A stretch of DNA of 57,478 nt from Candidatus Gastranaerophilales bacterium (GTDB taxonomy: Bacteria > Cyanobacteriota > Vampirovibrionia > Gastranaerophilales > Gastranaerophilaceae), in the NCBI GenBank assembly GCA_944325945.1, contig CALVBW010000015.1, positions 1 through 57,478 on the forward strand. The letters run 5' to 3'. The notes under the pieces are model-generated. The model ran no database searches, was not told the DNA's origin, and saw only the letters and a list, made by a program, of their open reading frames with translations. The translations under genes were made by a program, and so were the position numbers. How positions within the stretch are numbered: position 1 is the stretch's first letter; the number at the start of each line of letters is the position of its first letter. Below are positions 1-57,478 of the stretch, piece after piece.

Positions 1-146
1 GAAATTCAGGTGAGGGGTCGGAACCTTTTGCCAATCTTAAACCCCTCACCCGCATTTGTAGCTCACTATGTTCGCACAACTGCGTCCTCTCCCACAAGGG
101 GCGAGGAAAAGTTACCGACAAAAAAGCCGCCTTCACCCTCGCCGAG
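1..146 (+). repeat. G+C-rich interspersed repeat running in frame into the pilin gene
   Basis: Unlike the AT-rich neighbourhood, this stretch is rich in C and G. It carries a CCTCTCCC/GGGCGAGG inverted repeat at 86-106, the same type as the hairpin at 2347-2370. The reading frame of the downstream pilin stays open through the whole segment back to base 3 without an ATG, GTG or TTG. It encodes a first copy of AAFTLAE at 126-146. The segment may be an intergenic repeat or the coding 5' part of a gene that begins outside the window. Confidence 0.5.
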
Positions 147-164
147 TGTGCTACGCACGTTGAC

Positions 165-914
165 ATGTCGGACAATATTCGTCGTGCTGCGTTTACCCTC
201 GCTGAGGTTTTAATAACCATCGCCATAATCGGGATAGTAGCAGCAATGACAATTCCTACTTTGATTTCAAAATATCAAAAACGTGAATTCGGAACAAGAC
301 TCGCTCAGACATACAGTACATTATCAAATGCGGTTAAAATGGCGCAGGTTGAATATGGTGATGTATCGCGCTGGGGATATCAATCTCTATATGGCTCATC
401 TGTTGATACTTCAAATTGGCTTGATGCACAAAAAGAATATACAGTAAATTTTACGGAGAAGTTCTTTTTGCCTTACCTGCGTGTTGCAAAAAATTACGGA
501 TTTGTCCAAAGTAAAGATGCAGGTTATCCGGAATATACAACAAAAGACGGCAGAATATATTTTAGTAATTACACATCCCGTTATATTGTTGAATTAAATA
601 ATGGTATAACTCTGTTTTTTGCTTATAACGGTGGTAGAGACTCAAATGATGAAACTAAGTTTGTTTTTTCAACCCCGATTATCTTTGTTGATGTAAATGC
701 TAAAAAAGGACCTAATGTTCTGGGACGCGATTTGTTTATGTTCCAGGTATCTGCAATTCAAAACAAGTTAGTGCCGTATGGTTACGAAAAATCACGCAGT
801 GTTTTGTATGATTTATGCAGGGAAAATCCTGCAGGTAGTATATATGATGCCCTTGCGTGTGCAGCTCTTATACAACTTGACGGCTGGAAAATTACCGATG
901 ATTATCCGTGGTAA
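165..914 (+). CDS. Type IV pilin-like / pseudopilin protein
   Basis: Secreted filament subunit or pseudopilin (249 aa). The N-terminus has a class III prepilin signal: a short basic leader (SDNIRR), cleavage expected at A|FTLAE with the conserved Glu at mature position 5, then about 20 hydrophobic residues (VLITIAIIGIVAAMTIP). Family knowledge says such proteins are processed by PilD and assembled by type IV pilus or type II secretion machinery. The rest is a variable globular domain. ATG 165 has no Shine-Dalgarno sequence, and the frame is open far upstream with a second AAFTLAE exactly 20 codons earlier, so the true start is uncertain and may lie outside the window. No other pilus genes are adjacent. 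Confidence 0.8.
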   Translation: MSDNIRRAAFTLAEVLITIAIIGIVAAMTIPTLISKYQKREFGTRLAQTYSTLSNAVKMAQVEYGDVSRWGYQSLYGSSVDTSNWLDAQKEYTVNFTEKFFLPYLRVAKNYGFVQSKDAGYPEYTTKDGRIYFSNYTSRYIVELNNGITLFFAYNGGRDSNDETKFVFSTPIIFVDVNAKKGPNVLGRDLFMFQVSAIQNKLVPYGYEKSRSVLYDLCRENPAGSIYDALACAALIQLDGWKITDDYPW

Positions 915-1084
915 TAAGTGTAAAGTTGCCTCTATTTAGTTTTGTAAAAAATCGGCGAAATTCCTGTTAAAACTGTTATATAAGCGGGTTTTCAGGGAAT
1001 AATAATAGTACCAGAGAGTGTTATTCCCCACCCCACTCTATAAACAAAAAGGTATCCAGTTACTTTAATTGATGAGGTAAAGCT

Positions 1085-2329
1085 ATGGATACTATATTGT
1101 TGTGCAATGATAAGCGGATTTTGAACGTCTTTGGTATAGCTGTAAACTTTATAATTGTTATGGCTTTAGCTGCGGCACAATCAGCATTCTTACCTATTAT
1201 GGCGCGTGATATGCTTGCAAACGTTCCTGTTCTTGATACCGGTCAAAAATCTATTGAGATTATGCGCGAGGTCAAGGATGAGGTTAAGTCAAGGAATTTT
1301 GACGAAGAAGTCCGGCAAAAATATCCTAATGCGTTGATAGCCGACATAGACAGCGGGGTAAAGCATATTAAAATGACAAAATACTATGACGGCAGGCCGG
1401 TGAAGATTAATGTTGTTGAAGTAAATCCCGAACTTGCAAAAGACTATACCCTCACCCCTGCACTTGCATCTGATACACTTTCAAATAAAAGCACAATTAC
1501 ATCAATTGCCAAAAACACAAATTCAATAATCGCATTAAACGGTACATATTTCAAACCCCAGACGGGTGTTCCGCTCGGAACTTTAATGATTAATGAAAAA
1601 TTGTACACAGGTCCCATCTACGACAGGGTAGCTATGGGGATTTTTGATGACGGTTATGATATCGCAAGAGTACAATTGAATGCATCTTTCGGCACCGGAA
1701 AAAATACGGTTAAAGTTGATAACGTAAATCAGCCGAGAATGCTTTCGACATATGTTCTGGCATATACCCCTGATTGGGGTAACCTCGCAGCACCCACTCC
1801 TAAATATGGCCTGCAAATCGCCGTTTCTGATAACAAAATAACGCAAATTTCCACATCACGTCTTAACATTCCAAAAGACGGCTATGTAATTGCAGGCCCT
1901 TCTTCTATTTTGGGTGAATTTAAAGTTGGCGACAGGGTAAAACTTGATTTGAATACAATTCCTGAATGGAAAAATGTTAAACACATCATAAGCGGCGGTC
2001 CGTATCTTGTAAAAAATAACGAAGTTTTTGTTGATATGACTGCACAAAAGCTCGGCGCAATCGGCGGCAAAAATCCGAGAAGCGCAATCGGCTACACTGC
2101 GGATAATCACTTAATTCTCGTTGCTGTTGACGGACGTGAAGGGAGTTCAGTCGGTCTGACCTTAATGCAGCTTGCCAATTTTATGAAATCAGCAGGATGT
2201 GTTAATGCAATGAACCTTGACGGCGGCGGCTCTACTGTTATGTATGTCAACGGCAAAGTGGTTAATAATCCGCAGGTGAAAGGCGGCATTGCGCTTTCCA
2301 ACGCAATTGTTTTGACGAAAAAGAGTTGA
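1085..2329 (+). CDS. Phosphodiester glycosidase (NAGPA) family exported protein
   Basis: 414 aa. A single hydrophobic segment at about residues 17-38 should anchor or export the protein. The C-terminal two thirds match the NAGPA/phosphodiester glycosidase fold: a GTYF motif (ALNGTYF), ISGGPYLV, the RSAIGY motif and the signature NLDGGGSTVMYVNG near the C-terminus. Family members hydrolyse phosphodiester-linked sugars, or act on cell-wall polymers and exopolysaccharide in bacteria. The substrate cannot be read from sequence. The start is supported by a GAGGT Shine-Dalgarno sequence 7 bases before ATG. It is followed by a repeat-rich gap, so it is probably monocistronic. Confidence 0.85.
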   Translation: MDTILLCNDKRILNVFGIAVNFIIVMALAAAQSAFLPIMARDMLANVPVLDTGQKSIEIMREVKDEVKSRNFDEEVRQKYPNALIADIDSGVKHIKMTKYYDGRPVKINVVEVNPELAKDYTLTPALASDTLSNKSTITSIAKNTNSIIALNGTYFKPQTGVPLGTLMINEKLYTGPIYDRVAMGIFDDGYDIARVQLNASFGTGKNTVKVDNVNQPRMLSTYVLAYTPDWGNLAAPTPKYGLQIAVSDNKITQISTSRLNIPKDGYVIAGPSSILGEFKVGDRVKLDLNTIPEWKNVKHIISGGPYLVKNNEVFVDMTAQKLGAIGGKNPRSAIGYTADNHLILVAVDGREGSSVGLTLMQLANFMKSAGCVNAMNLDGGGSTVMYVNGKVVNNPQVKGGIALSNAIVLTKKS

Positions 2330-2346
2330 TTGAGCTCCCCACCCTT

Positions 2347-2370
2347 CCCCTCCCCCTCAAGGGGAGAGGG
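2347..2370. repeat. CCCTC/GAGGG hairpin of an interspersed repeat
   Basis: An inverted repeat of C-rich and G-rich arms around CAA lies 17 bases after the glycosidase stop codon. It has no T-run, so it is not a classic terminator. It resembles the C-rich hairpin at 86-106, suggesting a dispersed repeat family. Confidence 0.5.
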
Positions 2371-2387
2371 TGACGAAGGCAGGGCAA

Positions 2388-2485
2388 CACCTTTGACTTT
2401 TGTCAACCTATAAACGTCATCCCGCACTGCCTGAGGCAGGACAGCACCTTTGACTTTTGTCAACCTACAAACGTCATCCCGCACT
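2388..2485. repeat. Two 41-bp direct repeats, period 57 bp
   Basis: A 41-bp unit at 2388-2428 recurs at 2445-2485 with one mismatch (TATAAACG versus TACAAACG). Each unit ends in GTCATCCCGCACT. The second is followed by TGTTGCGGGAT, which closes a palindrome (ATCCCGCA...TGCGGGAT). The 16-bp spacer (GCCTGAGGCAGGACAG) is also palindromic. This is typical of a dispersed extragenic palindromic element. No gene lies in 2330-2558. Confidence 0.85.
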
Positions 2486-2558
2486 TGTTGCGGGATCTGA
2501 TTACTGTTCCCTCTCCCTAACGGTCATGGGCAAATCTTGAAACTTTGCAGCACACTAT

Positions 2559-2975
2559 CTAGTATCTTCTGACGTTCTGGTCGATTATGTCGGAGATATA
2601 AGGTATTCTGCTGTATTTCCCCATAAATGAGGTTATTGCAAGATATAAAATTATTGCGTAAATTACCGTCTGAATTAGTGAATAATACCCGAAAACAGGC
2701 GCGTTAAAGAAAAACGTAATCTGTGCCACAAGTGTATTTATAAACGGGATAAAGCTTAAAATATTTAAGATAAATCCCAGCAGATAGCACAACAAAAAAT
2801 ACGCGATTGAGATAAAAATCGACTGAAAAATATGGTACTGCATAAACGGTCTTAGCTGAGCTTTTGTAAAAATACCCAGAATCAGCCAGATAAAGCCCGC
2901 AAACCCCATTGTGATGTAACTTAATGCTGCAACAATACGTTCTATCATAAAAGGTTTTGAACTAAAATCGCTCAT
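2559..2975 (-). CDS. Tic20-family membrane protein
   Basis: 138 aa with four predicted membrane helices (about residues 12-34, 46-70, 76-96, 98-118). The N-terminal RIVAALSYI, the middle LRPFMQYHIFQSIF and the C-terminal GKYSRIPYISDIIDQNV follow the layout of cyanobacterial Tic20/Ycf60 proteins, which end in a GKYAEIPxISDA-like motif. In plastids Tic20 forms part of the inner-envelope protein channel; the bacterial role is unknown. The ATG overlaps the stop of the upstream TPR gene by one base (TAATG), so the two are translationally coupled. DUF4870-like small membrane proteins are the main alternative. Confidence 0.7.
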   Translation of the reverse strand: MSDFSSKPFMIERIVAALSYITMGFAGFIWLILGIFTKAQLRPFMQYHIFQSIFISIAYFLLCYLLGFILNILSFIPFINTLVAQITFFFNAPVFGYYSLIQTVIYAIILYLAITSFMGKYSRIPYISDIIDQNVRRY

Positions 2976-4042
2976 TATGCTGTTTGAATCTCTCCCTTGC
3001 GTTTTTTATCAATATATTCATCAAGAACCTGAGTATAAACGAGTCTGTATTCGTCATTTTCCGGTTCAATATTTATTGAAGCTCTGTAAGACGCAATAGC
3101 TTTTTCAATATCACCGTCAAGATAGTGAGCATTACCAAGAAGCATATAAGTTTCAGCATCGTTGGGTTTTGCGTGTAAAGCATCTTTATACATATTCATC
3201 GCCAAATCTATGCGGTTGTAGTTAGTATAAAGGTTTGCAAGCAGTACGTAAGCGTTTTTCTCATCAGGATTTAGTTTTATTGCGCGTTTGTACATTTCTT
3301 CAGCCATATTGTATTCTTTAAATTCGGAAAGCGCAATTGCATAACAAATGTAAGCCTTGTAGTTATCGCCTTCCATTGTAAGCGCTTTTTCAAAATAGCT
3401 GTATGCCTGTTCGCGCTGTTTCATAAGCGTCAAAGTATTACCGATACAGATTGCAACAACTTTGTTGTCAGGGTTAAGCGCAAAAACTTTTTTGTAAAGC
3501 TCCAGTGCAGTTTCGTAATCATAAAGTTTAAAGCAGACATTACCCATATCAATCAACGCCGTGAGGTTTTCAGGGTCAAGCGAAAGTGCTTTTTCGTAGT
3601 ATGCTTTTGATTCAACGTAATCTTCAAAATCCGCATACAAAAGCGCAATAGCGTTGTAGATTTCAGGATTAGTAGAATTCAAATCAATTGCGCGGTTGTA
3701 GTAAAAAAGTGCTTTCGGAAAATTTTTCCATTCTGCAAAAACATTACCGATATTGAAATAAATCAGGAAGTTTTTCGGGTTAATTTCCAGTGCCTTATTG
3801 TAGTAAGAGAGTGATTTTCTGAAATCTTTTTCATAGAACCACATAGTCCCCATACCGACTAATGCCTGAATATCATCGGGATGAATAGCAAGTAAGCTTT
3901 CCAAAACCGACATAACCTTGTCGTAATTTTCTTCCTGCATGTATAATTCTGCAAGTTTATGGTAACCTGCCGCGTTTTGCGGATCTTTTGCCATTTCCAT
4001 AATGGCTTCGTTAATTTGTTTATCTAATTCTGCTCTGTCCAT
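2975..4042 (-). CDS. Tetratricopeptide repeat protein
   Basis: 355 aa made almost wholly of nine consecutive 34-residue TPR units in perfect register (about residues 25-330), each ending in a [P/S]-x-[D/N] turn such as NPKN, DPEN, NPDN. There is no signal peptide or other domain. TPR arrays are protein-interaction scaffolds. One-base coupling to the Tic20-like membrane protein suggests a shared complex, by inference only. A short, highly charged C-terminal tail (KKRKGE) follows the array. The start is at ATG 4042; the AATAAG-type repeat lies downstream of rsfS between the two operons. Confidence 0.85.
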   Translation of the reverse strand: MDRAELDKQINEAIMEMAKDPQNAAGYHKLAELYMQEENYDKVMSVLESLLAIHPDDIQALVGMGTMWFYEKDFRKSLSYYNKALEINPKNFLIYFNIGNVFAEWKNFPKALFYYNRAIDLNSTNPEIYNAIALLYADFEDYVESKAYYEKALSLDPENLTALIDMGNVCFKLYDYETALELYKKVFALNPDNKVVAICIGNTLTLMKQREQAYSYFEKALTMEGDNYKAYICYAIALSEFKEYNMAEEMYKRAIKLNPDEKNAYVLLANLYTNYNRIDLAMNMYKDALHAKPNDAETYMLLGNAHYLDGDIEKAIASYRASINIEPENDEYRLVYTQVLDEYIDKKRKGEIQTA

Positions 4043-4093
4043 GCTTTTTATTTTATCCTATTTTTCACGTTTTGTAAAATTGTGTAGAAAAGT

Positions 4094-4228
4094 TAAGTGA
4101 ATAAGGGAATAGGTAAATAAGGAAATAAGTGTTATATTAGAGCAATCTTGGAAAAATCCCGCACAGATTAATCTATGATACAACTTATTCCCCTATTCCC
4201 ATATTTACTTATTTACTTATACTCACTA
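4094..4228. repeat. AATAAG-armed inverted-repeat element, copy A
   Basis: The left arm is made of AATAAG/AATAGG units, followed by GTGTTATAT. A core contains AATCCCGCACAGATTAAT. Then come GATACAACTTATT and a right arm that is the approximate reverse complement of the left. The right end runs into rsfS: it provides the last codons (-SEYK) and the stop. Copy B at 34165-34297 has the same order of parts, and an internally deleted copy lies at 33404-33455. Confidence 0.8.
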
Positions 4229-4605
4229 TACTCCTCGGATTCAGCCATCCAGACGTCTTCCGGAATACTGAATGCGTGGCTCCAGAATTTTTCGATAGCA
4301 TAAGTTTCGCGCTCATCCTTGTGGAGAATATGCACGATTACATCGCCGTAATCCAGAAGATTCCACCTGTTTTTCAGGTCATTTTCCATTCTGACGGGCG
4401 AGCGTTCAAAGTGTTTTTTAATCATTTCTTTAACGTTCTGCATCAAGGATTTAACCTGAGTCGGCGAATCTGCCGACGCGATTACAAAATAATCTCCGAG
4501 AGATGAGATATTACTTATGTTAAGTATAGAAATATTGCTTGCTAATTTGTCGTCAAGCACGCGCGCAATAACACATGCCAGTTTTTTTGAATCAACTTCT
4601 GCCAC
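4213..4605 (-). CDS. rsfS: Ribosomal silencing factor RsfS (Iojap)
   Basis: 130 aa. RsfS binds ribosomal protein uL14 on the 50S subunit and blocks subunit joining when nutrients are scarce. The sequence shows the family features: DYFVIASADSPTQVKSL, the GDVIVHI strand and the FW region with LDYGDV. Length is normal. It starts 10 bases after the rpiB stop, so the pair is an operon. The last four codons and stop fall inside the AATAAG repeat element, so the natural C-terminus may have been changed by insertion. Confidence 0.93.
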   Translation of the reverse strand: MAEVDSKKLACVIARVLDDKLASNISILNISNISSLGDYFVIASADSPTQVKSLMQNVKEMIKKHFERSPVRMENDLKNRWNLLDYGDVIVHILHKDERETYAIEKFWSHAFSIPEDVWMAESEEYSEYK

Positions 4606-4615
4606 TTTGTCCCTC

Positions 4616-5050
4616 TTATTCTATCAAATCCACTCTGCGCTTGTGGCGTCCGCCTTCAAAGCCGGATTTAAGCCAGACGTCTACAATATCAAGCGCTAAA
4701 TGTTCGCCTATAACTCTTTCTCCGAGGCAGAGAATATTTGCGTTATTGTGTGCTCTGGAAACTCTTGCGGAATATGTATCTCCGCAAAGAGCAGCTCTGA
4801 TTCCGCGGATTTTGTTTGCTGCGATTGACATGCCGATACCGGTTCCGCAAACAAGGATTCCTCTATCCACCTGCCCTGAAACCACAAGTTCCGCAACATC
4901 GCGTGCTATAAGCGGATAATCACAAGCCTCGGGTGTGTGGGTTCCGACGTCAACGTATTCAATGTTGCGTGCTTCAAGATATTCAATAATCTTTTGTTTG
5001 TAATTGAACCCGCCATGATCGCTTCCTATTGCTACCTTTAAATGATCCAT
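4616..5050 (-). CDS. rpiB: Ribose-5-phosphate isomerase B
   Basis: 144 aa. It interconverts ribose 5-phosphate and ribulose 5-phosphate in the non-oxidative pentose phosphate pathway. RpiB/LacAB hallmarks are present: GSDHGGF at the N-terminus, DVG, DYP, the catalytic-Cys motif VCGTGIGMSIAANK, and the C-terminal FEGGRHKRRV. Length is normal. A Shine-Dalgarno sequence (AAGGGAG) precedes ATG. It heads the rpiB-rsfS transcription unit. Confidence 0.95.
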   Translation of the reverse strand: MDHLKVAIGSDHGGFNYKQKIIEYLEARNIEYVDVGTHTPEACDYPLIARDVAELVVSGQVDRGILVCGTGIGMSIAANKIRGIRAALCGDTYSARVSRAHNNANILCLGERVIGEHLALDIVDVWLKSGFEGGRHKRRVDLIE

Positions 5051-5109
5051 AACTACTCCCTTTTATTATTCATAAAACAATTTTAACATATTTTATGATT
5101 AAAGGCAAT

Positions 5110-5133
5110 AAAAAAGCCCCGTAGGGCTTTTTT
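5110..5133 (-). terminator. Intrinsic terminator, bidirectional
   Basis: A stem AAAAAAGCCC-CGTA-GGGCTTTTTT lies just downstream of the minus-strand gene at 5147-6250. Both strands end in a T-run. Confidence 0.9.
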
Positions 5134-5146
5134 ATGTGTTATTGTT

Positions 5147-6250
5147 TTATATTATTCCACTCCAGCCTCCGATTATCGGATCAGGTGAAATATCATATTT
5201 CGTATTTTGTGAGTTTGTACTGCTGGTGGCATTACTTTTTGTATTTTCGCTCAGGTAACTGTTTGCAACAAGCCATTCTTTATTTGGTAAATCAAGCTTA
5301 GACCAGTCGGCATTTTCTTTAACAGTGCCGTCGGAATTGAATACACTTGGATTCATTTTAATTATTTGTGCAACAAGCTGCTGCGGATCCATCGGCGTGT
5401 TGTATTTACCGCCGACTATATTCAGGTGATGTTGTAATACGGCATCTGCAGTTTTGCAATCTTTGTAATCTTCGCCGCCAAGCGATTCACTTGTTTTATA
5501 CCCGAAAGCTGTTGTATTTGCATCAACACGTTCCCAGGCTGCTTCTGGTATATTGCTGTCGGATGCTCCTGCCGGTGTTCTAGAACCTTTGTCAGCACCT
5601 GTAGCAGGAGTTGTCGTGGTTGTAGTAGTTGTTGTTTGGGAACTGCCTTGTTCTTTCAAAGCATCAATTTCGCTTTGCAAGTCTTCTATTTGATCTGATT
5701 TTTCCTGTAATTCCTGCGATAATCTTTTTATTTCTGCAAGTTCTTCTGCGTCAGATGTGGCACGATCGCTCGGTTTCGTTGTTCCAAGAATTGCGTCACG
5801 AACTTCTTCATATGTACCTGTTTTAATTTCGCCGCCGTCTTCACCGGTTCTGTATGCTGTATAGGTACCGTCATTGTTTTGTATAACTTTACACCCCATG
5901 TCTGTTGCTATTTTGGTAAGATTAGTCAAAGAAGTGTCCTGCGGTGTTGTTTGCGGGGTTCCTGCCGTACCTATGGCAGGATATGTTCCTCCTCCGCCTC
6001 CAAAGCCGCAGTACATCATAGGACTATTATACATCCCGCCATACATACCCATGTTATATGAAGACATACCGGGTCTCGCAAATAAACCACCAAGCACCGA
6101 GTTAAGTGCCTGCAACCCGAATATACCCCACAACAGCCCGTTACCGCCTCCGCAATGATGATGCGCGCCACGGTCTACATTTATGTAATTGTTCTCTATG
6201 ATTGTTGTTCGCGGTTTGGCCATCCAGGGTCTGTAAAGTCCGTGTACCAT
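5147..6250 (-). CDS. Orphan protein with hydrophobic N-terminus, coiled coil and LysM-like C-terminus
   Basis: 367 aa, function not recognised. In order: an N-terminal NYINV motif; a Gly-rich hydrophobic stretch (about 35-60, LLWGIFGLQALNSVLGGLF); a conserved 40-residue module (about 110-150, MGCKVIQNNDGTYTAYRTG); a coiled coil (about 165-198); a Thr tract; and a C-terminal region (about 265-325, LQHHLNIVGGKYNTP...) that looks LysM-like. It is paralogous to the next gene upstream (6349-7302), sharing the NYINV, WGIFGL and DGTYTAY modules in the same order. Its promoter-proximal element (6276-6296) is identical over 21 bases to that of the paralogue. Shine-Dalgarno sequence AGAGAGG. A surface role is a guess. 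Confidence 0.75.
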   Translation of the reverse strand: MVHGLYRPWMAKPRTTIIENNYINVDRGAHHHCGGGNGLLWGIFGLQALNSVLGGLFARPGMSSYNMGMYGGMYNSPMMYCGFGGGGGTYPAIGTAGTPQTTPQDTSLTNLTKIATDMGCKVIQNNDGTYTAYRTGEDGGEIKTGTYEEVRDAILGTTKPSDRATSDAEELAEIKRLSQELQEKSDQIEDLQSEIDALKEQGSSQTTTTTTTTTPATGADKGSRTPAGASDSNIPEAAWERVDANTTAFGYKTSESLGGEDYKDCKTADAVLQHHLNIVGGKYNTPMDPQQLVAQIIKMNPSVFNSDGTVKENADWSKLDLPNKEWLVANSYLSENTKSNATSSTNSQNTKYDISPDPIIGGWSGII

Positions 6251-6275
6251 TTTTATACCTCTCTGGTTATATTAT

Positions 6276-6296
6276 CTTATATATATAAAGTATATA
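6276..6296 (-). promoter_or_regulatory. Shared ACTTTATATATATAAG promoter-like element (copy 1)
   Basis: Read on the minus strand this is TATATACTTTATATATATAAG. It ends 25 bases before ATG 6250 and is identical to the element at 7322-7342. Close variants precede the genes at 27747, 34071 and 43239. The position fits a -10 region with a short leader. Confidence 0.65.
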
Positions 6297-6348
6297 TTAG
6301 ATATATAATTGTCTTTTTTAATACGTTTATTTACATTTGTTTACAATG

Positions 6349-7302
6349 TTATTCTTCGTTCTGAGCATCAATCAGAGCATTTTTAGCTGCGATAGCATCT
6401 GCTTCAGTATCATATGCTTGGCCTATTCGTTGACCGTTTTCAGTCACGTACCATTTGTCACCGACTTGAGTAACTTTTGCGCTCCAGTGACTTGCTTTCA
6501 CAAAACTATAATTATCCGGTGTTACTGCCTGATTTTCATGATCACCTTTGAGTGAAATTTTTTGACCATTGACGGTTAAAGTGTCAGGTAAATCAACAAG
6601 GTCACCGACTTTGAAGAATACACCTTCACGAGCAAGTTTCATTGCGTCAGCGCCTTCTGCTCCTGAGTTTGCTGCGGCAAGTGCTAATGCTACGTCTTTT
6701 GCGCTTACCCCATCAGGTATATCGTATTTTGCAGATACAATATTAAACCATGTATACCCTTTTTTGATATCTAAAGTTGTGCTGCCTTCATCGTGATCAA
6801 TGCCATATTCTTTCAGATCGCCCTTTACCTTTACTTCAGGGTCAGTATCAGTATCCATATCTGAATCAGTATCAGTATCAATATCCGAATCAGAGTCGGA
6901 GTCGATTGTATCTTTTTTATTCTTTAGAAGTATTTCTAAAACGTATTTGTAATCTCCTGTAATAGGTAACCCTTCACCGGGTTTGTATGCGGTGAAATTC
7001 CCATCACTGTTTTTGATTACTTCATAACCAAAATCTTTACCTACTTTTTTCAGGTTATTAAATTCGGTATCGTCTTTTGGCGGTTCTTGTTTTGCAGGTA
7101 ATGTCCCCGCAGCTTTACCGCTTCCGAATATATCAAATATACCGTTAAAGAGTGTTGTGGCTGCATTTAATCCGAAAAATGCCCATGCCAGCCCCATACC
7201 GCTGCTTTGTTTAACTGTAGGCTGCTGTACATTTATGTAACGATTTATCGTCACATTCTGTACCGGTTGTCTTTTAAATGTCATTACATTTCTGATTGCC
7301 AT
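6349..7302 (-). CDS. Orphan protein, paralogue of the neighbour, with Asp/Ser/Thr repeat linker and LysM-like domain
   Basis: 317 aa, function not recognised. The order mirrors the 5147-6250 product: a basic start, INRYINV, a hydrophobic stretch (about 37-60, LAWAFFGLNAATTLFNGIF), a module near 85-125 (FGYEVIKNSDGNFTAYKPG), and an acidic (S/T)D repeat linker (about 137-160). A LysM-like domain follows (about 178-245, GYTWFNIVSAKYDIP...VGDLVDLP), then a small C-terminal repeat with WYV. The linker is encoded by a hexanucleotide-like tract at about 6838-6906. Shine-Dalgarno sequence AGGAG. Tandem paralogy and identical promoter elements indicate gene duplication. Confidence 0.75.
   Translation of the reverse strand: MAIRNVMTFKRQPVQNVTINRYINVQQPTVKQSSGMGLAWAFFGLNAATTLFNGIFDIFGSGKAAGTLPAKQEPPKDDTEFNNLKKVGKDFGYEVIKNSDGNFTAYKPGEGLPITGDYKYVLEILLKNKKDTIDSDSDSDIDTDTDSDMDTDTDPEVKVKGDLKEYGIDHDEGSTTLDIKKGYTWFNIVSAKYDIPDGVSAKDVALALAAANSGAEGADAMKLAREGVFFKVGDLVDLPDTLTVNGQKISLKGDHENQAVTPDNYSFVKASHWSAKVTQVGDKWYVTENGQRIGQAYDTEADAIAAKNALIDAQNEE
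6838..6906. repeat. Hexanucleotide TCAGTA-like coding tract
   Basis: On the plus strand, imperfect six-base units TCAGTA, TCCATA, TCTGAA, TCAATA, TCCGAA run through the orphan gene. They encode alternating Asp with Ser or Thr. Because the unit is a multiple of three, changes in copy number would alter linker length without shifting the frame. Confidence 0.7.
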
Positions 7303-7321
7303 ACAGTTCTCCTGATTTAAA

Positions 7322-7342
7322 CTTATATATATAAAGTATATA
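7322..7342 (-). promoter_or_regulatory. Shared ACTTTATATATATAAG promoter-like element (copy 2)
   Basis: Identical over 21 bases to 6276-6296. It ends 19 bases upstream of ATG 7302 and precedes an AGGAG ribosome-binding site. It is the cleanest copy of the five-member set. Confidence 0.65.
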
Positions 7343-7433
7343 TAAATTATATAATTGCTAAAATAATGAACCGGATGTTACATATCTTAACATTTCATTC
7401 TCCGTCCCTGTTAATATATTATGCCCGAAAAAG

Positions 7434-9806
7434 CTATATATCTAACCCTGTAAAGAGTTCAAGTGATGTTGCATTTTTTAAATTCGGGTAGTCGTCGATA
7501 TTATTTTCGTGTAAAAAGTCTATTGCTTCATTACGGGCGAGTTCAAGAATTTTGGCATCGCGGACAATATCGGAGATAATTAAATCCGGCAAACCGCTCT
7601 GGCGTGTACCCAGAAATTCACCGGGACCGCGTAATTGCAAATCTTTTTCCGCAATAACAAAACCGTCGTTGGTCTGCGTCATGATATTAAGGCGTTCGCG
7701 GGTTTCCTGAGACCTGCTTGCGCTTACCAGAATACAGTAGGACTGCAGGCTGCTTCTGCCTACACGCCCTCTCAGCTGGTGTAATTGCGAAAGTCCGAAG
7801 CGTTCCGCGTTTTCGATAACCATAACGGTTGCGTTCGGTACGTCAACACCGACTTCCACAACGGTTGTAGAAACGAGTATATCGTATTTTTTATTTTTAA
7901 AATCTGCCATGACCTCTTCTTTTTCGTCGTTTTTGAGTTTTCCGTGTAGAAGTCCGACTTTAAAATCAGGAAAAATTTCATTTTGAAGTTTTTCAGCCTC
8001 AATTGTGGCAGCTTTTGCCGAAAGTGTTTCGCTTTCTTCAATCAATGGGTATACAACATATGCCTGTCTGCCGTAATTTAATTCGCGTCTTACAAGTTCC
8101 CAGACGCCTCTATGGGAGCCGGTAAGTGAGGTTTTAATAGGCAGCCTGCCTTTAGGAAGTTCATTGATTATCGTCAAATCCAAATCACCGTGAACGGTCA
8201 GCGCAAGGGTTCTCGGGATTGGCGTTGCGGTCATGGTCAAAATCTGCGGGTTTTGTGATTTTTTCTTCAAAACGTTCCTTTGTTTTACCCCGAATCTGTG
8301 CTGTTCGTCGACAACAATTGCTCCGAGGTTCGCAAATTCAATATTATCTTGAATAAGCGCATGAGTTCCGACTGCAATATTCATCTGACCGCTCCTGAGC
8401 GCTGTTTCAAATTTTGTGCGGATTTTTTTGCCGTGACTTCCCAAAAACAGTCCGACGCTCAAGCCAAGGGGCGTCAGCCATTGTATCATATTATTGTAAT
8501 GCTGCTGGGCAAGAATTTCCGTCGGAGCCATAATTGCGCCCTGATAGCCGTTTTCAACAGCCGCAAGAAGCATAATTGTTGCGACTACGGTTTTTCCGCT
8601 TCCGACATCTCCCTGCAAAAGTCTTTGCATTGGGGATTCAGAGTGCAGGTCATTTAAGATTTCGTTTACTGCGTCTTTTTGTCCCTTTGTAAGTTCAAAG
8701 GGAAGGCTTTGGATGAATTTTTGAACAAGTCCGTCTTTTTTGATATTTAAAGCAACGGATTTTGTATTTTTTGCGGTATTCTCGCGGAGTCTGATTAATT
8801 TCAGCTGAACAAGGAAAAGTTCTTCAAAAATCAGTGTAAACCTTGCCCTCTCCAGCATATCCATGCTCTCGGGAAAATGTATCTGCTCCACGGCTGTTTT
8901 TTTGTCCAAAAGTCCCAGTCTTTCACGGATTTCCGCAGGAACTATATTGATAATTTCGTTTTTATATATTTGAATTGCATTGAAAATCGCACGTCTTAAA
9001 GTTTTTATGCTTAAATCCTCACAAACCGTATATATAGGAACAATTCTCGCTACATTCAGGTTTGACGCGGAATTTTCCAGAAATTCGCCCGTCATGATAG
9101 AGTAAGTGGGTTTGTCTATTGTTAATTTATGGCTGTAATTGTTCATTTTGACGGCGCCCGAAACCATTATTCCTGCATTTTGCGGAAATTGTGCCTTAAT
9201 TCTTTCCAGCATAAATCTGTTGCTTTTGGATTGGAAAAAATTAAGCTCAAATTTGCCGCTTTCGTCTGCTACCGTGACTTTTACAACAGATAAATTGTTT
9301 TTTGTATTGAATGCCGAAACAGATTTTATGTATCCGAAAACGGTCGTTGTCGTTCCTTCCTTCAAATCGCGTATAAGTGTTCTGGAAGAATAATCGACGT
9401 GCTTTTTCGGAAAATACATTATCAAATCCTGTGCTGTGTATATCCCTAATTTATTGAGTTTATACGCGACTTTCGGTCCGACACCTTTTATGTACATGAC
9501 GTCTGTTTGGTTAGCAGGCCGTTTTGCAGCGGATGTCTGCGGCTCTTGTGTTCGGTTAAGCTCCGATTTGATAACTTTTACAAGACTTTCAATGGCACGG
9601 CGCCGTTCCGGCACTGATGCGAACGGGTAATGCTCAAAAGTCTCAACCATTACAGCCCATTTGGGATTTTTTTTTGAGGTTTTGTAATTTTCTTTTGCGA
9701 TATTTTTTATGAAACTTGAAAACGCCTGTTTTTTCCCGTGAATATCTATATAGCGGTGCTTTATTTCAACATCTATGGCAAGTTTTATCTTCTCAAGATT
9801 TTCCAA
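7434..9806 (-). CDS. recG: ATP-dependent DNA helicase RecG
   Basis: 790 aa superfamily 2 helicase that remodels stalled forks and Holliday junctions. An N-terminal extension (about 1-95) precedes a helix-hairpin-helix-like start (IKGVGPKVAYKLNKLGI), as in the longer cyanobacterial RecG. Next comes the OB wedge domain (about 120-260). The helicase motifs follow: GDVGSGKT, VVDEQHRFGV (DEQH), TATPIPRTLAL and the C-terminal RGRVGR. The start codon is TTG (9804-9806) directly abutting the TAA of the upstream cyclase gene, with GAGG about 11 bases upstream, so translation is coupled. Internal ATGs would delete conserved sequence. Confidence 0.95.
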   Translation of the reverse strand: MENLEKIKLAIDVEIKHRYIDIHGKKQAFSSFIKNIAKENYKTSKKNPKWAVMVETFEHYPFASVPERRRAIESLVKVIKSELNRTQEPQTSAAKRPANQTDVMYIKGVGPKVAYKLNKLGIYTAQDLIMYFPKKHVDYSSRTLIRDLKEGTTTTVFGYIKSVSAFNTKNNLSVVKVTVADESGKFELNFFQSKSNRFMLERIKAQFPQNAGIMVSGAVKMNNYSHKLTIDKPTYSIMTGEFLENSASNLNVARIVPIYTVCEDLSIKTLRRAIFNAIQIYKNEIINIVPAEIRERLGLLDKKTAVEQIHFPESMDMLERARFTLIFEELFLVQLKLIRLRENTAKNTKSVALNIKKDGLVQKFIQSLPFELTKGQKDAVNEILNDLHSESPMQRLLQGDVGSGKTVVATIMLLAAVENGYQGAIMAPTEILAQQHYNNMIQWLTPLGLSVGLFLGSHGKKIRTKFETALRSGQMNIAVGTHALIQDNIEFANLGAIVVDEQHRFGVKQRNVLKKKSQNPQILTMTATPIPRTLALTVHGDLDLTIINELPKGRLPIKTSLTGSHRGVWELVRRELNYGRQAYVVYPLIEESETLSAKAATIEAEKLQNEIFPDFKVGLLHGKLKNDEKEEVMADFKNKKYDILVSTTVVEVGVDVPNATVMVIENAERFGLSQLHQLRGRVGRSSLQSYCILVSASRSQETRERLNIMTQTNDGFVIAEKDLQLRGPGEFLGTRQSGLPDLIISDIVRDAKILELARNEAIDFLHENNIDDYPNLKNATSLELFTGLDI

Positions 9807-11753
9807 TTATGTTATCCTCAAAACCTCATAAATATCCATTTTTTTGGATTTGCCGCGGATTGTAACTTCACTTATTTTTATTACATCCGCAATATTGCTG
9901 ACGTAGCTGTAGGTTGAACTGCTTATTAAAAGGTTGGTTTTGTAAACCTTATTGTAACTTTCAATACGGCTTGCAAGGTTCACCATATCGCCTATAACCG
10001 TGTATTCAAGACGTTTTTCGGAACCTATATTGCCGACAAAAGCTTCGCCGGTATTAATTCCTATTCCGATTTCTATTTTGGGTTTGCCTTCAAACAGCCA
10101 TTTGTCACGTAGGGCATCAACTTTTTTAAGCATTTCATTTGCGCATAAAACGGCATTTTTAGCATGATTTATGTCCTGAATCGGCTCTCCAAATATTGCC
10201 ATGACAGCATCGCCTATGAATTTATTGATTACTCCGTTATATTTGGTAATTATAGGTTCAATTTCCGTAAAATATTCATTCAAAATAACTGATACTTCTT
10301 CGGCGGTTAATTTTTCACTTATGCTTGTAAAACCCCTTATATCCGCAAATAATACGGTTACAACGGCTTTTTTACCGCCAAGTTTTATATCGTCAATGTT
10401 TTGAACTACATTTTGCATAATGTCCTGCGACAGGTATTTGCCCATTGCCTGTTTGATTTTTTCTTTATTCCGCCCTTCAAGTATGAATCTGAATGAATAT
10501 CCGAATATCATTGTGATTAACTGTATTGCAAGGGGCGTTATTACGTTCGGTGCTATTCCGTTCATAAAGCATAATGCCGAAAATACTATATATCCGAGCG
10601 CAATTGCTATAAGAATTCCCAGTGACTGGAAAAATGTAAGTTTTGCAATTAAGACGAATACCAGAATAGACAGTACAACAAGAATAATGACATCCTGTGT
10701 CATTGATGTTTGTCTTACAAAATCATTGTTTATGAGGTTATCCAGATTTGTAGCCTGTATGTCTACGCCGGGGTGTTTCTGCATAATCGGGGTCGGCAGT
10801 GCGTCCTCCAGACCGAGTGCTGACGCTTTTGCGTTTGCCCCGACAAAAACTATTTTCCCGTTAAATTCTTCAGGATCTATCACAGGTTTTTTGCCCTGCT
10901 TTAAATTTCTTGCTGAATTTATAACGTCAATTGCCGAATATTTTTTGTGTGAATATTCACTGTTAGGGTAGGTTTTGTAATATTTTGTGTAGTTATCAAT
11001 CCCGTCATATGTGTAGATTGCAGGAATGGTTAAATTTGTTTCATCTACAAGAATTTTATTTTTAAATAATGAAAGAGTATCTGTATTATTTAAAAGCATG
11101 TATATTCTGAGCGCAAGTGACGGGTACATTTTGCCGTCTACGCTGATAATCTGGTCGCTCAGGGTAATGTATCCGCCTGTATTGGCAGTTGTATTGACGG
11201 AACCGGTGTATTTTATTGAATTAAAATACGGCTCCGGAAATCTCGACAGGCTTCTGTATTTTGAATAATTATACTTATATGCGCTGTCATCTATATTTAT
11301 TTTAAATTTCTTATCAAATTTTTCGCTGTAAGCTTTTCCGTCGACGTCAGGCGGATAATCCTGCATAAGCGGACTAAATCCTACTACGAGATTATCAATA
11401 TTTTTTATTGTATTAAATAATTGGTTGTCAGCTTCCGGACGCTCTTTGTCAAGGCTTGACAGAATTGCGTCGAATGCAATAATCTTTGGTTTTGAATAGG
11501 AATTCAGATATTCGAAAATTTCCGCATAAAGGTTCCTTTGCCACGGCCATCTGTATTGCTCTATTGATTTGTCGTCTATTACTATTAATACAATGTTATC
11601 AGATCCTGTTGTGCGGGCTGTGAAAAATTTGTGCATAAAATTGTATGCGCCCGGTTCGAAAAATTGCCATGATATCAGGATTACCAGTATAGACAAAAAC
11701 AGATGAATTAATGCCGATTTTATAAAAAATAATTTTGAGTTTAACTTTTTCAT
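9807..11753 (-). CDS. CHASE2-domain adenylate cyclase
   Basis: 648 aa. An N-terminal membrane helix is followed by an extracytoplasmic CHASE2 sensor (about 35-330; DNIVLIVIDDKSIEQYRWPW, KIVFVGANA). Three closely spaced membrane helices come next (about 355-425), then a class III cyclase domain (about 460-648). Metal-binding Asp residues are visible in FADIRGFTS and FIGDAVMAIFG. Lys (NKFIGD) and Asp (VIGDMVNLASR) occupy the purine-specifying positions, which fits ATP and hence cAMP. I chose ATG 11753 because AGGTAGGT precedes it and the longer frame would overlap the divergent gene at 11803. It is cotranscribed with recG. Confidence 0.9.
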   Translation of the reverse strand: MKKLNSKLFFIKSALIHLFLSILVILISWQFFEPGAYNFMHKFFTARTTGSDNIVLIVIDDKSIEQYRWPWQRNLYAEIFEYLNSYSKPKIIAFDAILSSLDKERPEADNQLFNTIKNIDNLVVGFSPLMQDYPPDVDGKAYSEKFDKKFKINIDDSAYKYNYSKYRSLSRFPEPYFNSIKYTGSVNTTANTGGYITLSDQIISVDGKMYPSLALRIYMLLNNTDTLSLFKNKILVDETNLTIPAIYTYDGIDNYTKYYKTYPNSEYSHKKYSAIDVINSARNLKQGKKPVIDPEEFNGKIVFVGANAKASALGLEDALPTPIMQKHPGVDIQATNLDNLINNDFVRQTSMTQDVIILVVLSILVFVLIAKLTFFQSLGILIAIALGYIVFSALCFMNGIAPNVITPLAIQLITMIFGYSFRFILEGRNKEKIKQAMGKYLSQDIMQNVVQNIDDIKLGGKKAVVTVLFADIRGFTSISEKLTAEEVSVILNEYFTEIEPIITKYNGVINKFIGDAVMAIFGEPIQDINHAKNAVLCANEMLKKVDALRDKWLFEGKPKIEIGIGINTGEAFVGNIGSEKRLEYTVIGDMVNLASRIESYNKVYKTNLLISSSTYSYVSNIADVIKISEVTIRGKSKKMDIYEVLRIT

Positions 11754-11802
11754 AGACCTACCTGATTTTATGATATAATAAATTTTGAAAAAGGGATAGT
11801 AT

Positions 11803-12405
11803 ATGAACGAAAATTTAATTAATTCTCTTGCAAAACAAAAAATTTTTCCGATTATAAGAAGCAATAATCCGGATATTGTCGTTAATACGGTGGAAGCACT
11901 TCTAAAGGGCGGACTTAAAATTATGGAAGTGAATGTCGTATCACCGCTGATTTATGACGCAATAAATTCTGTATCAAAGCATGCTGATATTTGTGCGGGC
12001 GGAATTATTACATCAATGCAGGCGCATGCCGCGATTAAGGCAGGTGCAAAGTCGCTTTCTTCACCTATTTTTCATATGAATCTTGTTAAACTTTCAAAGG
12101 ACAAAAAAATTCCCTATATCGCGGGAACATCTACTGCAAATGAGGCTTATCAGGCATGGAAAGCCAGAATTCCTCTGGTTAAAATATATCCCGTGACTGC
12201 GCTTGGCGGACCTTTATATATTGAAGATTTAATAAGACCGATGCCGTTTTTAAGTGTCATGCCTCAGGGAAATGTTAAATTATCAGAGGTAAAAAGTTAT
12301 ATTGATGCGGGAGCACTGGCTGTCGGCGTCGGCAGAGATTTGTATGACGGATATACTTATTCTGAAATTACCGAAAGGGTTAAAGAAGCTGTTGCACGGC
12401 TTTAA
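11803..12405 (+). CDS. KDPG / KHG aldolase family protein
   Basis: 200 aa TIM-barrel aldolase. The family cleaves 2-keto-3-deoxy-6-phosphogluconate (or 4-hydroxy-2-oxoglutarate) to pyruvate plus an aldehyde. Visible: FPIIRS at the N-terminus, the catalytic Glu in KIMEVNVVS, the Schiff-base Lys in VKIYPVTALGG and the phosphate-binding region MPQGNVKL. The Arg of the usual E-V-T-L-R-T motif is missing (EVNVVS), so substrate preference may differ from Eda. It lies 9 bases before the KDG kinase gene, making a two-step 2-keto-3-deoxygluconate route plausible. Expression is divergent from the cyclase. Confidence 0.85.
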   Translation: MNENLINSLAKQKIFPIIRSNNPDIVVNTVEALLKGGLKIMEVNVVSPLIYDAINSVSKHADICAGGIITSMQAHAAIKAGAKSLSSPIFHMNLVKLSKDKKIPYIAGTSTANEAYQAWKARIPLVKIYPVTALGGPLYIEDLIRPMPFLSVMPQGNVKLSEVKSYIDAGALAVGVGRDLYDGYTYSEITERVKEAVARL

Positions 12406-12414
12406 GAGGTTTTG

Positions 12415-13350
12415 ATGGAAGAAACATTAGATATAATCGCTATTGGTGAAAGTTTGGTGGAATTATCCACTGATGAAAAGTTGAAAGATGCTGAGTGCCT
12501 TCATAAGTATTTTGGCGGTGATGCTCTGGCAACGGCTGTTACTGCTGTTAGATTGGGCTCAAGGGTCGGATTTATTACAAAATTAGGCAATGATGCTTTT
12601 AAAGATTTTTTGCTGGACGGCTGGCGACATGAGGGGCTTGATATTTCTCAGGTTTCGTTCGCTGATGAAAGAAACGGACTTTATTTAATTGCCAGACCGA
12701 GTTATACGGAAAAAGAATTCGCGTTCTACCGTAAAAAAACTGCACCTGCCAGATTGTCTGTTGATGATATATCTGAAAATTATCTTGGCAGTGCGAAAAT
12801 TATTTATAGCACGGGGATTACTCAATCCCTTTCGCTTTCAGCCCGCGATGCTGTGAAAAAAAGTTTTGAATATGCAAAAAATATGCAGCTTTTGACTGCT
12901 TATGACCCGAATTTTATTAAGGCTATTTCGTCTCTTGACGAAGCAAGAGAATATTTCGATGATGTTATTTCAAATATTGATATCCTCTTTTTGAGCGCAA
13001 AGCATGACATGCCAATTCTCGGAATTGAGTCTATTGATGCTGCAATAAAATATCTCTGGGATAAAGGTGTAAGTACCGTCGTTGTTAAATCAGGGCAGGA
13101 TAAGGGTTACTATACCGGTTATAACGGCAATATTGCGTTTACGGAATTTTATACTCTGGATGTTTCGGATACTACTTGCTCCGGCGACGTATTCAACGGT
13201 GCTTTCCTGCATGGTTTAACTCATGGCTGCTCTCCGATTGAAGCTACCGGACTTGCGTCTATTGCTGCAGGCATGCAGGCAAAAGGTATCGGCGCTATTA
13301 AGTCTATTCCTTATCATGATGAAGTATATTCTGTTTTTAAGGGTGTTTAG
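12415..13350 (+). CDS. kdgK: 2-keto-3-deoxygluconate kinase (PfkB family)
   Basis: 311 aa carbohydrate kinase. PfkB signatures are an N-terminal GESLVEL and GGDALATAVTAVRLG (sugar-binding Gly-Gly), and the C-terminal DTTCSGDVFNGAFLHGL holding the catalytic Asp and anion hole. Coupling with the preceding KDPG aldolase makes KDG the most likely substrate; fructokinase or ribokinase activity is the alternative. ATG 12415 is preceded by AAGAGGT at 4-base spacing, overlapping the aldolase stop region. The TTG just upstream is less likely. The stop TAG abuts the ATG of csaB. Confidence 0.85.
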   Translation: MEETLDIIAIGESLVELSTDEKLKDAECLHKYFGGDALATAVTAVRLGSRVGFITKLGNDAFKDFLLDGWRHEGLDISQVSFADERNGLYLIARPSYTEKEFAFYRKKTAPARLSVDDISENYLGSAKIIYSTGITQSLSLSARDAVKKSFEYAKNMQLLTAYDPNFIKAISSLDEAREYFDDVISNIDILFLSAKHDMPILGIESIDAAIKYLWDKGVSTVVVKSGQDKGYYTGYNGNIAFTEFYTLDVSDTTCSGDVFNGAFLHGLTHGCSPIEATGLASIAAGMQAKGIGAIKSIPYHDEVYSVFKGV

Positions 13351-14385
13351 ATGACTAAAAGAGTTGTGATTTCTGGATATTACGGGTTCGGTAATTTCGG
13401 CGACGAGGCTATTTTGTCGGTTCTTGTCCAAAAATTGAAGTCTTCCGGGTTAGATATTGTTGTTTTGTCTTCTAATCCGCGCAAGACTTCAATGGATTAT
13501 TTCGTGAATTCGATTTATTCTTTTGATTTTTATCAGGTAACGGGGCTTTTAAAACAGTCGGATATTCTTATATCAGGCGGCGGAAGTCTGTTGCAGGATG
13601 TTACCAGTCTTAAATCTTTAATTTATTATTTGTGGGTTATTTTTACGGCTCTCAGATACAAAAAAAAGGTAATTATTTTTGCTCAGGGGATTGGACCTAT
13701 TAATAATAAAATTGCTAAATTTTTTACGGCTAAAATATTGAAACACTGTGCTTATGTTTCCGTACGTGACTCTAAAAGTCAAGCATTGCTTGAAAATATG
13801 GGGATAAAATCTTATCTTTTATGTGATCCCATTTTTTCTTTGGATTGTCCGAAATATAAGTCAAAAAATTCTATCGGTGTGCAATTGAGAGATTTTCCCA
13901 CAATGAATGAAAATTTGTTGAACAAGCTTGCACGTCAGCTTGTTAAGGATTTTTTCGACAAAAATATCAAAATATTCTCTCTGCAGGACAGTATTGATTT
14001 AGATGTCTGCAAAAAGTTTCAAAAAATTATTACTTCTCTTAATCCGAATATTAGAACGGAACTTATTTCAGGTGTTTCCAACAGCGATGTTGTCAGAGAA
14101 ATTACAGGGCTTGAGTATATGATTGCAATGAGATTTCATGCGCTGGTTGTGGCGTTAAAGGCAGGTGTTAAATCTGTTGCAATAAATTATGATGTTAAGG
14201 TTGAAAAACTTGCTGATGAGGCAGGTTTGCCTATTATTTCCATGAATGCTTCGGAAGATTTTGACAGTATTTTTAATAATATGAAACATTTGAATGAGCA
14301 TAAACTTTCGGAATTTGCTGATTCACATAAATTCGATTGGTCAGGTATTGATGAAATTTTGCAAGGTCAGAATGTTTCTGTCTAA
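13351..14385 (+). CDS. csaB: Polysaccharide pyruvyl transferase CsaB
   Basis: 344 aa. CsaB adds pyruvate ketals to cell-wall polysaccharide, creating the ligand for SLH-domain surface proteins (known in Bacillus and proposed for cyanobacteria). Visible: N-terminal GYYGFGNFGDEAIL, the SGGGSLLQDVTS loop, FAQGIGPI, VRDSKS and the late MRFHALVVALKAGV motif. It begins directly at the preceding stop codon (TAGATG). Coupling to KDG/KDPG genes, whose product includes pyruvate, may be only operon economy, since the transferase donor is PEP. Confidence 0.9.
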   Translation: MTKRVVISGYYGFGNFGDEAILSVLVQKLKSSGLDIVVLSSNPRKTSMDYFVNSIYSFDFYQVTGLLKQSDILISGGGSLLQDVTSLKSLIYYLWVIFTALRYKKKVIIFAQGIGPINNKIAKFFTAKILKHCAYVSVRDSKSQALLENMGIKSYLLCDPIFSLDCPKYKSKNSIGVQLRDFPTMNENLLNKLARQLVKDFFDKNIKIFSLQDSIDLDVCKKFQKIITSLNPNIRTELISGVSNSDVVREITGLEYMIAMRFHALVVALKAGVKSVAINYDVKVEKLADEAGLPIISMNASEDFDSIFNNMKHLNEHKLSEFADSHKFDWSGIDEILQGQNVSV

Positions 14386-14463
14386 TAAAATAAAGACCAC
14401 GTGAACCGTCAGCTCTTTACGAGCCGAAAGGCAAGTTTAGTCCTGCGTAGTGAAAGTTGGCAT
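14386..14463 (+). other. Structured 3' region after csaB, possible small RNA
   Basis: About 78 bases between the csaB stop and the terminator contain two overlapping, mutually exclusive hairpins: GCTC-TTTAC-GAGC (14412-14424) and GCC-GAAA-GGC with a GNRA loop (14423-14432). AAAGACC near 14391 could pair with GGTCTTT of the terminator. I do not recognise a known riboswitch class on either strand. Confidence 0.3.
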
Positions 14464-14490
14464 AAAAAAGACCCCTTTCGAGGTCTTTTA
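14464..14490. terminator. Bidirectional intrinsic terminator
   Basis: A stem AAAAGACC-CCTTTCGA-GGTCTTTT. On the minus strand it follows tRNA-Leu and ends in six T. On the plus strand it ends csaB. Confidence 0.85.
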
Positions 14491-14494
14491 AGTT

Positions 14495-14581
14495 TGCTCC
14501 AGGCCAGACTTGAACTGGCACCGAGTTATTAACCCGATTGGATTTTAAGTCCAACGCGTCTACCGATTCCGCCACTGGAGC
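14495..14581 (-). tRNA. tRNA-Leu (anticodon TAA)
   Basis: Read on the minus strand it shows an acceptor stem GCTCCAG/CTGGAGC with discriminator A, a D-arm (GGCGGAATCGGTAGACGC), an anticodon loop ACTTAAAAT with anticodon TAA, a long variable arm typical of class II tRNA, and the T-arm GGTTCAAG-type sequence (AGTTCAAGTCT). CCA is not encoded. It reads UUA and UUG codons. A flanking 11-bp palindrome (14582-14608) may form a processing hairpin at the 5' end. Confidence 0.95.
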
Positions 14582-14647
14582 AAAAATTTAATACACGATT
14601 AAATTTTTGGAGTTTCGCCGCCTGAGCGTGGCATTCGCATAGAGTTA

Positions 14648-14676
14648 TAATACTCAAAAAGTATTTTGTTGTCAAA
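14648..14676 (-). promoter_or_regulatory. Sigma-70 promoter of tRNA-Leu
   Basis: On the minus strand: TTGACA (14671-14676), a 17-base spacer, and TATTAT (14648-14653). It overlaps the last codons of the patatin gene. Confidence 0.8.
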
Positions 14677-15874
14677 TGGGAAATTTCATCAGATAGGACT
14701 CAAGCTCGTAAATTCTGTCTGATATCAAATCAATTATTACTTTAAGGTTGTTTTTAATCGTGTTTTCATCAAGAAGTCTAACTTTCCCGAAAAGTGCAGG
14801 ATATCGCAGATTATGACAGAATTGACGGTTAAATTCTCTGATTGCATTTGTGACATTGCCGTCTATATAATCTTGCATGTCGCAGAGGAAAACGAAGATA
14901 TCTGACAGAGCATGCTTAGCTTTAACAATTTTTTTATTTTCAATGAATTTTGCAACTTTTTTTAAATTTTTATTCAGCATGTAGTAACTGTCAAGCAAAG
15001 TTTCTTTTTTGTGAGGAAGAGTTTTTGTGAAATATTCCATGGTCTGCTTGTAGCCGCTGTCAACCAAATCCTGACGTTTTTCTTTCGGGTAATTGAAATC
15101 AACTACAATTACGTCGCCGGTATTAATTACTATATAATCATATTTATCTTTTTTGCCGTAAGAGTCAACAATAAACGAGGTTGCAATTGATGTTATGCAG
15201 CTGTAAATCGTGTTTACATAATCCAGAGCATTTTTGTCAGAGCCTTCATAGTCTCCTTCCAGACGAAATTCCAGAATCCTTTCGTCCTCAGACATTAAGT
15301 TTTTGGATAATTTCCACATCGGTACGCTCTTTTGCAAATCACCGTCAACAAGAAGAGTGTTATTGTATTCAAGAGGTTTCATCAAACCGGGCATACCGCA
15401 TGAAATACGAACTGCCGTCGCAATTTCAAAATCAGGTGTCTCAAATTTTGAAAATTCTTTGCATTCAAAATTTGATAAATCTGTTGTAATTATGTAGAGA
15501 TTTTTTTTCAAATCTCTGAAGGTTACTGCTTTATTTTTCCCTTTATCGTAATCTGTTCCGTAAAATTTTTGTTCTATCAGATCTCTTATCCACTCAAGGA
15601 ATACTTCACCTTTACTCAGTGCGAATTTTGGTCCTAATCCGAATTGAAAATCTCTGAACAGGTCAAAATTTACATCAAGAAATATTTCTTTCATTTCCTC
15701 TGCGTTATATCCTACTGCCATAAGTGCAGCTACAATTGAGCCTACAGAAGAGCCTCCAACGTTATCGGGGGTTATGCATAATTCTTCAAGGGCTTTTACT
15801 GCTCCTGCATATGCTGCTCCTCGAATTGCGCCTCCTCCAAATAAACAGGTGTATTTTAAAGCTGTATTTTTCAT
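14672..15874 (-). CDS. Patatin-like phospholipase
   Basis: 400 aa lipid acyl hydrolase, probably cytoplasmic (no signal peptide). Patatin features: the oxyanion-hole motif GGGAIRGAAYAGAVKAL, the nucleophile GSSVGS (GxSxG), and the catalytic Asp in VDGDLQKSVPMWKL (usually DGG/A, here DGD). The Ser-Asp dyad is complete. The C-terminal about 150 residues are not conserved domains I recognise. A terminator and the HEAT-like gene lie upstream on the same strand, so it is likely transcribed on its own. Confidence 0.88.
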   Translation of the reverse strand: MKNTALKYTCLFGGGAIRGAAYAGAVKALEELCITPDNVGGSSVGSIVAALMAVGYNAEEMKEIFLDVNFDLFRDFQFGLGPKFALSKGEVFLEWIRDLIEQKFYGTDYDKGKNKAVTFRDLKKNLYIITTDLSNFECKEFSKFETPDFEIATAVRISCGMPGLMKPLEYNNTLLVDGDLQKSVPMWKLSKNLMSEDERILEFRLEGDYEGSDKNALDYVNTIYSCITSIATSFIVDSYGKKDKYDYIVINTGDVIVVDFNYPKEKRQDLVDSGYKQTMEYFTKTLPHKKETLLDSYYMLNKNLKKVAKFIENKKIVKAKHALSDIFVFLCDMQDYIDGNVTNAIREFNRQFCHNLRYPALFGKVRLLDENTIKNNLKVIIDLISDRIYELESYLMKFPI

Positions 15875-15890
15875 GACTTTATTCTAACAT

Positions 15891-15920
15891 AAAAAGCCGG
15901 TATATTTATACCGGCTTTTT
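15891..15920 (-). terminator. Intrinsic terminator
   Basis: A strong stem AAAAAGCCGGTATA-TTTA-TACCGGCTTTTT lies 21 bases downstream of the HEAT-like gene (minus strand). Confidence 0.9.
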
Positions 15921-15940
15921 GAAAATATTTTTAGTAAAAT

Positions 15941-16225
15941 TTATGCTGCTTGAACGCCTTGAATTTCTCTTATTAAGTATTCAGCAACCCATTCAAAATC
16001 TTTATTTATCTCAGCAGCTTTCTTTAAATATTTTACGGAAGCATTGCCGATTCTGATAAGAGTCATTGCAACTACACCGCGTTTAATACCTCTCACAACC
16101 TGTAATTGGTCAACAAGCTGAGGTACAGCGGATGATCCGATATTAACAAGTTCATTTTCAAGTTCATTTTTAGTTGTATTATCTGCTGTTTCTAATTTAT
16201 TAAGAATCTCATTTACTGTTTCCAT
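15941..16225 (-). CDS. Small HEAT-repeat-like protein
   Basis: 94 aa, all helical. The pattern NELVNIGSSAVPQLVDQL then AMTLIRIGNASVKYLKKAA resembles two HEAT/PBS-lyase repeats, each with the [IV]G-[SN]-A turn. There are no catalytic motifs. Such proteins serve as adaptors. A Shine-Dalgarno sequence (AAGGAAGGAAA) precedes ATG. Upstream lies a 24-base AT palindrome (TTATATCTTTATAAAGATAT) that abuts the terminator of the preceding gene and may carry its promoter. Confidence 0.75.
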   Translation of the reverse strand: METVNEILNKLETADNTTKNELENELVNIGSSAVPQLVDQLQVVRGIKRGVVAMTLIRIGNASVKYLKKAAEINKDFEWVAEYLIREIQGVQAA

Positions 16226-16315
16226 ATTTCATTTCCTTCCTTTGTTATTATTATAATTCAAAATTCATGCTTTTTCTGATTTCCTTACATAATCTTTATA
16301 TCTTTATAAAGATAT

Positions 16316-16342
16316 AAAAAAAACGACCTTTTATGGTCGTAT
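16316..16342 (-). terminator. Intrinsic terminator of the MGMAASQAR gene
   Basis: On the minus strand, ACGACC-ATAAAA-GGTCGT is followed by eight T, beginning about 25 bases after the stop codon. Confidence 0.9.
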
Positions 16343-16365
16343 GGGAAAAAATTGGGAAATTATAA

Positions 16366-18348
16366 TTATGAATATATTTTAAATGATCGTTCTATGTTTT
16401 TATCAATTACTGATTTAACAGAATCATATTCGGTTTGCAATGAATTGTGTTCCGTATCAATATTTTTAAGTTCCATATCGTAACGTTTATCTTTATTTTC
16501 AATGTTATTCATCGCTTTATTGTATTCAGCTTCAGCGCGTGTTACTGCTACATCATCGGTAACCTCAGTAATATCGCTGATATTTGTATACATTGTAGAA
16601 ACCCATTCGTTATTTGAATCAACCTGTTCCATGGTTACAATGCCGTTTTCCAGTGCAAATTCAATCCATTCATTGCTGGATGCAAGACCTTTTTCTATGA
16701 CGCTGTAACCTTGTTCCATACGGTTATAAAGATTTGTGTACCATTGAACTTTTGCATCAGCATTTTCTTCCGAATTATTAACGTCTATCCAGCCCCATGA
16801 AGGTTCGCCGTAGATATCAAATAAACAATCAAGAATTGCTATTTGTTTAACCGGTTCAAATGCCTGTGTCGTATCAAGTCCGTTTTCCTGCGCAAACTTG
16901 ATTACAAGTGCCGGATCAGCAAAAATTGATCTGTTTGCCTTTATTAATTCAAGTTTTTCGTTTCTTTCTGCTTCAGGTAAATCGCTTAAATCTCCAAAAG
17001 TTAGTCCTATCATTAGGTCTAATGCATCATTATATTCATTTTTTGCTGCTATTGCTTGAGCATTACCATCAACAAAACCATCACGGTTTACTTCCGAACT
17101 TATACCATTTGCAAATTCACTGAACAAGCCTATTAATAATGATTGCAATTCTTCAGCATTTTCGTAATATCGTTTAACAGTAGCTGTATCTTCTCCAAGT
17201 TTTAATGTGTATTCAAATTTGGTATCTTCAACATATTCTTCACCAGTTTCTTCATCCTGTTCGGTTTCTGATGATGTATATATAAAAGATAATTCATTTG
17301 TTTGAGGGTTATAATTTGTGACTTCCCAACTTGATGTGGCTCCTTCAGGTTCATTAAGCATAACAAATGAAAAATCAGTTTCTCCGTCTTCATTTTCTGT
17401 AGGGGTAATCACGATTTCGTCATTTATTGTATAGGTGCCATCTTTATCGTTATAGACAACTTCCATTTGACTTGTTGAGGTTGCATAATTGCCTGCAAAA
17501 GTTACGCCGCCTTTTGCTGGATCAAGTATTGCAAGCAAACTTTGTGCCCACTCGTTATCTTTGCTCAACTTAGGTGGATTTGAATTTTGCAAGTCTTCAA
17601 TTTTATTTTTCAAAAAAGTAAAACCATTTTGTAAGTCAGCAAAACTGGTTATTTGCGTATTTACATATTTATTATAATTTGCGTCCCAGCCTGTATTATC
17701 GCCAAAAAGCTGTTCTGAAAGTGTTTCACTGACTATTGCGTTATAATTCGCATCAGCCATAAGCATATTGTTATAGTATTCTGAGAAGTTTACGTATTCT
17801 GATGTTTGGAAGCAGTCATCGTAGCTTTTGTCATAACCGTTTGTACCTTCGTACATATCTTTCAATTGTTGAATTGAATAAGAACCGAGGTCGTGTTCGT
17901 TTCCGTCATCATCAATATATGTTATCGGCACAGGATCTCCGCCGAGTGTATCTGAGCTAAAGAATGTAGAAGTGTATTCAAGCCCGTATTTTGCTAAAAA
18001 TTCATCTAAACCGCCGCCATCTTCTTTAACAGCTCTGAAGTTTGCAGCATCGGCTTCTGAAACAAGAAGTTTTCCGTTTGCATTTACAAGACCGTACTGG
18101 TTATTGTATGAGCTGTATGATGTAAGTGAATTAAAGCTTAATTTTTGGTATTGTTCTTCGCCTGCTAAATCATAATTTGACATCATCATTGTGGCAGAAT
18201 TCAAAGCATTAATATATTCCTCGCTGACTCTTGAACTTTCAGTAGCAAGGCGCATCTTCGAATTGTTGATAATCTGAGACCTCAGCTCGTTATCAGCCAT
18301 ACGAGATGTAATTGATAATAATCTTGCTTGTGAAGCTGCCATTCCCAT
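16366..18348 (-). CDS. Large orphan protein of the MGMAASQAR family
   Basis: 660 aa. I recognise the N-terminus as recurrent in this lineage but know no function. The first about 60 residues (MGMAASQARLLSITSRMADN...) and the last about 70 (from NKAMNNIENKDKRYDMELKN onward) are predicted long amphipathic helices. The middle is an acidic, variable, Asn/Tyr-rich region. Conserved helical ends with a variable centre resemble flagellin or hook-associated proteins, by architecture only. There is no Sec signal. ATG is preceded by AAGGA. The promoter at 18386-18413 matches the sigma-28 (FliA) consensus. A second gene with the same N-terminus begins at 57451. Confidence 0.75.
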   Translation of the reverse strand: MGMAASQARLLSITSRMADNELRSQIINNSKMRLATESSRVSEEYINALNSATMMMSNYDLAGEEQYQKLSFNSLTSYSSYNNQYGLVNANGKLLVSEADAANFRAVKEDGGGLDEFLAKYGLEYTSTFFSSDTLGGDPVPITYIDDDGNEHDLGSYSIQQLKDMYEGTNGYDKSYDDCFQTSEYVNFSEYYNNMLMADANYNAIVSETLSEQLFGDNTGWDANYNKYVNTQITSFADLQNGFTFLKNKIEDLQNSNPPKLSKDNEWAQSLLAILDPAKGGVTFAGNYATSTSQMEVVYNDKDGTYTINDEIVITPTENEDGETDFSFVMLNEPEGATSSWEVTNYNPQTNELSFIYTSSETEQDEETGEEYVEDTKFEYTLKLGEDTATVKRYYENAEELQSLLIGLFSEFANGISSEVNRDGFVDGNAQAIAAKNEYNDALDLMIGLTFGDLSDLPEAERNEKLELIKANRSIFADPALVIKFAQENGLDTTQAFEPVKQIAILDCLFDIYGEPSWGWIDVNNSEENADAKVQWYTNLYNRMEQGYSVIEKGLASSNEWIEFALENGIVTMEQVDSNNEWVSTMYTNISDITEVTDDVAVTRAEAEYNKAMNNIENKDKRYDMELKNIDTEHNSLQTEYDSVKSVIDKNIERSFKIYS

Positions 18349-18385
18349 AGTTGGCGTTCGTCCTTTCCTTGTTCGCTTACTACGG

Positions 18386-18413
18386 TTATCGGCTTTATTA
18401 CCCTAAAACTTTA
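18386..18413 (-). promoter_or_regulatory. Sigma-28 (FliA/SigD)-type promoter
   Basis: On the minus strand TAAAGTTT (18406-18413), a 12-base spacer and GCCGATAA (18386-18393). Both boxes match the enterobacterial FliA consensus completely; the consensus spacer is 11. The expected transcript starts about 30 bases before ATG 18348. Confidence 0.7.
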
Positions 18414-18442
18414 ATATTTTGTGCTTTTTTATTAACAAATTG

Positions 18443-19480
18443 TTACAAACTTAATAATGCTTTTTTAAGTTTTTGTAACTTTTTCTTATCAGTTCCTATT
18501 CCACATAAAAGCATAGTTGATTTTTCATTTGTTTTTTCGTCTTCAATATTATATTCATCAAAAAGAATTTCGGACAGTTCTTCCCCGGAAAGTTCAGGAA
18601 CCTTGATCAAAATTTTTGTTAAATCATCTCCGAAAAATTCGCAGGTATCACATTCATCCCTTAGAATTTCCAATTCATCAATTAATTGATCAAGCTTACG
18701 TCGTCCCCACCAGCTGTTCAGGTAGTTAATTGTATCTTCAATTGAAGCCAGAAGCGGATAAGATGGAGAAGTTGTGTTTATCATATTTAATGCTTTTTCA
18801 ATCCGCAGATTGCACATGCAGTGTAAAAGTGCTGTCGGATTAAGTCCGCCTGCAGTTTTATGCAGCGATTGAACGGTGAAATCAGCAATATTTACCGCAC
18901 TTTCCGGAAGCCTTTGTGAAAACGGATATAATGCCCCGTGTGCCTCATCAACAATTAAATATACATTATGCTTTTCGCAAATTGATTTAATCTTTCTGAT
19001 ATCGGATACAATACCTTCATATGTAGGCGACGTAATTATTAAAGCCTTAATATCATAGGCATTCAGATAATTTTCAATCATATCGGGCGAGGTTTCAGCA
19101 GGAATTCCCCACTCCTCGTTCATTTCAACATCATAAAAAATCGGAATAGCACCTGCAAGTCTTACTGCATTTAAATGGCACGGGTGCGCATTATTCCATA
19201 CCATAACTTTGTCGCCCGGATTTGTGCATGTTAAAACAGAGGCTATTATACCGCTTGTTGAGCCGTTTGTTAAAAATGATGTGGAATTTGTCCCGTAAAT
19301 CTTTTTCGCGCGTTTCTCGGCCTTTGAAAGTGCTTCCTGCGGATTGTGTGCATCAGTTTCCGAAATATCAATTTTATACATTGATTTTAACGGTTTATAA
19401 ATTGCAAATTTCTGGGAATGCGACGGAGTTGTAAAAAGTATTTTTTTATTCCGCTTTTTTAAAAGTTTTACAAGGCTCAT
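18443..19480 (-). CDS. Short Orn/Lys/Arg decarboxylase-type PLP enzyme
   Basis: 345 aa fold-type I PLP protein. It follows the major domain of Orn/Lys/Arg decarboxylases: TNGSTSGIIASVLTC, NNAHPCHLNAVRLAGA, SPTYEGIVSDI, the cofactor Asp in VDEAHGALYPFS, and the PLP Lys in QSLHKTAGGLNPTALLH. It is about 100-150 residues shorter than usual family members because the C-terminal domain is reduced. Decarboxylation of a basic amino acid (polyamine synthesis) is likely; an aminotransferase-like role is possible. It follows the PilZ gene with a 2-base gap and is coupled to it. Confidence 0.8.
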   Translation of the reverse strand: MSLVKLLKKRNKKILFTTPSHSQKFAIYKPLKSMYKIDISETDAHNPQEALSKAEKRAKKIYGTNSTSFLTNGSTSGIIASVLTCTNPGDKVMVWNNAHPCHLNAVRLAGAIPIFYDVEMNEEWGIPAETSPDMIENYLNAYDIKALIITSPTYEGIVSDIRKIKSICEKHNVYLIVDEAHGALYPFSQRLPESAVNIADFTVQSLHKTAGGLNPTALLHCMCNLRIEKALNMINTTSPSYPLLASIEDTINYLNSWWGRRKLDQLIDELEILRDECDTCEFFGDDLTKILIKVPELSGEELSEILFDEYNIEDEKTNEKSTMLLCGIGTDKKKLQKLKKALLSL

Positions 19481-19482
19481 TA

Positions 19483-20073
19483 TTATTTATTCTTAATTTC
19501 TATATTACGTTTTGCACAGTATTGAATCATAGTCATCTTGTCATGGCTTGAATTGAATTCAAATCTGCCTGAAACCGTGTATCCGCCTTCATTATTTTTT
19601 TCAATACGAATAGGTGAAAATTTGCATTCAATATTTTGTTCTTCAGAAAGCGGCAGCGTAATTTTGTAATCTTTTTCAATGTTTATATTTTCGCAGGTTT
19701 TCAACTTCATACCGCCTGCAGATATGTCAAGAGTTGTAATCTTTAATGCATTTCCGCCGTCAAACATGTCTAAATCAAGTATGTATTTGATACGTGTATA
19801 TTGACGTCTTTGTAAAAACTTATGTTTTGCAGGACTTGCAATTTTAAGAGTGTTTCCGTTAATTTCTTTTGCATAAGAGTCGAAATAAAGTGTTCCGTAT
19901 TTTGTCTGGGTATAAAATTCGCAGTAATTGCTTTTCAGTATTCCCTCCGGCGCATAATCCAATTCCAGCATAAAATAATCCGGCGCAACCTCTGTTATTA
20001 CACCTTTATTCGCAAATTTAAAGTCATGCGGAACCATTATTATTCTTTGATCTTTTGAAATTAATTCTCTCAT
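19483..20073 (-). CDS. PilZ-domain c-di-GMP-binding protein (YcgR-like)
   Basis: 196 aa. The N-terminal half is a YcgR-like barrel (about 1-80). The C-terminal PilZ domain carries the cyclic-di-GMP motifs RRQYTR (RxxxR, about residue 88) and DISAGGM (D/NxSxxG, about 118). Both motifs are intact, so binding is expected. Such proteins act as flagellar brakes or regulate surface polysaccharide. It is the first gene of a pair with the decarboxylase homologue, just upstream of the sigma-28-driven gene. Confidence 0.85.
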   Translation of the reverse strand: MRELISKDQRIIMVPHDFKFANKGVITEVAPDYFMLELDYAPEGILKSNYCEFYTQTKYGTLYFDSYAKEINGNTLKIASPAKHKFLQRRQYTRIKYILDLDMFDGGNALKITTLDISAGGMKLKTCENINIEKDYKITLPLSEEQNIECKFSPIRIEKNNEGGYTVSGRFEFNSSHDKMTMIQYCAKRNIEIKNK

Positions 20074-20111
20074 TTTACTTATCCTTTCATTGCGATTCTT
20101 CGCATTCTGTA

Positions 20112-20147
20112 GTCATACCGAGCGAAGTATCTCTTACTCGGAATGAC
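20112..20147. repeat. Extragenic palindrome GTCATACCGAG...CTCGGAATGAC
   Basis: 11-bp arms with one mismatch around a 14-base loop (CGAAGTATCTCTTA) lie upstream of the PilZ gene. This is a common bacterial dispersed palindrome type. Confidence 0.75.
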
Positions 20148-20206
20148 ATATATTATTATATCCGATTTGTCAAATTTTGTCAGCAACTTAACAAAACACA
20201 AAAAAA

Positions 20207-20227
20207 GCCTCCCAAAATATGAGAGGC
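20207..20227 (-). terminator. Second terminator downstream of secY
   Basis: On the minus strand GCCTCTC-ATATTTTG-GGAGGC is followed by seven T. It lies about 100 bases beyond the first secY terminator, with no gene between. Confidence 0.8.
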
Positions 20228-20320
20228 AAAGCTGAGCAATCAGAAGAGTTGAGGATTTACATATTTATCTTAAATGATTTTTTACGCAAAACATTACCTG
20301 AAATAGCTAAAATAAAACAC

Positions 20321-20354
20321 AAAAAAATAGCCCCAAAGTTGAGGCTATTTTTTG
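20321..20354 (-). terminator. Terminator of the rpsE-secY operon
   Basis: On the minus strand AAAAAATAGCC-TCAACTTTGG-GGCTATTTTTTT begins about 18 bases after the secY stop. Confidence 0.9.
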
Positions 20355-20371
20355 ATTGTTATAGTAAATCA

Positions 20372-21709
20372 CTATTGTTTCAAGAAAGATTCATAGTTTC
20401 TTGCAAGAAGGTGCGTTCTTACCTGATTAATCAAGTCAAGAGCAACACCGACCATGATGATTAAGGACGTTGCGCCGATACCTTGTAAAGTTTTGATATT
20501 TGTAACATAACTTGCAAGTGACGGTACAAGTGCAATAATACCAAGTCCCATAGCACCGATAAATGTTGTTTTTGTTAAAATTTTATCCAGTGCTTCCGCA
20601 GTCGGTTTGCCGGGTTTTATACCGGGGATTGAAGAACCGTATTTTTTAAGGTTATCTGCAATATCTTTAGGCTGCATGTTCGGCATAATTGACGCGTAGA
20701 AAAATGTCAACGCAACAATTAACAAGAAATACAATACATAATATGTGATTCCGTCCGGACTCAGCCAGTGATTTAATGACATAACCACATTTTTAACGGC
20801 TTCTGATTTAAAGTTTGCCTGTCCGACCAAACTTAAAACAGTTGACGGGAAAAGCAAAATCGCAATCGCAAAGATAATCGGCATTACGCCGCCCGGATTG
20901 AGCTTGAACGGAATAAATGAATTCATGCCGCCGTAAACTTTATTTCCGACCTGTCTTTTCGGATTAACAATAATAACTTTTCTGACTGCTTCCTGCATAA
21001 CTACGATAAATACCATAGCTGCAAAAAATATTGCAAGAAGTACGGCTAATCCGAGCTGCAAAGCAGTGCTGTTCATTACCATTTGAGCTGTTCTTGATGC
21101 ATATACCGGAATACCTGACAGTATACCGACAAAAATTATCAAAGATCCGCCGTTTCCTATGCCTTTTTCCGTAATAAGTTCAGAAATCCACATAACAAGA
21201 ACAGATCCTGCTGTTAATACAATTACCGAACTTACAAAGAACATTACAGGATTAATATTCGGCAATACTGCACCCGGCAGGTGATGCAAATAAAGCATAA
21301 ATATTAATGATTGGAATATTGCCAGTACAACCGTAAATATACGTGTATACTGCGATAATTTTCTTCTGCCTGCTTCGCCCTCTTCTTTCTGTAATTTTTC
21401 CAGTGAAGGAATTACAACAGAAACCAACTGAATAATGATTGATGATGTAATAAACGGTCCGATACCTAATGCAAATATAGACACCGTACCCAACGCACCG
21501 CCGGAAAATAAATCAAGAAATCCGATTATGTTATTGCCCTGAGCAATATTTGAGAAAATCTGATTATTAATTCCGAACAAAGGCATTTGTACACCGAGTC
21601 TGAATGCGGCAATCATCAAAAATGTAAAGATGATTTTTTGTTTCAAGCCAGAAGCCTGCCACATTGACATCAAATCTTCAGTTGTAGGCATTTTAATACC
21701 CTGTGCCAT
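20372..21709 (-). CDS. secY: Preprotein translocase subunit SecY
   Basis: 445 aa with ten predicted membrane helices. SecY is the channel of the Sec translocon. Visible: the N-terminal FRLGVQMPLFGI, the plug/TM2 region NIIGFLDLFSGGALGTVSIFALGIGPFITSSIIIQL, the cytosolic loop KEEGEAGRRKLSQYTR, GIGNGGSLIIFVGI and IPGIKPGKPT. Length is normal. It overlaps the rplO stop by one base (TAATG). The usual downstream genes adk, map and infA are replaced by two terminators. Confidence 0.97.
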   Translation of the reverse strand: MAQGIKMPTTEDLMSMWQASGLKQKIIFTFLMIAAFRLGVQMPLFGINNQIFSNIAQGNNIIGFLDLFSGGALGTVSIFALGIGPFITSSIIIQLVSVVIPSLEKLQKEEGEAGRRKLSQYTRIFTVVLAIFQSLIFMLYLHHLPGAVLPNINPVMFFVSSVIVLTAGSVLVMWISELITEKGIGNGGSLIIFVGILSGIPVYASRTAQMVMNSTALQLGLAVLLAIFFAAMVFIVVMQEAVRKVIIVNPKRQVGNKVYGGMNSFIPFKLNPGGVMPIIFAIAILLFPSTVLSLVGQANFKSEAVKNVVMSLNHWLSPDGITYYVLYFLLIVALTFFYASIMPNMQPKDIADNLKKYGSSIPGIKPGKPTAEALDKILTKTTFIGAMGLGIIALVPSLASYVTNIKTLQGIGATSLIIMVGVALDLINQVRTHLLARNYESFLKQ

Positions 21710-22158
21710 TATACTAACTCAACCTTTCCGCCTGCGGCTTCAATTTTTTCTTTTGCTGATGGTGTAACATAACTTGCTTTAACGGTTACAGCTTTTTTGA
21801 TTTCGCCGTTACCGAGAACTCTCAAGCCGTCAGATGACGGGTGAACTCTTTTAGCTTCTTTTAATGTTTCAAGAGAAACTTCTTTAAGTCCCAATTGAGC
21901 AATTCTGCCAACGTTAATTTCAGCGTAATTAAGTTTATTTATAATCTGGAAGCCTTTCAATTTCGGAAGTCTTCTGTAAGCCGGCATCTGACCGCCTTCA
22001 AAACCTCTTTTAGAGCTGCTTCCTGAACGTTGACCTTCACCGTTATGACCGCGGCAGGATGTTTTACCTCTGCCTGATGATCTTCCGCGTCCTACGCGTT
22101 TTGTTTTGTGGGTTGAACCTTCTGCAGGTTTCAAATCTTCTAATGTAATATTTGTCAT
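21709..22158 (-). CDS. rplO: 50S ribosomal protein L15 (uL15)
   Basis: 149 aa. The Gly/Arg-rich N-terminus (KRVGRGRSSGRGKTSCRGHN), the FEGGQMPAYRRLPKLKGF motif and the C-terminal VTPSAKEKIEAAGGKVELV identify uL15. Length is normal. It sits between rpmD and secY, as in the spc operon, and is coupled to secY by one-base overlap. Confidence 0.97.
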   Translation of the reverse strand: MTNITLEDLKPAEGSTHKTKRVGRGRSSGRGKTSCRGHNGEGQRSGSSSKRGFEGGQMPAYRRLPKLKGFQIINKLNYAEINVGRIAQLGLKEVSLETLKEAKRVHPSSDGLRVLGNGEIKKAVTVKASYVTPSAKEKIEAAGGKVELV

Positions 22159-22235
22159 TTTAGTTTCCTCTTTTATTTTGACCGCTCGCTATTAACTATC
22201 GTTACACTAGTAACTGTACGCAGTCTGTACAAAAA

Positions 22236-22427
22236 TTATTTTGTTACTTCTAACAAATGTGATACTTTATTTACCATACCCATTATGGTAGGTGTTTCGG
22301 AATGCTCAACAACCTGATCTTTTTTTGTTAAACCAAGTCCTGCAACAACTTTGCGTTGAGCTTCTGATGCTCCGATTAAACTTCTTACGAGTTTAATTTT
22401 TACTGTATTTGATTTTGTTTTAGCCAT
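22236..22427 (-). CDS. rpmD: 50S ribosomal protein L30 (uL30)
   Basis: 63 aa. The pattern VKIKLVRSLIG, then LGLTKKDQVVEHSETPTIMGMVNKVSHLLEV, is uL30. It is located in canonical order between rpsE and rplO. Many cyanobacteria lack L30, so its presence here is worth noting. Ribosome-binding sites in this operon are weak (AAGGATAT). Confidence 0.95.
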   Translation of the reverse strand: MAKTKSNTVKIKLVRSLIGASEAQRKVVAGLGLTKKDQVVEHSETPTIMGMVNKVSHLLEVTK

Positions 22428-22482
22428 AATTTATATCCTTTTATTTAATAATATTATCTTAAATAGTCAATTACTTAACCGA

Positions 22483-23193
22483 TTAATTTAACAATTCAGC
22501 CATTGTCAAACCGCGTTTTTTAGCAACTTCATTAAACGGTGTCAAAGCCTTCAATGCATTGATAGTAGCGTATGCCGCATTCAAAGGTGATTTTGAACCT
22601 AATGATTTTGCAAGAATATTTTCGATACCTGCAAGTTCGAGAACAGGACGAACAGCGCCGCCTGCGATAATACCGGTACCTTGAGAAGCAGGTCTGAGCA
22701 TTACGGCACCTGCGCCTGATTTACCTGAAATCGGGTGCGGAATTGTTGTTTTGAAAATAGGTACGGTGATAAGATTTTTTCTGCCGTCTGCAATTGCTTT
22801 TTGGATAGCGATGATAACTTCAGATGCTTTAGCACAACCTATACCAACCTGTCCTTTTTTGTTTCCTACAATAACAATTGCACGGAAGCTTAATTTTTTA
22901 CCGCCTTTAACAACTTTAGTTACACGGTTAATCTGAACAACCTGTTCAGTCCATTCGCTCTGCGGTTTTTCTTCAATTGTTTCAATTCTCGGTTTTTTAG
23001 TACCGCGAGAACGTCTTTTTGAAGGTTTGCCTTCTTCAGGTTGAAGTTCTTCAGCAGGTTCTTCTGCTTTTACTTCTTCTGTTTTTGTTTCTTCTGTAGT
23101 TTCTTCGGCTTTAGTTTCTTCAATTGTTACTTCTTCAGCTGATACTTCTTCAGATGTTTCAACATTTAATTCGTCTTTGTTTTCTAAATCCAT
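22483..23193 (-). CDS. rpsE: 30S ribosomal protein S5 (uS5) with acidic N-terminal extension
   Basis: 236 aa. Residues about 80-236 are a normal uS5: [57 protein letters not shown] and [18 protein letters not shown]. The first about 70 residues form an added, highly acidic Glu/Thr/Ala-rich tail ([14 protein letters not shown] and similar) followed by a basic [11 protein letters not shown] patch. The extension is in frame, and the first ATG has no better internal competitor. It heads the operon because the usual upstream rplR, rplF and others are absent. Confidence 0.96.
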
Positions 23194-23400
23194 TGATTTT
23201 TACCTTTCATAATTTAGTGTAAATTCTTTATCGGGTACGAATACATCAAAAACAAGCTAAAAATTAGCTATTGATAAAATATTCGTGAGTAACTTTTCTG
23301 ACAGATACTAATTTAACATAAAAAAAAATAAATTGCAAGCGTGGTATGCTGTGACTTATATAAATCCCTGTGTGTATCTGTAAAAGAGTGAAACAGGGTG

Positions 23401-23958
23401 TTATTTTTCGGTAAGCATTTTTTGCAGAAGCTCTTGAGGCGTCTTTACTTCAATCACTTTTCCGTCTGCAAAGTCATTAAATTCCGCATTTCTCTTTTTA
23501 ATTTGATTAATGACAGCCTGCAGTACCTGTAAATGAAACGGCAGATTTTCATTTATCTCCGGTGTATCAGGCTTTTTAAATTTTTGTTTAAGTCTTTCCA
23601 TAAAAGTTAATTTTTTAGTTGCCTGCTCGACAATATAATTTTGTAAACTTTCTATGTCATTTTTTGTTGTTATAATGTGGAATACGTCGTCATCCAGTAA
23701 ATCTACTTTCAGGTTGTGATTTTCAGCGTTCATTTTAAGCCATTCTTTTGACCCGCCGGAAAGTTCCGCGATTTTATCGATTAATATATCCGTGATTAAT
23801 TTATAAGGATTTTTACCTTGAAAATATGCAACGGGTTCATGTCTGATAATTTCATACATGGGAATAACACGTTCTGAAATTTCTTTTATATTTTTATCGT
23901 TAAATTGAATCTTGTATATTCCCGTAAAATTAACGTTATTGCATTTATTTACCTGCAT
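23401..23958 (-). CDS. Orphan protein with N-terminal VNFTGIY motif
   Basis: 185 aa, not recognised. It begins MQVNKCNNVNFTGIY, similar in style to the start of the gene at 48665 (MQVTGISFSSPNFKS). It is alpha/beta with a basic patch at about 125-135 (RLKQKFKKP) and a helical C-terminus. No signal peptide or catalytic motif was seen. It lies 45 bases downstream of the phosphomannomutase gene on the same strand and may be cotranscribed. The gap toward rpsE (23194-23400) holds only the rpsE leader. Confidence 0.7.
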   Translation of the reverse strand: MQVNKCNNVNFTGIYKIQFNDKNIKEISERVIPMYEIIRHEPVAYFQGKNPYKLITDILIDKIAELSGGSKEWLKMNAENHNLKVDLLDDDVFHIITTKNDIESLQNYIVEQATKKLTFMERLKQKFKKPDTPEINENLPFHLQVLQAVINQIKKRNAEFNDFADGKVIEVKTPQELLQKMLTEK

Positions 23959-24003
23959 ATAATCTCCTTTTGAAAATTATAAAACCTGTAAATAATATTT
24001 TTG

Positions 24004-25434
24004 CTATTTATTAATTAATTCATCCAATTTATCAAGCATGCATTTTTGGATGTGTTCGCATTCATCTTTTGTTTTAGCCTCAAAACGGAGGGTGAAAACG
24101 GGTTCCGTGTTGCTCTGGCGGATAAGCGCAAAACCGCCGTCAAAAACTATTCGCATGCCGTCTAAAGTCACAATATCCTTGATTTCAGTGCCGAACATAT
24201 CTTTATGCGTATTTACATATTCTTTTAATTTTTCCAGAACAGGCTTTTTAAGTTCATTTGCACAGGGGAAACGAACTTCGTTTGAGGTATAAACCGCGTC
24301 AAAAGGTTTCAAAAGTTCCTGAATTTTGAAATTCGGGTTGTTTTTTTTGTTTTTGGCAATAATTTCAATAATTCTGCAGCCTGCGTAAATTGCGTCGTCA
24401 AAACCGTAGTATCTGTCTTTAAAAAACGTATGGCCGCTCATTTCGCCCGCAAGAATTGCGCCGGTTTCTTTCATTTTTTCTTTAATATAACCGTGTCCGG
24501 TTTTGCACATAACCGCTTTTGCACCTGTTTGGTTAATTGTGTCATAAAGCACCTGAGAACACTTAACCTCTGACACAACAGTCGGTTTTTCCCCGCAGGA
24601 AGAAATCAAATCCATTGCATAGATTAAAAGCAGTTTGTCACCGGTGAGGGGGTGCCCTTCGGTATCAATAACGCCGATTCTGTCAGAGTCGCCGTCGTAT
24701 GCAATCCCGACATCTGCATTATTTTGAACAACCGCGTTTTCAATATCTTTAAGTGTTTTTAAATCGCTCGGGTTCGGGTGGTGGTTTGGAAAACGTCCGT
24801 CGGGTTCAGAGAACAATTCAACAACCTCACAGCCGAGTTCACGGTACAATTTCGGCCCGACAATCCCGCCGGTTGCATTTGCACTGTCGACAACAACCTT
24901 AATACCTTTGCCTGTTGTCCCGAAGCGCTTTTTCATATCTTCTATATAATCCGGAATTATGTCATACGTTCTTATAAGTTCGGCATTTGCCGGCATTTGC
25001 TTATCTGTCCAATTTGCGAATGTCAGGTCGCTGACTTCTTTAATCTGTTTTTCGTTAAGGGTTTGGTGCTCATAAGTCATTTTAAGCCCGTTATATTCAG
25101 ACGGGTTGTGACTTGCAGTAATAATCATAGCAGATATAACTTCAGGCATTGTGACTTCCGAATAGTATCCGATAGGTGTCGGCGCAAGTCCTAAATCAAT
25201 AACTTTGGCACCCGTTGAGGTAATCCCGGCAATCAAAGCACCGGCAAGCGACGGCGAATGCAGCCTTGCGTCGCGGCAGACAGTTAATGTCATATCAGAC
25301 GCCTTTTTTCCGGATTTTTCTTTTAACCATTCAATAAATCCTATTCCGATATTGTAGTATAATTCTTCCGTAATATCTTTTTCGTAAATCCCTCTTATAT
25401 CGTTTTTGCCGAAAGCCTGTTCATATTTTTGCAT
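24004..25434 (-). CDS. Phosphomannomutase / phosphoglucomutase
   Basis: 476 aa alpha-D-phosphohexomutase, interconverting hexose 1- and 6-phosphates for glycan and nucleotide-sugar synthesis. Four family motifs are present: the phosphoserine loop TASHNPSEYNG, the metal site DGDSDRIGV, the sugar-specificity loop GEMSGHTFF (GEMSGH fits the dual PMM/PGM type) and the C-terminal phosphate loop RQSNTEPVFTLRFEA. Length is typical. ATG 25434 is divergent from the ABC permease gene, with a short shared control region. Confidence 0.93.
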   Translation of the reverse strand: MQKYEQAFGKNDIRGIYEKDITEELYYNIGIGFIEWLKEKSGKKASDMTLTVCRDARLHSPSLAGALIAGITSTGAKVIDLGLAPTPIGYYSEVTMPEVISAMIITASHNPSEYNGLKMTYEHQTLNEKQIKEVSDLTFANWTDKQMPANAELIRTYDIIPDYIEDMKKRFGTTGKGIKVVVDSANATGGIVGPKLYRELGCEVVELFSEPDGRFPNHHPNPSDLKTLKDIENAVVQNNADVGIAYDGDSDRIGVIDTEGHPLTGDKLLLIYAMDLISSCGEKPTVVSEVKCSQVLYDTINQTGAKAVMCKTGHGYIKEKMKETGAILAGEMSGHTFFKDRYYGFDDAIYAGCRIIEIIAKNKKNNPNFKIQELLKPFDAVYTSNEVRFPCANELKKPVLEKLKEYVNTHKDMFGTEIKDIVTLDGMRIVFDGGFALIRQSNTEPVFTLRFEAKTKDECEHIQKCMLDKLDELINK

Positions 25435-25458
25435 AAGTCCTCTCCCTCATTGTATAAT
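25429..25458 (+). promoter_or_regulatory. Promoter of the ABC permease gene, probably leaderless
   Basis: TTGCAT (25429-25434), an 18-base spacer and TATAAT (25453-25458). The start codon at 25465 falls where transcription should begin, and no Shine-Dalgarno sequence exists. Confidence 0.6.
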
Positions 25459-25464
25459 TATATC

Positions 25465-26343
25465 ATGAAGTTGTGTCATGCAATATTTAATAAAGAAAAT
25501 TATGCTGCGTGGCTTTTTATTTTGCCGGCACTTGCAGGAACTTTTGTGTTTATTATAATTCCTGTGATTTGTTCTTTCGGATTGAGTTTTTGTAATTGGG
25601 ATTTGATTAACCCGATTGAATTTGCCGGATTTGATAATTACAGGGAAATTTTCACGGAACCATTATTTTATAAAATATTTTTGAACACTGTTGTTTTTGC
25701 GGTATCGACTTCTGTTTTCGGGGTAATTATTCCTTTAATTCTCGCTGTAATCTTAAACAATAAAATCAGAGGGTCGGAATTTTATAAAACAGCATATTTT
25801 TTGCCGTTTATAACGCCGATGATTGTAATAGGCGTTGTGTGGCAGTGGATTTTTGACCCGAATATAGGAATTTTGAATAATTTGTTACAAATCCACATAA
25901 ACTGGCTTTATGATACGAGATTTGCCATGCCGGCTTTGATTATTGTATCTGTGTGGAAGCTTATCGGATACAATATGATTATATTTTTGTCGTCGTTAAG
26001 TACGATTAATCAAAGCTTGTTTGAAGCGGCAAAAATAGACGGAGCATCGCCTGTTCAGACATTTAAAAATGTCACGGTGCCGTTGATGTCGCCAACGATA
26101 TTTTTTGTTGTAATAATTACGGCAATAAGCTCATTCCAGATATTTGATTTAATTTATCTTATGACGCAGGGCGGACCTTTGGACAGCACAAACGTACTTG
26201 TTTATGCGATTTATCAAAATGCGTTTGAATATTTTAACGTAGGCAAAGCATCTGCCATTGCCTACGTTCTATTTGTTGTAATCCTTGTTTTGACGCTTAT
26301 TCAGTGGAATTTACGCAAAAAACTCGTTTATATTGAGGAATAA
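25465..26343 (+). CDS. Sugar ABC transporter permease (MalF/UgpA type)
   Basis: 292 aa with six predicted membrane helices. It is the inner-membrane permease of a carbohydrate-uptake-1 family ABC importer. The EAA loop that contacts the ATPase is clear (EAAKIDGASPVQTFKNVTVPLMSP). Other marks are LFILPALAGTFVFIIIPV at the N-terminus and TQGGPLDSTNVLVY. ATG 25465 is preferred; the longer frame from 25429 adds 12 residues that overlap the divergent gene. No second permease, binding protein or ATPase is next to it, so partners must be encoded elsewhere. Confidence 0.9.
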   Translation: MKLCHAIFNKENYAAWLFILPALAGTFVFIIIPVICSFGLSFCNWDLINPIEFAGFDNYREIFTEPLFYKIFLNTVVFAVSTSVFGVIIPLILAVILNNKIRGSEFYKTAYFLPFITPMIVIGVVWQWIFDPNIGILNNLLQIHINWLYDTRFAMPALIIVSVWKLIGYNMIIFLSSLSTINQSLFEAAKIDGASPVQTFKNVTVPLMSPTIFFVVIITAISSFQIFDLIYLMTQGGPLDSTNVLVYAIYQNAFEYFNVGKASAIAYVLFVVILVLTLIQWNLRKKLVYIEE

Positions 26344-26345
26344 AG

Positions 26346-27620
26346 CTATTTGCAGTCGTTAAAATATTCTTTAAACACTTTGACACTGCAATATTTGCCG
26401 CACATTGTGCAGGGTTCGCCGTTATTAATATCCTCAAGAGTGCATTTGTCGATAGCTGCTGCGCGTTGAGCGTTCCAGTCAAGGTTTTTACGTGCAATTG
26501 CCATGTCCAAATCCATCTTGTAAGCCTGCTTATTTCCTCGTGCCAAATCTGCTGCGTGTGCTGCAATTTTGCTTGCTATAATTCCTTCTCTGACCTGTTT
26601 TGCATCAGGAAGCCCGATGTGTTCGGCAGGTGTTACGTAGCATAAAAAATCCGCGCCGTGATATGCGGCAAGGGTTCCGCCGATGGCTGATGTAATATGA
26701 TCATACCCCGGTGCAATATCCGTAACCAGCGGTCCTAATACGTACAAAGGCGCATAATCCGTTAAAACTTTTGCAGTTTCTATCATTGCCGGAATTTTAT
26801 TCAAAGGAACATGCCCGGGACCTTCAACCATTGCCTGAACGCCGAAATCTCTTGCGCGTTTTACAAGCTCACCGAGCACAATTGTTTCGGCAACCTGACC
26901 GCGGTCACCCGCATCCGCAATACATCCGGGTCTTAAACCGTCTCCTAGTGAAAGCGTACAGTCATATTCACGGGCTATTTCAAGTAATTCGTCATAGTAT
27001 TCGTAAAGCGGATTTTCTTTGCCTGTTGCCTTAATCCATGCCGCAAGCATTGCACCGCCTCTGGACACTATATCCATTATTCTGCCCTGTTTTTCCATTT
27101 GTTCAACTACAAATTTTGTAACTCCGCAGTGTACTGTTATAAAATCTATTCCGTCCTCGCATTGCTTTCTTATATCAGAAAATAATTTGTCTTTTGAAAG
27201 CTTTGAAATATCTTTGAATTCGTCAATGGCTTCTTTGCCGGCCTGATACATAGGAACCGTTCCGATAGGAAGTTTTGTTGCGGCAATAATTTGTTTTCTT
27301 GTGCCGTCAATGTCCGAACCCGTTGACAAATCCATTAAAACATCCGCGCCTGTTGCCTCAATTATTCTGACTTTTTCAAGCTCCTGTTCAACATTTGAAC
27401 GCTCCATTGAAGTTCCGATATTGGCGTTAATTTTGACTGTCATCCCCTCGCCCACGGCTGTCGGAATTACGTTTTCGCGACGGTTGTTTTTCAATATTAC
27501 AACACGTCCTTGAGCAACTTTTTCACGCACAAATTCAGGGGTTACACCTTCTTTTAACGCGATATATTTCATTTCTTCGGTAATATTACCTTTTTTTGCT
27601 TCAATAATTTGTGTAGTCAT
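26346..27620 (-). CDS. thiC: Phosphomethylpyrimidine synthase ThiC
   Basis: 424 aa radical SAM enzyme that converts aminoimidazole ribotide to HMP-P in thiamine synthesis. Visible: KINANIGTS, DLSTGSDID, GTVPMYQA, SLGDGLRPG, VEGPGHVPL and the C-terminal cluster motif CTMCGKYC (CxxCxxxxC-type). Length matches the shorter bacterial/archaeal form without the N-terminal domain. The 126-base upstream gap is too short and lacks the conserved TPP riboswitch sequences. The convergent permease gene ends 2 bases away. Confidence 0.96.
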   Translation of the reverse strand: MTTQIIEAKKGNITEEMKYIALKEGVTPEFVREKVAQGRVVILKNNRRENVIPTAVGEGMTVKINANIGTSMERSNVEQELEKVRIIEATGADVLMDLSTGSDIDGTRKQIIAATKLPIGTVPMYQAGKEAIDEFKDISKLSKDKLFSDIRKQCEDGIDFITVHCGVTKFVVEQMEKQGRIMDIVSRGGAMLAAWIKATGKENPLYEYYDELLEIAREYDCTLSLGDGLRPGCIADAGDRGQVAETIVLGELVKRARDFGVQAMVEGPGHVPLNKIPAMIETAKVLTDYAPLYVLGPLVTDIAPGYDHITSAIGGTLAAYHGADFLCYVTPAEHIGLPDAKQVREGIIASKIAAHAADLARGNKQAYKMDLDMAIARKNLDWNAQRAAAIDKCTLEDINNGEPCTMCGKYCSVKVFKEYFNDCK

Positions 27621-27712
27621 AATTTCCCTCTCCTGTTGTTTTTTAATTATAACATCAATAAAATTAAGATTTGTAACAAAAATTACAACACTTGAAATCG
27701 CATTTTTTACAG

Positions 27713-27730
27713 AAACTTTATATAAATAAG
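27713..27730 (+). promoter_or_regulatory. Shared ACTTTATATA-type element (copy 3)
   Basis: AAACTTTATATAAATAAG ends 16 bases before ATG 27747 and precedes AGAGGAG. It varies from the consensus at two central positions. Confidence 0.55.
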
Positions 27731-27746
27731 AGAGGAGCGATTTGAT

Positions 27747-28013
27747 ATGTTAGCTATCACACAGGGTTTAACAAGAGCATCATTGAACTCAATGGATCAA
27801 TTGACGTTTGATGAATATGACAAAGACGGCGACGGTGTTATAAGTTATTCAGAATACAATAATTTTGTCGCTGTATCAGGTATTAACAAGGTTGGAAATA
27901 ATAAAAAGGCTGAAAATAAAGGATTTGATGTGGAGCAATTTGATCCGCAGGGCAGTATTAATTTTGAAAGTAACGGAGGTTTTAACGCCAAAAAATTAAA
28001 CATTCTTGCATAA
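27747..28013 (+). CDS. Small EF-hand protein
   Basis: 88 aa. One canonical calcium-binding EF-hand loop, DKDGDGVISYSE (Asp at 1, 3, 5; Gly 6; Ile 8; Glu 12), lies at about residues 30-41, flanked by helices. The C-terminal half is Asn/Gly-rich with no second full hand. No signal peptide was seen. Shine-Dalgarno AGAGGAG is strong. It belongs to the five-gene set with the ACTTTATATA element, so it is probably coexpressed with the orphan surface-like proteins. Calcium sensing or structural Ca binding is inferred. Confidence 0.8.
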   Translation: MLAITQGLTRASLNSMDQLTFDEYDKDGDGVISYSEYNNFVAVSGINKVGNNKKAENKGFDVEQFDPQGSINFESNGGFNAKKLNILA

Positions 28014-28057
28014 TTTTTTAAATTATGTAAAAAATTGAATATTTTATTAAAGTTTTT

Positions 28058-28110
28058 AAATACACATTCCGTAAGTATTCATGTAAGAAGATAATACGGG
28101 GTGTGTATTT
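28058..28110 (+). promoter_or_regulatory. Long hairpin upstream of a 46-aa ORF
   Basis: Arms AAATACACATTCCGTA (28058-28073) and TACGGGGTGTGTATTT (28095-28110) pair over 16 positions with two mismatches (one G-T). The right arm ends 2 bases before ATG 28113, so it would mask the start. It may be the terminator of the EF-hand gene, though the T-run is short, or a translational switch. Confidence 0.5.
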
Positions 28111-28112
28111 TT

Positions 28113-28253
28113 ATGAATGAAGAATTTAAAAAAGAAGATGTAATTCAGGAATTAAAAACATTAATTGATGCGGCAGAGGAGTATCAATCAGAAATTGACG
28201 CATACTGCGAATTTATGAAGGGCATGTTTTTAAATACATCAGGTATAAATTAG
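28113..28253 (+). CDS. Small acidic helical protein (46 aa)
   Basis: It begins MNEEFKKEDVIQELKTLIDA and ends LNTSGIN. It is almost entirely one predicted helix, acidic, with one Cys. It is not recognised. Codon use is like its neighbours and the frame is clean, but there is no clear Shine-Dalgarno sequence and the start sits at the foot of a long hairpin. It could be a regulatory small protein; a chance ORF is possible. Confidence 0.45.
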   Translation: MNEEFKKEDVIQELKTLIDAAEEYQSEIDAYCEFMKGMFLNTSGIN

Positions 28254-28299
28254 CCCGCTGTGGAATGTTTATGTGTTATTTTTTTCATAAATTGTGCTT

Positions 28300-29661
28300 A
28301 TGAAAATAGTAATACTCGGCGGGGTTGCCGCAGGTGCCAAAGCTGCAGCAAAAGCTCGCAGACTTTTGCCTGACGCGGAAATAGATTTATATACTGATGA
28401 TACGCATGTTTCATATTCGGCGTGCGGTCTGCCGTATTATATTCAGGGTAATTTTACAGATTACAAAACACTTTTCGTGCGTTCTCCCGAAGAATTTGAG
28501 GCTCAGGGGATACATATTCATTTAAGGTCGCGTGCAATAAAAATTTTGACCGGCACAAATCAGGTTTTGATTCAGGATTTGGCTGAAAACAGAGCATATC
28601 TGGCAGAATATGATAATCTTGTAATTGCGACCGGTGCACGACCTGTTATGCCGCCGGTTGATAACATTAATTTGAAAAATGTATTCACTTTGCGCCGTAT
28701 AGAAGACGGTATTGCAATAAGAGAAAAAGCTTTAAATTCGAGGCACGTGACGATTATCGGCAGCGGATATATAGGAATTGAACTTTTAGAGGCTTTCGTA
28801 GAATTAGGGCTGAAAGTCACTATTGTTGAATTTGCTCCGTATATTTTGCCTGTTTTTGATAATGACATATCAAAACTTATTCAGCAGCAGTTGACAAGTA
28901 TTTCAGACAATAGATTTGAAATTTTGACGTCTGAGCTGGTGACAGAACTTTATTCAAATGATTCGGACGAGGTTACGGGCTTTAAAACAGGCTCAGGTAA
29001 GGAATTTAACACTGATATGGTTGTTATATGCACGGGTGTAAAACCAAATATAGAACTTGCAGTAGAAGCAGGTATTGCAATCGGCGAAACAGGCGCAATA
29101 AAGGTTAATAAGCACATGCGGACAAATATCCAAAATATCTATGCCTGCGGAGATTGTGCTGAAAAAACACTTTTAATTGACGGTTCAAAAGTCTGGATTC
29201 CGCTCGGCTCTACCGCCAATAAAGAAGGTCGTGCTGCCGCAATTAATCTTGCAGGCGGCGACGAGGATTTTGAAGGCGTTCTCGGATCTGCCGTTGTAAG
29301 ATGCCTTTCTTTTACAATGTCAATGACGGGATATACAGAAAAGAAAGCCTTACAAACGGGATTTCAGCCTGTGTCAACTGTCGTAACAAAGTATGACAGG
29401 GTCGGTTATATGCCTGATGTGAATAATATTACACTAAAACTCATTGCCGATAAAACGACTGGACTTTTGTTAGGCGGTCAGGCTATAGGTGCGGGTGACG
29501 CTGACAAAAGGATAAACGCGCTGACAGGTGCGCTAATCGGCAGACTGACAGTTGAAGAATTTACAAAAAATGATTTGACTTATGCCCCGCCATTTTCACC
29601 TACTATTGACCCGCTTTTAAATGCAGCACAACTTTTGCTTCAAAAGATTAAGAAAGATTAG
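28300..29661 (+). CDS. CoA-disulfide reductase / NADH oxidase-like flavoprotein
   Basis: 453 aa pyridine nucleotide-disulfide oxidoreductase. FAD-binding GGVAAGAKAAAKARR is at the start. The single redox Cys lies in VSYSACGLPYY (SxxxCG, as in CoA-disulfide reductase and NADH oxidase). NAD-binding IIGSGYIGIELLEA and the second FAD motif NIYACGDCAEK follow. It likely reduces CoA-type disulfides, persulfides or oxygen, giving oxidative-stress defence in an anaerobe. ATG 28300 is chosen over GTG 28294. The 3' end overlaps the convergent flavoprotein gene by 14 bases. Confidence 0.9.
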   Translation: MKIVILGGVAAGAKAAAKARRLLPDAEIDLYTDDTHVSYSACGLPYYIQGNFTDYKTLFVRSPEEFEAQGIHIHLRSRAIKILTGTNQVLIQDLAENRAYLAEYDNLVIATGARPVMPPVDNINLKNVFTLRRIEDGIAIREKALNSRHVTIIGSGYIGIELLEAFVELGLKVTIVEFAPYILPVFDNDISKLIQQQLTSISDNRFEILTSELVTELYSNDSDEVTGFKTGSGKEFNTDMVVICTGVKPNIELAVEAGIAIGETGAIKVNKHMRTNIQNIYACGDCAEKTLLIDGSKVWIPLGSTANKEGRAAAINLAGGDEDFEGVLGSAVVRCLSFTMSMTGYTEKKALQTGFQPVSTVVTKYDRVGYMPDVNNITLKLIADKTTGLLLGGQAIGAGDADKRINALTGALIGRLTVEEFTKNDLTYAPPFSPTIDPLLNAAQLLLQKIKKD

Positions 29662-30943
29662 ACTTAATATATTTTGCAACCGCTTCACCCATTGAAAAAC
29701 AGCTTGCCTGCACCCTTAACGCTCCCTGTGCCATATAATCCGCCGATAAACACCTGCCAGCCACAAATAAATTATCAATGTCAGCAGACATCAAACTCTC
29801 TATCGGGAGCTGATAATCCTTCACCATATCCAGCGTTGAGCTGTCTTTTTTCTCCGAATGTACGTCAACAGGATAATTTGATATAACAACCGGATTATCA
29901 AAGGTTTTGCCTGATTTTAGATCGTCAATTGTATAAACATATTTCCCCTTAATACGCCTTGAAACCCTTATCCCGAGCATATCCGCAATGTTTGATATAT
30001 ATGCGTTTTCAAACCCCGGGAAATATATTCTGCAAAATTCCGCCAGTCTGAATATGTTCTTTCTCGCCAGCTGCAAGGCTTTTGACATATTCGCAACGTC
30101 CAGAGTCTTTGTGTAATCTATAATTCGCGGGCAATTAAACGCAATTGTAGAGCGCATTCCGGCTACCGTAAATATCTGAAAATAGTTCCTGTCATGGTCT
30201 TTCAGTATACCTTTTTCTACAGCGTCGGCAAACAGCGGCTTCAGCGCCCATCTTTTATCCTTATCCCATGTATATGCGGTAGAAAGGTGTATAAAACCGT
30301 TTATGTCCTCTACAGTCGTAACGTTTCTGTCTGTATCATACTCCTTTAACCACTCTGCAAAAAGCGGAACGTCCACTCCGCCCATCATAAACCGCAAACT
30401 TACAGGCTGATTTTCATTTTCTCCGTCTAAAAATTCGCAGCCGCAAAGTTTTCCGATTTCACAATTTCCTGTTGCATCAATTATATACTTCGCGTCGATA
30501 GATACCGATAATGTTTTATTGTCATGTTCTATCGTGTCGTTATATACCGATAACATTTCTTTTGAAATGACTATAGACTTAATCTTATGTCCTTCAAGCT
30601 TTATATCACGTATATGGGTATCAAAATACACTTCCACACCGGCTTTTGCCATTAGAGTATCAAGAGCAATTTTTGTGAGTTCCGGATTAAACCATCCGGG
30701 GTTGTTTTGATAAGTAGCCTGCCCGCCGATTGAGTGCAATTCGGCAATTAAATCATTGTAAAAATCAGTATTAATTTGATGTTCGCCTGATTTCATTGCC
30801 GGAACAACAAGCGCGGACGTGATTGTACCGCCAAGATGTATGTTTTTTTCGATTAATAAGGTTTTTAAACCGAGTCTGCCTGCCGTATAAGCCGCTGCAC
30901 AGCCGGCAGTCCCGCCGCCGACAACAATTACGTCGTATTTCAT
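29648..30943 (-). CDS. FAD-dependent oxidoreductase (FAD_oxidored type)
   Basis: 431 aa. The Rossmann FAD motif is VVGGGTAGCAAAYTAGRLG, followed by LIEKNIHLGGTITSALV, DATGNCEIGKLCG and the C-terminal FVAGRCLSADYMAQGALR. This fits the FAD-dependent oxidoreductase group related to GidA and thiazole enzymes; the substrate is unknown. It starts inside the stop of the MnmD-like gene (4-base ATGA overlap), so the two are translationally coupled. In many bacteria an FAD oxidase is fused to this methyltransferase (MnmC), but this protein belongs to a different flavoprotein family from the MnmC oxidase. Confidence 0.85.
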   Translation of the reverse strand: MKYDVIVVGGGTAGCAAAYTAGRLGLKTLLIEKNIHLGGTITSALVVPAMKSGEHQINTDFYNDLIAELHSIGGQATYQNNPGWFNPELTKIALDTLMAKAGVEVYFDTHIRDIKLEGHKIKSIVISKEMLSVYNDTIEHDNKTLSVSIDAKYIIDATGNCEIGKLCGCEFLDGENENQPVSLRFMMGGVDVPLFAEWLKEYDTDRNVTTVEDINGFIHLSTAYTWDKDKRWALKPLFADAVEKGILKDHDRNYFQIFTVAGMRSTIAFNCPRIIDYTKTLDVANMSKALQLARKNIFRLAEFCRIYFPGFENAYISNIADMLGIRVSRRIKGKYVYTIDDLKSGKTFDNPVVISNYPVDVHSEKKDSSTLDMVKDYQLPIESLMSADIDNLFVAGRCLSADYMAQGALRVQASCFSMGEAVAKYIKSNLS

Positions 30944-32142
30944 TTTACACCTCTGAATGTTTTTATGAACTTGGAACTGGACATAAGGCTGCTATTTGCG
31001 ACTTCTTTTTCATGAGCCGCGATTATAGCCCCGTTATCAAGCGATAATTTTTCATCCCTGTAAACAATACCTGCTTTTGTTTTTATAAGCCCTAAATCGT
31101 ATTCTGAAAGTCCGTTTTTTATAAGATCCAATTTTTTTGCTGCAATTGTGCCGGTAAACTTGCCCTGCTCTTTGTTGAATATTTTACCTGTCCAAAATCC
31201 TGCCTGAATAAATGCGTTTCTCACAGCGGCTGAATTTGAATATGTTAAAATCATTCCTTCATCATCAAGATGCTTGTGAAGCTCCTTAAAAAAATCAACA
31301 GTCCAAAGGCAAGGACACTTTGCCGGCGTAAATGCGTCCAAAAATATGTAATTATACAAATTTTTATCGCTTAAAATAAATTCTCTTGCATCACCTATTT
31401 TTGCGTCGAAATTAAAATCGTTTATTTTCAGGTATTTTACAGCCTTTTTATAGCTTGTTGATAGATACCTATAATATATATTATGTAAGAAGGCGCTTAA
31501 ACGTCGCCACGGGGTAAATACATACCCCTTGTTTTTATAAAACGCGTATAAACGGCAAATATACGGGTCTAAATATTTGCGGTATCTTTTGGAGGTGATT
31601 ATTGAATTAAATTCGTCATCTTCAAAAATTTCCGGATGATTTTTTATGATTTTTTTCAAAAATATTATATTTATAAATTTATTTATTTTATACTTTGATT
31701 TTGTGTGCGCTGAAAGTAATTTAGAAATTTTTTCATGCTCAAAATTTATTTTGTTATGAAATAAATTTTTATTTTCACTCCTTATGAACGGTGATAAAAA
31801 TATTAAATTTTTATCTGTGTCTACAGATTGTATAAAAATTTTGCAAAATTTGTTATCGGTACCTATCGTGTCGATAGTGGTATTTAAGTCAGACAATTTT
31901 TTGTCAAAATTTTCGAAAAAATAATTTAAAAAAGTTTTTGAATTATAACCGATTCCGAAACAAATATCTAAAATTTTTATTTCATTATGATTTTTTAAAA
32001 ACGCGTCAAGATTAGCAGGCAGAATAAATTTTTCGTAAGCTTCCGAGAGCGCACCATAGGTAGAATGGTAGATATCGTCGTCTTTTGGACTATAAAGACC
32101 TACTGAGCCGTCGTTTGTAAAATATGGGTATAATTCGTACAT
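30940..32142 (-). CDS. MnmD-like tRNA U34 methyltransferase with AT-rich internal insert
   Basis: 400 aa. Ends of the protein match the MnmC methyltransferase domain: GLYSPKDDDIYHSTYGALSEAYEKFI at the N-terminus, the SAM loop LDICFGIGYNSK, the acidic motif AKIGDARE, and the catalytic-region FLDAFTPAKCPCLW then LTYSNSAAVRNAFIQAGF. The family methylates nm5(s2)U34 in tRNA. Between about residues 85 and 215 there is an extra, Lys/Asn/Ile-rich helical region encoded by exceptionally AT-rich DNA. The domain is usually about 240 aa, so this is much longer. It is coupled to the FAD oxidoreductase gene. Confidence 0.8.
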   Translation of the reverse strand: MYELYPYFTNDGSVGLYSPKDDDIYHSTYGALSEAYEKFILPANLDAFLKNHNEIKILDICFGIGYNSKTFLNYFFENFDKKLSDLNTTIDTIGTDNKFCKIFIQSVDTDKNLIFLSPFIRSENKNLFHNKINFEHEKISKLLSAHTKSKYKINKFINIIFLKKIIKNHPEIFEDDEFNSIITSKRYRKYLDPYICRLYAFYKNKGYVFTPWRRLSAFLHNIYYRYLSTSYKKAVKYLKINDFNFDAKIGDAREFILSDKNLYNYIFLDAFTPAKCPCLWTVDFFKELHKHLDDEGMILTYSNSAAVRNAFIQAGFWTGKIFNKEQGKFTGTIAAKKLDLIKNGLSEYDLGLIKTKAGIVYRDEKLSLDNGAIIAAHEKEVANSSLMSSSKFIKTFRGVK

Positions 32143-32242
32143 ACTGCAATTATAGCCTTATTTATAAATAGTTCAAATATGTAAAAAATCTTATTATTAG
32201 CATTTTTTTATCTTTTTGGTATAATATTATTAAGAGGAAATT

Positions 32243-33190
32243 ATGAAAATAAGTGTAAAAGTGCCGGCTACAGCGGCAAATTTAGGCCCCGGCTTTGATT
32301 GTCTAGGAATGGCACTGCCTATATACAATACAATTACAATAGAAGAAACCGTTTTACCCGGTACAGGGGTGGAAATTAACGTTATATCCGATGATGCGGC
32401 AGTTGATGAATTATCAATCGAACACCTTGCATTAGATGAAAACAGCCTTGTATATAAAGCGGTTGAGCTTTTGTATAACTCTATAGGACAGTCCCCGAGC
32501 GAATTAAAGATAACAATACATTCTAATATTCCGATAGCACGCGGTTTAGGCAGCAGTGCATCGGTAATTGTCGGCGGTTTGCTTGCTGCTAACGAACTTT
32601 TAGGAAAACCGGCGGATGAAGCGGCTTTATTATCAATTGCAACAGAGGTTGAAGGTCATCCCGATAATATAACACCTGCAATTGTCGGAGGGCTTGTGCT
32701 TTCTTCACAGGAAGACGACTGCAGTATTGTTTACAGAAAATTGGATTGGCCGGAAGAATGGTCTATTACTGTTTGTGTTCCTGATTATGAACTTTCAACT
32801 GATATTTCGCGTTCGGTGCTGCCAAAAGACGTTCCTATGAAAGACGCTGTATTTAATGCAATTCGTATGGCTATGTTTGTTAAGGCTATAGATACAAAAG
32901 ACGCTGAACTAATGAAATTAGCACTTCAGGACAAACTTCATCAGCCCTATCGAACAAAACTTGTTCCTGGACTCGAAAAAATTATTGAAAATCTGAAACA
33001 TGAAGAAAATGTTCTCGGCTGTGTTTTAAGCGGTGCCGGACCATCTATAGTTATAATTTCACAAAAAAATAATCTCGATAAAATTCACTCCATAGTTAAG
33101 GATACCTGGGCAAGTTTAAATGTAAAGGCGGTTATAAAGACTCTTCAGATTGAGCAAAACGGTGCTCAGGTAGTTACCAATGAAGATTAA
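32243..33190 (+). CDS. thrB: Homoserine kinase
   Basis: 315 aa GHMP kinase that phosphorylates homoserine in threonine synthesis. Visible: the start KVPATAANLGPGFDCLGMAL, the ATP loop IPIARGLGSSASVIVGGL, GHPDNITPAIVGG and the C-terminal VLGCVLSGAGPSIV. Length is normal. TATAAT (about 32220) and AGAGGAAA precede ATG. A small ferredoxin gene follows 46 bases later. thrA and thrC are not nearby. Confidence 0.96.
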   Translation: MKISVKVPATAANLGPGFDCLGMALPIYNTITIEETVLPGTGVEINVISDDAAVDELSIEHLALDENSLVYKAVELLYNSIGQSPSELKITIHSNIPIARGLGSSASVIVGGLLAANELLGKPADEAALLSIATEVEGHPDNITPAIVGGLVLSSQEDDCSIVYRKLDWPEEWSITVCVPDYELSTDISRSVLPKDVPMKDAVFNAIRMAMFVKAIDTKDAELMKLALQDKLHQPYRTKLVPGLEKIIENLKHEENVLGCVLSGAGPSIVIISQKNNLDKIHSIVKDTWASLNVKAVIKTLQIEQNGAQVVTNED

Positions 33191-33236
33191 ACTTTCAGAG
33201 CATAAATTATTTTGAAAAGTAGTACATAATTTATTT

Positions 33237-33419
33237 ATGCGTGTAAGTATATCTTCAAAATGTGTTGGCTGCGGCGTGTGTTCAGCGATTAATCCCGAAG
33301 TTTTTGAAATCAGCATAAATTTTGCCGTTGTAAATCCTTTTTACATAACGGGAAACGAAGAAAGCTGCATTGATGCTGCAATTGAGTGCCCCGTCAAGGC
33401 TATTGATATAAGAGAATAG
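33237..33419 (+). CDS. Small 4Fe-4S ferredoxin
   Basis: 60 aa. The Cys pattern CVGCGVC...ECPV (C-x2-C-x2-C-...-C-P) fits a single [4Fe-4S] cluster ferredoxin of the Thermotoga/Desulfovibrio type. There is an additional Cys in ESCIDAA. It carries low-potential electrons. CATAAT sits 6 bases before the ATG with no Shine-Dalgarno sequence, so a leaderless transcript is possible. The last codons (IRE-stop) fall in the remnant of the AATAAG repeat. Confidence 0.88.
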   Translation: MRVSISSKCVGCGVCSAINPEVFEISINFAVVNPFYITGNEESCIDAAIECPVKAIDIRE

Positions 33420-33455
33420 GATAATATAAGTTGTATTTTATTCCCTTATTCACTC
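33404..33455 (-). repeat. AATAAG inverted-repeat element, internally deleted copy C
   Basis: On the minus strand it starts GTGAATAAGGGAATA, identical to the left arm of copy A. It then jumps to ATACAACTTAT and a right arm like CCTATTCTCTTAT, lacking the core. It supplies the stop region of the ferredoxin gene. Confidence 0.6.
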
Positions 33456-33459
33456 AGCA

Positions 33460-34071
33460 TTAACCCTGACCGGTATATCTAGGAACTAAATTTTGAGCGC
33501 CTGCTTTTTCTTGTTCCTGGTTGCCTTTATAATCAGCTTCTGCAAGTTGTATTTGTGTTTCAAGTGTATCTTTTTCTGCCATCAAGTCGTCTTCTAAATC
33601 TTTAAGAGGTTCGAGTTGAGCTTCTTTCATCATTTCGACATAATTTTCAACCTGCTGCTGTTGCTGCATCATAGATGTCTGGAGCATTTGCTGCATAGAA
33701 CCCATACTGTTGTTTGCTAATTGTGCCTGCATTTGATATTCAGAAGTTTTTGATGCATATAATTTTTGTACCTCGGCACTCCATTTTGAAGCATCATTGC
33801 CGTAGGTTGCCGTAAAATCACCAAATATACTGTTTTGTAATCCTGCCAGATATGCATTTAATCCGTTTTGCATACCTGACATCTGCATTGTACTAAACAT
33901 TCTCATGGAGTTTTTCATTTGTCTTGCCTGAGCATTAATTGTTTTCTCCATGTTTGCGATATCACGAGTGGCGCGTCTCAATTGTGATTGAACGCTTGTC
34001 ATTCGGGCCTGCAAATCTCGGAGTCTTTTGCCGGCCATCAATTTTCCGAATGCGCCTAATAAGTAACCCAT
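33460..34071 (-). CDS. Coiled-coil orphan protein
   Basis: 203 aa, not recognised. An N-terminal MGYLLGAFGKLMAGKRL is followed by long predicted coiled coils (about 18-60 and 150-185), a Met/Gln-rich middle (QMLQTSMMQQQQQ) and no signal peptide. The composition recalls substrates or helical components of secretion systems, but this is only an impression. The upstream element at 34095-34116 belongs to the ACTTTATATA set. Shine-Dalgarno ACGAGGA. Confidence 0.7.
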   Translation of the reverse strand: MGYLLGAFGKLMAGKRLRDLQARMTSVQSQLRRATRDIANMEKTINAQARQMKNSMRMFSTMQMSGMQNGLNAYLAGLQNSIFGDFTATYGNDASKWSAEVQKLYASKTSEYQMQAQLANNSMGSMQQMLQTSMMQQQQQVENYVEMMKEAQLEPLKDLEDDLMAEKDTLETQIQLAEADYKGNQEQEKAGAQNLVPRYTGQG

Positions 34072-34094
34072 GTTGTGTCCTCGTGTTTATCCTC

Positions 34095-34116
34095 GTTAAA
34101 TATATAAAGTATATAT
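34095..34116 (-). promoter_or_regulatory. Shared ACTTTATATA-type element (copy 4)
   Basis: On the minus strand TATATATACTTTATATATTTAA ends 23 bases before ATG 34071. It matches copies 1 and 2 through TATATACTTTATATAT. Confidence 0.6.
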
Positions 34117-34164
34117 ATCATGTAATATTGCCGCATTTGAGGTGTTTTGTTACAAAAATTAACA

Positions 34165-34297
34165 TAAGTGAATAAGTAAATAAGGTAATAAGAGAATAAG
34201 TGTTATATAAAAATTGATATTGAATAATCCCGCTCAGATTAATGAAAGATACAACTTATTTACTTATTAACCTATTACCTTATTCCCTTGCTTATTG
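34165..34297. repeat. AATAAG-armed inverted-repeat element, copy B
   Basis: The order is the same as in copy A: GTGAATAAG units, GTGTTATAT, a core with AATCCCGCTCAGATTAAT, GATACAACTTATT and a complementary right arm. It lies between divergent genes. Arms and core boundaries are conserved while the intervening bases differ, as expected of a mobile or structured repeat. Confidence 0.8.
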
Positions 34298-34341
34298 CCA
34301 TGAACCGATTTTTCGTATAAAATTAAGAAAAACGAGGTAAT

Positions 34342-35391
34342 ATGTTTAAAAAGAATTTTTGGACAACGAAAAACGTTGTATTTTTAATTTTAACAATAAT
34401 TTTATTACTGTTTCTGCCGAAAATATCAGGTATTTTGCTGTTATTTTTTGCATCATATGTAATTGCGGCAGCTCTAAATCCTTATGTAAACAAGTTGCAG
34501 AACAGAATGAGCAGAGGTTTAGCCTCAACGATTGTTATATCAGGCGGTTTAATCGCGGTTATAGCTTTATTTTTACCGATATTTATAATCGCATACAAAG
34601 AAATCCGCGTTTTTGTTACAATGCTTCCGGAAAAACTCACGGCGCTTACTAATTTTATTCTGGCTCAAAAATTCAACGGACAAAGTATTTCGGATATGGT
34701 TGATTTGAATTCAATTCTCGGTTCATCTTCAAACCTCGCGCAAAATATTTTCAGCCAATCCTGGAATATTACAATGGGCTTTACGCAGGTCATTGTAGTT
34801 GCATTTGCAATATTTATGATTGTATTTTACCTTCTTGTTGATAAAAGCTATCTGAGAACTAAATTTTTGGAATTTTTTCCGCCGAACTTGAAAGATATGG
34901 CAAGCTGCATACTTTCATCAATAACATTAAAAGTCGGCAGTTACGTCAGGGCACAAATTTTATCCATGATAACCGTTGGCTTAATGGTTATGTTATCACT
35001 TGTTATTTTAAGAATAGATTATGCACTGCTTCTCGGGTTGATATCAGGTATTTTGGATATAATTCCGCTTTTAGGGCCTACAATAGCGGTTGCTTTGATA
35101 ATCCTTGTTGCTGCTCAAGCAGGATGGGTTAAAGTTATACTTGCAGTTGCGGCTTTTTTAATTGTGCAGCAGATATCAAATTATATGATAAGACCGTTTT
35201 TATTCGGAAAATTTATGGCACTTCATCCTTTAATGGTGTTTTTCTCACTATTTGTAGCGCAGGAATTTCTCGGTGTTTGGGGCGTTATACTCGCACCTGC
35301 CATTGCGGCAACTTTATGTGTGTTAATCGACGAATTGTATTTAATTCCGATTAATAGGAGCAAAGAAGATTTTGAAGAAAACGCAGGATAA
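34342..35391 (+). CDS. AI-2E / PerM family transporter
   Basis: 349 aa with about seven to eight membrane helices. AI-2E family marks: an N-terminal helix followed by ASYVIAAALNPYVNKL, LVDKSYLRTKFLEFFPP, and the C-terminal GLISGILDIIPLLGPTIAV with RPFLFGKFMALHPLMVFFSLF. Members export or exchange small molecules, including AI-2 and Na+/H+; the substrate is unknown. GAGGT precedes ATG. The last 20 bases overlap the radical SAM gene, so they form an operon. Confidence 0.9.
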   Translation: MFKKNFWTTKNVVFLILTIILLLFLPKISGILLLFFASYVIAAALNPYVNKLQNRMSRGLASTIVISGGLIAVIALFLPIFIIAYKEIRVFVTMLPEKLTALTNFILAQKFNGQSISDMVDLNSILGSSSNLAQNIFSQSWNITMGFTQVIVVAFAIFMIVFYLLVDKSYLRTKFLEFFPPNLKDMASCILSSITLKVGSYVRAQILSMITVGLMVMLSLVILRIDYALLLGLISGILDIIPLLGPTIAVALIILVAAQAGWVKVILAVAAFLIVQQISNYMIRPFLFGKFMALHPLMVFFSLFVAQEFLGVWGVILAPAIAATLCVLIDELYLIPINRSKEDFEENAG

Positions 35392-36928
35392 TATTTATTT
35401 GTATAGCAGAAATCCTTATAAAAAAGCGGATTTCAACATGTGGATGGCTTTTCCGGGTCCTGAATCGTTCGCGCTTTCATCACTCGGCTTTTTATGGATG
35501 TTTAAATCCATTGATGAAACTGACGATTTGAATATCGAGGCAGTTTATCAAGATACGGTATCAACCCGTGTGCCGCGTGAAAATGTAAGCCTTATGGGAT
35601 TTTCTTTTTCTTTTGATATGGATATATTTACAATTCTCGGAATGCTTGAACACCATAAAATTCCGCTTAAATCGAAAGACAGAAACGAATCTTCTCCGCT
35701 TATATTTGCCGGCGGACCCGTCGTAACCGCAAACCCAAAACCATATAACGAATTTTTTGACTTTTTTATAATAGGCGACGGAGAAGATTTAAATCTAAAA
35801 GTTGCAAGAATTTGTAAAGACAATAAATCAAAATCTAAAAATGAAATTTTGCAGATTCTGTCACAAATCGAAGGGATTTATGTGCCGTCTTTAGAACAAA
35901 ATTTTGTTAAAAAGATTACCAAACGGCTTGATGAGTGCATTTATACACCGGTATTAAGCAATAATTCTTTTTTTAAAAATACATTTATTGTAGAGGTTGA
36001 GCGCGGCTGCGCAAATAGATGCGGGTTTTGTCTTGCGTCGTATTTGAATTTACCCGTAAGATTCGTAAGTTACGAAAAAATTATTGAAACAATTGAACTC
36101 GGTTTAAAATACACGGACAAAATAGCGCTTCTCGGGGCACAAATAACCGCGCACCCGCAATTTAAAAAGATTTGTTCATATATTTATGACAAGATAGTTT
36201 CCGGCAAAAAAATCAGCATGAGCATATCCTCAATGCGTGTTGATGCTTTTTGTGCGGAAGTTGTTAAAACACTTGTGGCTGCCGGACAAAAAAATACAAC
36301 GCTTGCAATTGAGGCGGGAAGCGAGAGACTCCGCAGGGTTATAAATAAAAATTTATCGGAAGATCAAATATTTAAAGCAGTTGATATTGCGCGTGAAAAC
36401 GGCTTAAAAGGCTTCAAATTCTATGGAATGCTCGGGCTTCCGACAGAAACTTATGATGATCTTGACGAGATGATTGCACTTGCCCGAAAAATTAAAGAAA
36501 AACATAAAGGTTTTGACATATCATTCGGATTTTCAAGCTTTGTGCCAAAGGCTAATACGCCGTTTCAATGGTGCGGCAGAGAAGATACCAAATCCCTTGA
36601 AAAAAAGGTTCAGTATCTGAAAAAAGAGTTGCACAAATTAGGTATAAAAGCTCAATTTTCAAGCATAAAATGGGACTATTATCAGGCTGTACTGTCACGC
36701 GGCGACGAAAATTTAACGGGTTTTATACTTGATGCATATAAAAACGGTTTTTCACTCGGTTCTTTTAAAAGCTCAGCTAAAAATAAAATTAACACGGATT
36801 TTTATGCTACGGAAAATTATCCTTATGAAATGCCGCTGCCGTGGGATTTTATAGATACCAAACCGGGTAAAGAATTTTTAATACAGGAAAGTAAACGGTT
36901 ATTATTAGAAAATAGGTGTGTAGTCTGA
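35372..36928 (+). CDS. B12-binding-type radical SAM protein
   Basis: 518 aa. The N-terminal about 150 residues look like a cobalamin-binding-type Rossmann domain (FAGGPVVTANPKPYNEFFDFFIIGDGE). The radical SAM core starts at about 210 with VERGCANRCGFC (CxxxCxxC), followed by AIEAGSERLRRVINKNLSEDQI and FYGMLGLPTETYDDLDEM. The substrate is unknown. The start is TTG 35372 with AGGAG at about 10 bases, inside the transporter gene. The 3' end overlaps the convergent phosphatase gene by 24 bases. Confidence 0.85.
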   Translation: MKKTQDNIYLYSRNPYKKADFNMWMAFPGPESFALSSLGFLWMFKSIDETDDLNIEAVYQDTVSTRVPRENVSLMGFSFSFDMDIFTILGMLEHHKIPLKSKDRNESSPLIFAGGPVVTANPKPYNEFFDFFIIGDGEDLNLKVARICKDNKSKSKNEILQILSQIEGIYVPSLEQNFVKKITKRLDECIYTPVLSNNSFFKNTFIVEVERGCANRCGFCLASYLNLPVRFVSYEKIIETIELGLKYTDKIALLGAQITAHPQFKKICSYIYDKIVSGKKISMSISSMRVDAFCAEVVKTLVAAGQKNTTLAIEAGSERLRRVINKNLSEDQIFKAVDIARENGLKGFKFYGMLGLPTETYDDLDEMIALARKIKEKHKGFDISFGFSSFVPKANTPFQWCGREDTKSLEKKVQYLKKELHKLGIKAQFSSIKWDYYQAVLSRGDENLTGFILDAYKNGFSLGSFKSSAKNKINTDFYATENYPYEMPLPWDFIDTKPGKEFLIQESKRLLLENRCVV

Positions 36929-37531
36929 ATAAACAAGGCTTGACCATTTTTCATAGTAGCTGATTTGAGTTGCGCTGCCTGTTCTGATGAATATTTTGGC
37001 AATTTTATTTGCAGGCATTTCAAGCGCTGCACAAATAGCCGCCTGAATTACATCCGGATGGGTGACAATAATTACCCTGTTGCCTTCATTTTGCTCAACT
37101 ACATTGTCTATAACTTTTTTTACGCGTGCGATAAAGTCTTTTATGCTTTCAGCTTCAAGTTTTTCATCGTATTCCTGATTATTAAACCAGCTTTCCAAGA
37201 GCTCAGGGTATTTATTTTCTATTTGTTCAAAGGTCAAACCGTTTAATTTACCGCACTTTCTCGGGTGTAAATCTTCCAGAACAACCGGTTCTTCTTTGTA
37301 TAACTTTGAAATAATTTTTGCTGTCTGCATAGTACGTACAGACGGAGAGGTGTAAATAACATCATTTTTAACAGCTCTTCTTCTCAAATATTCCGTAATT
37401 CTTTCTACCTCATCCTGACCGAGTTCACTCAATTGCGGATAATTTTCAACATCTGACAGTCTGTTTTCTTCTGAATATATAGTTGCACCATGGCATATAA
37501 AAGTAATTTTACATTTTCTGCTGAAATACAT
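36905..37531 (-). CDS. Histidine phosphatase superfamily protein with altered RHG motif
   Basis: 208 aa phosphoglycerate-mutase-like fold. The catalytic motif reads ICHGATIYSEENR: His is kept but the normally invariant preceding Arg (RHG) is Cys. The second Arg (SPSVRTMQTA), the acid region and the late VTHPDVIQA His are present. Loss of one phosphate-binding Arg may weaken or change activity. The substrate is unknown. Confidence 0.82.
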   Translation of the reverse strand: MYFSRKCKITFICHGATIYSEENRLSDVENYPQLSELGQDEVERITEYLRRRAVKNDVIYTSPSVRTMQTAKIISKLYKEEPVVLEDLHPRKCGKLNGLTFEQIENKYPELLESWFNNQEYDEKLEAESIKDFIARVKKVIDNVVEQNEGNRVIIVTHPDVIQAAICAALEMPANKIAKIFIRTGSATQISYYEKWSSLVYSDYTPIF

Positions 37532-37610
37532 ATTTAACCTCTTTATTTTTCTTAATTATATCATAGTTTTAAATAAATTTGTAGTACAATTGATGTAAAT
37601 AGGAGGAATC

Positions 37611-38105
37611 ATGAGAGGAAAAGCATTCAAATTCGGCGACAACATTTCTACAGACCATATAGCACCGGGAAGATTATATCATCTGCGGTCAAATCTGCCG
37701 GAATTTGCCAAACACGTTCTTGAGGATGCGGATGAAACATTTGCATCAAGAATGAAACCGGGGGACTTTGTTGTTGCGGGGAATAATTTCGGACTCGGCT
37801 CCTCACGTGAACATGCGCCGTTAATCATGAAAATGGCCGGTGTCGGCGCGGTTATCGCAAAATCTTTTGCCAGAATTTTTTACAGAAATGCAATAAATAT
37901 CGGGCTGCTTGCAATTGAATGCGATACTGATTCAATTGATGCAGGTGATGAACTTGAACTTGATATTGAAAAAGGTATAATAAAAAATCTTACGAACGGC
38001 ACAATTACCCAAATTGAACCGATTCCGCCGGTTATGATTAAATTGCTTAACGACGGCGGGCTTGTTGAACATATTAAGAAAAATGGCGATTTTAAATTGG
38101 TATAG
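37611..38105 (+). CDS. leuD: 3-isopropylmalate dehydratase small subunit
   Basis: 164 aa. The small subunit carries the substrate-specificity swivelling domain of isopropylmalate isomerase in leucine synthesis. Visible: GDNISTDHIAPGR at the start, GNNFGLGSSREHAP and AKSFARIFYRNAINIGLLA. The short length and loop fit the archaeal/anaerobe LeuD/HacB type, so homoaconitase-like substrates are possible. A strong AGGAGG precedes ATG. The large subunit is not adjacent. Confidence 0.9.
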   Translation: MRGKAFKFGDNISTDHIAPGRLYHLRSNLPEFAKHVLEDADETFASRMKPGDFVVAGNNFGLGSSREHAPLIMKMAGVGAVIAKSFARIFYRNAINIGLLAIECDTDSIDAGDELELDIEKGIIKNLTNGTITQIEPIPPVMIKLLNDGGLVEHIKKNGDFKLV

Positions 38106-38115
38106 CCCAAAAATA

Positions 38116-38145
38116 TTGACATTTATCCATGCTTGTTGTTAGATA
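38116..38145 (+). promoter_or_regulatory. Promoter of the rpsL-rpsG operon
   Basis: TTGACA (38116-38121), a 17-18-base spacer and TTAGATA (38139-38145). Transcription should begin near 38151, giving a leader of about 228 bases. Confidence 0.7.
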
Positions 38146-38150
38146 GAGTT

Positions 38151-38378
38151 ACACTCAGTCGAAATTTTCGTGCTGGATTTGACGGCTGAGCGGGGCAGAA
38201 AAGGGGCCCGGGCGTTGTGTAAATACTATAGCGCTGAAAATGTTAAGTCGGCAGTCATAAATCAAAACCCCTGCTGATGAAACTACATTCCAGCCCCAAA
38301 TAACCGGAATGAGTAAGGGTTTCAGGTTAAAATAAATTTTCTGTCTGATGTAAGTAATATAAAACAAAGGAGAAAAAA
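38151..38378 (+). promoter_or_regulatory. Long structured leader RNA of rpsL
   Basis: This untranslated stretch is more G+C-rich than its surroundings. It has paired elements: CTCAGTCG (38154-38161) with CGGCTGAG (38183-38190), and CATTCC (38286-38291) with GGAATG (38306-38311). G- and C-rich blocks (GGGGCCCGGGC, AACCCCTGC) could pair over a longer range. It contains no ORF and no terminator T-run. It is probably an autoregulatory ribosomal-protein leader or an independent structured RNA; I do not recognise the family. Confidence 0.5.
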
Positions 38379-38759
38379 ATGCCTACAATTAACCAGCTTG
38401 TTCGCAGAGAACGCAAAAAGCTAATTGACAAAACAAAATCTCCTGCTTTGATGGATTGTCCTCAAAGACGCGGAGTATGCACAAGGGTTTACACTACAAC
38501 CCCTAAAAAACCAAACTCAGCACTTAGAAAAGTTGCCAGAGTACGTTTAACCAACGGATTTGAAGTTACTTCATATATCCCGGGTATCGGTCACAACCTT
38601 CAGGAACACAGCGTTGTTCTAATCAGAGGCGGAAGGGTTAAAGACCTTCCGGGTGTAAGATATCACATTGTAAGAGGTACATTGGATACTGCTGGTGTTG
38701 CAAACCGTGCACAAAGCAGATCTAAATACGGTGCTAAAAAAGCAAAGGGAGGTAAGTAA
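38379..38759 (+). CDS. rpsL: 30S ribosomal protein S12 (uS12)
   Basis: 126 aa. Conserved blocks: [67 protein letters not shown]. The lysines altered in classic streptomycin-resistance mutants are unchanged. AAAGGAGAAA precedes ATG. The stop overlaps the rpsG start (TAATG). Confidence 0.98.
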
Positions 38760-39229
38760 TGTCAAGACGTTCTAAACCGGCAAAAAGAGTACCGTTGGCG
38801 GATCCGGTATACAACAGTGTTGATATCTCTAAATTTATCAACAGAATTATGAGACGCGGTAAAAAATCTTTAGCTGAAAAGATTTTTTATTCAACTATGA
38901 CTAAAATTGAAGAAAGAACAAATGAAAAACCGATGGATTTATTCCAGAAAGCTCTTGCTAATGCAACTCCGCTTTTGGAAGTTAAGGCAAGACGTATCGG
39001 TGGTTCAACATATCAGGTGCCTATTGAAGTTAAAGCTGACAGAGGCTTTGCTCTTGCATCTTCATGGCTTATTGAAGCAGCTAAAAAACGTCACGGTAAG
39101 TCATTTATTGATAAATTAACCAACGAACTTATTGATGCTTCAAACGGTCAGGGTGCCGCTTGCAAAAAACGTGAAGACACCCATAAAATGGCAGAAGCTA
39201 ACAAAGCATTTGCTCACTATAGATACTAA
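38759..39229 (+). CDS. rpsG: 30S ribosomal protein S7 (uS7)
   Basis: 156 aa. Visible: KRVPLADPVYNSVDISKFINRIMRRGKKSLAEKI, LEVKARRIGGSTYQVPIEV and a C-terminal KREDTHKMAEANKAFAHYRY. It is coupled to rpsL. The usual following fusA and tuf genes are absent and a terminator comes directly after. Confidence 0.98.
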   Translation: MSRRSKPAKRVPLADPVYNSVDISKFINRIMRRGKKSLAEKIFYSTMTKIEERTNEKPMDLFQKALANATPLLEVKARRIGGSTYQVPIEVKADRGFALASSWLIEAAKKRHGKSFIDKLTNELIDASNGQGAACKKREDTHKMAEANKAFAHYRY

Positions 39230-39245
39230 TTTTGGTTATAAATAC

Positions 39246-39271
39246 AAAAAAGTCCCGAAAGGGGCTTTTTT
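39246..39271 (+). terminator. Terminator of rpsL-rpsG
   Basis: AAAAAAGTCCC-GAAA-GGGGCTTTTTT, a GNRA-type loop, 16 bases after the rpsG stop. It also serves the convergent gene. Confidence 0.92.
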
Positions 39272-39272
39272 G

Positions 39273-40859
39273 TTATTTTAAAATGCTGTCCAAATCAGTT
39301 TTTGCATCCGTAACAGGCTTTATTGAATACAGGTTCATAAATGAGTTCATTACAGCGGGATTTATAATGGTCGGAGGGCAGTTAGCCAGATAAATATTCT
39401 TTGCGCCAAGCTGCTTTAGATTTACCATAATTGACATTGTATTTGAATCACATTTTGTCAAAAAAATCGTCAAGTTATCGGATTTGATAGAAAATTTATC
39501 AAATAATATGCTCAATACGCTTGTAAGTAACGGAAAATTGTTTGCAATATTTACGTATAAGAGATTATCGCAATCACAATTATAAGAAAAGCTTATTACA
39601 TAGCAGTCTGACGGCAAATATTTTATAAATCTGCTGAAATATCCCCGTTGTTCTTCCGAATAATTTGACATACCAAAAATAAACAGATGTCTTATTTTAC
39701 GGGTATTCAAATCTTTCACTAATTCATCTATTTTTTGTCTTAATATTTTATAGTCAAAACCTACAATTAACGAATCTTTTTTACGCCCTGTTAAAAATCC
39801 TCTGGACGCACTTGCTGCCTCAATTACAGGTTCGAAATTATTATTTAATATTCTGACAACGCCTTTTGGAGAAAAGTCGTCAGTTGTGAATAATCGCCCG
39901 CGAATCAAGTATTCTATATTTTGAGCCGAGTGTTTTGTCAGGACTATTGAGCCGGGAAATGTTGCAAAATCAAGCACACAGTTGTCACTTGAGGTTCCAA
40001 AATGCCCTTTTAAATTTTTATAATTCCTAAATTGTTCAAAAGCATGCGCTATCAGCAAATCGCCATGTGTATAAACATCAATGTCGCCAGCAGAATCCAG
40101 AATATTTTTCAAATCAGTAAGACAGGAACCTGATACAAGAATTGCTTTTCCCGGTTTTGTAGAAAGCGAAACTGTTGTGGAGGATAAATGTCCAAAATTT
40201 TCAATCTGAGCGCTTTCTCTTTGTCTCCACAATTTTAAATCCGTTTCCGCAAGATTGGAAATCATGTTTTTTGCTTTTTTAAGCGGAAATGTCCCGAAAT
40301 TATACAAGGTAAGTGCTGTCAGTATGTTATTTATTGCCTCTTCATTTGTATCTGAATAATCAAAAAGCTTAACAACACTCAATGAGGTGCTCTTTATCAA
40401 AACGAATAACAATTCCGAATAACATTTTTGAATTGAATTCATTTTTTTATTCTTGTCATTTATAGCTCTGTGTCCTAAAGATAAAACTTCAGACAAACCC
40501 ATATCAGGAGAAAGTTTTAGAGTGAGTTTTATATCTCGCGGAGTAATATTTTTTTCTTTGCATAAATTCAGATATTTTTTTCTTATTTTAATCAAGTTAT
40601 TATAAGCGGTAATAATTATGCTCAAAAGTTGTTCATCAGAATATCCCGTGGTAGATATAAGATTGGAAACACCTTCTATAACTTTATTTTTTATTTCAGA
40701 ACAATTTTCGCCTATTCTTTCGAGCTTTACAATATAATAACTAACACTCCTAAAAATTATGAGCATAATTTCCTGAAACGAAGAAATAGTAGGAAAAATC
40801 GAACACATTCCTCTGCCAATACATTCATTATATTCAAATAAATTATTTTTTTCGTACAT
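39273..40859 (-). CDS. Degenerate hybrid-cluster-protein (Hcp) homologue
   Basis: 528 aa. The whole length follows hydroxylamine reductase/Hcp. The N-terminal ECIGRGMC keeps the last two cysteines (C-x5-C) of the proximal cluster motif but lacks the first CxxC. ILVSGSCLTDL, DIDVYTHGDLLIAHAF (normally THGEML) and the C-terminal LKQLGAKNIYLANCPPTIINPAVMN align with Hcp. The usual hybrid-cluster ligands appear lost: GHD is GSC, the NC motif is KH, GGCDG is FGMSN, and LACGK is FSYNC. It is unlikely to hold the normal Fe-S-O cluster. The gene follows a glutaredoxin gene by 3 bases. New function inferred. Confidence 0.75.
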   Translation of the reverse strand: MYEKNNLFEYNECIGRGMCSIFPTISSFQEIMLIIFRSVSYYIVKLERIGENCSEIKNKVIEGVSNLISTTGYSDEQLLSIIITAYNNLIKIRKKYLNLCKEKNITPRDIKLTLKLSPDMGLSEVLSLGHRAINDKNKKMNSIQKCYSELLFVLIKSTSLSVVKLFDYSDTNEEAINNILTALTLYNFGTFPLKKAKNMISNLAETDLKLWRQRESAQIENFGHLSSTTVSLSTKPGKAILVSGSCLTDLKNILDSAGDIDVYTHGDLLIAHAFEQFRNYKNLKGHFGTSSDNCVLDFATFPGSIVLTKHSAQNIEYLIRGRLFTTDDFSPKGVVRILNNNFEPVIEAASASRGFLTGRKKDSLIVGFDYKILRQKIDELVKDLNTRKIRHLFIFGMSNYSEEQRGYFSRFIKYLPSDCYVISFSYNCDCDNLLYVNIANNFPLLTSVLSILFDKFSIKSDNLTIFLTKCDSNTMSIMVNLKQLGAKNIYLANCPPTIINPAVMNSFMNLYSIKPVTDAKTDLDSILK

Positions 40860-40862
40860 TTT

Positions 40863-41099
40863 TCACCTGTTAATATATTTTTCAATATAGGCAATAATAG
40901 CCTCAGATTCATACATTTTTGTGTTAGACGCAGGGTCATACATAAATGGCACCTGATCAATACCGCCTAATTCTAAAAGTTTTTCATAATTGTTTTTCGC
41001 TGTAATATCAAATTTTTTATACAAAATATCATTCTCATCGCAAAAATTCATTACTTTTTGCGAATATGGACAGGTTTCTAAAACATATAATTCAATCAT
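40863..41099 (-). CDS. Glutaredoxin-like thiol protein
   Basis: 78 aa thioredoxin fold. Redox motif CPYS in LETCPYSQKV, the cis-Pro in DQVPFMYDP and a C-terminal ESEAIIAYIEKY, as in GST-N/glutaredoxin proteins. First gene of a two-gene operon with the Hcp-like protein, hence probably its redox partner or repair thiol. Coupling with nitrosative or persulfide chemistry is inferred. Confidence 0.85.
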   Translation of the reverse strand: MIELYVLETCPYSQKVMNFCDENDILYKKFDITAKNNYEKLLELGGIDQVPFMYDPASNTKMYESEAIIAYIEKYINR

Positions 41100-41210
41100 A
41101 TTTTCCTCCGCAATTTAATTATAAATTTTAAAAAAATTAGTAAATCCCCGTATTGTGTAATTAGTCTGTTAATCTTGCATGACACTATTGTTTATAATAC
41201 ACTTTGAATT

Positions 41211-42323
41211 ATGAAAAATATATTGGTAGTATTCGGCACACGTCCGGAGGTAATAAAATTAGCACCGGTTATACTGGAACTCAAACGGCACAAGTATAAT
41301 GTGGTTCTTTGCAATACCGAACAGCAAAAAGAACTTTCAAATCAAACCCTTGAATATTTCGGACTCAAAGCTGATATAAATCTTGATTGCATGCGGGAAA
41401 ATCAATCATTGATTTCTGTCCAATGCAGAATTTTATCAGCACTGGATAAAGTTTTTGAAGAAAATACATATGATGCAACAATTGTTCAGGGCGATACAAT
41501 GACGGTTTTGTGCGGAGCGCTTGCAAGCTATTACCGCAAAATTCCCGTATTTCACGTAGAAGCAGGTTTAAGATCTTATGATATTTATGAGCCGTTTCCG
41601 GAAGAAATTATGCGCCAGATGACAACCCGCGTTGCAGAATTGAATTTTGCGCCTACTGAAAAAAATAAAGAAGCGCTTTTGAAAGAAAATATTTCACCTG
41701 ATAAAATTTTTGTCACAGGTAACACTGTTATTGACGCTCTTTTTTGTCTTTCAGATGATGTATTAAATGAATCAGCACTATTTTTCAACCGGAATAATGT
41801 GCCAGTTAATGATAAGCTTATTTTAATAACCGCTCACAGGCGTGAGAACCACGGTGCCAGAATTGACAGAATTCTGGATGCAGTTGAATATCTTGTGAAA
41901 GAGTATTCCGATCATACTTTTGTTATTCCGGTACATCCAAACCCGAATGTGCACGATAAAATACATTCCAGACTTGGCAAATACCCGCAGATTAAATTAT
42001 TAAAACCGCTGGATTATCCTTATCTGGTATATTTGATGAAAAATGCAAAATTAATTCTGACGGATTCAGGAGGAATTCAGGAGGAAGCACCGTCATTCGG
42101 GTGTCCGACGCTGGTTATGCGCTACGAAACAGAAAGACAGGAAGGTATTGACGCAGGTGTTTCTGTTCTTGTAGGTGCAGATTATGACAAAATTATTGAC
42201 TGCAGCGAGGAAGTCCTGTCAAAATCCAGAGCGGATTCAAGATTAAAGACTCAAAATCCTTACGGCGACGGAAAAGCTGCTCAAAGAATCGAGAAGATTA
42301 TCAGAAATTATTTTGCAAACTGA
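41211..42323 (+). CDS. wecB: UDP-N-acetylglucosamine 2-epimerase
   Basis: 370 aa. It makes UDP-ManNAc from UDP-GlcNAc for surface glycans. Visible: FGTRPEVIKLAPVI, QGDTMTVLCGALASYY, HVEAGLRSYD, the PFPEEIMRQM loop, TAHRRENHG and LTDSGGIQEEAPSFGCPTLVMR. Length is normal. TATAAT at 41194-41199 lies only 12 bases before ATG, so the leader is about 5 bases and lacks a Shine-Dalgarno sequence. Confidence 0.95.
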   Translation: MKNILVVFGTRPEVIKLAPVILELKRHKYNVVLCNTEQQKELSNQTLEYFGLKADINLDCMRENQSLISVQCRILSALDKVFEENTYDATIVQGDTMTVLCGALASYYRKIPVFHVEAGLRSYDIYEPFPEEIMRQMTTRVAELNFAPTEKNKEALLKENISPDKIFVTGNTVIDALFCLSDDVLNESALFFNRNNVPVNDKLILITAHRRENHGARIDRILDAVEYLVKEYSDHTFVIPVHPNPNVHDKIHSRLGKYPQIKLLKPLDYPYLVYLMKNAKLILTDSGGIQEEAPSFGCPTLVMRYETERQEGIDAGVSVLVGADYDKIIDCSEEVLSKSRADSRLKTQNPYGDGKAAQRIEKIIRNYFAN

Positions 42324-42329
42324 TTATAG

Positions 42330-42412
42330 TAAAGCTGTAAAATATTTTTGAGACAATAGAAAGCCTGAGGCGGGAGCATCGTCGAAAAAATCTGTTTACA
42401 GCTATACTCCAA
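42330..42412. repeat. Inverted repeat around a 55-base loop
   Basis: TATAGTAAAGCTGTAAA near 42325-42341 and TTTACAGCTATA near 42400-42411 share a perfect AGCTGTAAA/TTTACAGCT core. The inner part contains GCCTGAGGCGGGAGC. It lies between convergent wecB and the AMIN-like gene. It may act as a bidirectional terminator-like structure, although T-runs are weak. Confidence 0.45.
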
Positions 42413-42416
42413 TATA

Positions 42417-43046
42417 TTATCTTCTTGCAAGCTCTTTGTAGTTGCGTCTTGAACGCGGCATAATATTTGTTGCGTAAGCATTGTTAATTTTGCAATTAAT
42501 TTTTGGCATACTGGCAAGCTCTTTTTGAAAATTCCTGTATAGCTCAATTTCTCTGTCTTTAATATCTTTTTTGATAAGAATTGAATTTTCATAATCCGCT
42601 ATAGTTTTTGCAGATTTGACAAGCATAGCAAGAATAACCAGAACAGCCGCAGACCACAAAACTTTTTCCGCTGGAAACCGTTCGCTTAAAATAGCAGGTT
42701 CCCCGTTTGAAGTTTGAGCAAGAATTGTGGCTTTTGCAATATCTTTTGCCTGTATATAGATTTTTAATTCATCATCAGAAATATTTTCAACGATTAACCC
42801 GTTTACATTAGCAGTACTTTTATAAATAGCATTTACTGAAGCAGATGTTGTAATGCCTTTTACATCGAGTATAACATTATCACTGCCTTTGACAGTCTTT
42901 TTAATCTCCGGCAAGGCATCTGTTTTTAAAATTATATTGTATCCGTCATCTGTGCCTTCAACCACAACAGTACGAAGATAATTTTCCGATGCACTAACCG
43001 CAAGTCCCATAAATAAAATTGTTAATACTAAAAATATTCTTTTCAC
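42417..43046 (-). CDS. Exported AMIN-domain-like protein
   Basis: 209 aa. A signal peptide (MKRIFLVLTILFMGLAVSASE) is followed by a beta-rich domain (about 25-115: YNIILKTDALPEIKKTVKGSDNVILDV...ANVNGLIVENISDDELKIYI) resembling AMIN domains of PilQ and AmiC. A membrane helix is at about 130-147 and a basic cytoplasmic tail ends in RSRRNYKELARR. AMIN domains bind peptidoglycan or envelope machines. Domain similarity is moderate and function is open. Confidence 0.55.
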   Translation of the reverse strand: MKRIFLVLTILFMGLAVSASENYLRTVVVEGTDDGYNIILKTDALPEIKKTVKGSDNVILDVKGITTSASVNAIYKSTANVNGLIVENISDDELKIYIQAKDIAKATILAQTSNGEPAILSERFPAEKVLWSAAVLVILAMLVKSAKTIADYENSILIKKDIKDREIELYRNFQKELASMPKINCKINNAYATNIMPRSRRNYKELARR

Positions 43047-43202
43047 AACTATCCCCTAGTCTTCTACAACTACTATACTAAAGCCATGCACACAATTTAT
43101 CATCAATCCAAAGGTTTATTTTCCGCTAAATCATTGGTTTTAGATTTATATGTTAATTAATGTTACAAAAAATGACCATGCTGAAATACGGATAAATTTA
43201 AT

Positions 43203-43221
43203 GACTTTATATATATGTAAG
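43203..43221 (+). promoter_or_regulatory. Shared ACTTTATATA-type element (copy 5)
   Basis: GACTTTATATATATGTAAG ends 17 bases before ATG 43239. The leader contains ACGAACGAGG, like the ACGAGGA of the gene at 34071. Confidence 0.6.
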
Positions 43222-43238
43222 ACGAACGAGGTATTAAG

Positions 43239-43586
43239 ATGATCACATTATCAAAACCATCAAAAATGGACAAAGGTTACGTTGCAGAAGCACAAAAGCC
43301 CGCAGAAGCTGTTGAAACTGCAGGATCATTGGCAATGTTGTTTGAAAACGGTTTGATGACAATGGGACAATATGACGAATTTATATCCAGCAACCCGTTT
43401 TCCGTTGATTACAGCATGTATACAACATCAGAAGGCGATGACTCAATTGCAATGGGTGGTTTTTTAAGCAGTTTTTCAAATGCTGTGTCTACACTCGGTG
43501 GCTTTACAGGCGGCGGTTTTTCAGGAGGTTTTTCTGCAGGAAGCTGTGGTTCTTGCGGAGGCGGCGGTTTTTCATCTGTTTGTTAA
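43239..43586 (+). CDS. Small Gly/Cys-rich orphan protein
   Basis: 115 aa, not recognised. The first about 70 residues are helical and acidic (LAMLFENGLMTMGQYDEFISSN). The C-terminal 35 are a Gly/Phe/Ser repeat (GGFTGGGFSGGFSAG) ending SCGSCGGGGFSSVC with three Cys. There is no signal peptide. Gly-rich tails of this sort occur in surface or assembly proteins. It is controlled by copy 5 of the shared element and followed by a terminator. Confidence 0.7.
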   Translation: MITLSKPSKMDKGYVAEAQKPAEAVETAGSLAMLFENGLMTMGQYDEFISSNPFSVDYSMYTTSEGDDSIAMGGFLSSFSNAVSTLGGFTGGGFSGGFSAGSCGSCGGGGFSSVC

Positions 43587-43607
43587 TAAAAAAATTATAA
43601 ATACATC

Positions 43608-43638
43608 AAAGAGCGGTTATAATGACCGTTCTTTTTTG
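43608..43638 (+). terminator. Intrinsic terminator
   Basis: AGAGCGGT-TATAATG-ACCGTTCT followed by TTTTTT, just after the Gly/Cys-rich gene. Confidence 0.8.
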
Positions 43639-43651
43639 TTTAAATATTTAT

Positions 43652-43906
43652 ATGGAGAAAAAATATTACGTATACATACTCCTGACTGAGCGCAATACAT
43701 TGTATTGCGGCTATACGGATGACGTGGAAAAACGCTTTAAAGCACATCTTGAAGGGCACGGCGCAAAGTATACCCGGGCAAATAAACCTGTTAAAATCGT
43801 ATGGCAAAAAGAATTTGCAAATAAATCCGATGCCCAGAAGGAAGAATACAGGATTAAACACCTTTCACGAAAGAATAAGCAAAAACTTATAAGTAATATT
43901 TTTTAA
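43652..43906 (+). CDS. GIY-YIG nuclease superfamily protein (UPF0213/YhbQ-like)
   Basis: 84 aa. Motif YYVYILLTERNTLYCGYTDDVEKRFKAH gives the YVY...YCGYT form of GIY-YIG, with the catalytic Arg (KRF) and a C-terminal Glu (KEEYRIKHLSRKNK). Length matches the single-domain family thought to act in DNA damage tolerance. ATG 43652 is chosen because upstream codons lie in the preceding terminator. Confidence 0.9.
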   Translation: MEKKYYVYILLTERNTLYCGYTDDVEKRFKAHLEGHGAKYTRANKPVKIVWQKEFANKSDAQKEEYRIKHLSRKNKQKLISNIF

Positions 43907-43985
43907 AAAATTTTGAGCGGCTGTTTAATAATCATGCGGCAGTCGTGATATTGTTTTTTACATAAGTCATATTGCGCTCTATATT

Positions 43986-45326
43986 TTACAATTTCTCCAA
44001 TTTTTTATCGAGCTTTTGGATATATTTAAGCTGTTTTTCAAGGTCTTTTTCGCCACGCTTAATTTCTTTTTGCAATTCTTTAATTTTAACTTCCTTAAAT
44101 TCTGCCGGAGCTTCATTAAACGTTGTTGTGCCGCCGATATTCTGCTGTTTGTTGTAATCTTTCATTTGCTCTTTGAATTCTGCATCCATCTGTTTAATTT
44201 TTTGTTTATATTCAAGCTCCATCTGCTTGAAATCGGCTTCTTGTTTCTTTTTATCAGCTTTTGCCTGCATTTCTTCTGAATGTTTCAGGGCTTTTTCTTC
44301 CTGTTCTAACACAACAGGCTTAACAACGCCGTCCTGTACAATTTTAAAGCCATTTACACTCAATTCAACAGTATTTAAATCAAAAGAAAGCAGCCTTGTC
44401 TGTTCACCATGACAATCTATACTCCATATACCGAGAAAAATCGGCTTTTTACCTGTATAGGCATAAGCATAAGCAGCTACCCTGTCCGGCTCATCTTTTA
44501 AAAAACCAAGAGGGTATATATCCCAGCGTGCTTCATCAAGATTCAGATCTTCATTTTCTTTCCAGTAATATATAATTGCATCTCTGAGCTCCACAAGGTT
44601 ATATGATGTTTTTGTATCAAAATCATATACAATGGCATTTGTTTTCCAGATGCCGTCTTTTGAACTGCCGATTTTTTCTTTTAACAAAAGCTTTGTCCCG
44701 TCTGTTGAAAAATCAATAGGCGTCAGCGTTCTAAAAGCATAAAAATTATCAATTGACTTTTCAGTTGAAACTATAGGGTCTGGAAGTCTTTTTTTAACAT
44801 TTGCTCTGAGCATTTTACTCAAATTTGTCCCGTCATCTTCAAGCTTGATTACGAATAAATCAGAAGCCGTAGAAGCGCTGTTCGGATAGTAATAAACAAC
44901 AGGGTAAACCATAATTGAAAAATCAGGAGAGGCTATTCCCTGCCCGTTATATTGTTTTAATTGATAGAATCTTTTTGTTATGTTTAGTTCAGGACTACCG
45001 GGAGGATCATTATAACGGACTATTCTGTATGTGGGCTGAGGCACATATTTCATATCCGAACCTTTTTGAACCTTAGGGATTTCGACCTTATCTTCCATCT
45101 TATCCCTGTACACTGAAAGTGCTTCATATTCTTCCACAGTCATAAATCCGGAAGGTTTGTAATCAAGTTTTTTGCGTTCATATTTTTCTTTTTCTTCCTG
45201 CTTTAGAACATTGTGAATATATTCCGCTTCTTTTTGACGTGCATCTTTTTTCTTAAAAGTAAAAGCCGACACGCAGAGCGAATTTAGAAACAAAACCGCA
45301 GCTAAGAGTAAAACACTTTTACGCAA
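43986..45326 (-). CDS. Secreted orphan protein with C-terminal coiled coil
   Basis: 446 aa. A signal peptide (about 1-21, LLLAAVLFLNSLCVSA) is followed by a charged linker and a beta-rich middle domain (about 90-330) with strands like LLLKEKIGSSKDGIW and KPIFLGIWSIDC. A long, Lys/Glu-rich coiled coil fills about 345-446. No known domain was recognised. It abuts the response regulator stop codon, so it is the third gene of the two-component operon and may be the sensed or regulated envelope factor. Confidence 0.75.
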   Translation of the reverse strand: MRKSVLLLAAVLFLNSLCVSAFTFKKKDARQKEAEYIHNVLKQEEKEKYERKKLDYKPSGFMTVEEYEALSVYRDKMEDKVEIPKVQKGSDMKYVPQPTYRIVRYNDPPGSPELNITKRFYQLKQYNGQGIASPDFSIMVYPVVYYYPNSASTASDLFVIKLEDDGTNLSKMLRANVKKRLPDPIVSTEKSIDNFYAFRTLTPIDFSTDGTKLLLKEKIGSSKDGIWKTNAIVYDFDTKTSYNLVELRDAIIYYWKENEDLNLDEARWDIYPLGFLKDEPDRVAAYAYAYTGKKPIFLGIWSIDCHGEQTRLLSFDLNTVELSVNGFKIVQDGVVKPVVLEQEEKALKHSEEMQAKADKKKQEADFKQMELEYKQKIKQMDAEFKEQMKDYNKQQNIGGTTTFNEAPAEFKEVKIKELQKEIKRGEKDLEKQLKYIQKLDKKLEKL

Positions 45327-45998
45327 TTATACCAATCCCTCTTTCATTGCTGTTGCCACCGCTTTTGAACGGCTTTCAACATAAAGTTTTTGCAAAATAC
45401 TGTGAACGTGAGTTTTAGTTGTTGACAGAGTAATAACCAATTTTTCGGAAATCTGCGGGTTGCTCATACCGTCAACAATTAATGCAAGCACTTCCATTTC
45501 ACGTTCTGTCAGCCCGTATAAGTTCTTTCCTAATTTGTAATTAATTACACCGCGTTTTTTCTCTACATCAGATGACTTTCTTATATTAGTTAAAACAATT
45601 TTTGCGATTGCCGGATCAAGCCAGCCTGCACCTTCAGACACAGCAATAACGGCGGCAACCGTCTGATCTGATGTGGCACCTTTTGTAATATAACCATCAG
45701 CACCTGCTTTGAATGAATCAAATATGTCATCTTCTTCTTCGCGGGATGTGTACATTAAAACCTTTATATCAGGATTTGAATTTTTAATCTTTCTCGTGGC
45801 TTCAATACCGTCAATTGTAGGAAGACCTATATCCATAATAACAACATCCGGCTTGAGCTTTAAGGCTTTTTCCACACCTTCTTCACCGTCTGCAGACATA
45901 TCAGCTATTTCTATGTCTGAATTCTTTGACAAAATCACCGACAAGCCCATTCTTGCCATATCATGATCTTCAACAATTAAAACTTTTATCTTAGCCAT
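45327..45998 (-). CDS. NarL/LuxR-family response regulator
   Basis: 223 aa. A receiver domain (about 1-120) has acidic DD-type residues (VEDHD), the phospho-acceptor Asp in VVIMDIGLPTIDG, and Lys in ITKGA. A LuxR-type helix-turn-helix is at about 155-220 (LTEREMEVLALIVDGMSNPQISEKLVITLSTTKTHVHSILQKL). ATG 45998 is chosen over a start 6 codons upstream because it overlaps the kinase stop by 8 bases, typical coupling. It acts as the transcriptional output of the adjacent kinase. Confidence 0.93.
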   Translation of the reverse strand: MAKIKVLIVEDHDMARMGLSVILSKNSDIEIADMSADGEEGVEKALKLKPDVVIMDIGLPTIDGIEATRKIKNSNPDIKVLMYTSREEEDDIFDSFKAGADGYITKGATSDQTVAAVIAVSEGAGWLDPAIAKIVLTNIRKSSDVEKKRGVINYKLGKNLYGLTEREMEVLALIVDGMSNPQISEKLVITLSTTKTHVHSILQKLYVESRSKAVATAMKEGLV

Positions 45999-47577
45999 TA
46001 ACAACCTGTCTTTCATTCTTCAAATTCTTTACAACAGCATTTGGCAGCAGAAAAGTAAATTCACTGCCTTTTGTCATTTTTGTTTCAAGCCAGATTTTGC
46101 CCTCGTGTGCTTCCACTATCTGCCTTGATAAATACAATCCGAGACCAGTTCCTGTCGAACGTTTTTTACTTGTTCCCTGAGAAAATCTCGTAAATAAATG
46201 AGGAATATCCTCTTTAGGAATACCGTTTCCGTTGTCTGAAACAGAAAATATAAAATCTCCTGACTGCGCTTTTGCGAATAATTCAATTTTACCGTTTTTA
46301 TTTGTATAATTTACAGCATTACCGCAAAGATTTATCATAACGCGCTTAATCTCGCCCTTATCAGCACATAATTCAGTGTCATCCGGCATATCACAATTCA
46401 ATACAAATTCAATATTTTTATGTTCCGCAAGCGGTTTTAATTCATCATAACACTGTGTAATCAAATCTTTTGCATTAAAAACAGTTTTGCACAAAGTAAG
46501 CTTGCCGCTTTCAAATTTATAAACTTCCAAAAGCGCATTAACCAGCCCGAGAAGATCCTCATTACTTTGCAGCATAGTAGACAAAAGCACTTTCTGCTTA
46601 TCTTCAAGCTCACCCAAAGATCCGTCGAGGAAAAATTTAAGTGTTTGTATCGCCGCAAGAAGAGGCGTCCTCAAATCATGCGTCAGGGTTGCAATAAAAT
46701 CATCTCTTAATCTTTCGGTATCTTTTTGCAGGCTAACATCACGAATAACACCCACATAGCGCGGTTTGCCGTCCGTAGAAATTGATGCAAAATTAATTTC
46801 TACAGGTATTCTTTTATCACTTAGCGAATTCCTGATGTAGCAGTCACGGATAAGTATTTCTGATTTGTCGTTACCGAGTCCGAATATACCGTTTTTATTA
46901 TGTCCGGCTTTATTAAAATCAATATTATCGGAATATGCTATCTCCTGTAATCTCATATGACACAGGGCTTGAGCTGAAAGACCTGTCATATTTTCACACG
47001 CCGGATTTACCTGTTCTATAATTCCAAGATTGTCAATTATAATAATACCGTCAGCACAGTAATTAATAATTCCGCTTAATTTTGCATTTGCGGCAGTTAA
47101 TTCTTTTGTGCGCTCGTCAACCATTTGTTCAAGCTTTTGAGAATATTCTTCGAGTTTTGATTTTGCTGTTTCAAGTTCGGAAATTTTCTCACGCAGATTT
47201 TCAAGCAAATGACTTCTTTCAATGCCGTTTTTGATATTTATTATTAAATCATCATTGTCCCACGGCTTTTCAATGTATTTATACAGGCCGATTTCATTAA
47301 TCGCTTTAATTGCATTTTCCTTATCTGCATAGCCGGTTAAAAGTATCATACTTACTTCGGGGTACATCTTTTTAGCCTGCGTTAAAAACTCCAGACCATT
47401 CATTTCAGGCATAATAAAATCTGAAATAATTATATCCGGAGTTTCTGTTTTTAAATATTCAACGGCTTCTTCAGGGTTATTAAAGAACACAGCATCAGAT
47501 AAACCTTCAACTTTCAGCAAAGTTTTGAAAGCTGATGTAACCATTTTTTCATCATCTACTACTACAATCTTACCCAT
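45991..47577 (-). CDS. Sensor histidine kinase with N-terminal receiver and PAS domains
   Basis: 528 aa, cytoplasmic (no membrane helix). In order: a receiver (about 1-120; DDE, IIISDFIMPEMNG, KPW), a coiled coil (about 125-160), a PAS domain (about 165-285; IINYCADGIIIIDNLG), HisKA with HDLRTPL (about 300-310), and HATPase with NLCGNAVNYTNKNG, SDNGNGIPKED and STGTGLGLYLSRQIVEAH (about 400-510). All catalytic motifs are intact. It heads the kinase-regulator-secreted protein operon. Its ATG directly follows the inverted repeat at 47578-47607 and has no Shine-Dalgarno sequence. Confidence 0.93.
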   Translation of the reverse strand: MGKIVVVDDEKMVTSAFKTLLKVEGLSDAVFFNNPEEAVEYLKTETPDIIISDFIMPEMNGLEFLTQAKKMYPEVSMILLTGYADKENAIKAINEIGLYKYIEKPWDNDDLIINIKNGIERSHLLENLREKISELETAKSKLEEYSQKLEQMVDERTKELTAANAKLSGIINYCADGIIIIDNLGIIEQVNPACENMTGLSAQALCHMRLQEIAYSDNIDFNKAGHNKNGIFGLGNDKSEILIRDCYIRNSLSDKRIPVEINFASISTDGKPRYVGVIRDVSLQKDTERLRDDFIATLTHDLRTPLLAAIQTLKFFLDGSLGELEDKQKVLLSTMLQSNEDLLGLVNALLEVYKFESGKLTLCKTVFNAKDLITQCYDELKPLAEHKNIEFVLNCDMPDDTELCADKGEIKRVMINLCGNAVNYTNKNGKIELFAKAQSGDFIFSVSDNGNGIPKEDIPHLFTRFSQGTSKKRSTGTGLGLYLSRQIVEAHEGKIWLETKMTKGSEFTFLLPNAVVKNLKNERQVVNG

Positions 47578-47607
47578 AACACTATAATAATAATCTATTA
47601 TAGTGTT
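47578..47607 (-). promoter_or_regulatory. Perfect 11-bp inverted repeat over the kinase promoter
   Basis: AACACTATAAT and ATTATAGTGTT flank an 8-base loop and abut the kinase start codon. On the minus strand TATAAT in the distal arm is spaced 18 bases from TTGTAA. It is a likely operator for autoregulation or a start-masking hairpin. Confidence 0.6.
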
Positions 47608-47637
47608 AAAGACAAATTGTTTACAAATTTGAAATAT

Positions 47638-48147
47638 TTAATCATATTCGTGTTTGTGATATTCGCGTTTTGCAAGTTCTTCATTTAACAAATAAAGTGA
47701 AGCTTTTTCATCACCGAATAATTTTAATTTTGTAATAATGTCAGTTGCATTTTTTTCTTCTTCAACCTGCTCTTTCAAATACCAGTTGATGAAATTTCTT
47801 GTGGCTAGATCACATTCGTCCAGTGACAGATTTGCAATAGCTTCTATTGAACTTGTGACGTAACGCTCGTGCTCAAGAATTTTTTCAAAAACTTGAACAG
47901 GAGATTTGAAATCATTTTCAGGAACGTCAATTTGTTTTAACTGAATTTTTGTATCACGGTCGACCATATAGTCAAAAATTATCATTCCGTGATCAACTTC
48001 TTCTTTTGCCTGAACCTTTGTCCAGTTTGCAAAACCGTATAACCCTTTATCGTCAAAAAAGGCTGACATTGCAAGATAAAGATAAGCCGAATAAAATTCT
48101 TTGTTAATTTGTTCGTTTAAAATGTCTTTTACTTTATCACTAATCAT
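47638..48147 (-). CDS. ftn: Ferritin
   Basis: 169 aa non-haem bacterial ferritin. Ferroxidase ligands are visible in NEQINKEFYSAYLYLAM, KVQAKEEVDHGMIIFDYM (ExxH) and YLKEQVEEEKNATDI. Length matches FtnA. ATG 48147 (MISDKV) is chosen because it overlaps the upstream superoxide reductase stop by 8 bases; a longer frame would run through that gene. It stores iron, limiting Fenton chemistry. Confidence 0.95.
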   Translation of the reverse strand: MISDKVKDILNEQINKEFYSAYLYLAMSAFFDDKGLYGFANWTKVQAKEEVDHGMIIFDYMVDRDTKIQLKQIDVPENDFKSPVQVFEKILEHERYVTSSIEAIANLSLDECDLATRNFINWYLKEQVEEEKNATDIITKLKLFGDEKASLYLLNEELAKREYHKHEYD

Positions 48148-48529
48148 TTTTTCCCTCCCACAGACCGTGAATATTGCAATATTCAACAGCTGTTTTAAAA
48201 TTATTTTCTGCAGTAATACAAGGTTCATCACCGGGTTTCAGATATTCAAGATACATATGGCTTTTATCTTCCGGTATAGTTTCAATAAATTCTATATAGT
48301 GTTCATCCAGCATCGGATGAGGGGTACTGCCGATAAGAATTTTTATTTTGCCGTCCGCATTTTTTTCAAACACAGGTACGTGCTTTTCTAAGCCTTCATT
48401 TTCAACATTTTTTGGTTCTAATAATGTCATAGGCTGACCGCAGCAAACAAGTTCCCCTGCGCCCTCCAGAAGCACCTGCACCAGATTTCCGCATATTTCA
48501 CAGCGGTACATTTCCAAACGTTGTGTCAT
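48140..48529 (-). CDS. dfx: Desulfoferrodoxin / superoxide reductase (2Fe type)
   Basis: 129 aa. The N-terminal desulforedoxin domain has the Fe(Cys)4 ligands CEICG and CCGQ. The C-terminal superoxide reductase domain has His ligands (KHVPVFE, PHPMLDEHYIEFIE) and the Cys-His pair CNIHGLW. It reduces superoxide to peroxide without making oxygen, as strict anaerobes do. The start at 48529 has AGGAGGT; the longer frame from 48670 is not supported. Cotranscribed with ferritin. Confidence 0.96.
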   Translation of the reverse strand: MTQRLEMYRCEICGNLVQVLLEGAGELVCCGQPMTLLEPKNVENEGLEKHVPVFEKNADGKIKILIGSTPHPMLDEHYIEFIETIPEDKSHMYLEYLKPGDEPCITAENNFKTAVEYCNIHGLWEGKND

Positions 48530-48664
48530 TTTTACCTCCTTAATGTAAGGATAAATTGCAGCTGTGTTGTTTGCATTGCCCTGTTGAATTAATATATAAA
48601 AGCTATCTTTAAAAAAACTTAATAATCTAGCAAAAAAAATTCTCAGCCGGTTTAAAATAGTATC

Positions 48665-49414
48665 ATGCAAGTAACGGGTATCTCTTTTTCAAGTCCTAAT
48701 TTTAAATCAGGGCAAACTTTTTCTAAGGAAGAAGCGTTGTATCCTTTTTTGTATACTGCTAAAGAAGATTATGTTCCGAAAGGGTTTAACAACCATAAAA
48801 TAGATTATATAGGAGGGGCTGTAGCAGTTTGTCTTGCAATTTTGTCACTTAAAAAATTCTTTACAAAAAGCACAATTCCGCAGAGTGTTGTTGAATTAAA
48901 GAACCCGAATTCAGGACTCGGAAAGCTTGATTTTGGTATGCGCACAAGCGCTCTTTTGAAGGAAAATATCCTGTACCCTATGAAGGCCATTTTAATGGGC
49001 GACACAAGACTTTTGAACCGTAAATTAAAAACCGGTTTGATAATAGCTGATAACGATAAAAATAAATTAAAAAATTATATCAAGGCTTTTTTAACACACG
49101 CAAGGGCACTCGGTATACACGTAGAAGAATTAAAGTATCCTGACAAAAAACAGCCTTTGAAAGAAGTATACAAAGCTTTGGAAAATGCTGAAGCATATTA
49201 TAAATCAAAAGGTATTTGCACAATAGTAAATATTGGTGATCTCGGAAAAATAAGTAATTTGTCTGTTGGAAAATTTGAAAGCAGCTCAAACATTGAAAAA
49301 CGCTTAGCATCGATGCCGAAAGGCGTTCTATGGGTTGCACACACAACAAGCGGTGACAAATTGCCGTATTTTTACAATAATATACCTACATTAAGCGTGA
49401 AAATTGTTGATTAA
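48665..49414 (+). CDS. Orphan protein with N-terminal FSSPNFKS motif and one membrane helix
   Basis: 249 aa, not recognised. The start MQVTGISFSSPNFKS recalls the VNFTGIY start of the gene at 23401. A hydrophobic segment at about 49-66 (IDYIGGAVAVCLAILSLKKFF) may span the membrane. The remainder is alpha/beta (KTGLIIADNDKNKLKNYIKAFLTHARALG). -10-like TAAAAT lies 6 bases before ATG with no Shine-Dalgarno sequence, consistent with a leaderless message. The SRP RNA promoter starts before its stop codon. Confidence 0.65.
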   Translation: MQVTGISFSSPNFKSGQTFSKEEALYPFLYTAKEDYVPKGFNNHKIDYIGGAVAVCLAILSLKKFFTKSTIPQSVVELKNPNSGLGKLDFGMRTSALLKENILYPMKAILMGDTRLLNRKLKTGLIIADNDKNKLKNYIKAFLTHARALGIHVEELKYPDKKQPLKEVYKALENAEAYYKSKGICTIVNIGDLGKISNLSVGKFESSSNIEKRLASMPKGVLWVAHTTSGDKLPYFYNNIPTLSVKIVD

Positions 49415-49432
49415 AAATATTTATGTTATAAT
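49404..49432 (+). promoter_or_regulatory. Promoter of the SRP RNA
   Basis: TTGTTG (49404-49409), a 17-base spacer and TATAAT (49427-49432). Transcription should begin at about 49439-49440, exactly at the first base of the RNA closing stem. Confidence 0.8.
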
Positions 49433-49439
49433 AAAAACA

Positions 49440-49697
49440 AGCCGCGCTCCACGGGGATTTACGATCTCTCGACCCGAAGTTAATGCGGGGTGCAGAGCCT
49501 GTTGTGAGGGTTTGCGGAATACAGCAGATATAAATAAAATTGTTGACGTTTAAACTTATTATGGCGTAAAATGTCGAACCGTGTCAGGATGGAAACATAG
49601 CAGCACTAAGGCAACCTTTGCGGGTATAGTATTTTTAAAAAGAGATTTTGCTTATTGATGCGGTATTTTTCAAATTCGATAGACAGTGGCGCGGCTT
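49440..49697 (+). ncRNA. ffs: Signal recognition particle RNA, large bacterial type
   Basis: About 258 bases. The terminal stem AGCCGCGCT/GGCGCGGCT closes the molecule and runs into a T-run terminator. Domain IV is visible near 49580-49620: GTCAGG-ATG-GAAA-CAT-AGCAGC. This keeps the symmetric internal loop bound by Ffh (CAGG/AGCAG) and has a GAAA instead of the usual GGAA tetraloop with a compensating stem. The length implies an Alu domain as in Bacillus scRNA. It guides nascent membrane proteins to FtsY. Confidence 0.92.
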
Positions 49698-49699
49698 TT

Positions 49700-50659
49700 T
49701 TATTTTAATTCAGTGTCTTTAATATATCTCGGACGTGCCTTTACTTCTCGGTATACCTGTCCGACGTATTCACCAATAACCCCTAGACAGCATATCTGTA
49801 TCCCGCCGAAAAAGCATAATAAAAGTATAGTTGTTGCCCAGCCGTTCGGTGTATTATGGAAAAATATTTTTTCAAACACAGTTTCCGCACCGATTAAAAA
49901 GCTTACAAATGCCATTATAAATCCGAGAACAGAAACAATTCTTAACGGAACAACACTAAAAGAGGTTATCCCGTTTAATGCAAGTCCCATAAGTTTTACA
50001 AAATTAAATTTTGATTCACCTGCCATACGCGGCTTTACATCAAAATTCACATAAGCTGTTTTTAGACCGACTTCATTAAAAAATCCGCGCAAAAACAGGT
50101 ATTTTTCAGGATAAAGCTCCATAATATCAAGCGCTTTTTTGCTGACAAGTCTGAAATCCGAATGATTCATAGGAATTTTTGCCCCGAGAACATACATTAA
50201 TTTGTAAAACAAAACTGCAGATGTTTTTTTAAACAGAGTATCTGTATCACGACTGTTACGAATTCCTGATACGATATCCGCACCCTCAATAAATTTATCA
50301 ACAAATTTTTCTATTGACCACTCATCTTGCTGCAGGTCGGCATCAATTGAAATTGCGCAGTCACAGCCGAGAGCTCTGACACTTTCATAACCGGCAATCA
50401 AAGCCTTCTGATTTCCGAAATTTCTTATAAATTTTGCACCTTTGACCAGCGGATTTTTCTGATGGAAATCGGAAATTATATTCCACGTATTATCTGATGA
50501 ACCGTCATCAACCAGATAGAGATAACTTTTTTCGCTTATTTTACCTTTATCAGAGAGGACATGCAGAACTTCGAGAAGCTTTTGTATTGTTGTATTCAAA
50601 CATAATTCTTCATTAAAACATGGAATTACTATTGCAAGTATCGGTTTAGACTCACTCAT
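49700..50659 (-). CDS. GT2 glycosyltransferase (polyprenyl-phosphate glycosyltransferase, GtrB/DPM1-like)
   Basis: 319 aa. Catalytic GT-A domain motifs: VIPCFNEE, VDDGSSDNT, the metal-binding SIDADLQQDE and the acceptor region GESKFNFVKLMGLALNGI. Two C-terminal membrane helices (about 230-255 and 265-290) follow. The family transfers glucose or another hexose to undecaprenyl phosphate for surface glycan decoration. ATG 50659 (MSESKP) is used because the longer frame overlaps the divergent gene. Its stop lies in the SRP terminator, so the two genes meet tail to tail. Confidence 0.92.
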   Translation of the reverse strand: MSESKPILAIVIPCFNEELCLNTTIQKLLEVLHVLSDKGKISEKSYLYLVDDGSSDNTWNIISDFHQKNPLVKGAKFIRNFGNQKALIAGYESVRALGCDCAISIDADLQQDEWSIEKFVDKFIEGADIVSGIRNSRDTDTLFKKTSAVLFYKLMYVLGAKIPMNHSDFRLVSKKALDIMELYPEKYLFLRGFFNEVGLKTAYVNFDVKPRMAGESKFNFVKLMGLALNGITSFSVVPLRIVSVLGFIMAFVSFLIGAETVFEKIFFHNTPNGWATTILLLCFFGGIQICCLGVIGEYVGQVYREVKARPRYIKDTELK

Positions 50660-50705
50660 TGTTTTTATACTATAATAGTTGTAAAATAAATGCAAGGAAT
50701 TTTTT

Positions 50706-51548
50706 ATGGGGAAAAAATTTATACTGAATGCTGACGATTTCGGCATGTCAAAAGAATTTAACAAAGCAGTGCTGGACGGATTCAATAACGGCTTTTTGAC
50801 CTCCGCAAGCCTCTGCGCAAACGGAAAAGCTTTTTCGGCAGCTGTAAATGATATTCTGCCCGAGTGCTCCGGACTCGGTACAGGTGTACATTTAAATGTC
50901 ATTGAAGGTTATTCACTCACTAAATGCAGATTTCTGACTGATAAAAACGGTAAATTCAACAAAGGCTACCTGTATTTTATGCTGAATTCAAACAAAAAAG
51001 AAGTTTTAAATGAACTTGAGGCTGAATTTCGCGCACAGATTGAATTAATAAAAAAATACACAAAACCTGATCATATTGATTCGCACGTACATGTTCACGG
51101 GATTCCTGCCATATTCAAACTGGTCTGCAAATTAGCTGATGAATACGGAATTCCTTATGTAAGAACGCAGCACGAAGAAATCTACCCGGTGCCTTCAACG
51201 CAGAAAAACCTTAATATACCACATTTTATTAATATAATAAAAATCTTACTTTTAAATTATTTTACCTGTATTAATAAAAAAACACTGAAAAACTTCAATA
51301 TCAAAACGAATGATTATCTTATAGGCGTCGGCTATACCGGCATGATGGATTCAATGACAGTAGAATACGGCCTGAAAGTTTTGAAAAATGACTGCATTGC
51401 AGAGGCTCTTATCCACCCTTGCTGCTATACAGGCAATATACAAAATTCTCATTCAGCAGAATTTGCCATAACTCTGGATAAAAAATTGGAAGATAAAATA
51501 CGCAGAATGGGTTTTGAAATTACAAATTATAAAAATCTGGAATCATGA
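50706..51548 (+). CDS. YdjC/ChbG-family carbohydrate deacetylase
   Basis: 280 aa. Metal ligands: NADDFGMSKEFN (Asp pair) and DHIDSHVHVHG (His-x-His). The TIM-barrel-like fold removes acetyl groups from N-acetyl sugars (ChbG on chitobiose, HpnK on hopanoids). The late ALIHPCCYTG matches the family His. AAGGAATT precedes ATG. The stop overlaps the PLD gene (ATGA). Position next to GT2 suggests surface glycan or lipid modification. Confidence 0.9.
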   Translation: MGKKFILNADDFGMSKEFNKAVLDGFNNGFLTSASLCANGKAFSAAVNDILPECSGLGTGVHLNVIEGYSLTKCRFLTDKNGKFNKGYLYFMLNSNKKEVLNELEAEFRAQIELIKKYTKPDHIDSHVHVHGIPAIFKLVCKLADEYGIPYVRTQHEEIYPVPSTQKNLNIPHFINIIKILLLNYFTCINKKTLKNFNIKTNDYLIGVGYTGMMDSMTVEYGLKVLKNDCIAEALIHPCCYTGNIQNSHSAEFAITLDKKLEDKIRRMGFEITNYKNLES

Positions 51549-53350
51549 AAAAATATTTTGCAGTATGTTTAATATTAATATTTTTTACAGGGTTTGTAAT
51601 CTTTACTTATTCTAAACAATCATTTTCGCCTGTATTAAAAATACTTAATCCGGTTAAAATACAGGTTGACGTAAACAATAACGGAATTATAGAAGATGAC
51701 GAAACAATTTGCCTGCCTGATGCAGAGGCATTTTCTCTCGCACACGGTCAATATGTGCCGGAATTTGCAAAAACTTACGCTCTAACACTCAAAGATACAA
51801 TTTCTCTGGGATATATGGCTGATAATTTTGCCTCAAGTCTTATACTTGCACAGCCTGTTAAAGTTAAATTTACCGGCAGAAAAAATCCCGATTGCAGATA
51901 TGCGGATATATATTTAAATGATAAATCATATTTAGATATACTTGTGGATGAAGGTTATGCAGCAGAAAAAGGCAAACTCAACAGAAAGAAATTTGATGAA
52001 AAGTTAAAAATTGCACGTAACCTTGATCTTGTAATTTACAATATAAAAAGCGGTAAATACCATAAACTTGACTGCAAATACGGTTTATTAAGTTCAAACC
52101 ATTCAATAATTCCCAAAAAACAACTTCCGAAAGACGCCTTGCCCTGTAAATTTTGTTTTGTCACAAAAAAATCAGAACAAACTGACAAAAAGCACTCTAA
52201 AAATAATATTTTACAGGCAGTTCAAACACCGGAGCTTGTGCATTCGGACGGCAAGCTTGAACTAATTCTGACAGATTTCACAACAAAACTTAAACCCGAC
52301 AGAAATTGCGATACAAAAGTCTGTCTGGCACTTGTTGAAGAAATTAACAAAGCCGAAAACACAATTGATTTTGCCGTTTATGGTATGGATTTAGTCCCCA
52401 AAATATATGATGCACTCAAGCAGGCAAAAATACGTAACGTAAAAATCCGAATGGTATTTGACAAATCATCTTCGCCTGAGATGGATTACTATACGGAAAC
52501 GGAAAAAATGCTGGAGCTTGCAGATGAATATGCTTCCGACTATGTCAAAGGAAAAAGCGCTTACACAAACAACCTTATGCACAATAAATTTTTTATCTTT
52601 GACGGAAAAACTGTCCTGACAGGCTCAATGAACATAAGTGCTACCGGGCTTTCGGATTATAATGCAAATGCTGTCGTTATTTTGAACTCGCAGGATATTG
52701 CGAAACTTTATACCGCAGAATTTGAGCAAATGCTCTCAGGTAAATTTCATGAACTAAAAACCAAACCCGATTTACCCGACACTTTTACACTGGAAGATTC
52801 CGAAATACAGGTATTATTTTCACCGTATGATAAAATCTCGGAAAAAATTATTCCGCTGATAAACTCTGCGAAAGAATATATTTACGTGCCGGCATTTTTG
52901 ATTACACATAACGGAATTACAAATGCTCTCATTGATGCTAAAAAACGAAATGTTGACGTGAAAATAATAATAGACGCAAACAGTGTTTCAACAAGAAATA
53001 CAAAGTATGCTCTCTTACGTCAAAATAAAATTCCGCTGAAAACCGAAAATTACGCAGGCAAATTACATTCCAAGACTATACTGATTGACGACAAATACAT
53101 AATCACAGGTTCCATGAATTTTTCAAACAGCGGAGAAAATAAAAATGACGAAAATTTATTGATTATTAACTGCCCGCGTCTGACAAAATTATACAAAACA
53201 TATTTTCTTTATTTATGGAGTAAAATCCCCGACGAATACCTGACAAAAAATGCTGCCGCAGAAAGTAAAGACTCTATCGGCGCATGTTATGACGGAATTG
53301 ACAATGATTTTGACGGTTTAGTGGATAGAAATGATCCCGGATGCAGATAA
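51545..53350 (+). CDS. Secreted multidomain phospholipase D-like protein
   Basis: 601 aa. A signal peptide/anchor (about 1-22) is followed by an EF-hand-like loop DVNNNGIIEDDE (about 41-52), a staphylococcal-nuclease-like beta domain (about 95-150), and a small Cys-His metal site (HKLDCKYG...CKFC, about 175-205). Two PLD domains carry HNKFFIFDG and HSKTILIDD (HxK-D type HKD motifs, about 345 and 500), each followed by TGSMN. The C-terminus CYDGIDNDFDGLVDRNDPGC is a Ca-binding/Cys-closed tag. Both catalytic His-Lys pairs are intact. It may cut nucleic acids or phospholipid outside the cell. Confidence 0.85.
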   Translation: MKKYFAVCLILIFFTGFVIFTYSKQSFSPVLKILNPVKIQVDVNNNGIIEDDETICLPDAEAFSLAHGQYVPEFAKTYALTLKDTISLGYMADNFASSLILAQPVKVKFTGRKNPDCRYADIYLNDKSYLDILVDEGYAAEKGKLNRKKFDEKLKIARNLDLVIYNIKSGKYHKLDCKYGLLSSNHSIIPKKQLPKDALPCKFCFVTKKSEQTDKKHSKNNILQAVQTPELVHSDGKLELILTDFTTKLKPDRNCDTKVCLALVEEINKAENTIDFAVYGMDLVPKIYDALKQAKIRNVKIRMVFDKSSSPEMDYYTETEKMLELADEYASDYVKGKSAYTNNLMHNKFFIFDGKTVLTGSMNISATGLSDYNANAVVILNSQDIAKLYTAEFEQMLSGKFHELKTKPDLPDTFTLEDSEIQVLFSPYDKISEKIIPLINSAKEYIYVPAFLITHNGITNALIDAKKRNVDVKIIIDANSVSTRNTKYALLRQNKIPLKTENYAGKLHSKTILIDDKYIITGSMNFSNSGENKNDENLLIINCPRLTKLYKTYFLYLWSKIPDEYLTKNAAAESKDSIGACYDGIDNDFDGLVDRNDPGCR

Positions 53351-53355
53351 TCCGT

Positions 53356-54069
53356 TTAGTAGTCTGTAATAATCTTTGCATCCACATCTTTTCGGGCATT
53401 AATGCTGTTTGAAAGACTTTTCGCAAGTTCGGCAGCCGTATTTGCCGTATAAAATTTTCCGCTTGTAACTAATGCAGCGCATTGCAATTGCGCTAAATCA
53501 TCTTCATCATTTATGTTAAATGCAATAACGTCAATATGAATGTCTTTTCGCGTTTTAATGAGCTCCATGGCATACTCGCACGGGCTTTCATCACAATTTT
53601 CACCGCCGTCTGTAAGAAGAATAATGCGCTTTTTTCCGCTAAACCCGAGAAAATCATTTTTTACGGCTTGTTTTAAAGAATAAGTTATAGGCGTCATTCC
53701 TTTTGGTTTTGTAGAATACAAAGCTTCCGCAACCGCAGCCGAACTTGACTGTGAAACAGGTACTAACAAGCTGGAAGCCCTGCAGGCGTCCATTGCGGTA
53801 AACCCGGCTTTATGACCGTATACTCTCAACCCTACTGAGGTTTCCGGTCCGATATTAGGCAGAATTTTTGACATTGTATCTATCATAAGCTCGACTTTTT
53901 CTCTCCCTTCAAGATATTCTGTCATACTGTTTGAAAAATCCATTATAAACAGAATTTTTTCCGCACTGTTTGTCTCAAGCTTATAATTATGCGGACTATA
54001 AACATTGTAATCACTTGCAAATACAGGAATAATAAGCATAGAAAGTATTATTAAAATTGCTCTCAACAT
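53356..54069 (-). CDS. Exported VWA-domain protein
   Basis: 237 aa. A signal peptide (about 1-18, LRAILIILSMLIIPVFAS) precedes a von Willebrand A domain. The MIDAS is DFSNSM (DxSxS), with Thr in GMTPIT and Asp in LLTDGGENCDES. Extra Cys pairs (DACRAS, CDESPC) suggest disulfides outside the membrane. VWA proteins mediate metal-dependent adhesion. The gene is convergent with the PLD gene and divergent from the lyase gene. Confidence 0.88.
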   Translation of the reverse strand: MLRAILIILSMLIIPVFASDYNVYSPHNYKLETNSAEKILFIMDFSNSMTEYLEGREKVELMIDTMSKILPNIGPETSVGLRVYGHKAGFTAMDACRASSLLVPVSQSSSAAVAEALYSTKPKGMTPITYSLKQAVKNDFLGFSGKKRIILLTDGGENCDESPCEYAMELIKTRKDIHIDVIAFNINDEDDLAQLQCAALVTSGKFYTANTAAELAKSLSNSINARKDVDAKIITDY

Positions 54070-54124
54070 ATACTAATTGTCAACCAAAAAATAAAAATTT
54101 CACTTTACGAGTTATCTAACCGCA

Positions 54125-54153
54125 TTGACCTTTATTTTTGCTTGCAATATCAT
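54125..54153 (+). promoter_or_regulatory. Promoter of the lyase gene, near-leaderless
   Basis: TTGACC (54125-54130), a 17-base spacer and TATCAT (54148-54153). The ATG is at 54163, and there is no Shine-Dalgarno sequence. Confidence 0.6.
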
Positions 54154-54162
54154 AAAAATATT

Positions 54163-55392
54163 ATGAGCAAAGATTTGATTAAAAAAGCGGAATATGAATT
54201 AAGAGAACAATTTGAAAAAATTGACGAAATAAGAGATTACAATCAGGAAAAAGTCCTGAATGCCTTTGTTGCCAATAAAGTAGCTCCGGAACATTTCTAC
54301 ACAGTTTCAGGCTACGGGCATGATGATCTGGGAAGAGAAGTTCTGGACAGAGTTTTTGCGGATGTTTTCAAAGCAGAAAAAGCAATTGCCCGCGTGCATT
54401 TTGCATCTGGAACCCATACTCTCGCATGCTGCCTGTTCGGTAATTTGAGACCGGGTGACAAATTAATTTCAGCAGCCGGAACGCCCTATGACACAATGCT
54501 TGAGGTTATTGGAACTGCGGGTGATGAAGATACAAAGGCAGATTCCCTTATTGCTCACGGAATTCAATATGACGAAATTCCTTTGAAAAACGGCAATGAA
54601 GTTGACATTGAGGCACTTGAACAGGCAATTGACAATACTGTTACCATGGTTTTAATCCAGCGCTCAAAAGGGTATTCAACACGTAAATCTTTAACAGTTG
54701 AAGAAATCGGCAAAATTTGTGAAACAGTAAAACGTAAAAATCCTGACTGCATTTGCTTTGTTGATAACTGTTACGGGGAATTTGTGCAGAAAATTGAACC
54801 GCTTGAGGCAGGTGCTGACCTTATTGCAGGATCATTAATTAAAAATCCCGGCGGAGGAATAGTTGAAGCCGGCGGATATATTGCAGGTAAAGAAAAATTT
54901 GTAAATCGTGCTGCAAATCGTCTTACGGCACCCGGAATCGGCGCAGAAGGCGGTGCAATGTTTAACCAGCACAGACTTATTTTTCAGGGACTGTTTATGG
55001 CACCGTCTGTTGTTGCTGATGCGGTTAAAGGTGCTGTTCTTGCCGCGAAAATTTTTGAGGACATAGGTTTTGACTCCTACCCCAAATTTGACGATGAACG
55101 TTCTGATATAATTCAGAATATTATTTTCAATGCACCGGAACCGCTTGAACATTTTTGCAGAACAATTCAATCACTCTCGCCTGTCAACGGTTACGTAACA
55201 CCCATTCCTGAATATGTTCCTGGATATGAAGATAAAATTATTATGGCAGGCGGTACATTTATTGAAGGCTCTACAATAGAATTATCTGCAGACGGCCCGA
55301 TGAGACCGCCTTATGTCGCGTATATGCAGGGCGGGCTTAATTATGCCCATGTCAAAATCGCTATTAAAAAAATTGCTGAAAAATACAGCTGA
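54163..55392 (+). CDS. Methionine gamma-lyase family PLP protein ('aluminium resistance' type)
   Basis: 409 aa. Features of the YnbB-type family: YGHDDLGREVLDRVFADVF, ARVHFASGTHTLACCLFGNLRPGD, FVDNCYGEF and the PLP-Lys region GSLIKNPGGGIVEAGGYIAG; the C-terminus has PPYVAYMQGGLNYAHVK. Length is normal. It likely cleaves a sulfur amino acid; the biochemical role is uncertain. ATG 54163 is preferred because the upstream in-frame region overlaps the promoter. Confidence 0.9.
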   Translation: MSKDLIKKAEYELREQFEKIDEIRDYNQEKVLNAFVANKVAPEHFYTVSGYGHDDLGREVLDRVFADVFKAEKAIARVHFASGTHTLACCLFGNLRPGDKLISAAGTPYDTMLEVIGTAGDEDTKADSLIAHGIQYDEIPLKNGNEVDIEALEQAIDNTVTMVLIQRSKGYSTRKSLTVEEIGKICETVKRKNPDCICFVDNCYGEFVQKIEPLEAGADLIAGSLIKNPGGGIVEAGGYIAGKEKFVNRAANRLTAPGIGAEGGAMFNQHRLIFQGLFMAPSVVADAVKGAVLAAKIFEDIGFDSYPKFDDERSDIIQNIIFNAPEPLEHFCRTIQSLSPVNGYVTPIPEYVPGYEDKIIMAGGTFIEGSTIELSADGPMRPPYVAYMQGGLNYAHVKIAIKKIAEKYS

Positions 55393-55572
55393 TAATCTGT
55401 AATGTTAAGTTTTTTAAAGGCGAAAATAGCTATTGTGAACTAATTCTAAAGGATTATATATATTTTAAATATTAAAAACTTTGACAAGAAAAATTTTGTG
55501 GTATGCTGTTATTAACTCTTGTTATAGAGGAATAAAAAAATCGTTTAATACACAAGAAGAAAGGTTTAGGTT

Positions 55573-57264
55573 ATGTCATTACCAAACGTTGCATATTTTT
55601 CAATGGAAATCGCTATGGATCAGTCATTAAGCACATATTCAGGCGGTTTAGGATTCCTCGCAGGATCACACATGTTATCAGCAGGTTATCTTCAATTACC
55701 GATGGTAGGTGTTACAATGCTGTGGTCATACGGTTATTATGACCAGAGAATTGACCATAAAGGTCAGGTAGAAGTAGCATATATCAGAAAATATTATGAT
55801 TTTTTGAAAGATATAGGCGTAACTACTGAAGTTGATATATTCGGTGAAAAAGTTAAAGTAAAGGCTTTCAAAGTAGAGCCGGAACTTTTCGGAACCTGTC
55901 CGGTATATTTATTGACAACCGATATTGACGGCAACAGTGACTGGGCAAAAAGTATTTCTTATAAACTTTATGACGGTAATGAAAAAATAAGAATTGCACA
56001 GGAAACAGTTTTAGGTATTGCAGGTGTCAGAATTCTTCAGGCAGTCGGATACAATTTTGATGTTATCCATATGAATGAAGGTCACGCACTTCCTGCTGCA
56101 TTTGAACTTTTGAGACAATATAACGGCAACCTTGAAGAAGTTAAAAAGAAAACCGTATTTACAACACACACACCGGTTGCTGCAGGTAATGAAGTTCACT
56201 GGGTAGACACACTTCTGGAAGGCGGATTCTTTGCAGGTTGTTCAAGAGAAACCGCAGTAAATTTAGGCGGTGAAAATTTCTCACTGACAGTTGCAGCACT
56301 CAGAATGAGCAGAATTGCAAACGCTGTATCACAGCTTCACGGACTTGTTGCAAACAAGATGTGGGAATGGGTTGACGGCAGATGTCCGATACGTGCAATT
56401 ACAAACGCCGTAAATCTGCACTACTGGCAGGACGAAAGAATTAAAGAAGCACACACTCCGGAACAGCTTCTTGCTGTCAAACGCGAAATGAAATGTGAAT
56501 TATTCAAATATGTTGCAAATGTTGCCGGCAAAAGATTTGATCCTGATGTATTAACCATCACCTGGGCAAGAAGATTTGCCGATTACAAACGTGCTTGGCT
56601 CATTTTGATGGATAAAGACAGAATTAATAAACTTCTTGACTCTAACAAAGTCCAAATTATATTCGCCGGAAAATTCCATCCGGATGATGTAATGGGTAAA
56701 GAAATGTTCAATAAACTTCTTAACCAATCCCATACATTGAAAAATGTTGTAGTTCTTCCGGGTTATGAATTACAATTGTCAGGAATGCTTAAACGCGGTT
56801 CCGATATATGGTTAAATACACCGTTGAGACCGTTTGAAGCATCAGGCACATCAGGTATGTCTGCAAACGCAAACGGTGCTGTTCACCTTTCAATCTACGA
56901 CGGCTGGACAGTTGAAGGTACATTTAACGGAATTAACGGTTATACTGTTGAATATCCTGAACTCGATGACGAAATGCCATGGGAAGAACGCCACTGGAAA
57001 GACCACGAATGCTTGATGGATATTATCGAAAATCAAATTATTCCGACTTACTATGAAAACAAACAGGAATGGGCAAGATTAATGAGACAGGCAATCAGAA
57101 CATCCGAAGCTTACTTCAACTCTGATCGTATGGTTATTGAATACTACAACAGACTGTACAAACCTATTGCTCACGATGATTCCTGCGCAGGTACGGCTAA
57201 AAAAGAGATGAAAATCTCCGAAACACCGACATTTGATGCATGGACATTCTCAAATATTAAGTAA
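55573..57264 (+). CDS. glgP: Alpha-glucan phosphorylase, short form, with altered PLP site
   Basis: 563 aa GT35 enzyme. Start motif AYFSMEIAMDQSLSTYSGGLG, then HMNEGHALPAAFELLR, TTHTPVAAGNEV, TWARRFADYKRA and FAGKFHPDD. The cofactor loop reads EASGTSGMSANANG; the Lys that binds PLP in this family (SGTSGMK) is Ser here. The length is short compared with about 800-860 aa forms, near the short archaeal type. It would release glucose 1-phosphate from glycogen if active. TTGACA at 55481 is a candidate -35 with a weaker -10 after it. AGAAAGG Shine-Dalgarno. Confidence 0.88.
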   Translation: MSLPNVAYFSMEIAMDQSLSTYSGGLGFLAGSHMLSAGYLQLPMVGVTMLWSYGYYDQRIDHKGQVEVAYIRKYYDFLKDIGVTTEVDIFGEKVKVKAFKVEPELFGTCPVYLLTTDIDGNSDWAKSISYKLYDGNEKIRIAQETVLGIAGVRILQAVGYNFDVIHMNEGHALPAAFELLRQYNGNLEEVKKKTVFTTHTPVAAGNEVHWVDTLLEGGFFAGCSRETAVNLGGENFSLTVAALRMSRIANAVSQLHGLVANKMWEWVDGRCPIRAITNAVNLHYWQDERIKEAHTPEQLLAVKREMKCELFKYVANVAGKRFDPDVLTITWARRFADYKRAWLILMDKDRINKLLDSNKVQIIFAGKFHPDDVMGKEMFNKLLNQSHTLKNVVVLPGYELQLSGMLKRGSDIWLNTPLRPFEASGTSGMSANANGAVHLSIYDGWTVEGTFNGINGYTVEYPELDDEMPWEERHWKDHECLMDIIENQIIPTYYENKQEWARLMRQAIRTSEAYFNSDRMVIEYYNRLYKPIAHDDSCAGTAKKEMKISETPTFDAWTFSNIK

Positions 57265-57291
57265 ATATTTGACTTTATATAATATATCATT

Positions 57292-57326
57292 AAAAAGAGA
57301 TTACGTTGTGTAATCTCTTTTTTTTC
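57292..57326 (+). terminator. Terminator of glgP
   Basis: AAAAAGAGATTAC-GTTGT-GTAATCTCTTTTTTTT, 27 bases after the stop codon. Confidence 0.92.
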
Positions 57327-57387
57327 TTGTTATTAGTGTATTATGGCAATTATTGTAACGAAATATTAAGAAAAATGATTCAAAAAT

Positions 57388-57414
57388 TAAAGAAAAAAAT
57401 AAAACTGCCGTAAA
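57388..57414 (+). promoter_or_regulatory. Sigma-28-like promoter of the second MGMAASQAR gene
   Basis: TAAAGAAA (57388-57395), an 11-base spacer and GCCGTAAA (57407-57414). The -35 and GCCG core are kept, and the spacing matches the FliA consensus. The expected leader is about 30 bases, like the gene at 18348. Confidence 0.55.
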
Positions 57415-57450
57415 CATGAGCACAAGGAAAAAAACGAAAGGGAACAAGTC

Positions 57451-57478
57451 ATGGGTATGGCAGCATCACAGGCCAGAT
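57451..57478 (+). CDS. Second MGMAASQAR-family protein (5' fragment)
   Basis: Only nine codons remain before the window edge (MGMAASQAR). They are identical in protein to the start of the 660-aa product at 16366-18348. AAGGGAACAAG is a weak ribosome-binding site. It shows the family has at least two members here, both behind sigma-28-like promoters. Confidence 0.75.

What the first reader, a model, noticed from the sequence alone, without database searches (positions are those of the whole stretch)
18386..18413. Sigma-28 (FliA)-type promoter drives an orphan MGMAASQAR gene
TAAAGTTT-N12-GCCGATAA is a complete match to both FliA boxes and lies 30-some bases before the start codon in an AT-rich genome where GCCGATAA is rare by chance. 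No flagellar gene is present in the window. If the organism lacks flagella, a flagellar-type sigma factor has been kept for a different exported system; if it has them, this is an unknown late flagellar-class protein.
Basis: partly seen in the sequence, partly recalled or inferred. Interest (0 to 1): 0.75.

Follow-up and report, generated by a model that had tools for sequence, protein, structure and literature searches.

The report
Flagellar-type promoter on flagellum-like secretion genes
A gut bacterium that lacks flagellin and the flagellar motor still keeps a flagellar-type transcription switch, and appears to use it to turn on a large family of flagellin-shaped proteins that probably leave the cell through a second, flagellum-like export machine that had been read as a decayed flagellum.

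Summary
The site is real. TAAAGTTT-N12-GCCGATAA lies 37 nt before the ATG on the minus strand. The 8+8 match occurs twice in the 1.63-Mb genome (0.004 expected). The same site, with a fixed spacer, precedes most members of this gene's family across Gastranaerophilales MAGs (60% score >=18; 0 of 340 shuffles). The genome encodes one FliA/WhiG-type sigma factor. It has no detectable flagellin or MotB, like nearly all of its genus. It does keep a divergent FlhA/FliP/FliQ/FliE/FliF/FliH/FliMN/FlgBCFG set. FlhA exists in two classes in the order. Class 1 tracks flagellin and MotB. Class 2, the only one here, is in 58 of 58 genomes of the order and branches outside both flagellar FlhA and injectisome SctV. 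The gene is not an orphan. It belongs to a multigene family with conserved N and C termini, predicted to pair as a long coiled coil, around a variable middle, as in flagellins. A second element, TTGTAACAATTTGTTAA, sits about 35 nt upstream of most of these promoters and not at flagellin promoters. Best reading: a FliA/WhiG regulon serving a non-motile, flagellum-like export system with flagellin-like substrates. Transcription, export and assembly are inferred.

The parts
18386..18413 (-). FliA/WhiG (sigma-28)-type promoter: -35 TAAAGTTT, 12-nt spacer, -10 GCCGATAA; transcription start predicted at about 18379
   Evidence: conserved before orthologues across the genus and in the family
18432..18448 (-). 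Conserved upstream element TTGTAACAATTTGTTAA (direct repeat, 10-bp period), candidate activator-binding site centred about 61 nt before the predicted start; overlaps the 3' end of the upstream gene
   Evidence: 78% of 60 family promoters against 5% of shuffles; near chance at flagellin promoters (2 of 20)
16366..18348 (-). P0001, 660-aa MGMAASQAR protein: conserved N-terminal helix (2-49) and C-terminal helix (599-659) around a variable middle; candidate exported flagellin-like protein
57386..57414 (+). Second FliA-type site in the window (TAAAG...GCCGTAA)
   Evidence: model hit not used for training
57353..57369 (+). TTGTAAC-type upstream element of the second site
   Evidence: sequence printed
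57451..57477 (+). Start of a second MGMAASQAR gene, cut off by the contig end; contig C11 begins with the same sequence in reverse complement
28046..28074 (+). Weaker FliA-type site (TTAAAGTTT...TCCGTAAG)
   Evidence: (E 0.16, not used for training)
28113..28253 (+). 46-aa ORF (MNEEFKKEDVIQELK...) behind the weaker site; gene status uncertain
   Evidence: sequence printed

Best explanation
The site is a working FliA/WhiG-type promoter read by the genome's single FliA/WhiG sigma factor, probably helped by an activator bound at the TTGTAACAATTTGTTAA element just upstream. It drives one member of a Gastranaerophilales family of flagellin-like proteins (MG[ML]AASQAR...). These are most likely exported, and perhaps assembled into a non-motile surface or periplasmic structure, by a second flagellum-related export apparatus (class-2 FlhA with FliE, FliF, FliH, FliMN, FliO, FliP, FliQ and FlgB/C/F/G-type rod proteins). 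That apparatus is universal in the order and separate from the true flagellum, which this lineage lacks. Shown by computation: promoter conservation, the sigma factor, absence of detectable flagellin and MotB, two FlhA classes, conserved ends and variable middle of the protein. Inferred: transcription by this sigma, activator binding, export route, assembly, function.
For: Promoter: 2 exact matches against 0.004 expected; 60% of 68 family upstreams score >=18 against 0 of 340 shuffles, and 78% against 1.2% at >=17. Regulon: a site model finds untrained sites 20-50 nt before ORFs, some of them further MG[ML]AASQAR genes. Sigma: TIGR02479 over cut-off, and over cut-off in 53 of 59 genomes, flagellin-less ones included; nearest solved chains are named sigma factor or FliA. 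No flagellin, no MotB. Class-2 FlhA in all 58 order members; class 1 essentially only with flagellin; class 2 is a 100/100 clade outside the flagellar FlhA and SctV groups. Family genes sit next to the apparatus: divergent from fliMN-O-P-Q on C3 and upstream of fliE-F-H-flhA on C8; similar neighbourhoods in L183 and L191. Anatomy: invariant residues confined to the two ends; model pLDDT 89 with paired terminal helices; best structural alignments are flagellin filament and FliD cap, Z 9.1, 9.0, 7.0.
Against: No measured transcription start, no protein localisation, no secretion data. P0001 matches no flagellin or hook family in Pfam or NCBIfam. Foldseek gives nothing at E<=0.001; the paralogue model matches unrelated coiled coils as well as flagellins, so the fold likeness may be only a common arrangement. 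Predicted sites weaken in some paralogues, and those in L081 and L079 have none. No FlgM, so export-coupled control is not supported. No outer-membrane exit (ring or secretin) was looked for. Class 2 sits on a long branch.
Confidence: 0.6

Rival explanations
1. The promoter and family are leftovers of a lost flagellum: the genes are late flagellar-class genes and the apparatus is a decaying basal body.
For: [quoted passage not shown]
Against: Class-2 FlhA is present in all 58 order members and co-occurs with a separate class-1 FlhA in flagellated ones; it forms its own clade. The promoter boxes are conserved while the spacer varies. Paralogues are many and mostly full length. Partial FlhA copies in four genomes are closer to class 2, not relics of class 1.
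Confidence: 0.12
2. The MGMAASQAR proteins are soluble released or delivered effectors, not structural proteins, of a type III-like system.
For: Long variable middle domains; the genes behind candidate sites include a calpain-like protein just under the Pfam cut-off and other unknown proteins.
Against: Invariant residues at both ends and paired terminal helices fit flagellar axial proteins better than an effector with only an N-terminal signal.
Confidence: 0.2
3. The family is not exported by the class-2 apparatus; the sigma controls a cytoplasmic or otherwise exported coiled-coil family, as WhiG and Chlamydia sigma-28 control non-flagellar genes.
For: Flagellar-type sigma factors serve other ends elsewhere: WhiG in sporulation and, by prediction, type IV pili in Rubrobacter (PMC8325347); hctB and tsp in Chlamydia (PMC10597470). 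The sigma here scores highest with a WhiG model.
Against: Gene neighbourhood and co-occurrence with class-2 export genes.
Confidence: 0.15

Closest known systems
FliA (sigma-28) regulon of flagellated bacteria
   Same: TAAAG / GCCGATAA boxes, a FliA/WhiG-family sigma, flagellin-like target anatomy; some flagellins of flagellated relatives carry such sites
   Different: No detectable flagellin, MotB or FlgM; spacer 12 instead of 11; extra TTGTAAC element; targets are an unnamed family
WhiG of Actinobacteria and sigma-28 of Chlamydia
   Same: A flagellar-type sigma used for non-flagellar genes (PMC8325347, PMC10597470)
   Different: Here the targets lie beside a flagellum-like export apparatus; the WhiG equivalog cut-off is not met (263 of 343 bits)
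Non-flagellar T3SS and the Myxococcales intermediate (Abby and Rocha 2012, PMC3459982)
   Same: Flagellum-derived export gate without motility genes
   Different: FliE, FlgB and FlgC are present here; own FlhA scores higher with the FlhA model than with SctV (697 against 582 bits, both below cut-off) and lies outside SctV in the tree
Non-motility flagellin-like proteins such as FlaC of Campylobacter (PMC4863622)
   Same: Flagellin-like protein described as secreted and not involved in motility
   Different: FlaC is described as a flagellin; P0001 matches no flagellin model

Membership tests
Sigma-28 (FliA)-type promoter | -35 TAAAG(TTT) and -10 GCCGATAA | tested here: met
Sigma-28 (FliA)-type promoter | 11-nt spacer between octamers, as in E. 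coli | tested here: not met
   12 nt here and in most of the family; E. coli consensus n11; this is the E. coli value and related sigmas may accept other spacers
Sigma-28 (FliA)-type promoter | Cognate sigma in the genome | tested here: met
   TIGR02479, 241 bits, cut-off 189.6
Sigma-28 (FliA)-type promoter | Transcript starts about 7 nt after the -10 box | not testable with these tools
   no RNA data
FliA/WhiG sigma family | FliA_WhiG model over cut-off | tested here: met
   the WhiG equivalog NF004935 is not met, 263 of 343 bits
FliA-FlgM switch | FlgM anti-sigma | tested here: inconclusive
   no hit in the genome and none over cut-off in 59 genomes; FlgM is short and divergent
Bacterial flagellum | Flagellin | tested here: not met
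   PF00669 absent in own genome (97.7% complete) and in 14 of 15 same-genus genomes
Bacterial flagellum | MotB stator | tested here: not met
   PF13677 absent in own genome, present in most flagellin-bearing relatives
Bacterial flagellum | Rod and basal proteins FliE, FlgB, FlgC, FlgG | tested here: met
   (FliE, FlgB, FlgC and FlgEFG models over cut-off)
Bacterial flagellum | FlhA equivalog TIGR01398 | tested here: not met
   697 bits, cut-off 772; clade outside flagellar FlhA
Non-flagellar T3SS (injectisome) | SctV equivalog TIGR01399 | tested here: not met
   582 bits, cut-off 692; outside SctV clade
Non-flagellar T3SS (injectisome) | Absence of flagellar rod proteins FlgB, FlgC, FliE | tested here: not met
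   rod proteins present; criterion from PMC3459982
Non-flagellar T3SS (injectisome) | Outer-membrane secretin | not tested
Flagellin / hook-filament axial proteins | Match to a flagellin or hook family model | tested here: not met
   no chain
Flagellin / hook-filament axial proteins | Conserved ends, variable middle | tested here: met
Flagellin / hook-filament axial proteins | Paired terminal helices (D0/D1-like fold) | tested here: inconclusive
   favour it; searches do not discriminate

The most novel reading that the evidence does not exclude
Gastranaerophilales carry a third lineage of flagellum-type export machine, neither flagellum nor injectisome, that builds a non-motile appendage from a large family of flagellin-like MGMAASQAR proteins under FliA/WhiG and activator control.
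Probability: 0.4. Interest if true: 0.85.

Novelty: new variant of a known kind. Interest (0 to 1): 0.7.

Why it matters
Gut Melainabacteria without flagellin have been described as having lost their flagella. The data instead suggest that every member of the order examined keeps a second, separately evolved flagellum-like export system with its own flagellin-like substrates and its own sigma-28-type promoters. If true, it is a new surface or secretion system in common uncultured gut bacteria, and a living test case for how flagella and type III secretion diverged.

Tried and rejected
(1) Alignment A2 was typed with guessed flanking bases and was discarded unused; A3, from real coordinates, replaced it. 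(2) The first FlhA tree used outgroup frames that were antisense; redone from annotated CDS. (3) Partial FlhA copies in four genomes looked like relics of a lost flagellum; tblastn shows them closer to class 2, so that idea was dropped. (4) With 3 mismatches allowed, the pattern is hardly commoner than its reversed control (69 against 61), so loose hits were ignored. (5) I first took L082:11662-13326 for the FlhA C-terminal protein; it is L082:7165-8637. (6) Foldseek gave no confident match. (8) The idea that the sigma serves only the class-2 system even in flagellated relatives was dropped: some of their flagellins do have FliA-like sites, with a 1-nt shorter spacer.

Full report
Observation. 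The window is contig C15 of a 1.63-Mb genome, 97.7% complete. Its nearest named relatives by protein are Candidatus Gastranaerophilales and Melainabacteria MAGs. TAAAGTTTTAGGGTAATAAAGCCGATAA lies at 18413->18386 on the minus strand, 37 nt before the ATG of a 660-aa ORF. There is one match in the window and none in 100 shuffles, and two in the genome against 0.004 expected from the dinucleotide composition of 0.24 Mb of its sequence. The second exact match, C19:1348, is 28 nt before a 148-aa ORF.

Conservation. In the same genus the site precedes the orthologues with conserved boxes and an unconserved spacer. In 68 family members, most from named MAGs, 60% score >=18 and 78% >=17, against 0% and 1.2% of shuffles, nearly always TAAAG-N15-GCCG. 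A sequence model of 32 real sites run on the own genome returns, among the best hits not used for training, C17:74720, C28:15808, C8:36830, C20:4494, C15:28046, C14:62585, C17:116672 and C15:57386. Most of them lie within about 50 nt upstream of an ORF; others further down the list are inside genes and probably chance.

Second element. TTGTAACAATTTGTTAA, two half sites 10 bp apart, lies mostly 31-35 nt before TAAAG in the family: TGTAAC or GTTACA is found in 78% against 5% of shuffles. It also precedes several non-family sites, and is near chance at 20 flagellin upstreams of relatives (2 of 20). In E. coli, CRP activates a sigma-28 promoter from -49.5 (PMC2859248); here the predicted centre is about -61. 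That an activator binds is inference.

Sigma and apparatus. The genome has one FliA/WhiG sigma over cut-off, scoring best with a WhiG model but below that model's cut-off. It has no flagellin N domain and no MotB; no FlgM passes the cut-off in any of 59 genomes. It has FliE, a divergent FliF, FliH and FlhA in one cluster, FliMN, FliO (by position), FliP and FliQ in another, and FlgB, FlgC and two FlgF/G-type proteins in a third. The only strong own FlgEFG hit listed is the 239-aa class-2 FlgG frame; a divergent hook protein is not excluded.

Two FlhA classes. Across 59 genomes, full-length FlhA hits fall at about 860-890 bits (essentially only in genomes with flagellin) and about 670-730 bits (all 58 members of the order); the one genome outside the order has neither. 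In a tree with plasmid-borne outgroups, class 1 groups with flagellar FlhA, SctV forms its own group, and class 2 is a separate 100/100 clade on a long branch. Own FlhA meets neither the FlhA nor the SctV equivalog cut-off. G014 and G004 carry stray flagellar fragments, possibly contamination.

The protein. P0001 matches no Pfam or NCBIfam family and no solved chain. The family is found in 57 of 59 genomes, with many matches each; invariant residues are confined to the first 21 and last 52 or so positions. AlphaFold2 gives pLDDT 89 with helices 2-49 and 599-659. VIA-align's top rows are a flagellin filament (Z 9.1, 2.5 A over 106 residues) and FliD (9.0, 7.0), just above unrelated coiled coils (6.3). 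A shorter paralogue aligns as well to SMC-type coiled coils as to flagellins. The likeness to flagellin is therefore architectural, not proven homology.

Interpretation. The site, sigma and regulon are well supported. That these proteins are exported by the class-2 apparatus rests on anatomy, gene neighbourhood and shared distribution. Earlier work read such genomes as flagellar reduction; the universal, separate FlhA class argues for a distinct, retained system. No paper found in the library joins Gastranaerophilales or Melainabacteria with such a system, though only open-licence papers are held.

Noticed in passing
L082:7165-8637 (own genome C2:41164-42636): 490-aa soluble protein with only the FlhA C-terminal domain, with counterparts in nearly all genomes of the order; role unknown.
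   Followed up: partly
L223:2242-3912 and 512-2071 (own genome C17): Two calpain-like (Peptidase_C2) proteins in opposite orientation; the one behind a candidate FliA-type site is just under the Pfam cut-off.
   Followed up: partly
L221:2563-3795 (own genome C8): HD-domain (HD-GYP-like) protein behind a FliA-type site, a possible c-di-GMP link; WhiG in Actinobacteria is c-di-GMP controlled.
   Followed up: no
L081:5615-5941 (own genome C8): 108-aa protein MGLINSTIR... that looks like the two family ends without a middle, upstream of fliE; neighbours conserved in L191.
   Followed up: partly
57386-57478: A second MGMAASQAR gene lies at the contig break; contig C11 starts with the same sequence in reverse complement.
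   Followed up: yes
L087-L092 and L266-L285 upstream regions: Only some flagellins of flagellated relatives have FliA-like sites, with a spacer 1 nt shorter; several instead share an ACAGGGA-GTAA-like motif.
   Followed up: partly
19483-20073: PilZ-domain protein two genes upstream of P0001, next to a decarboxylase-like gene.
   Followed up: no
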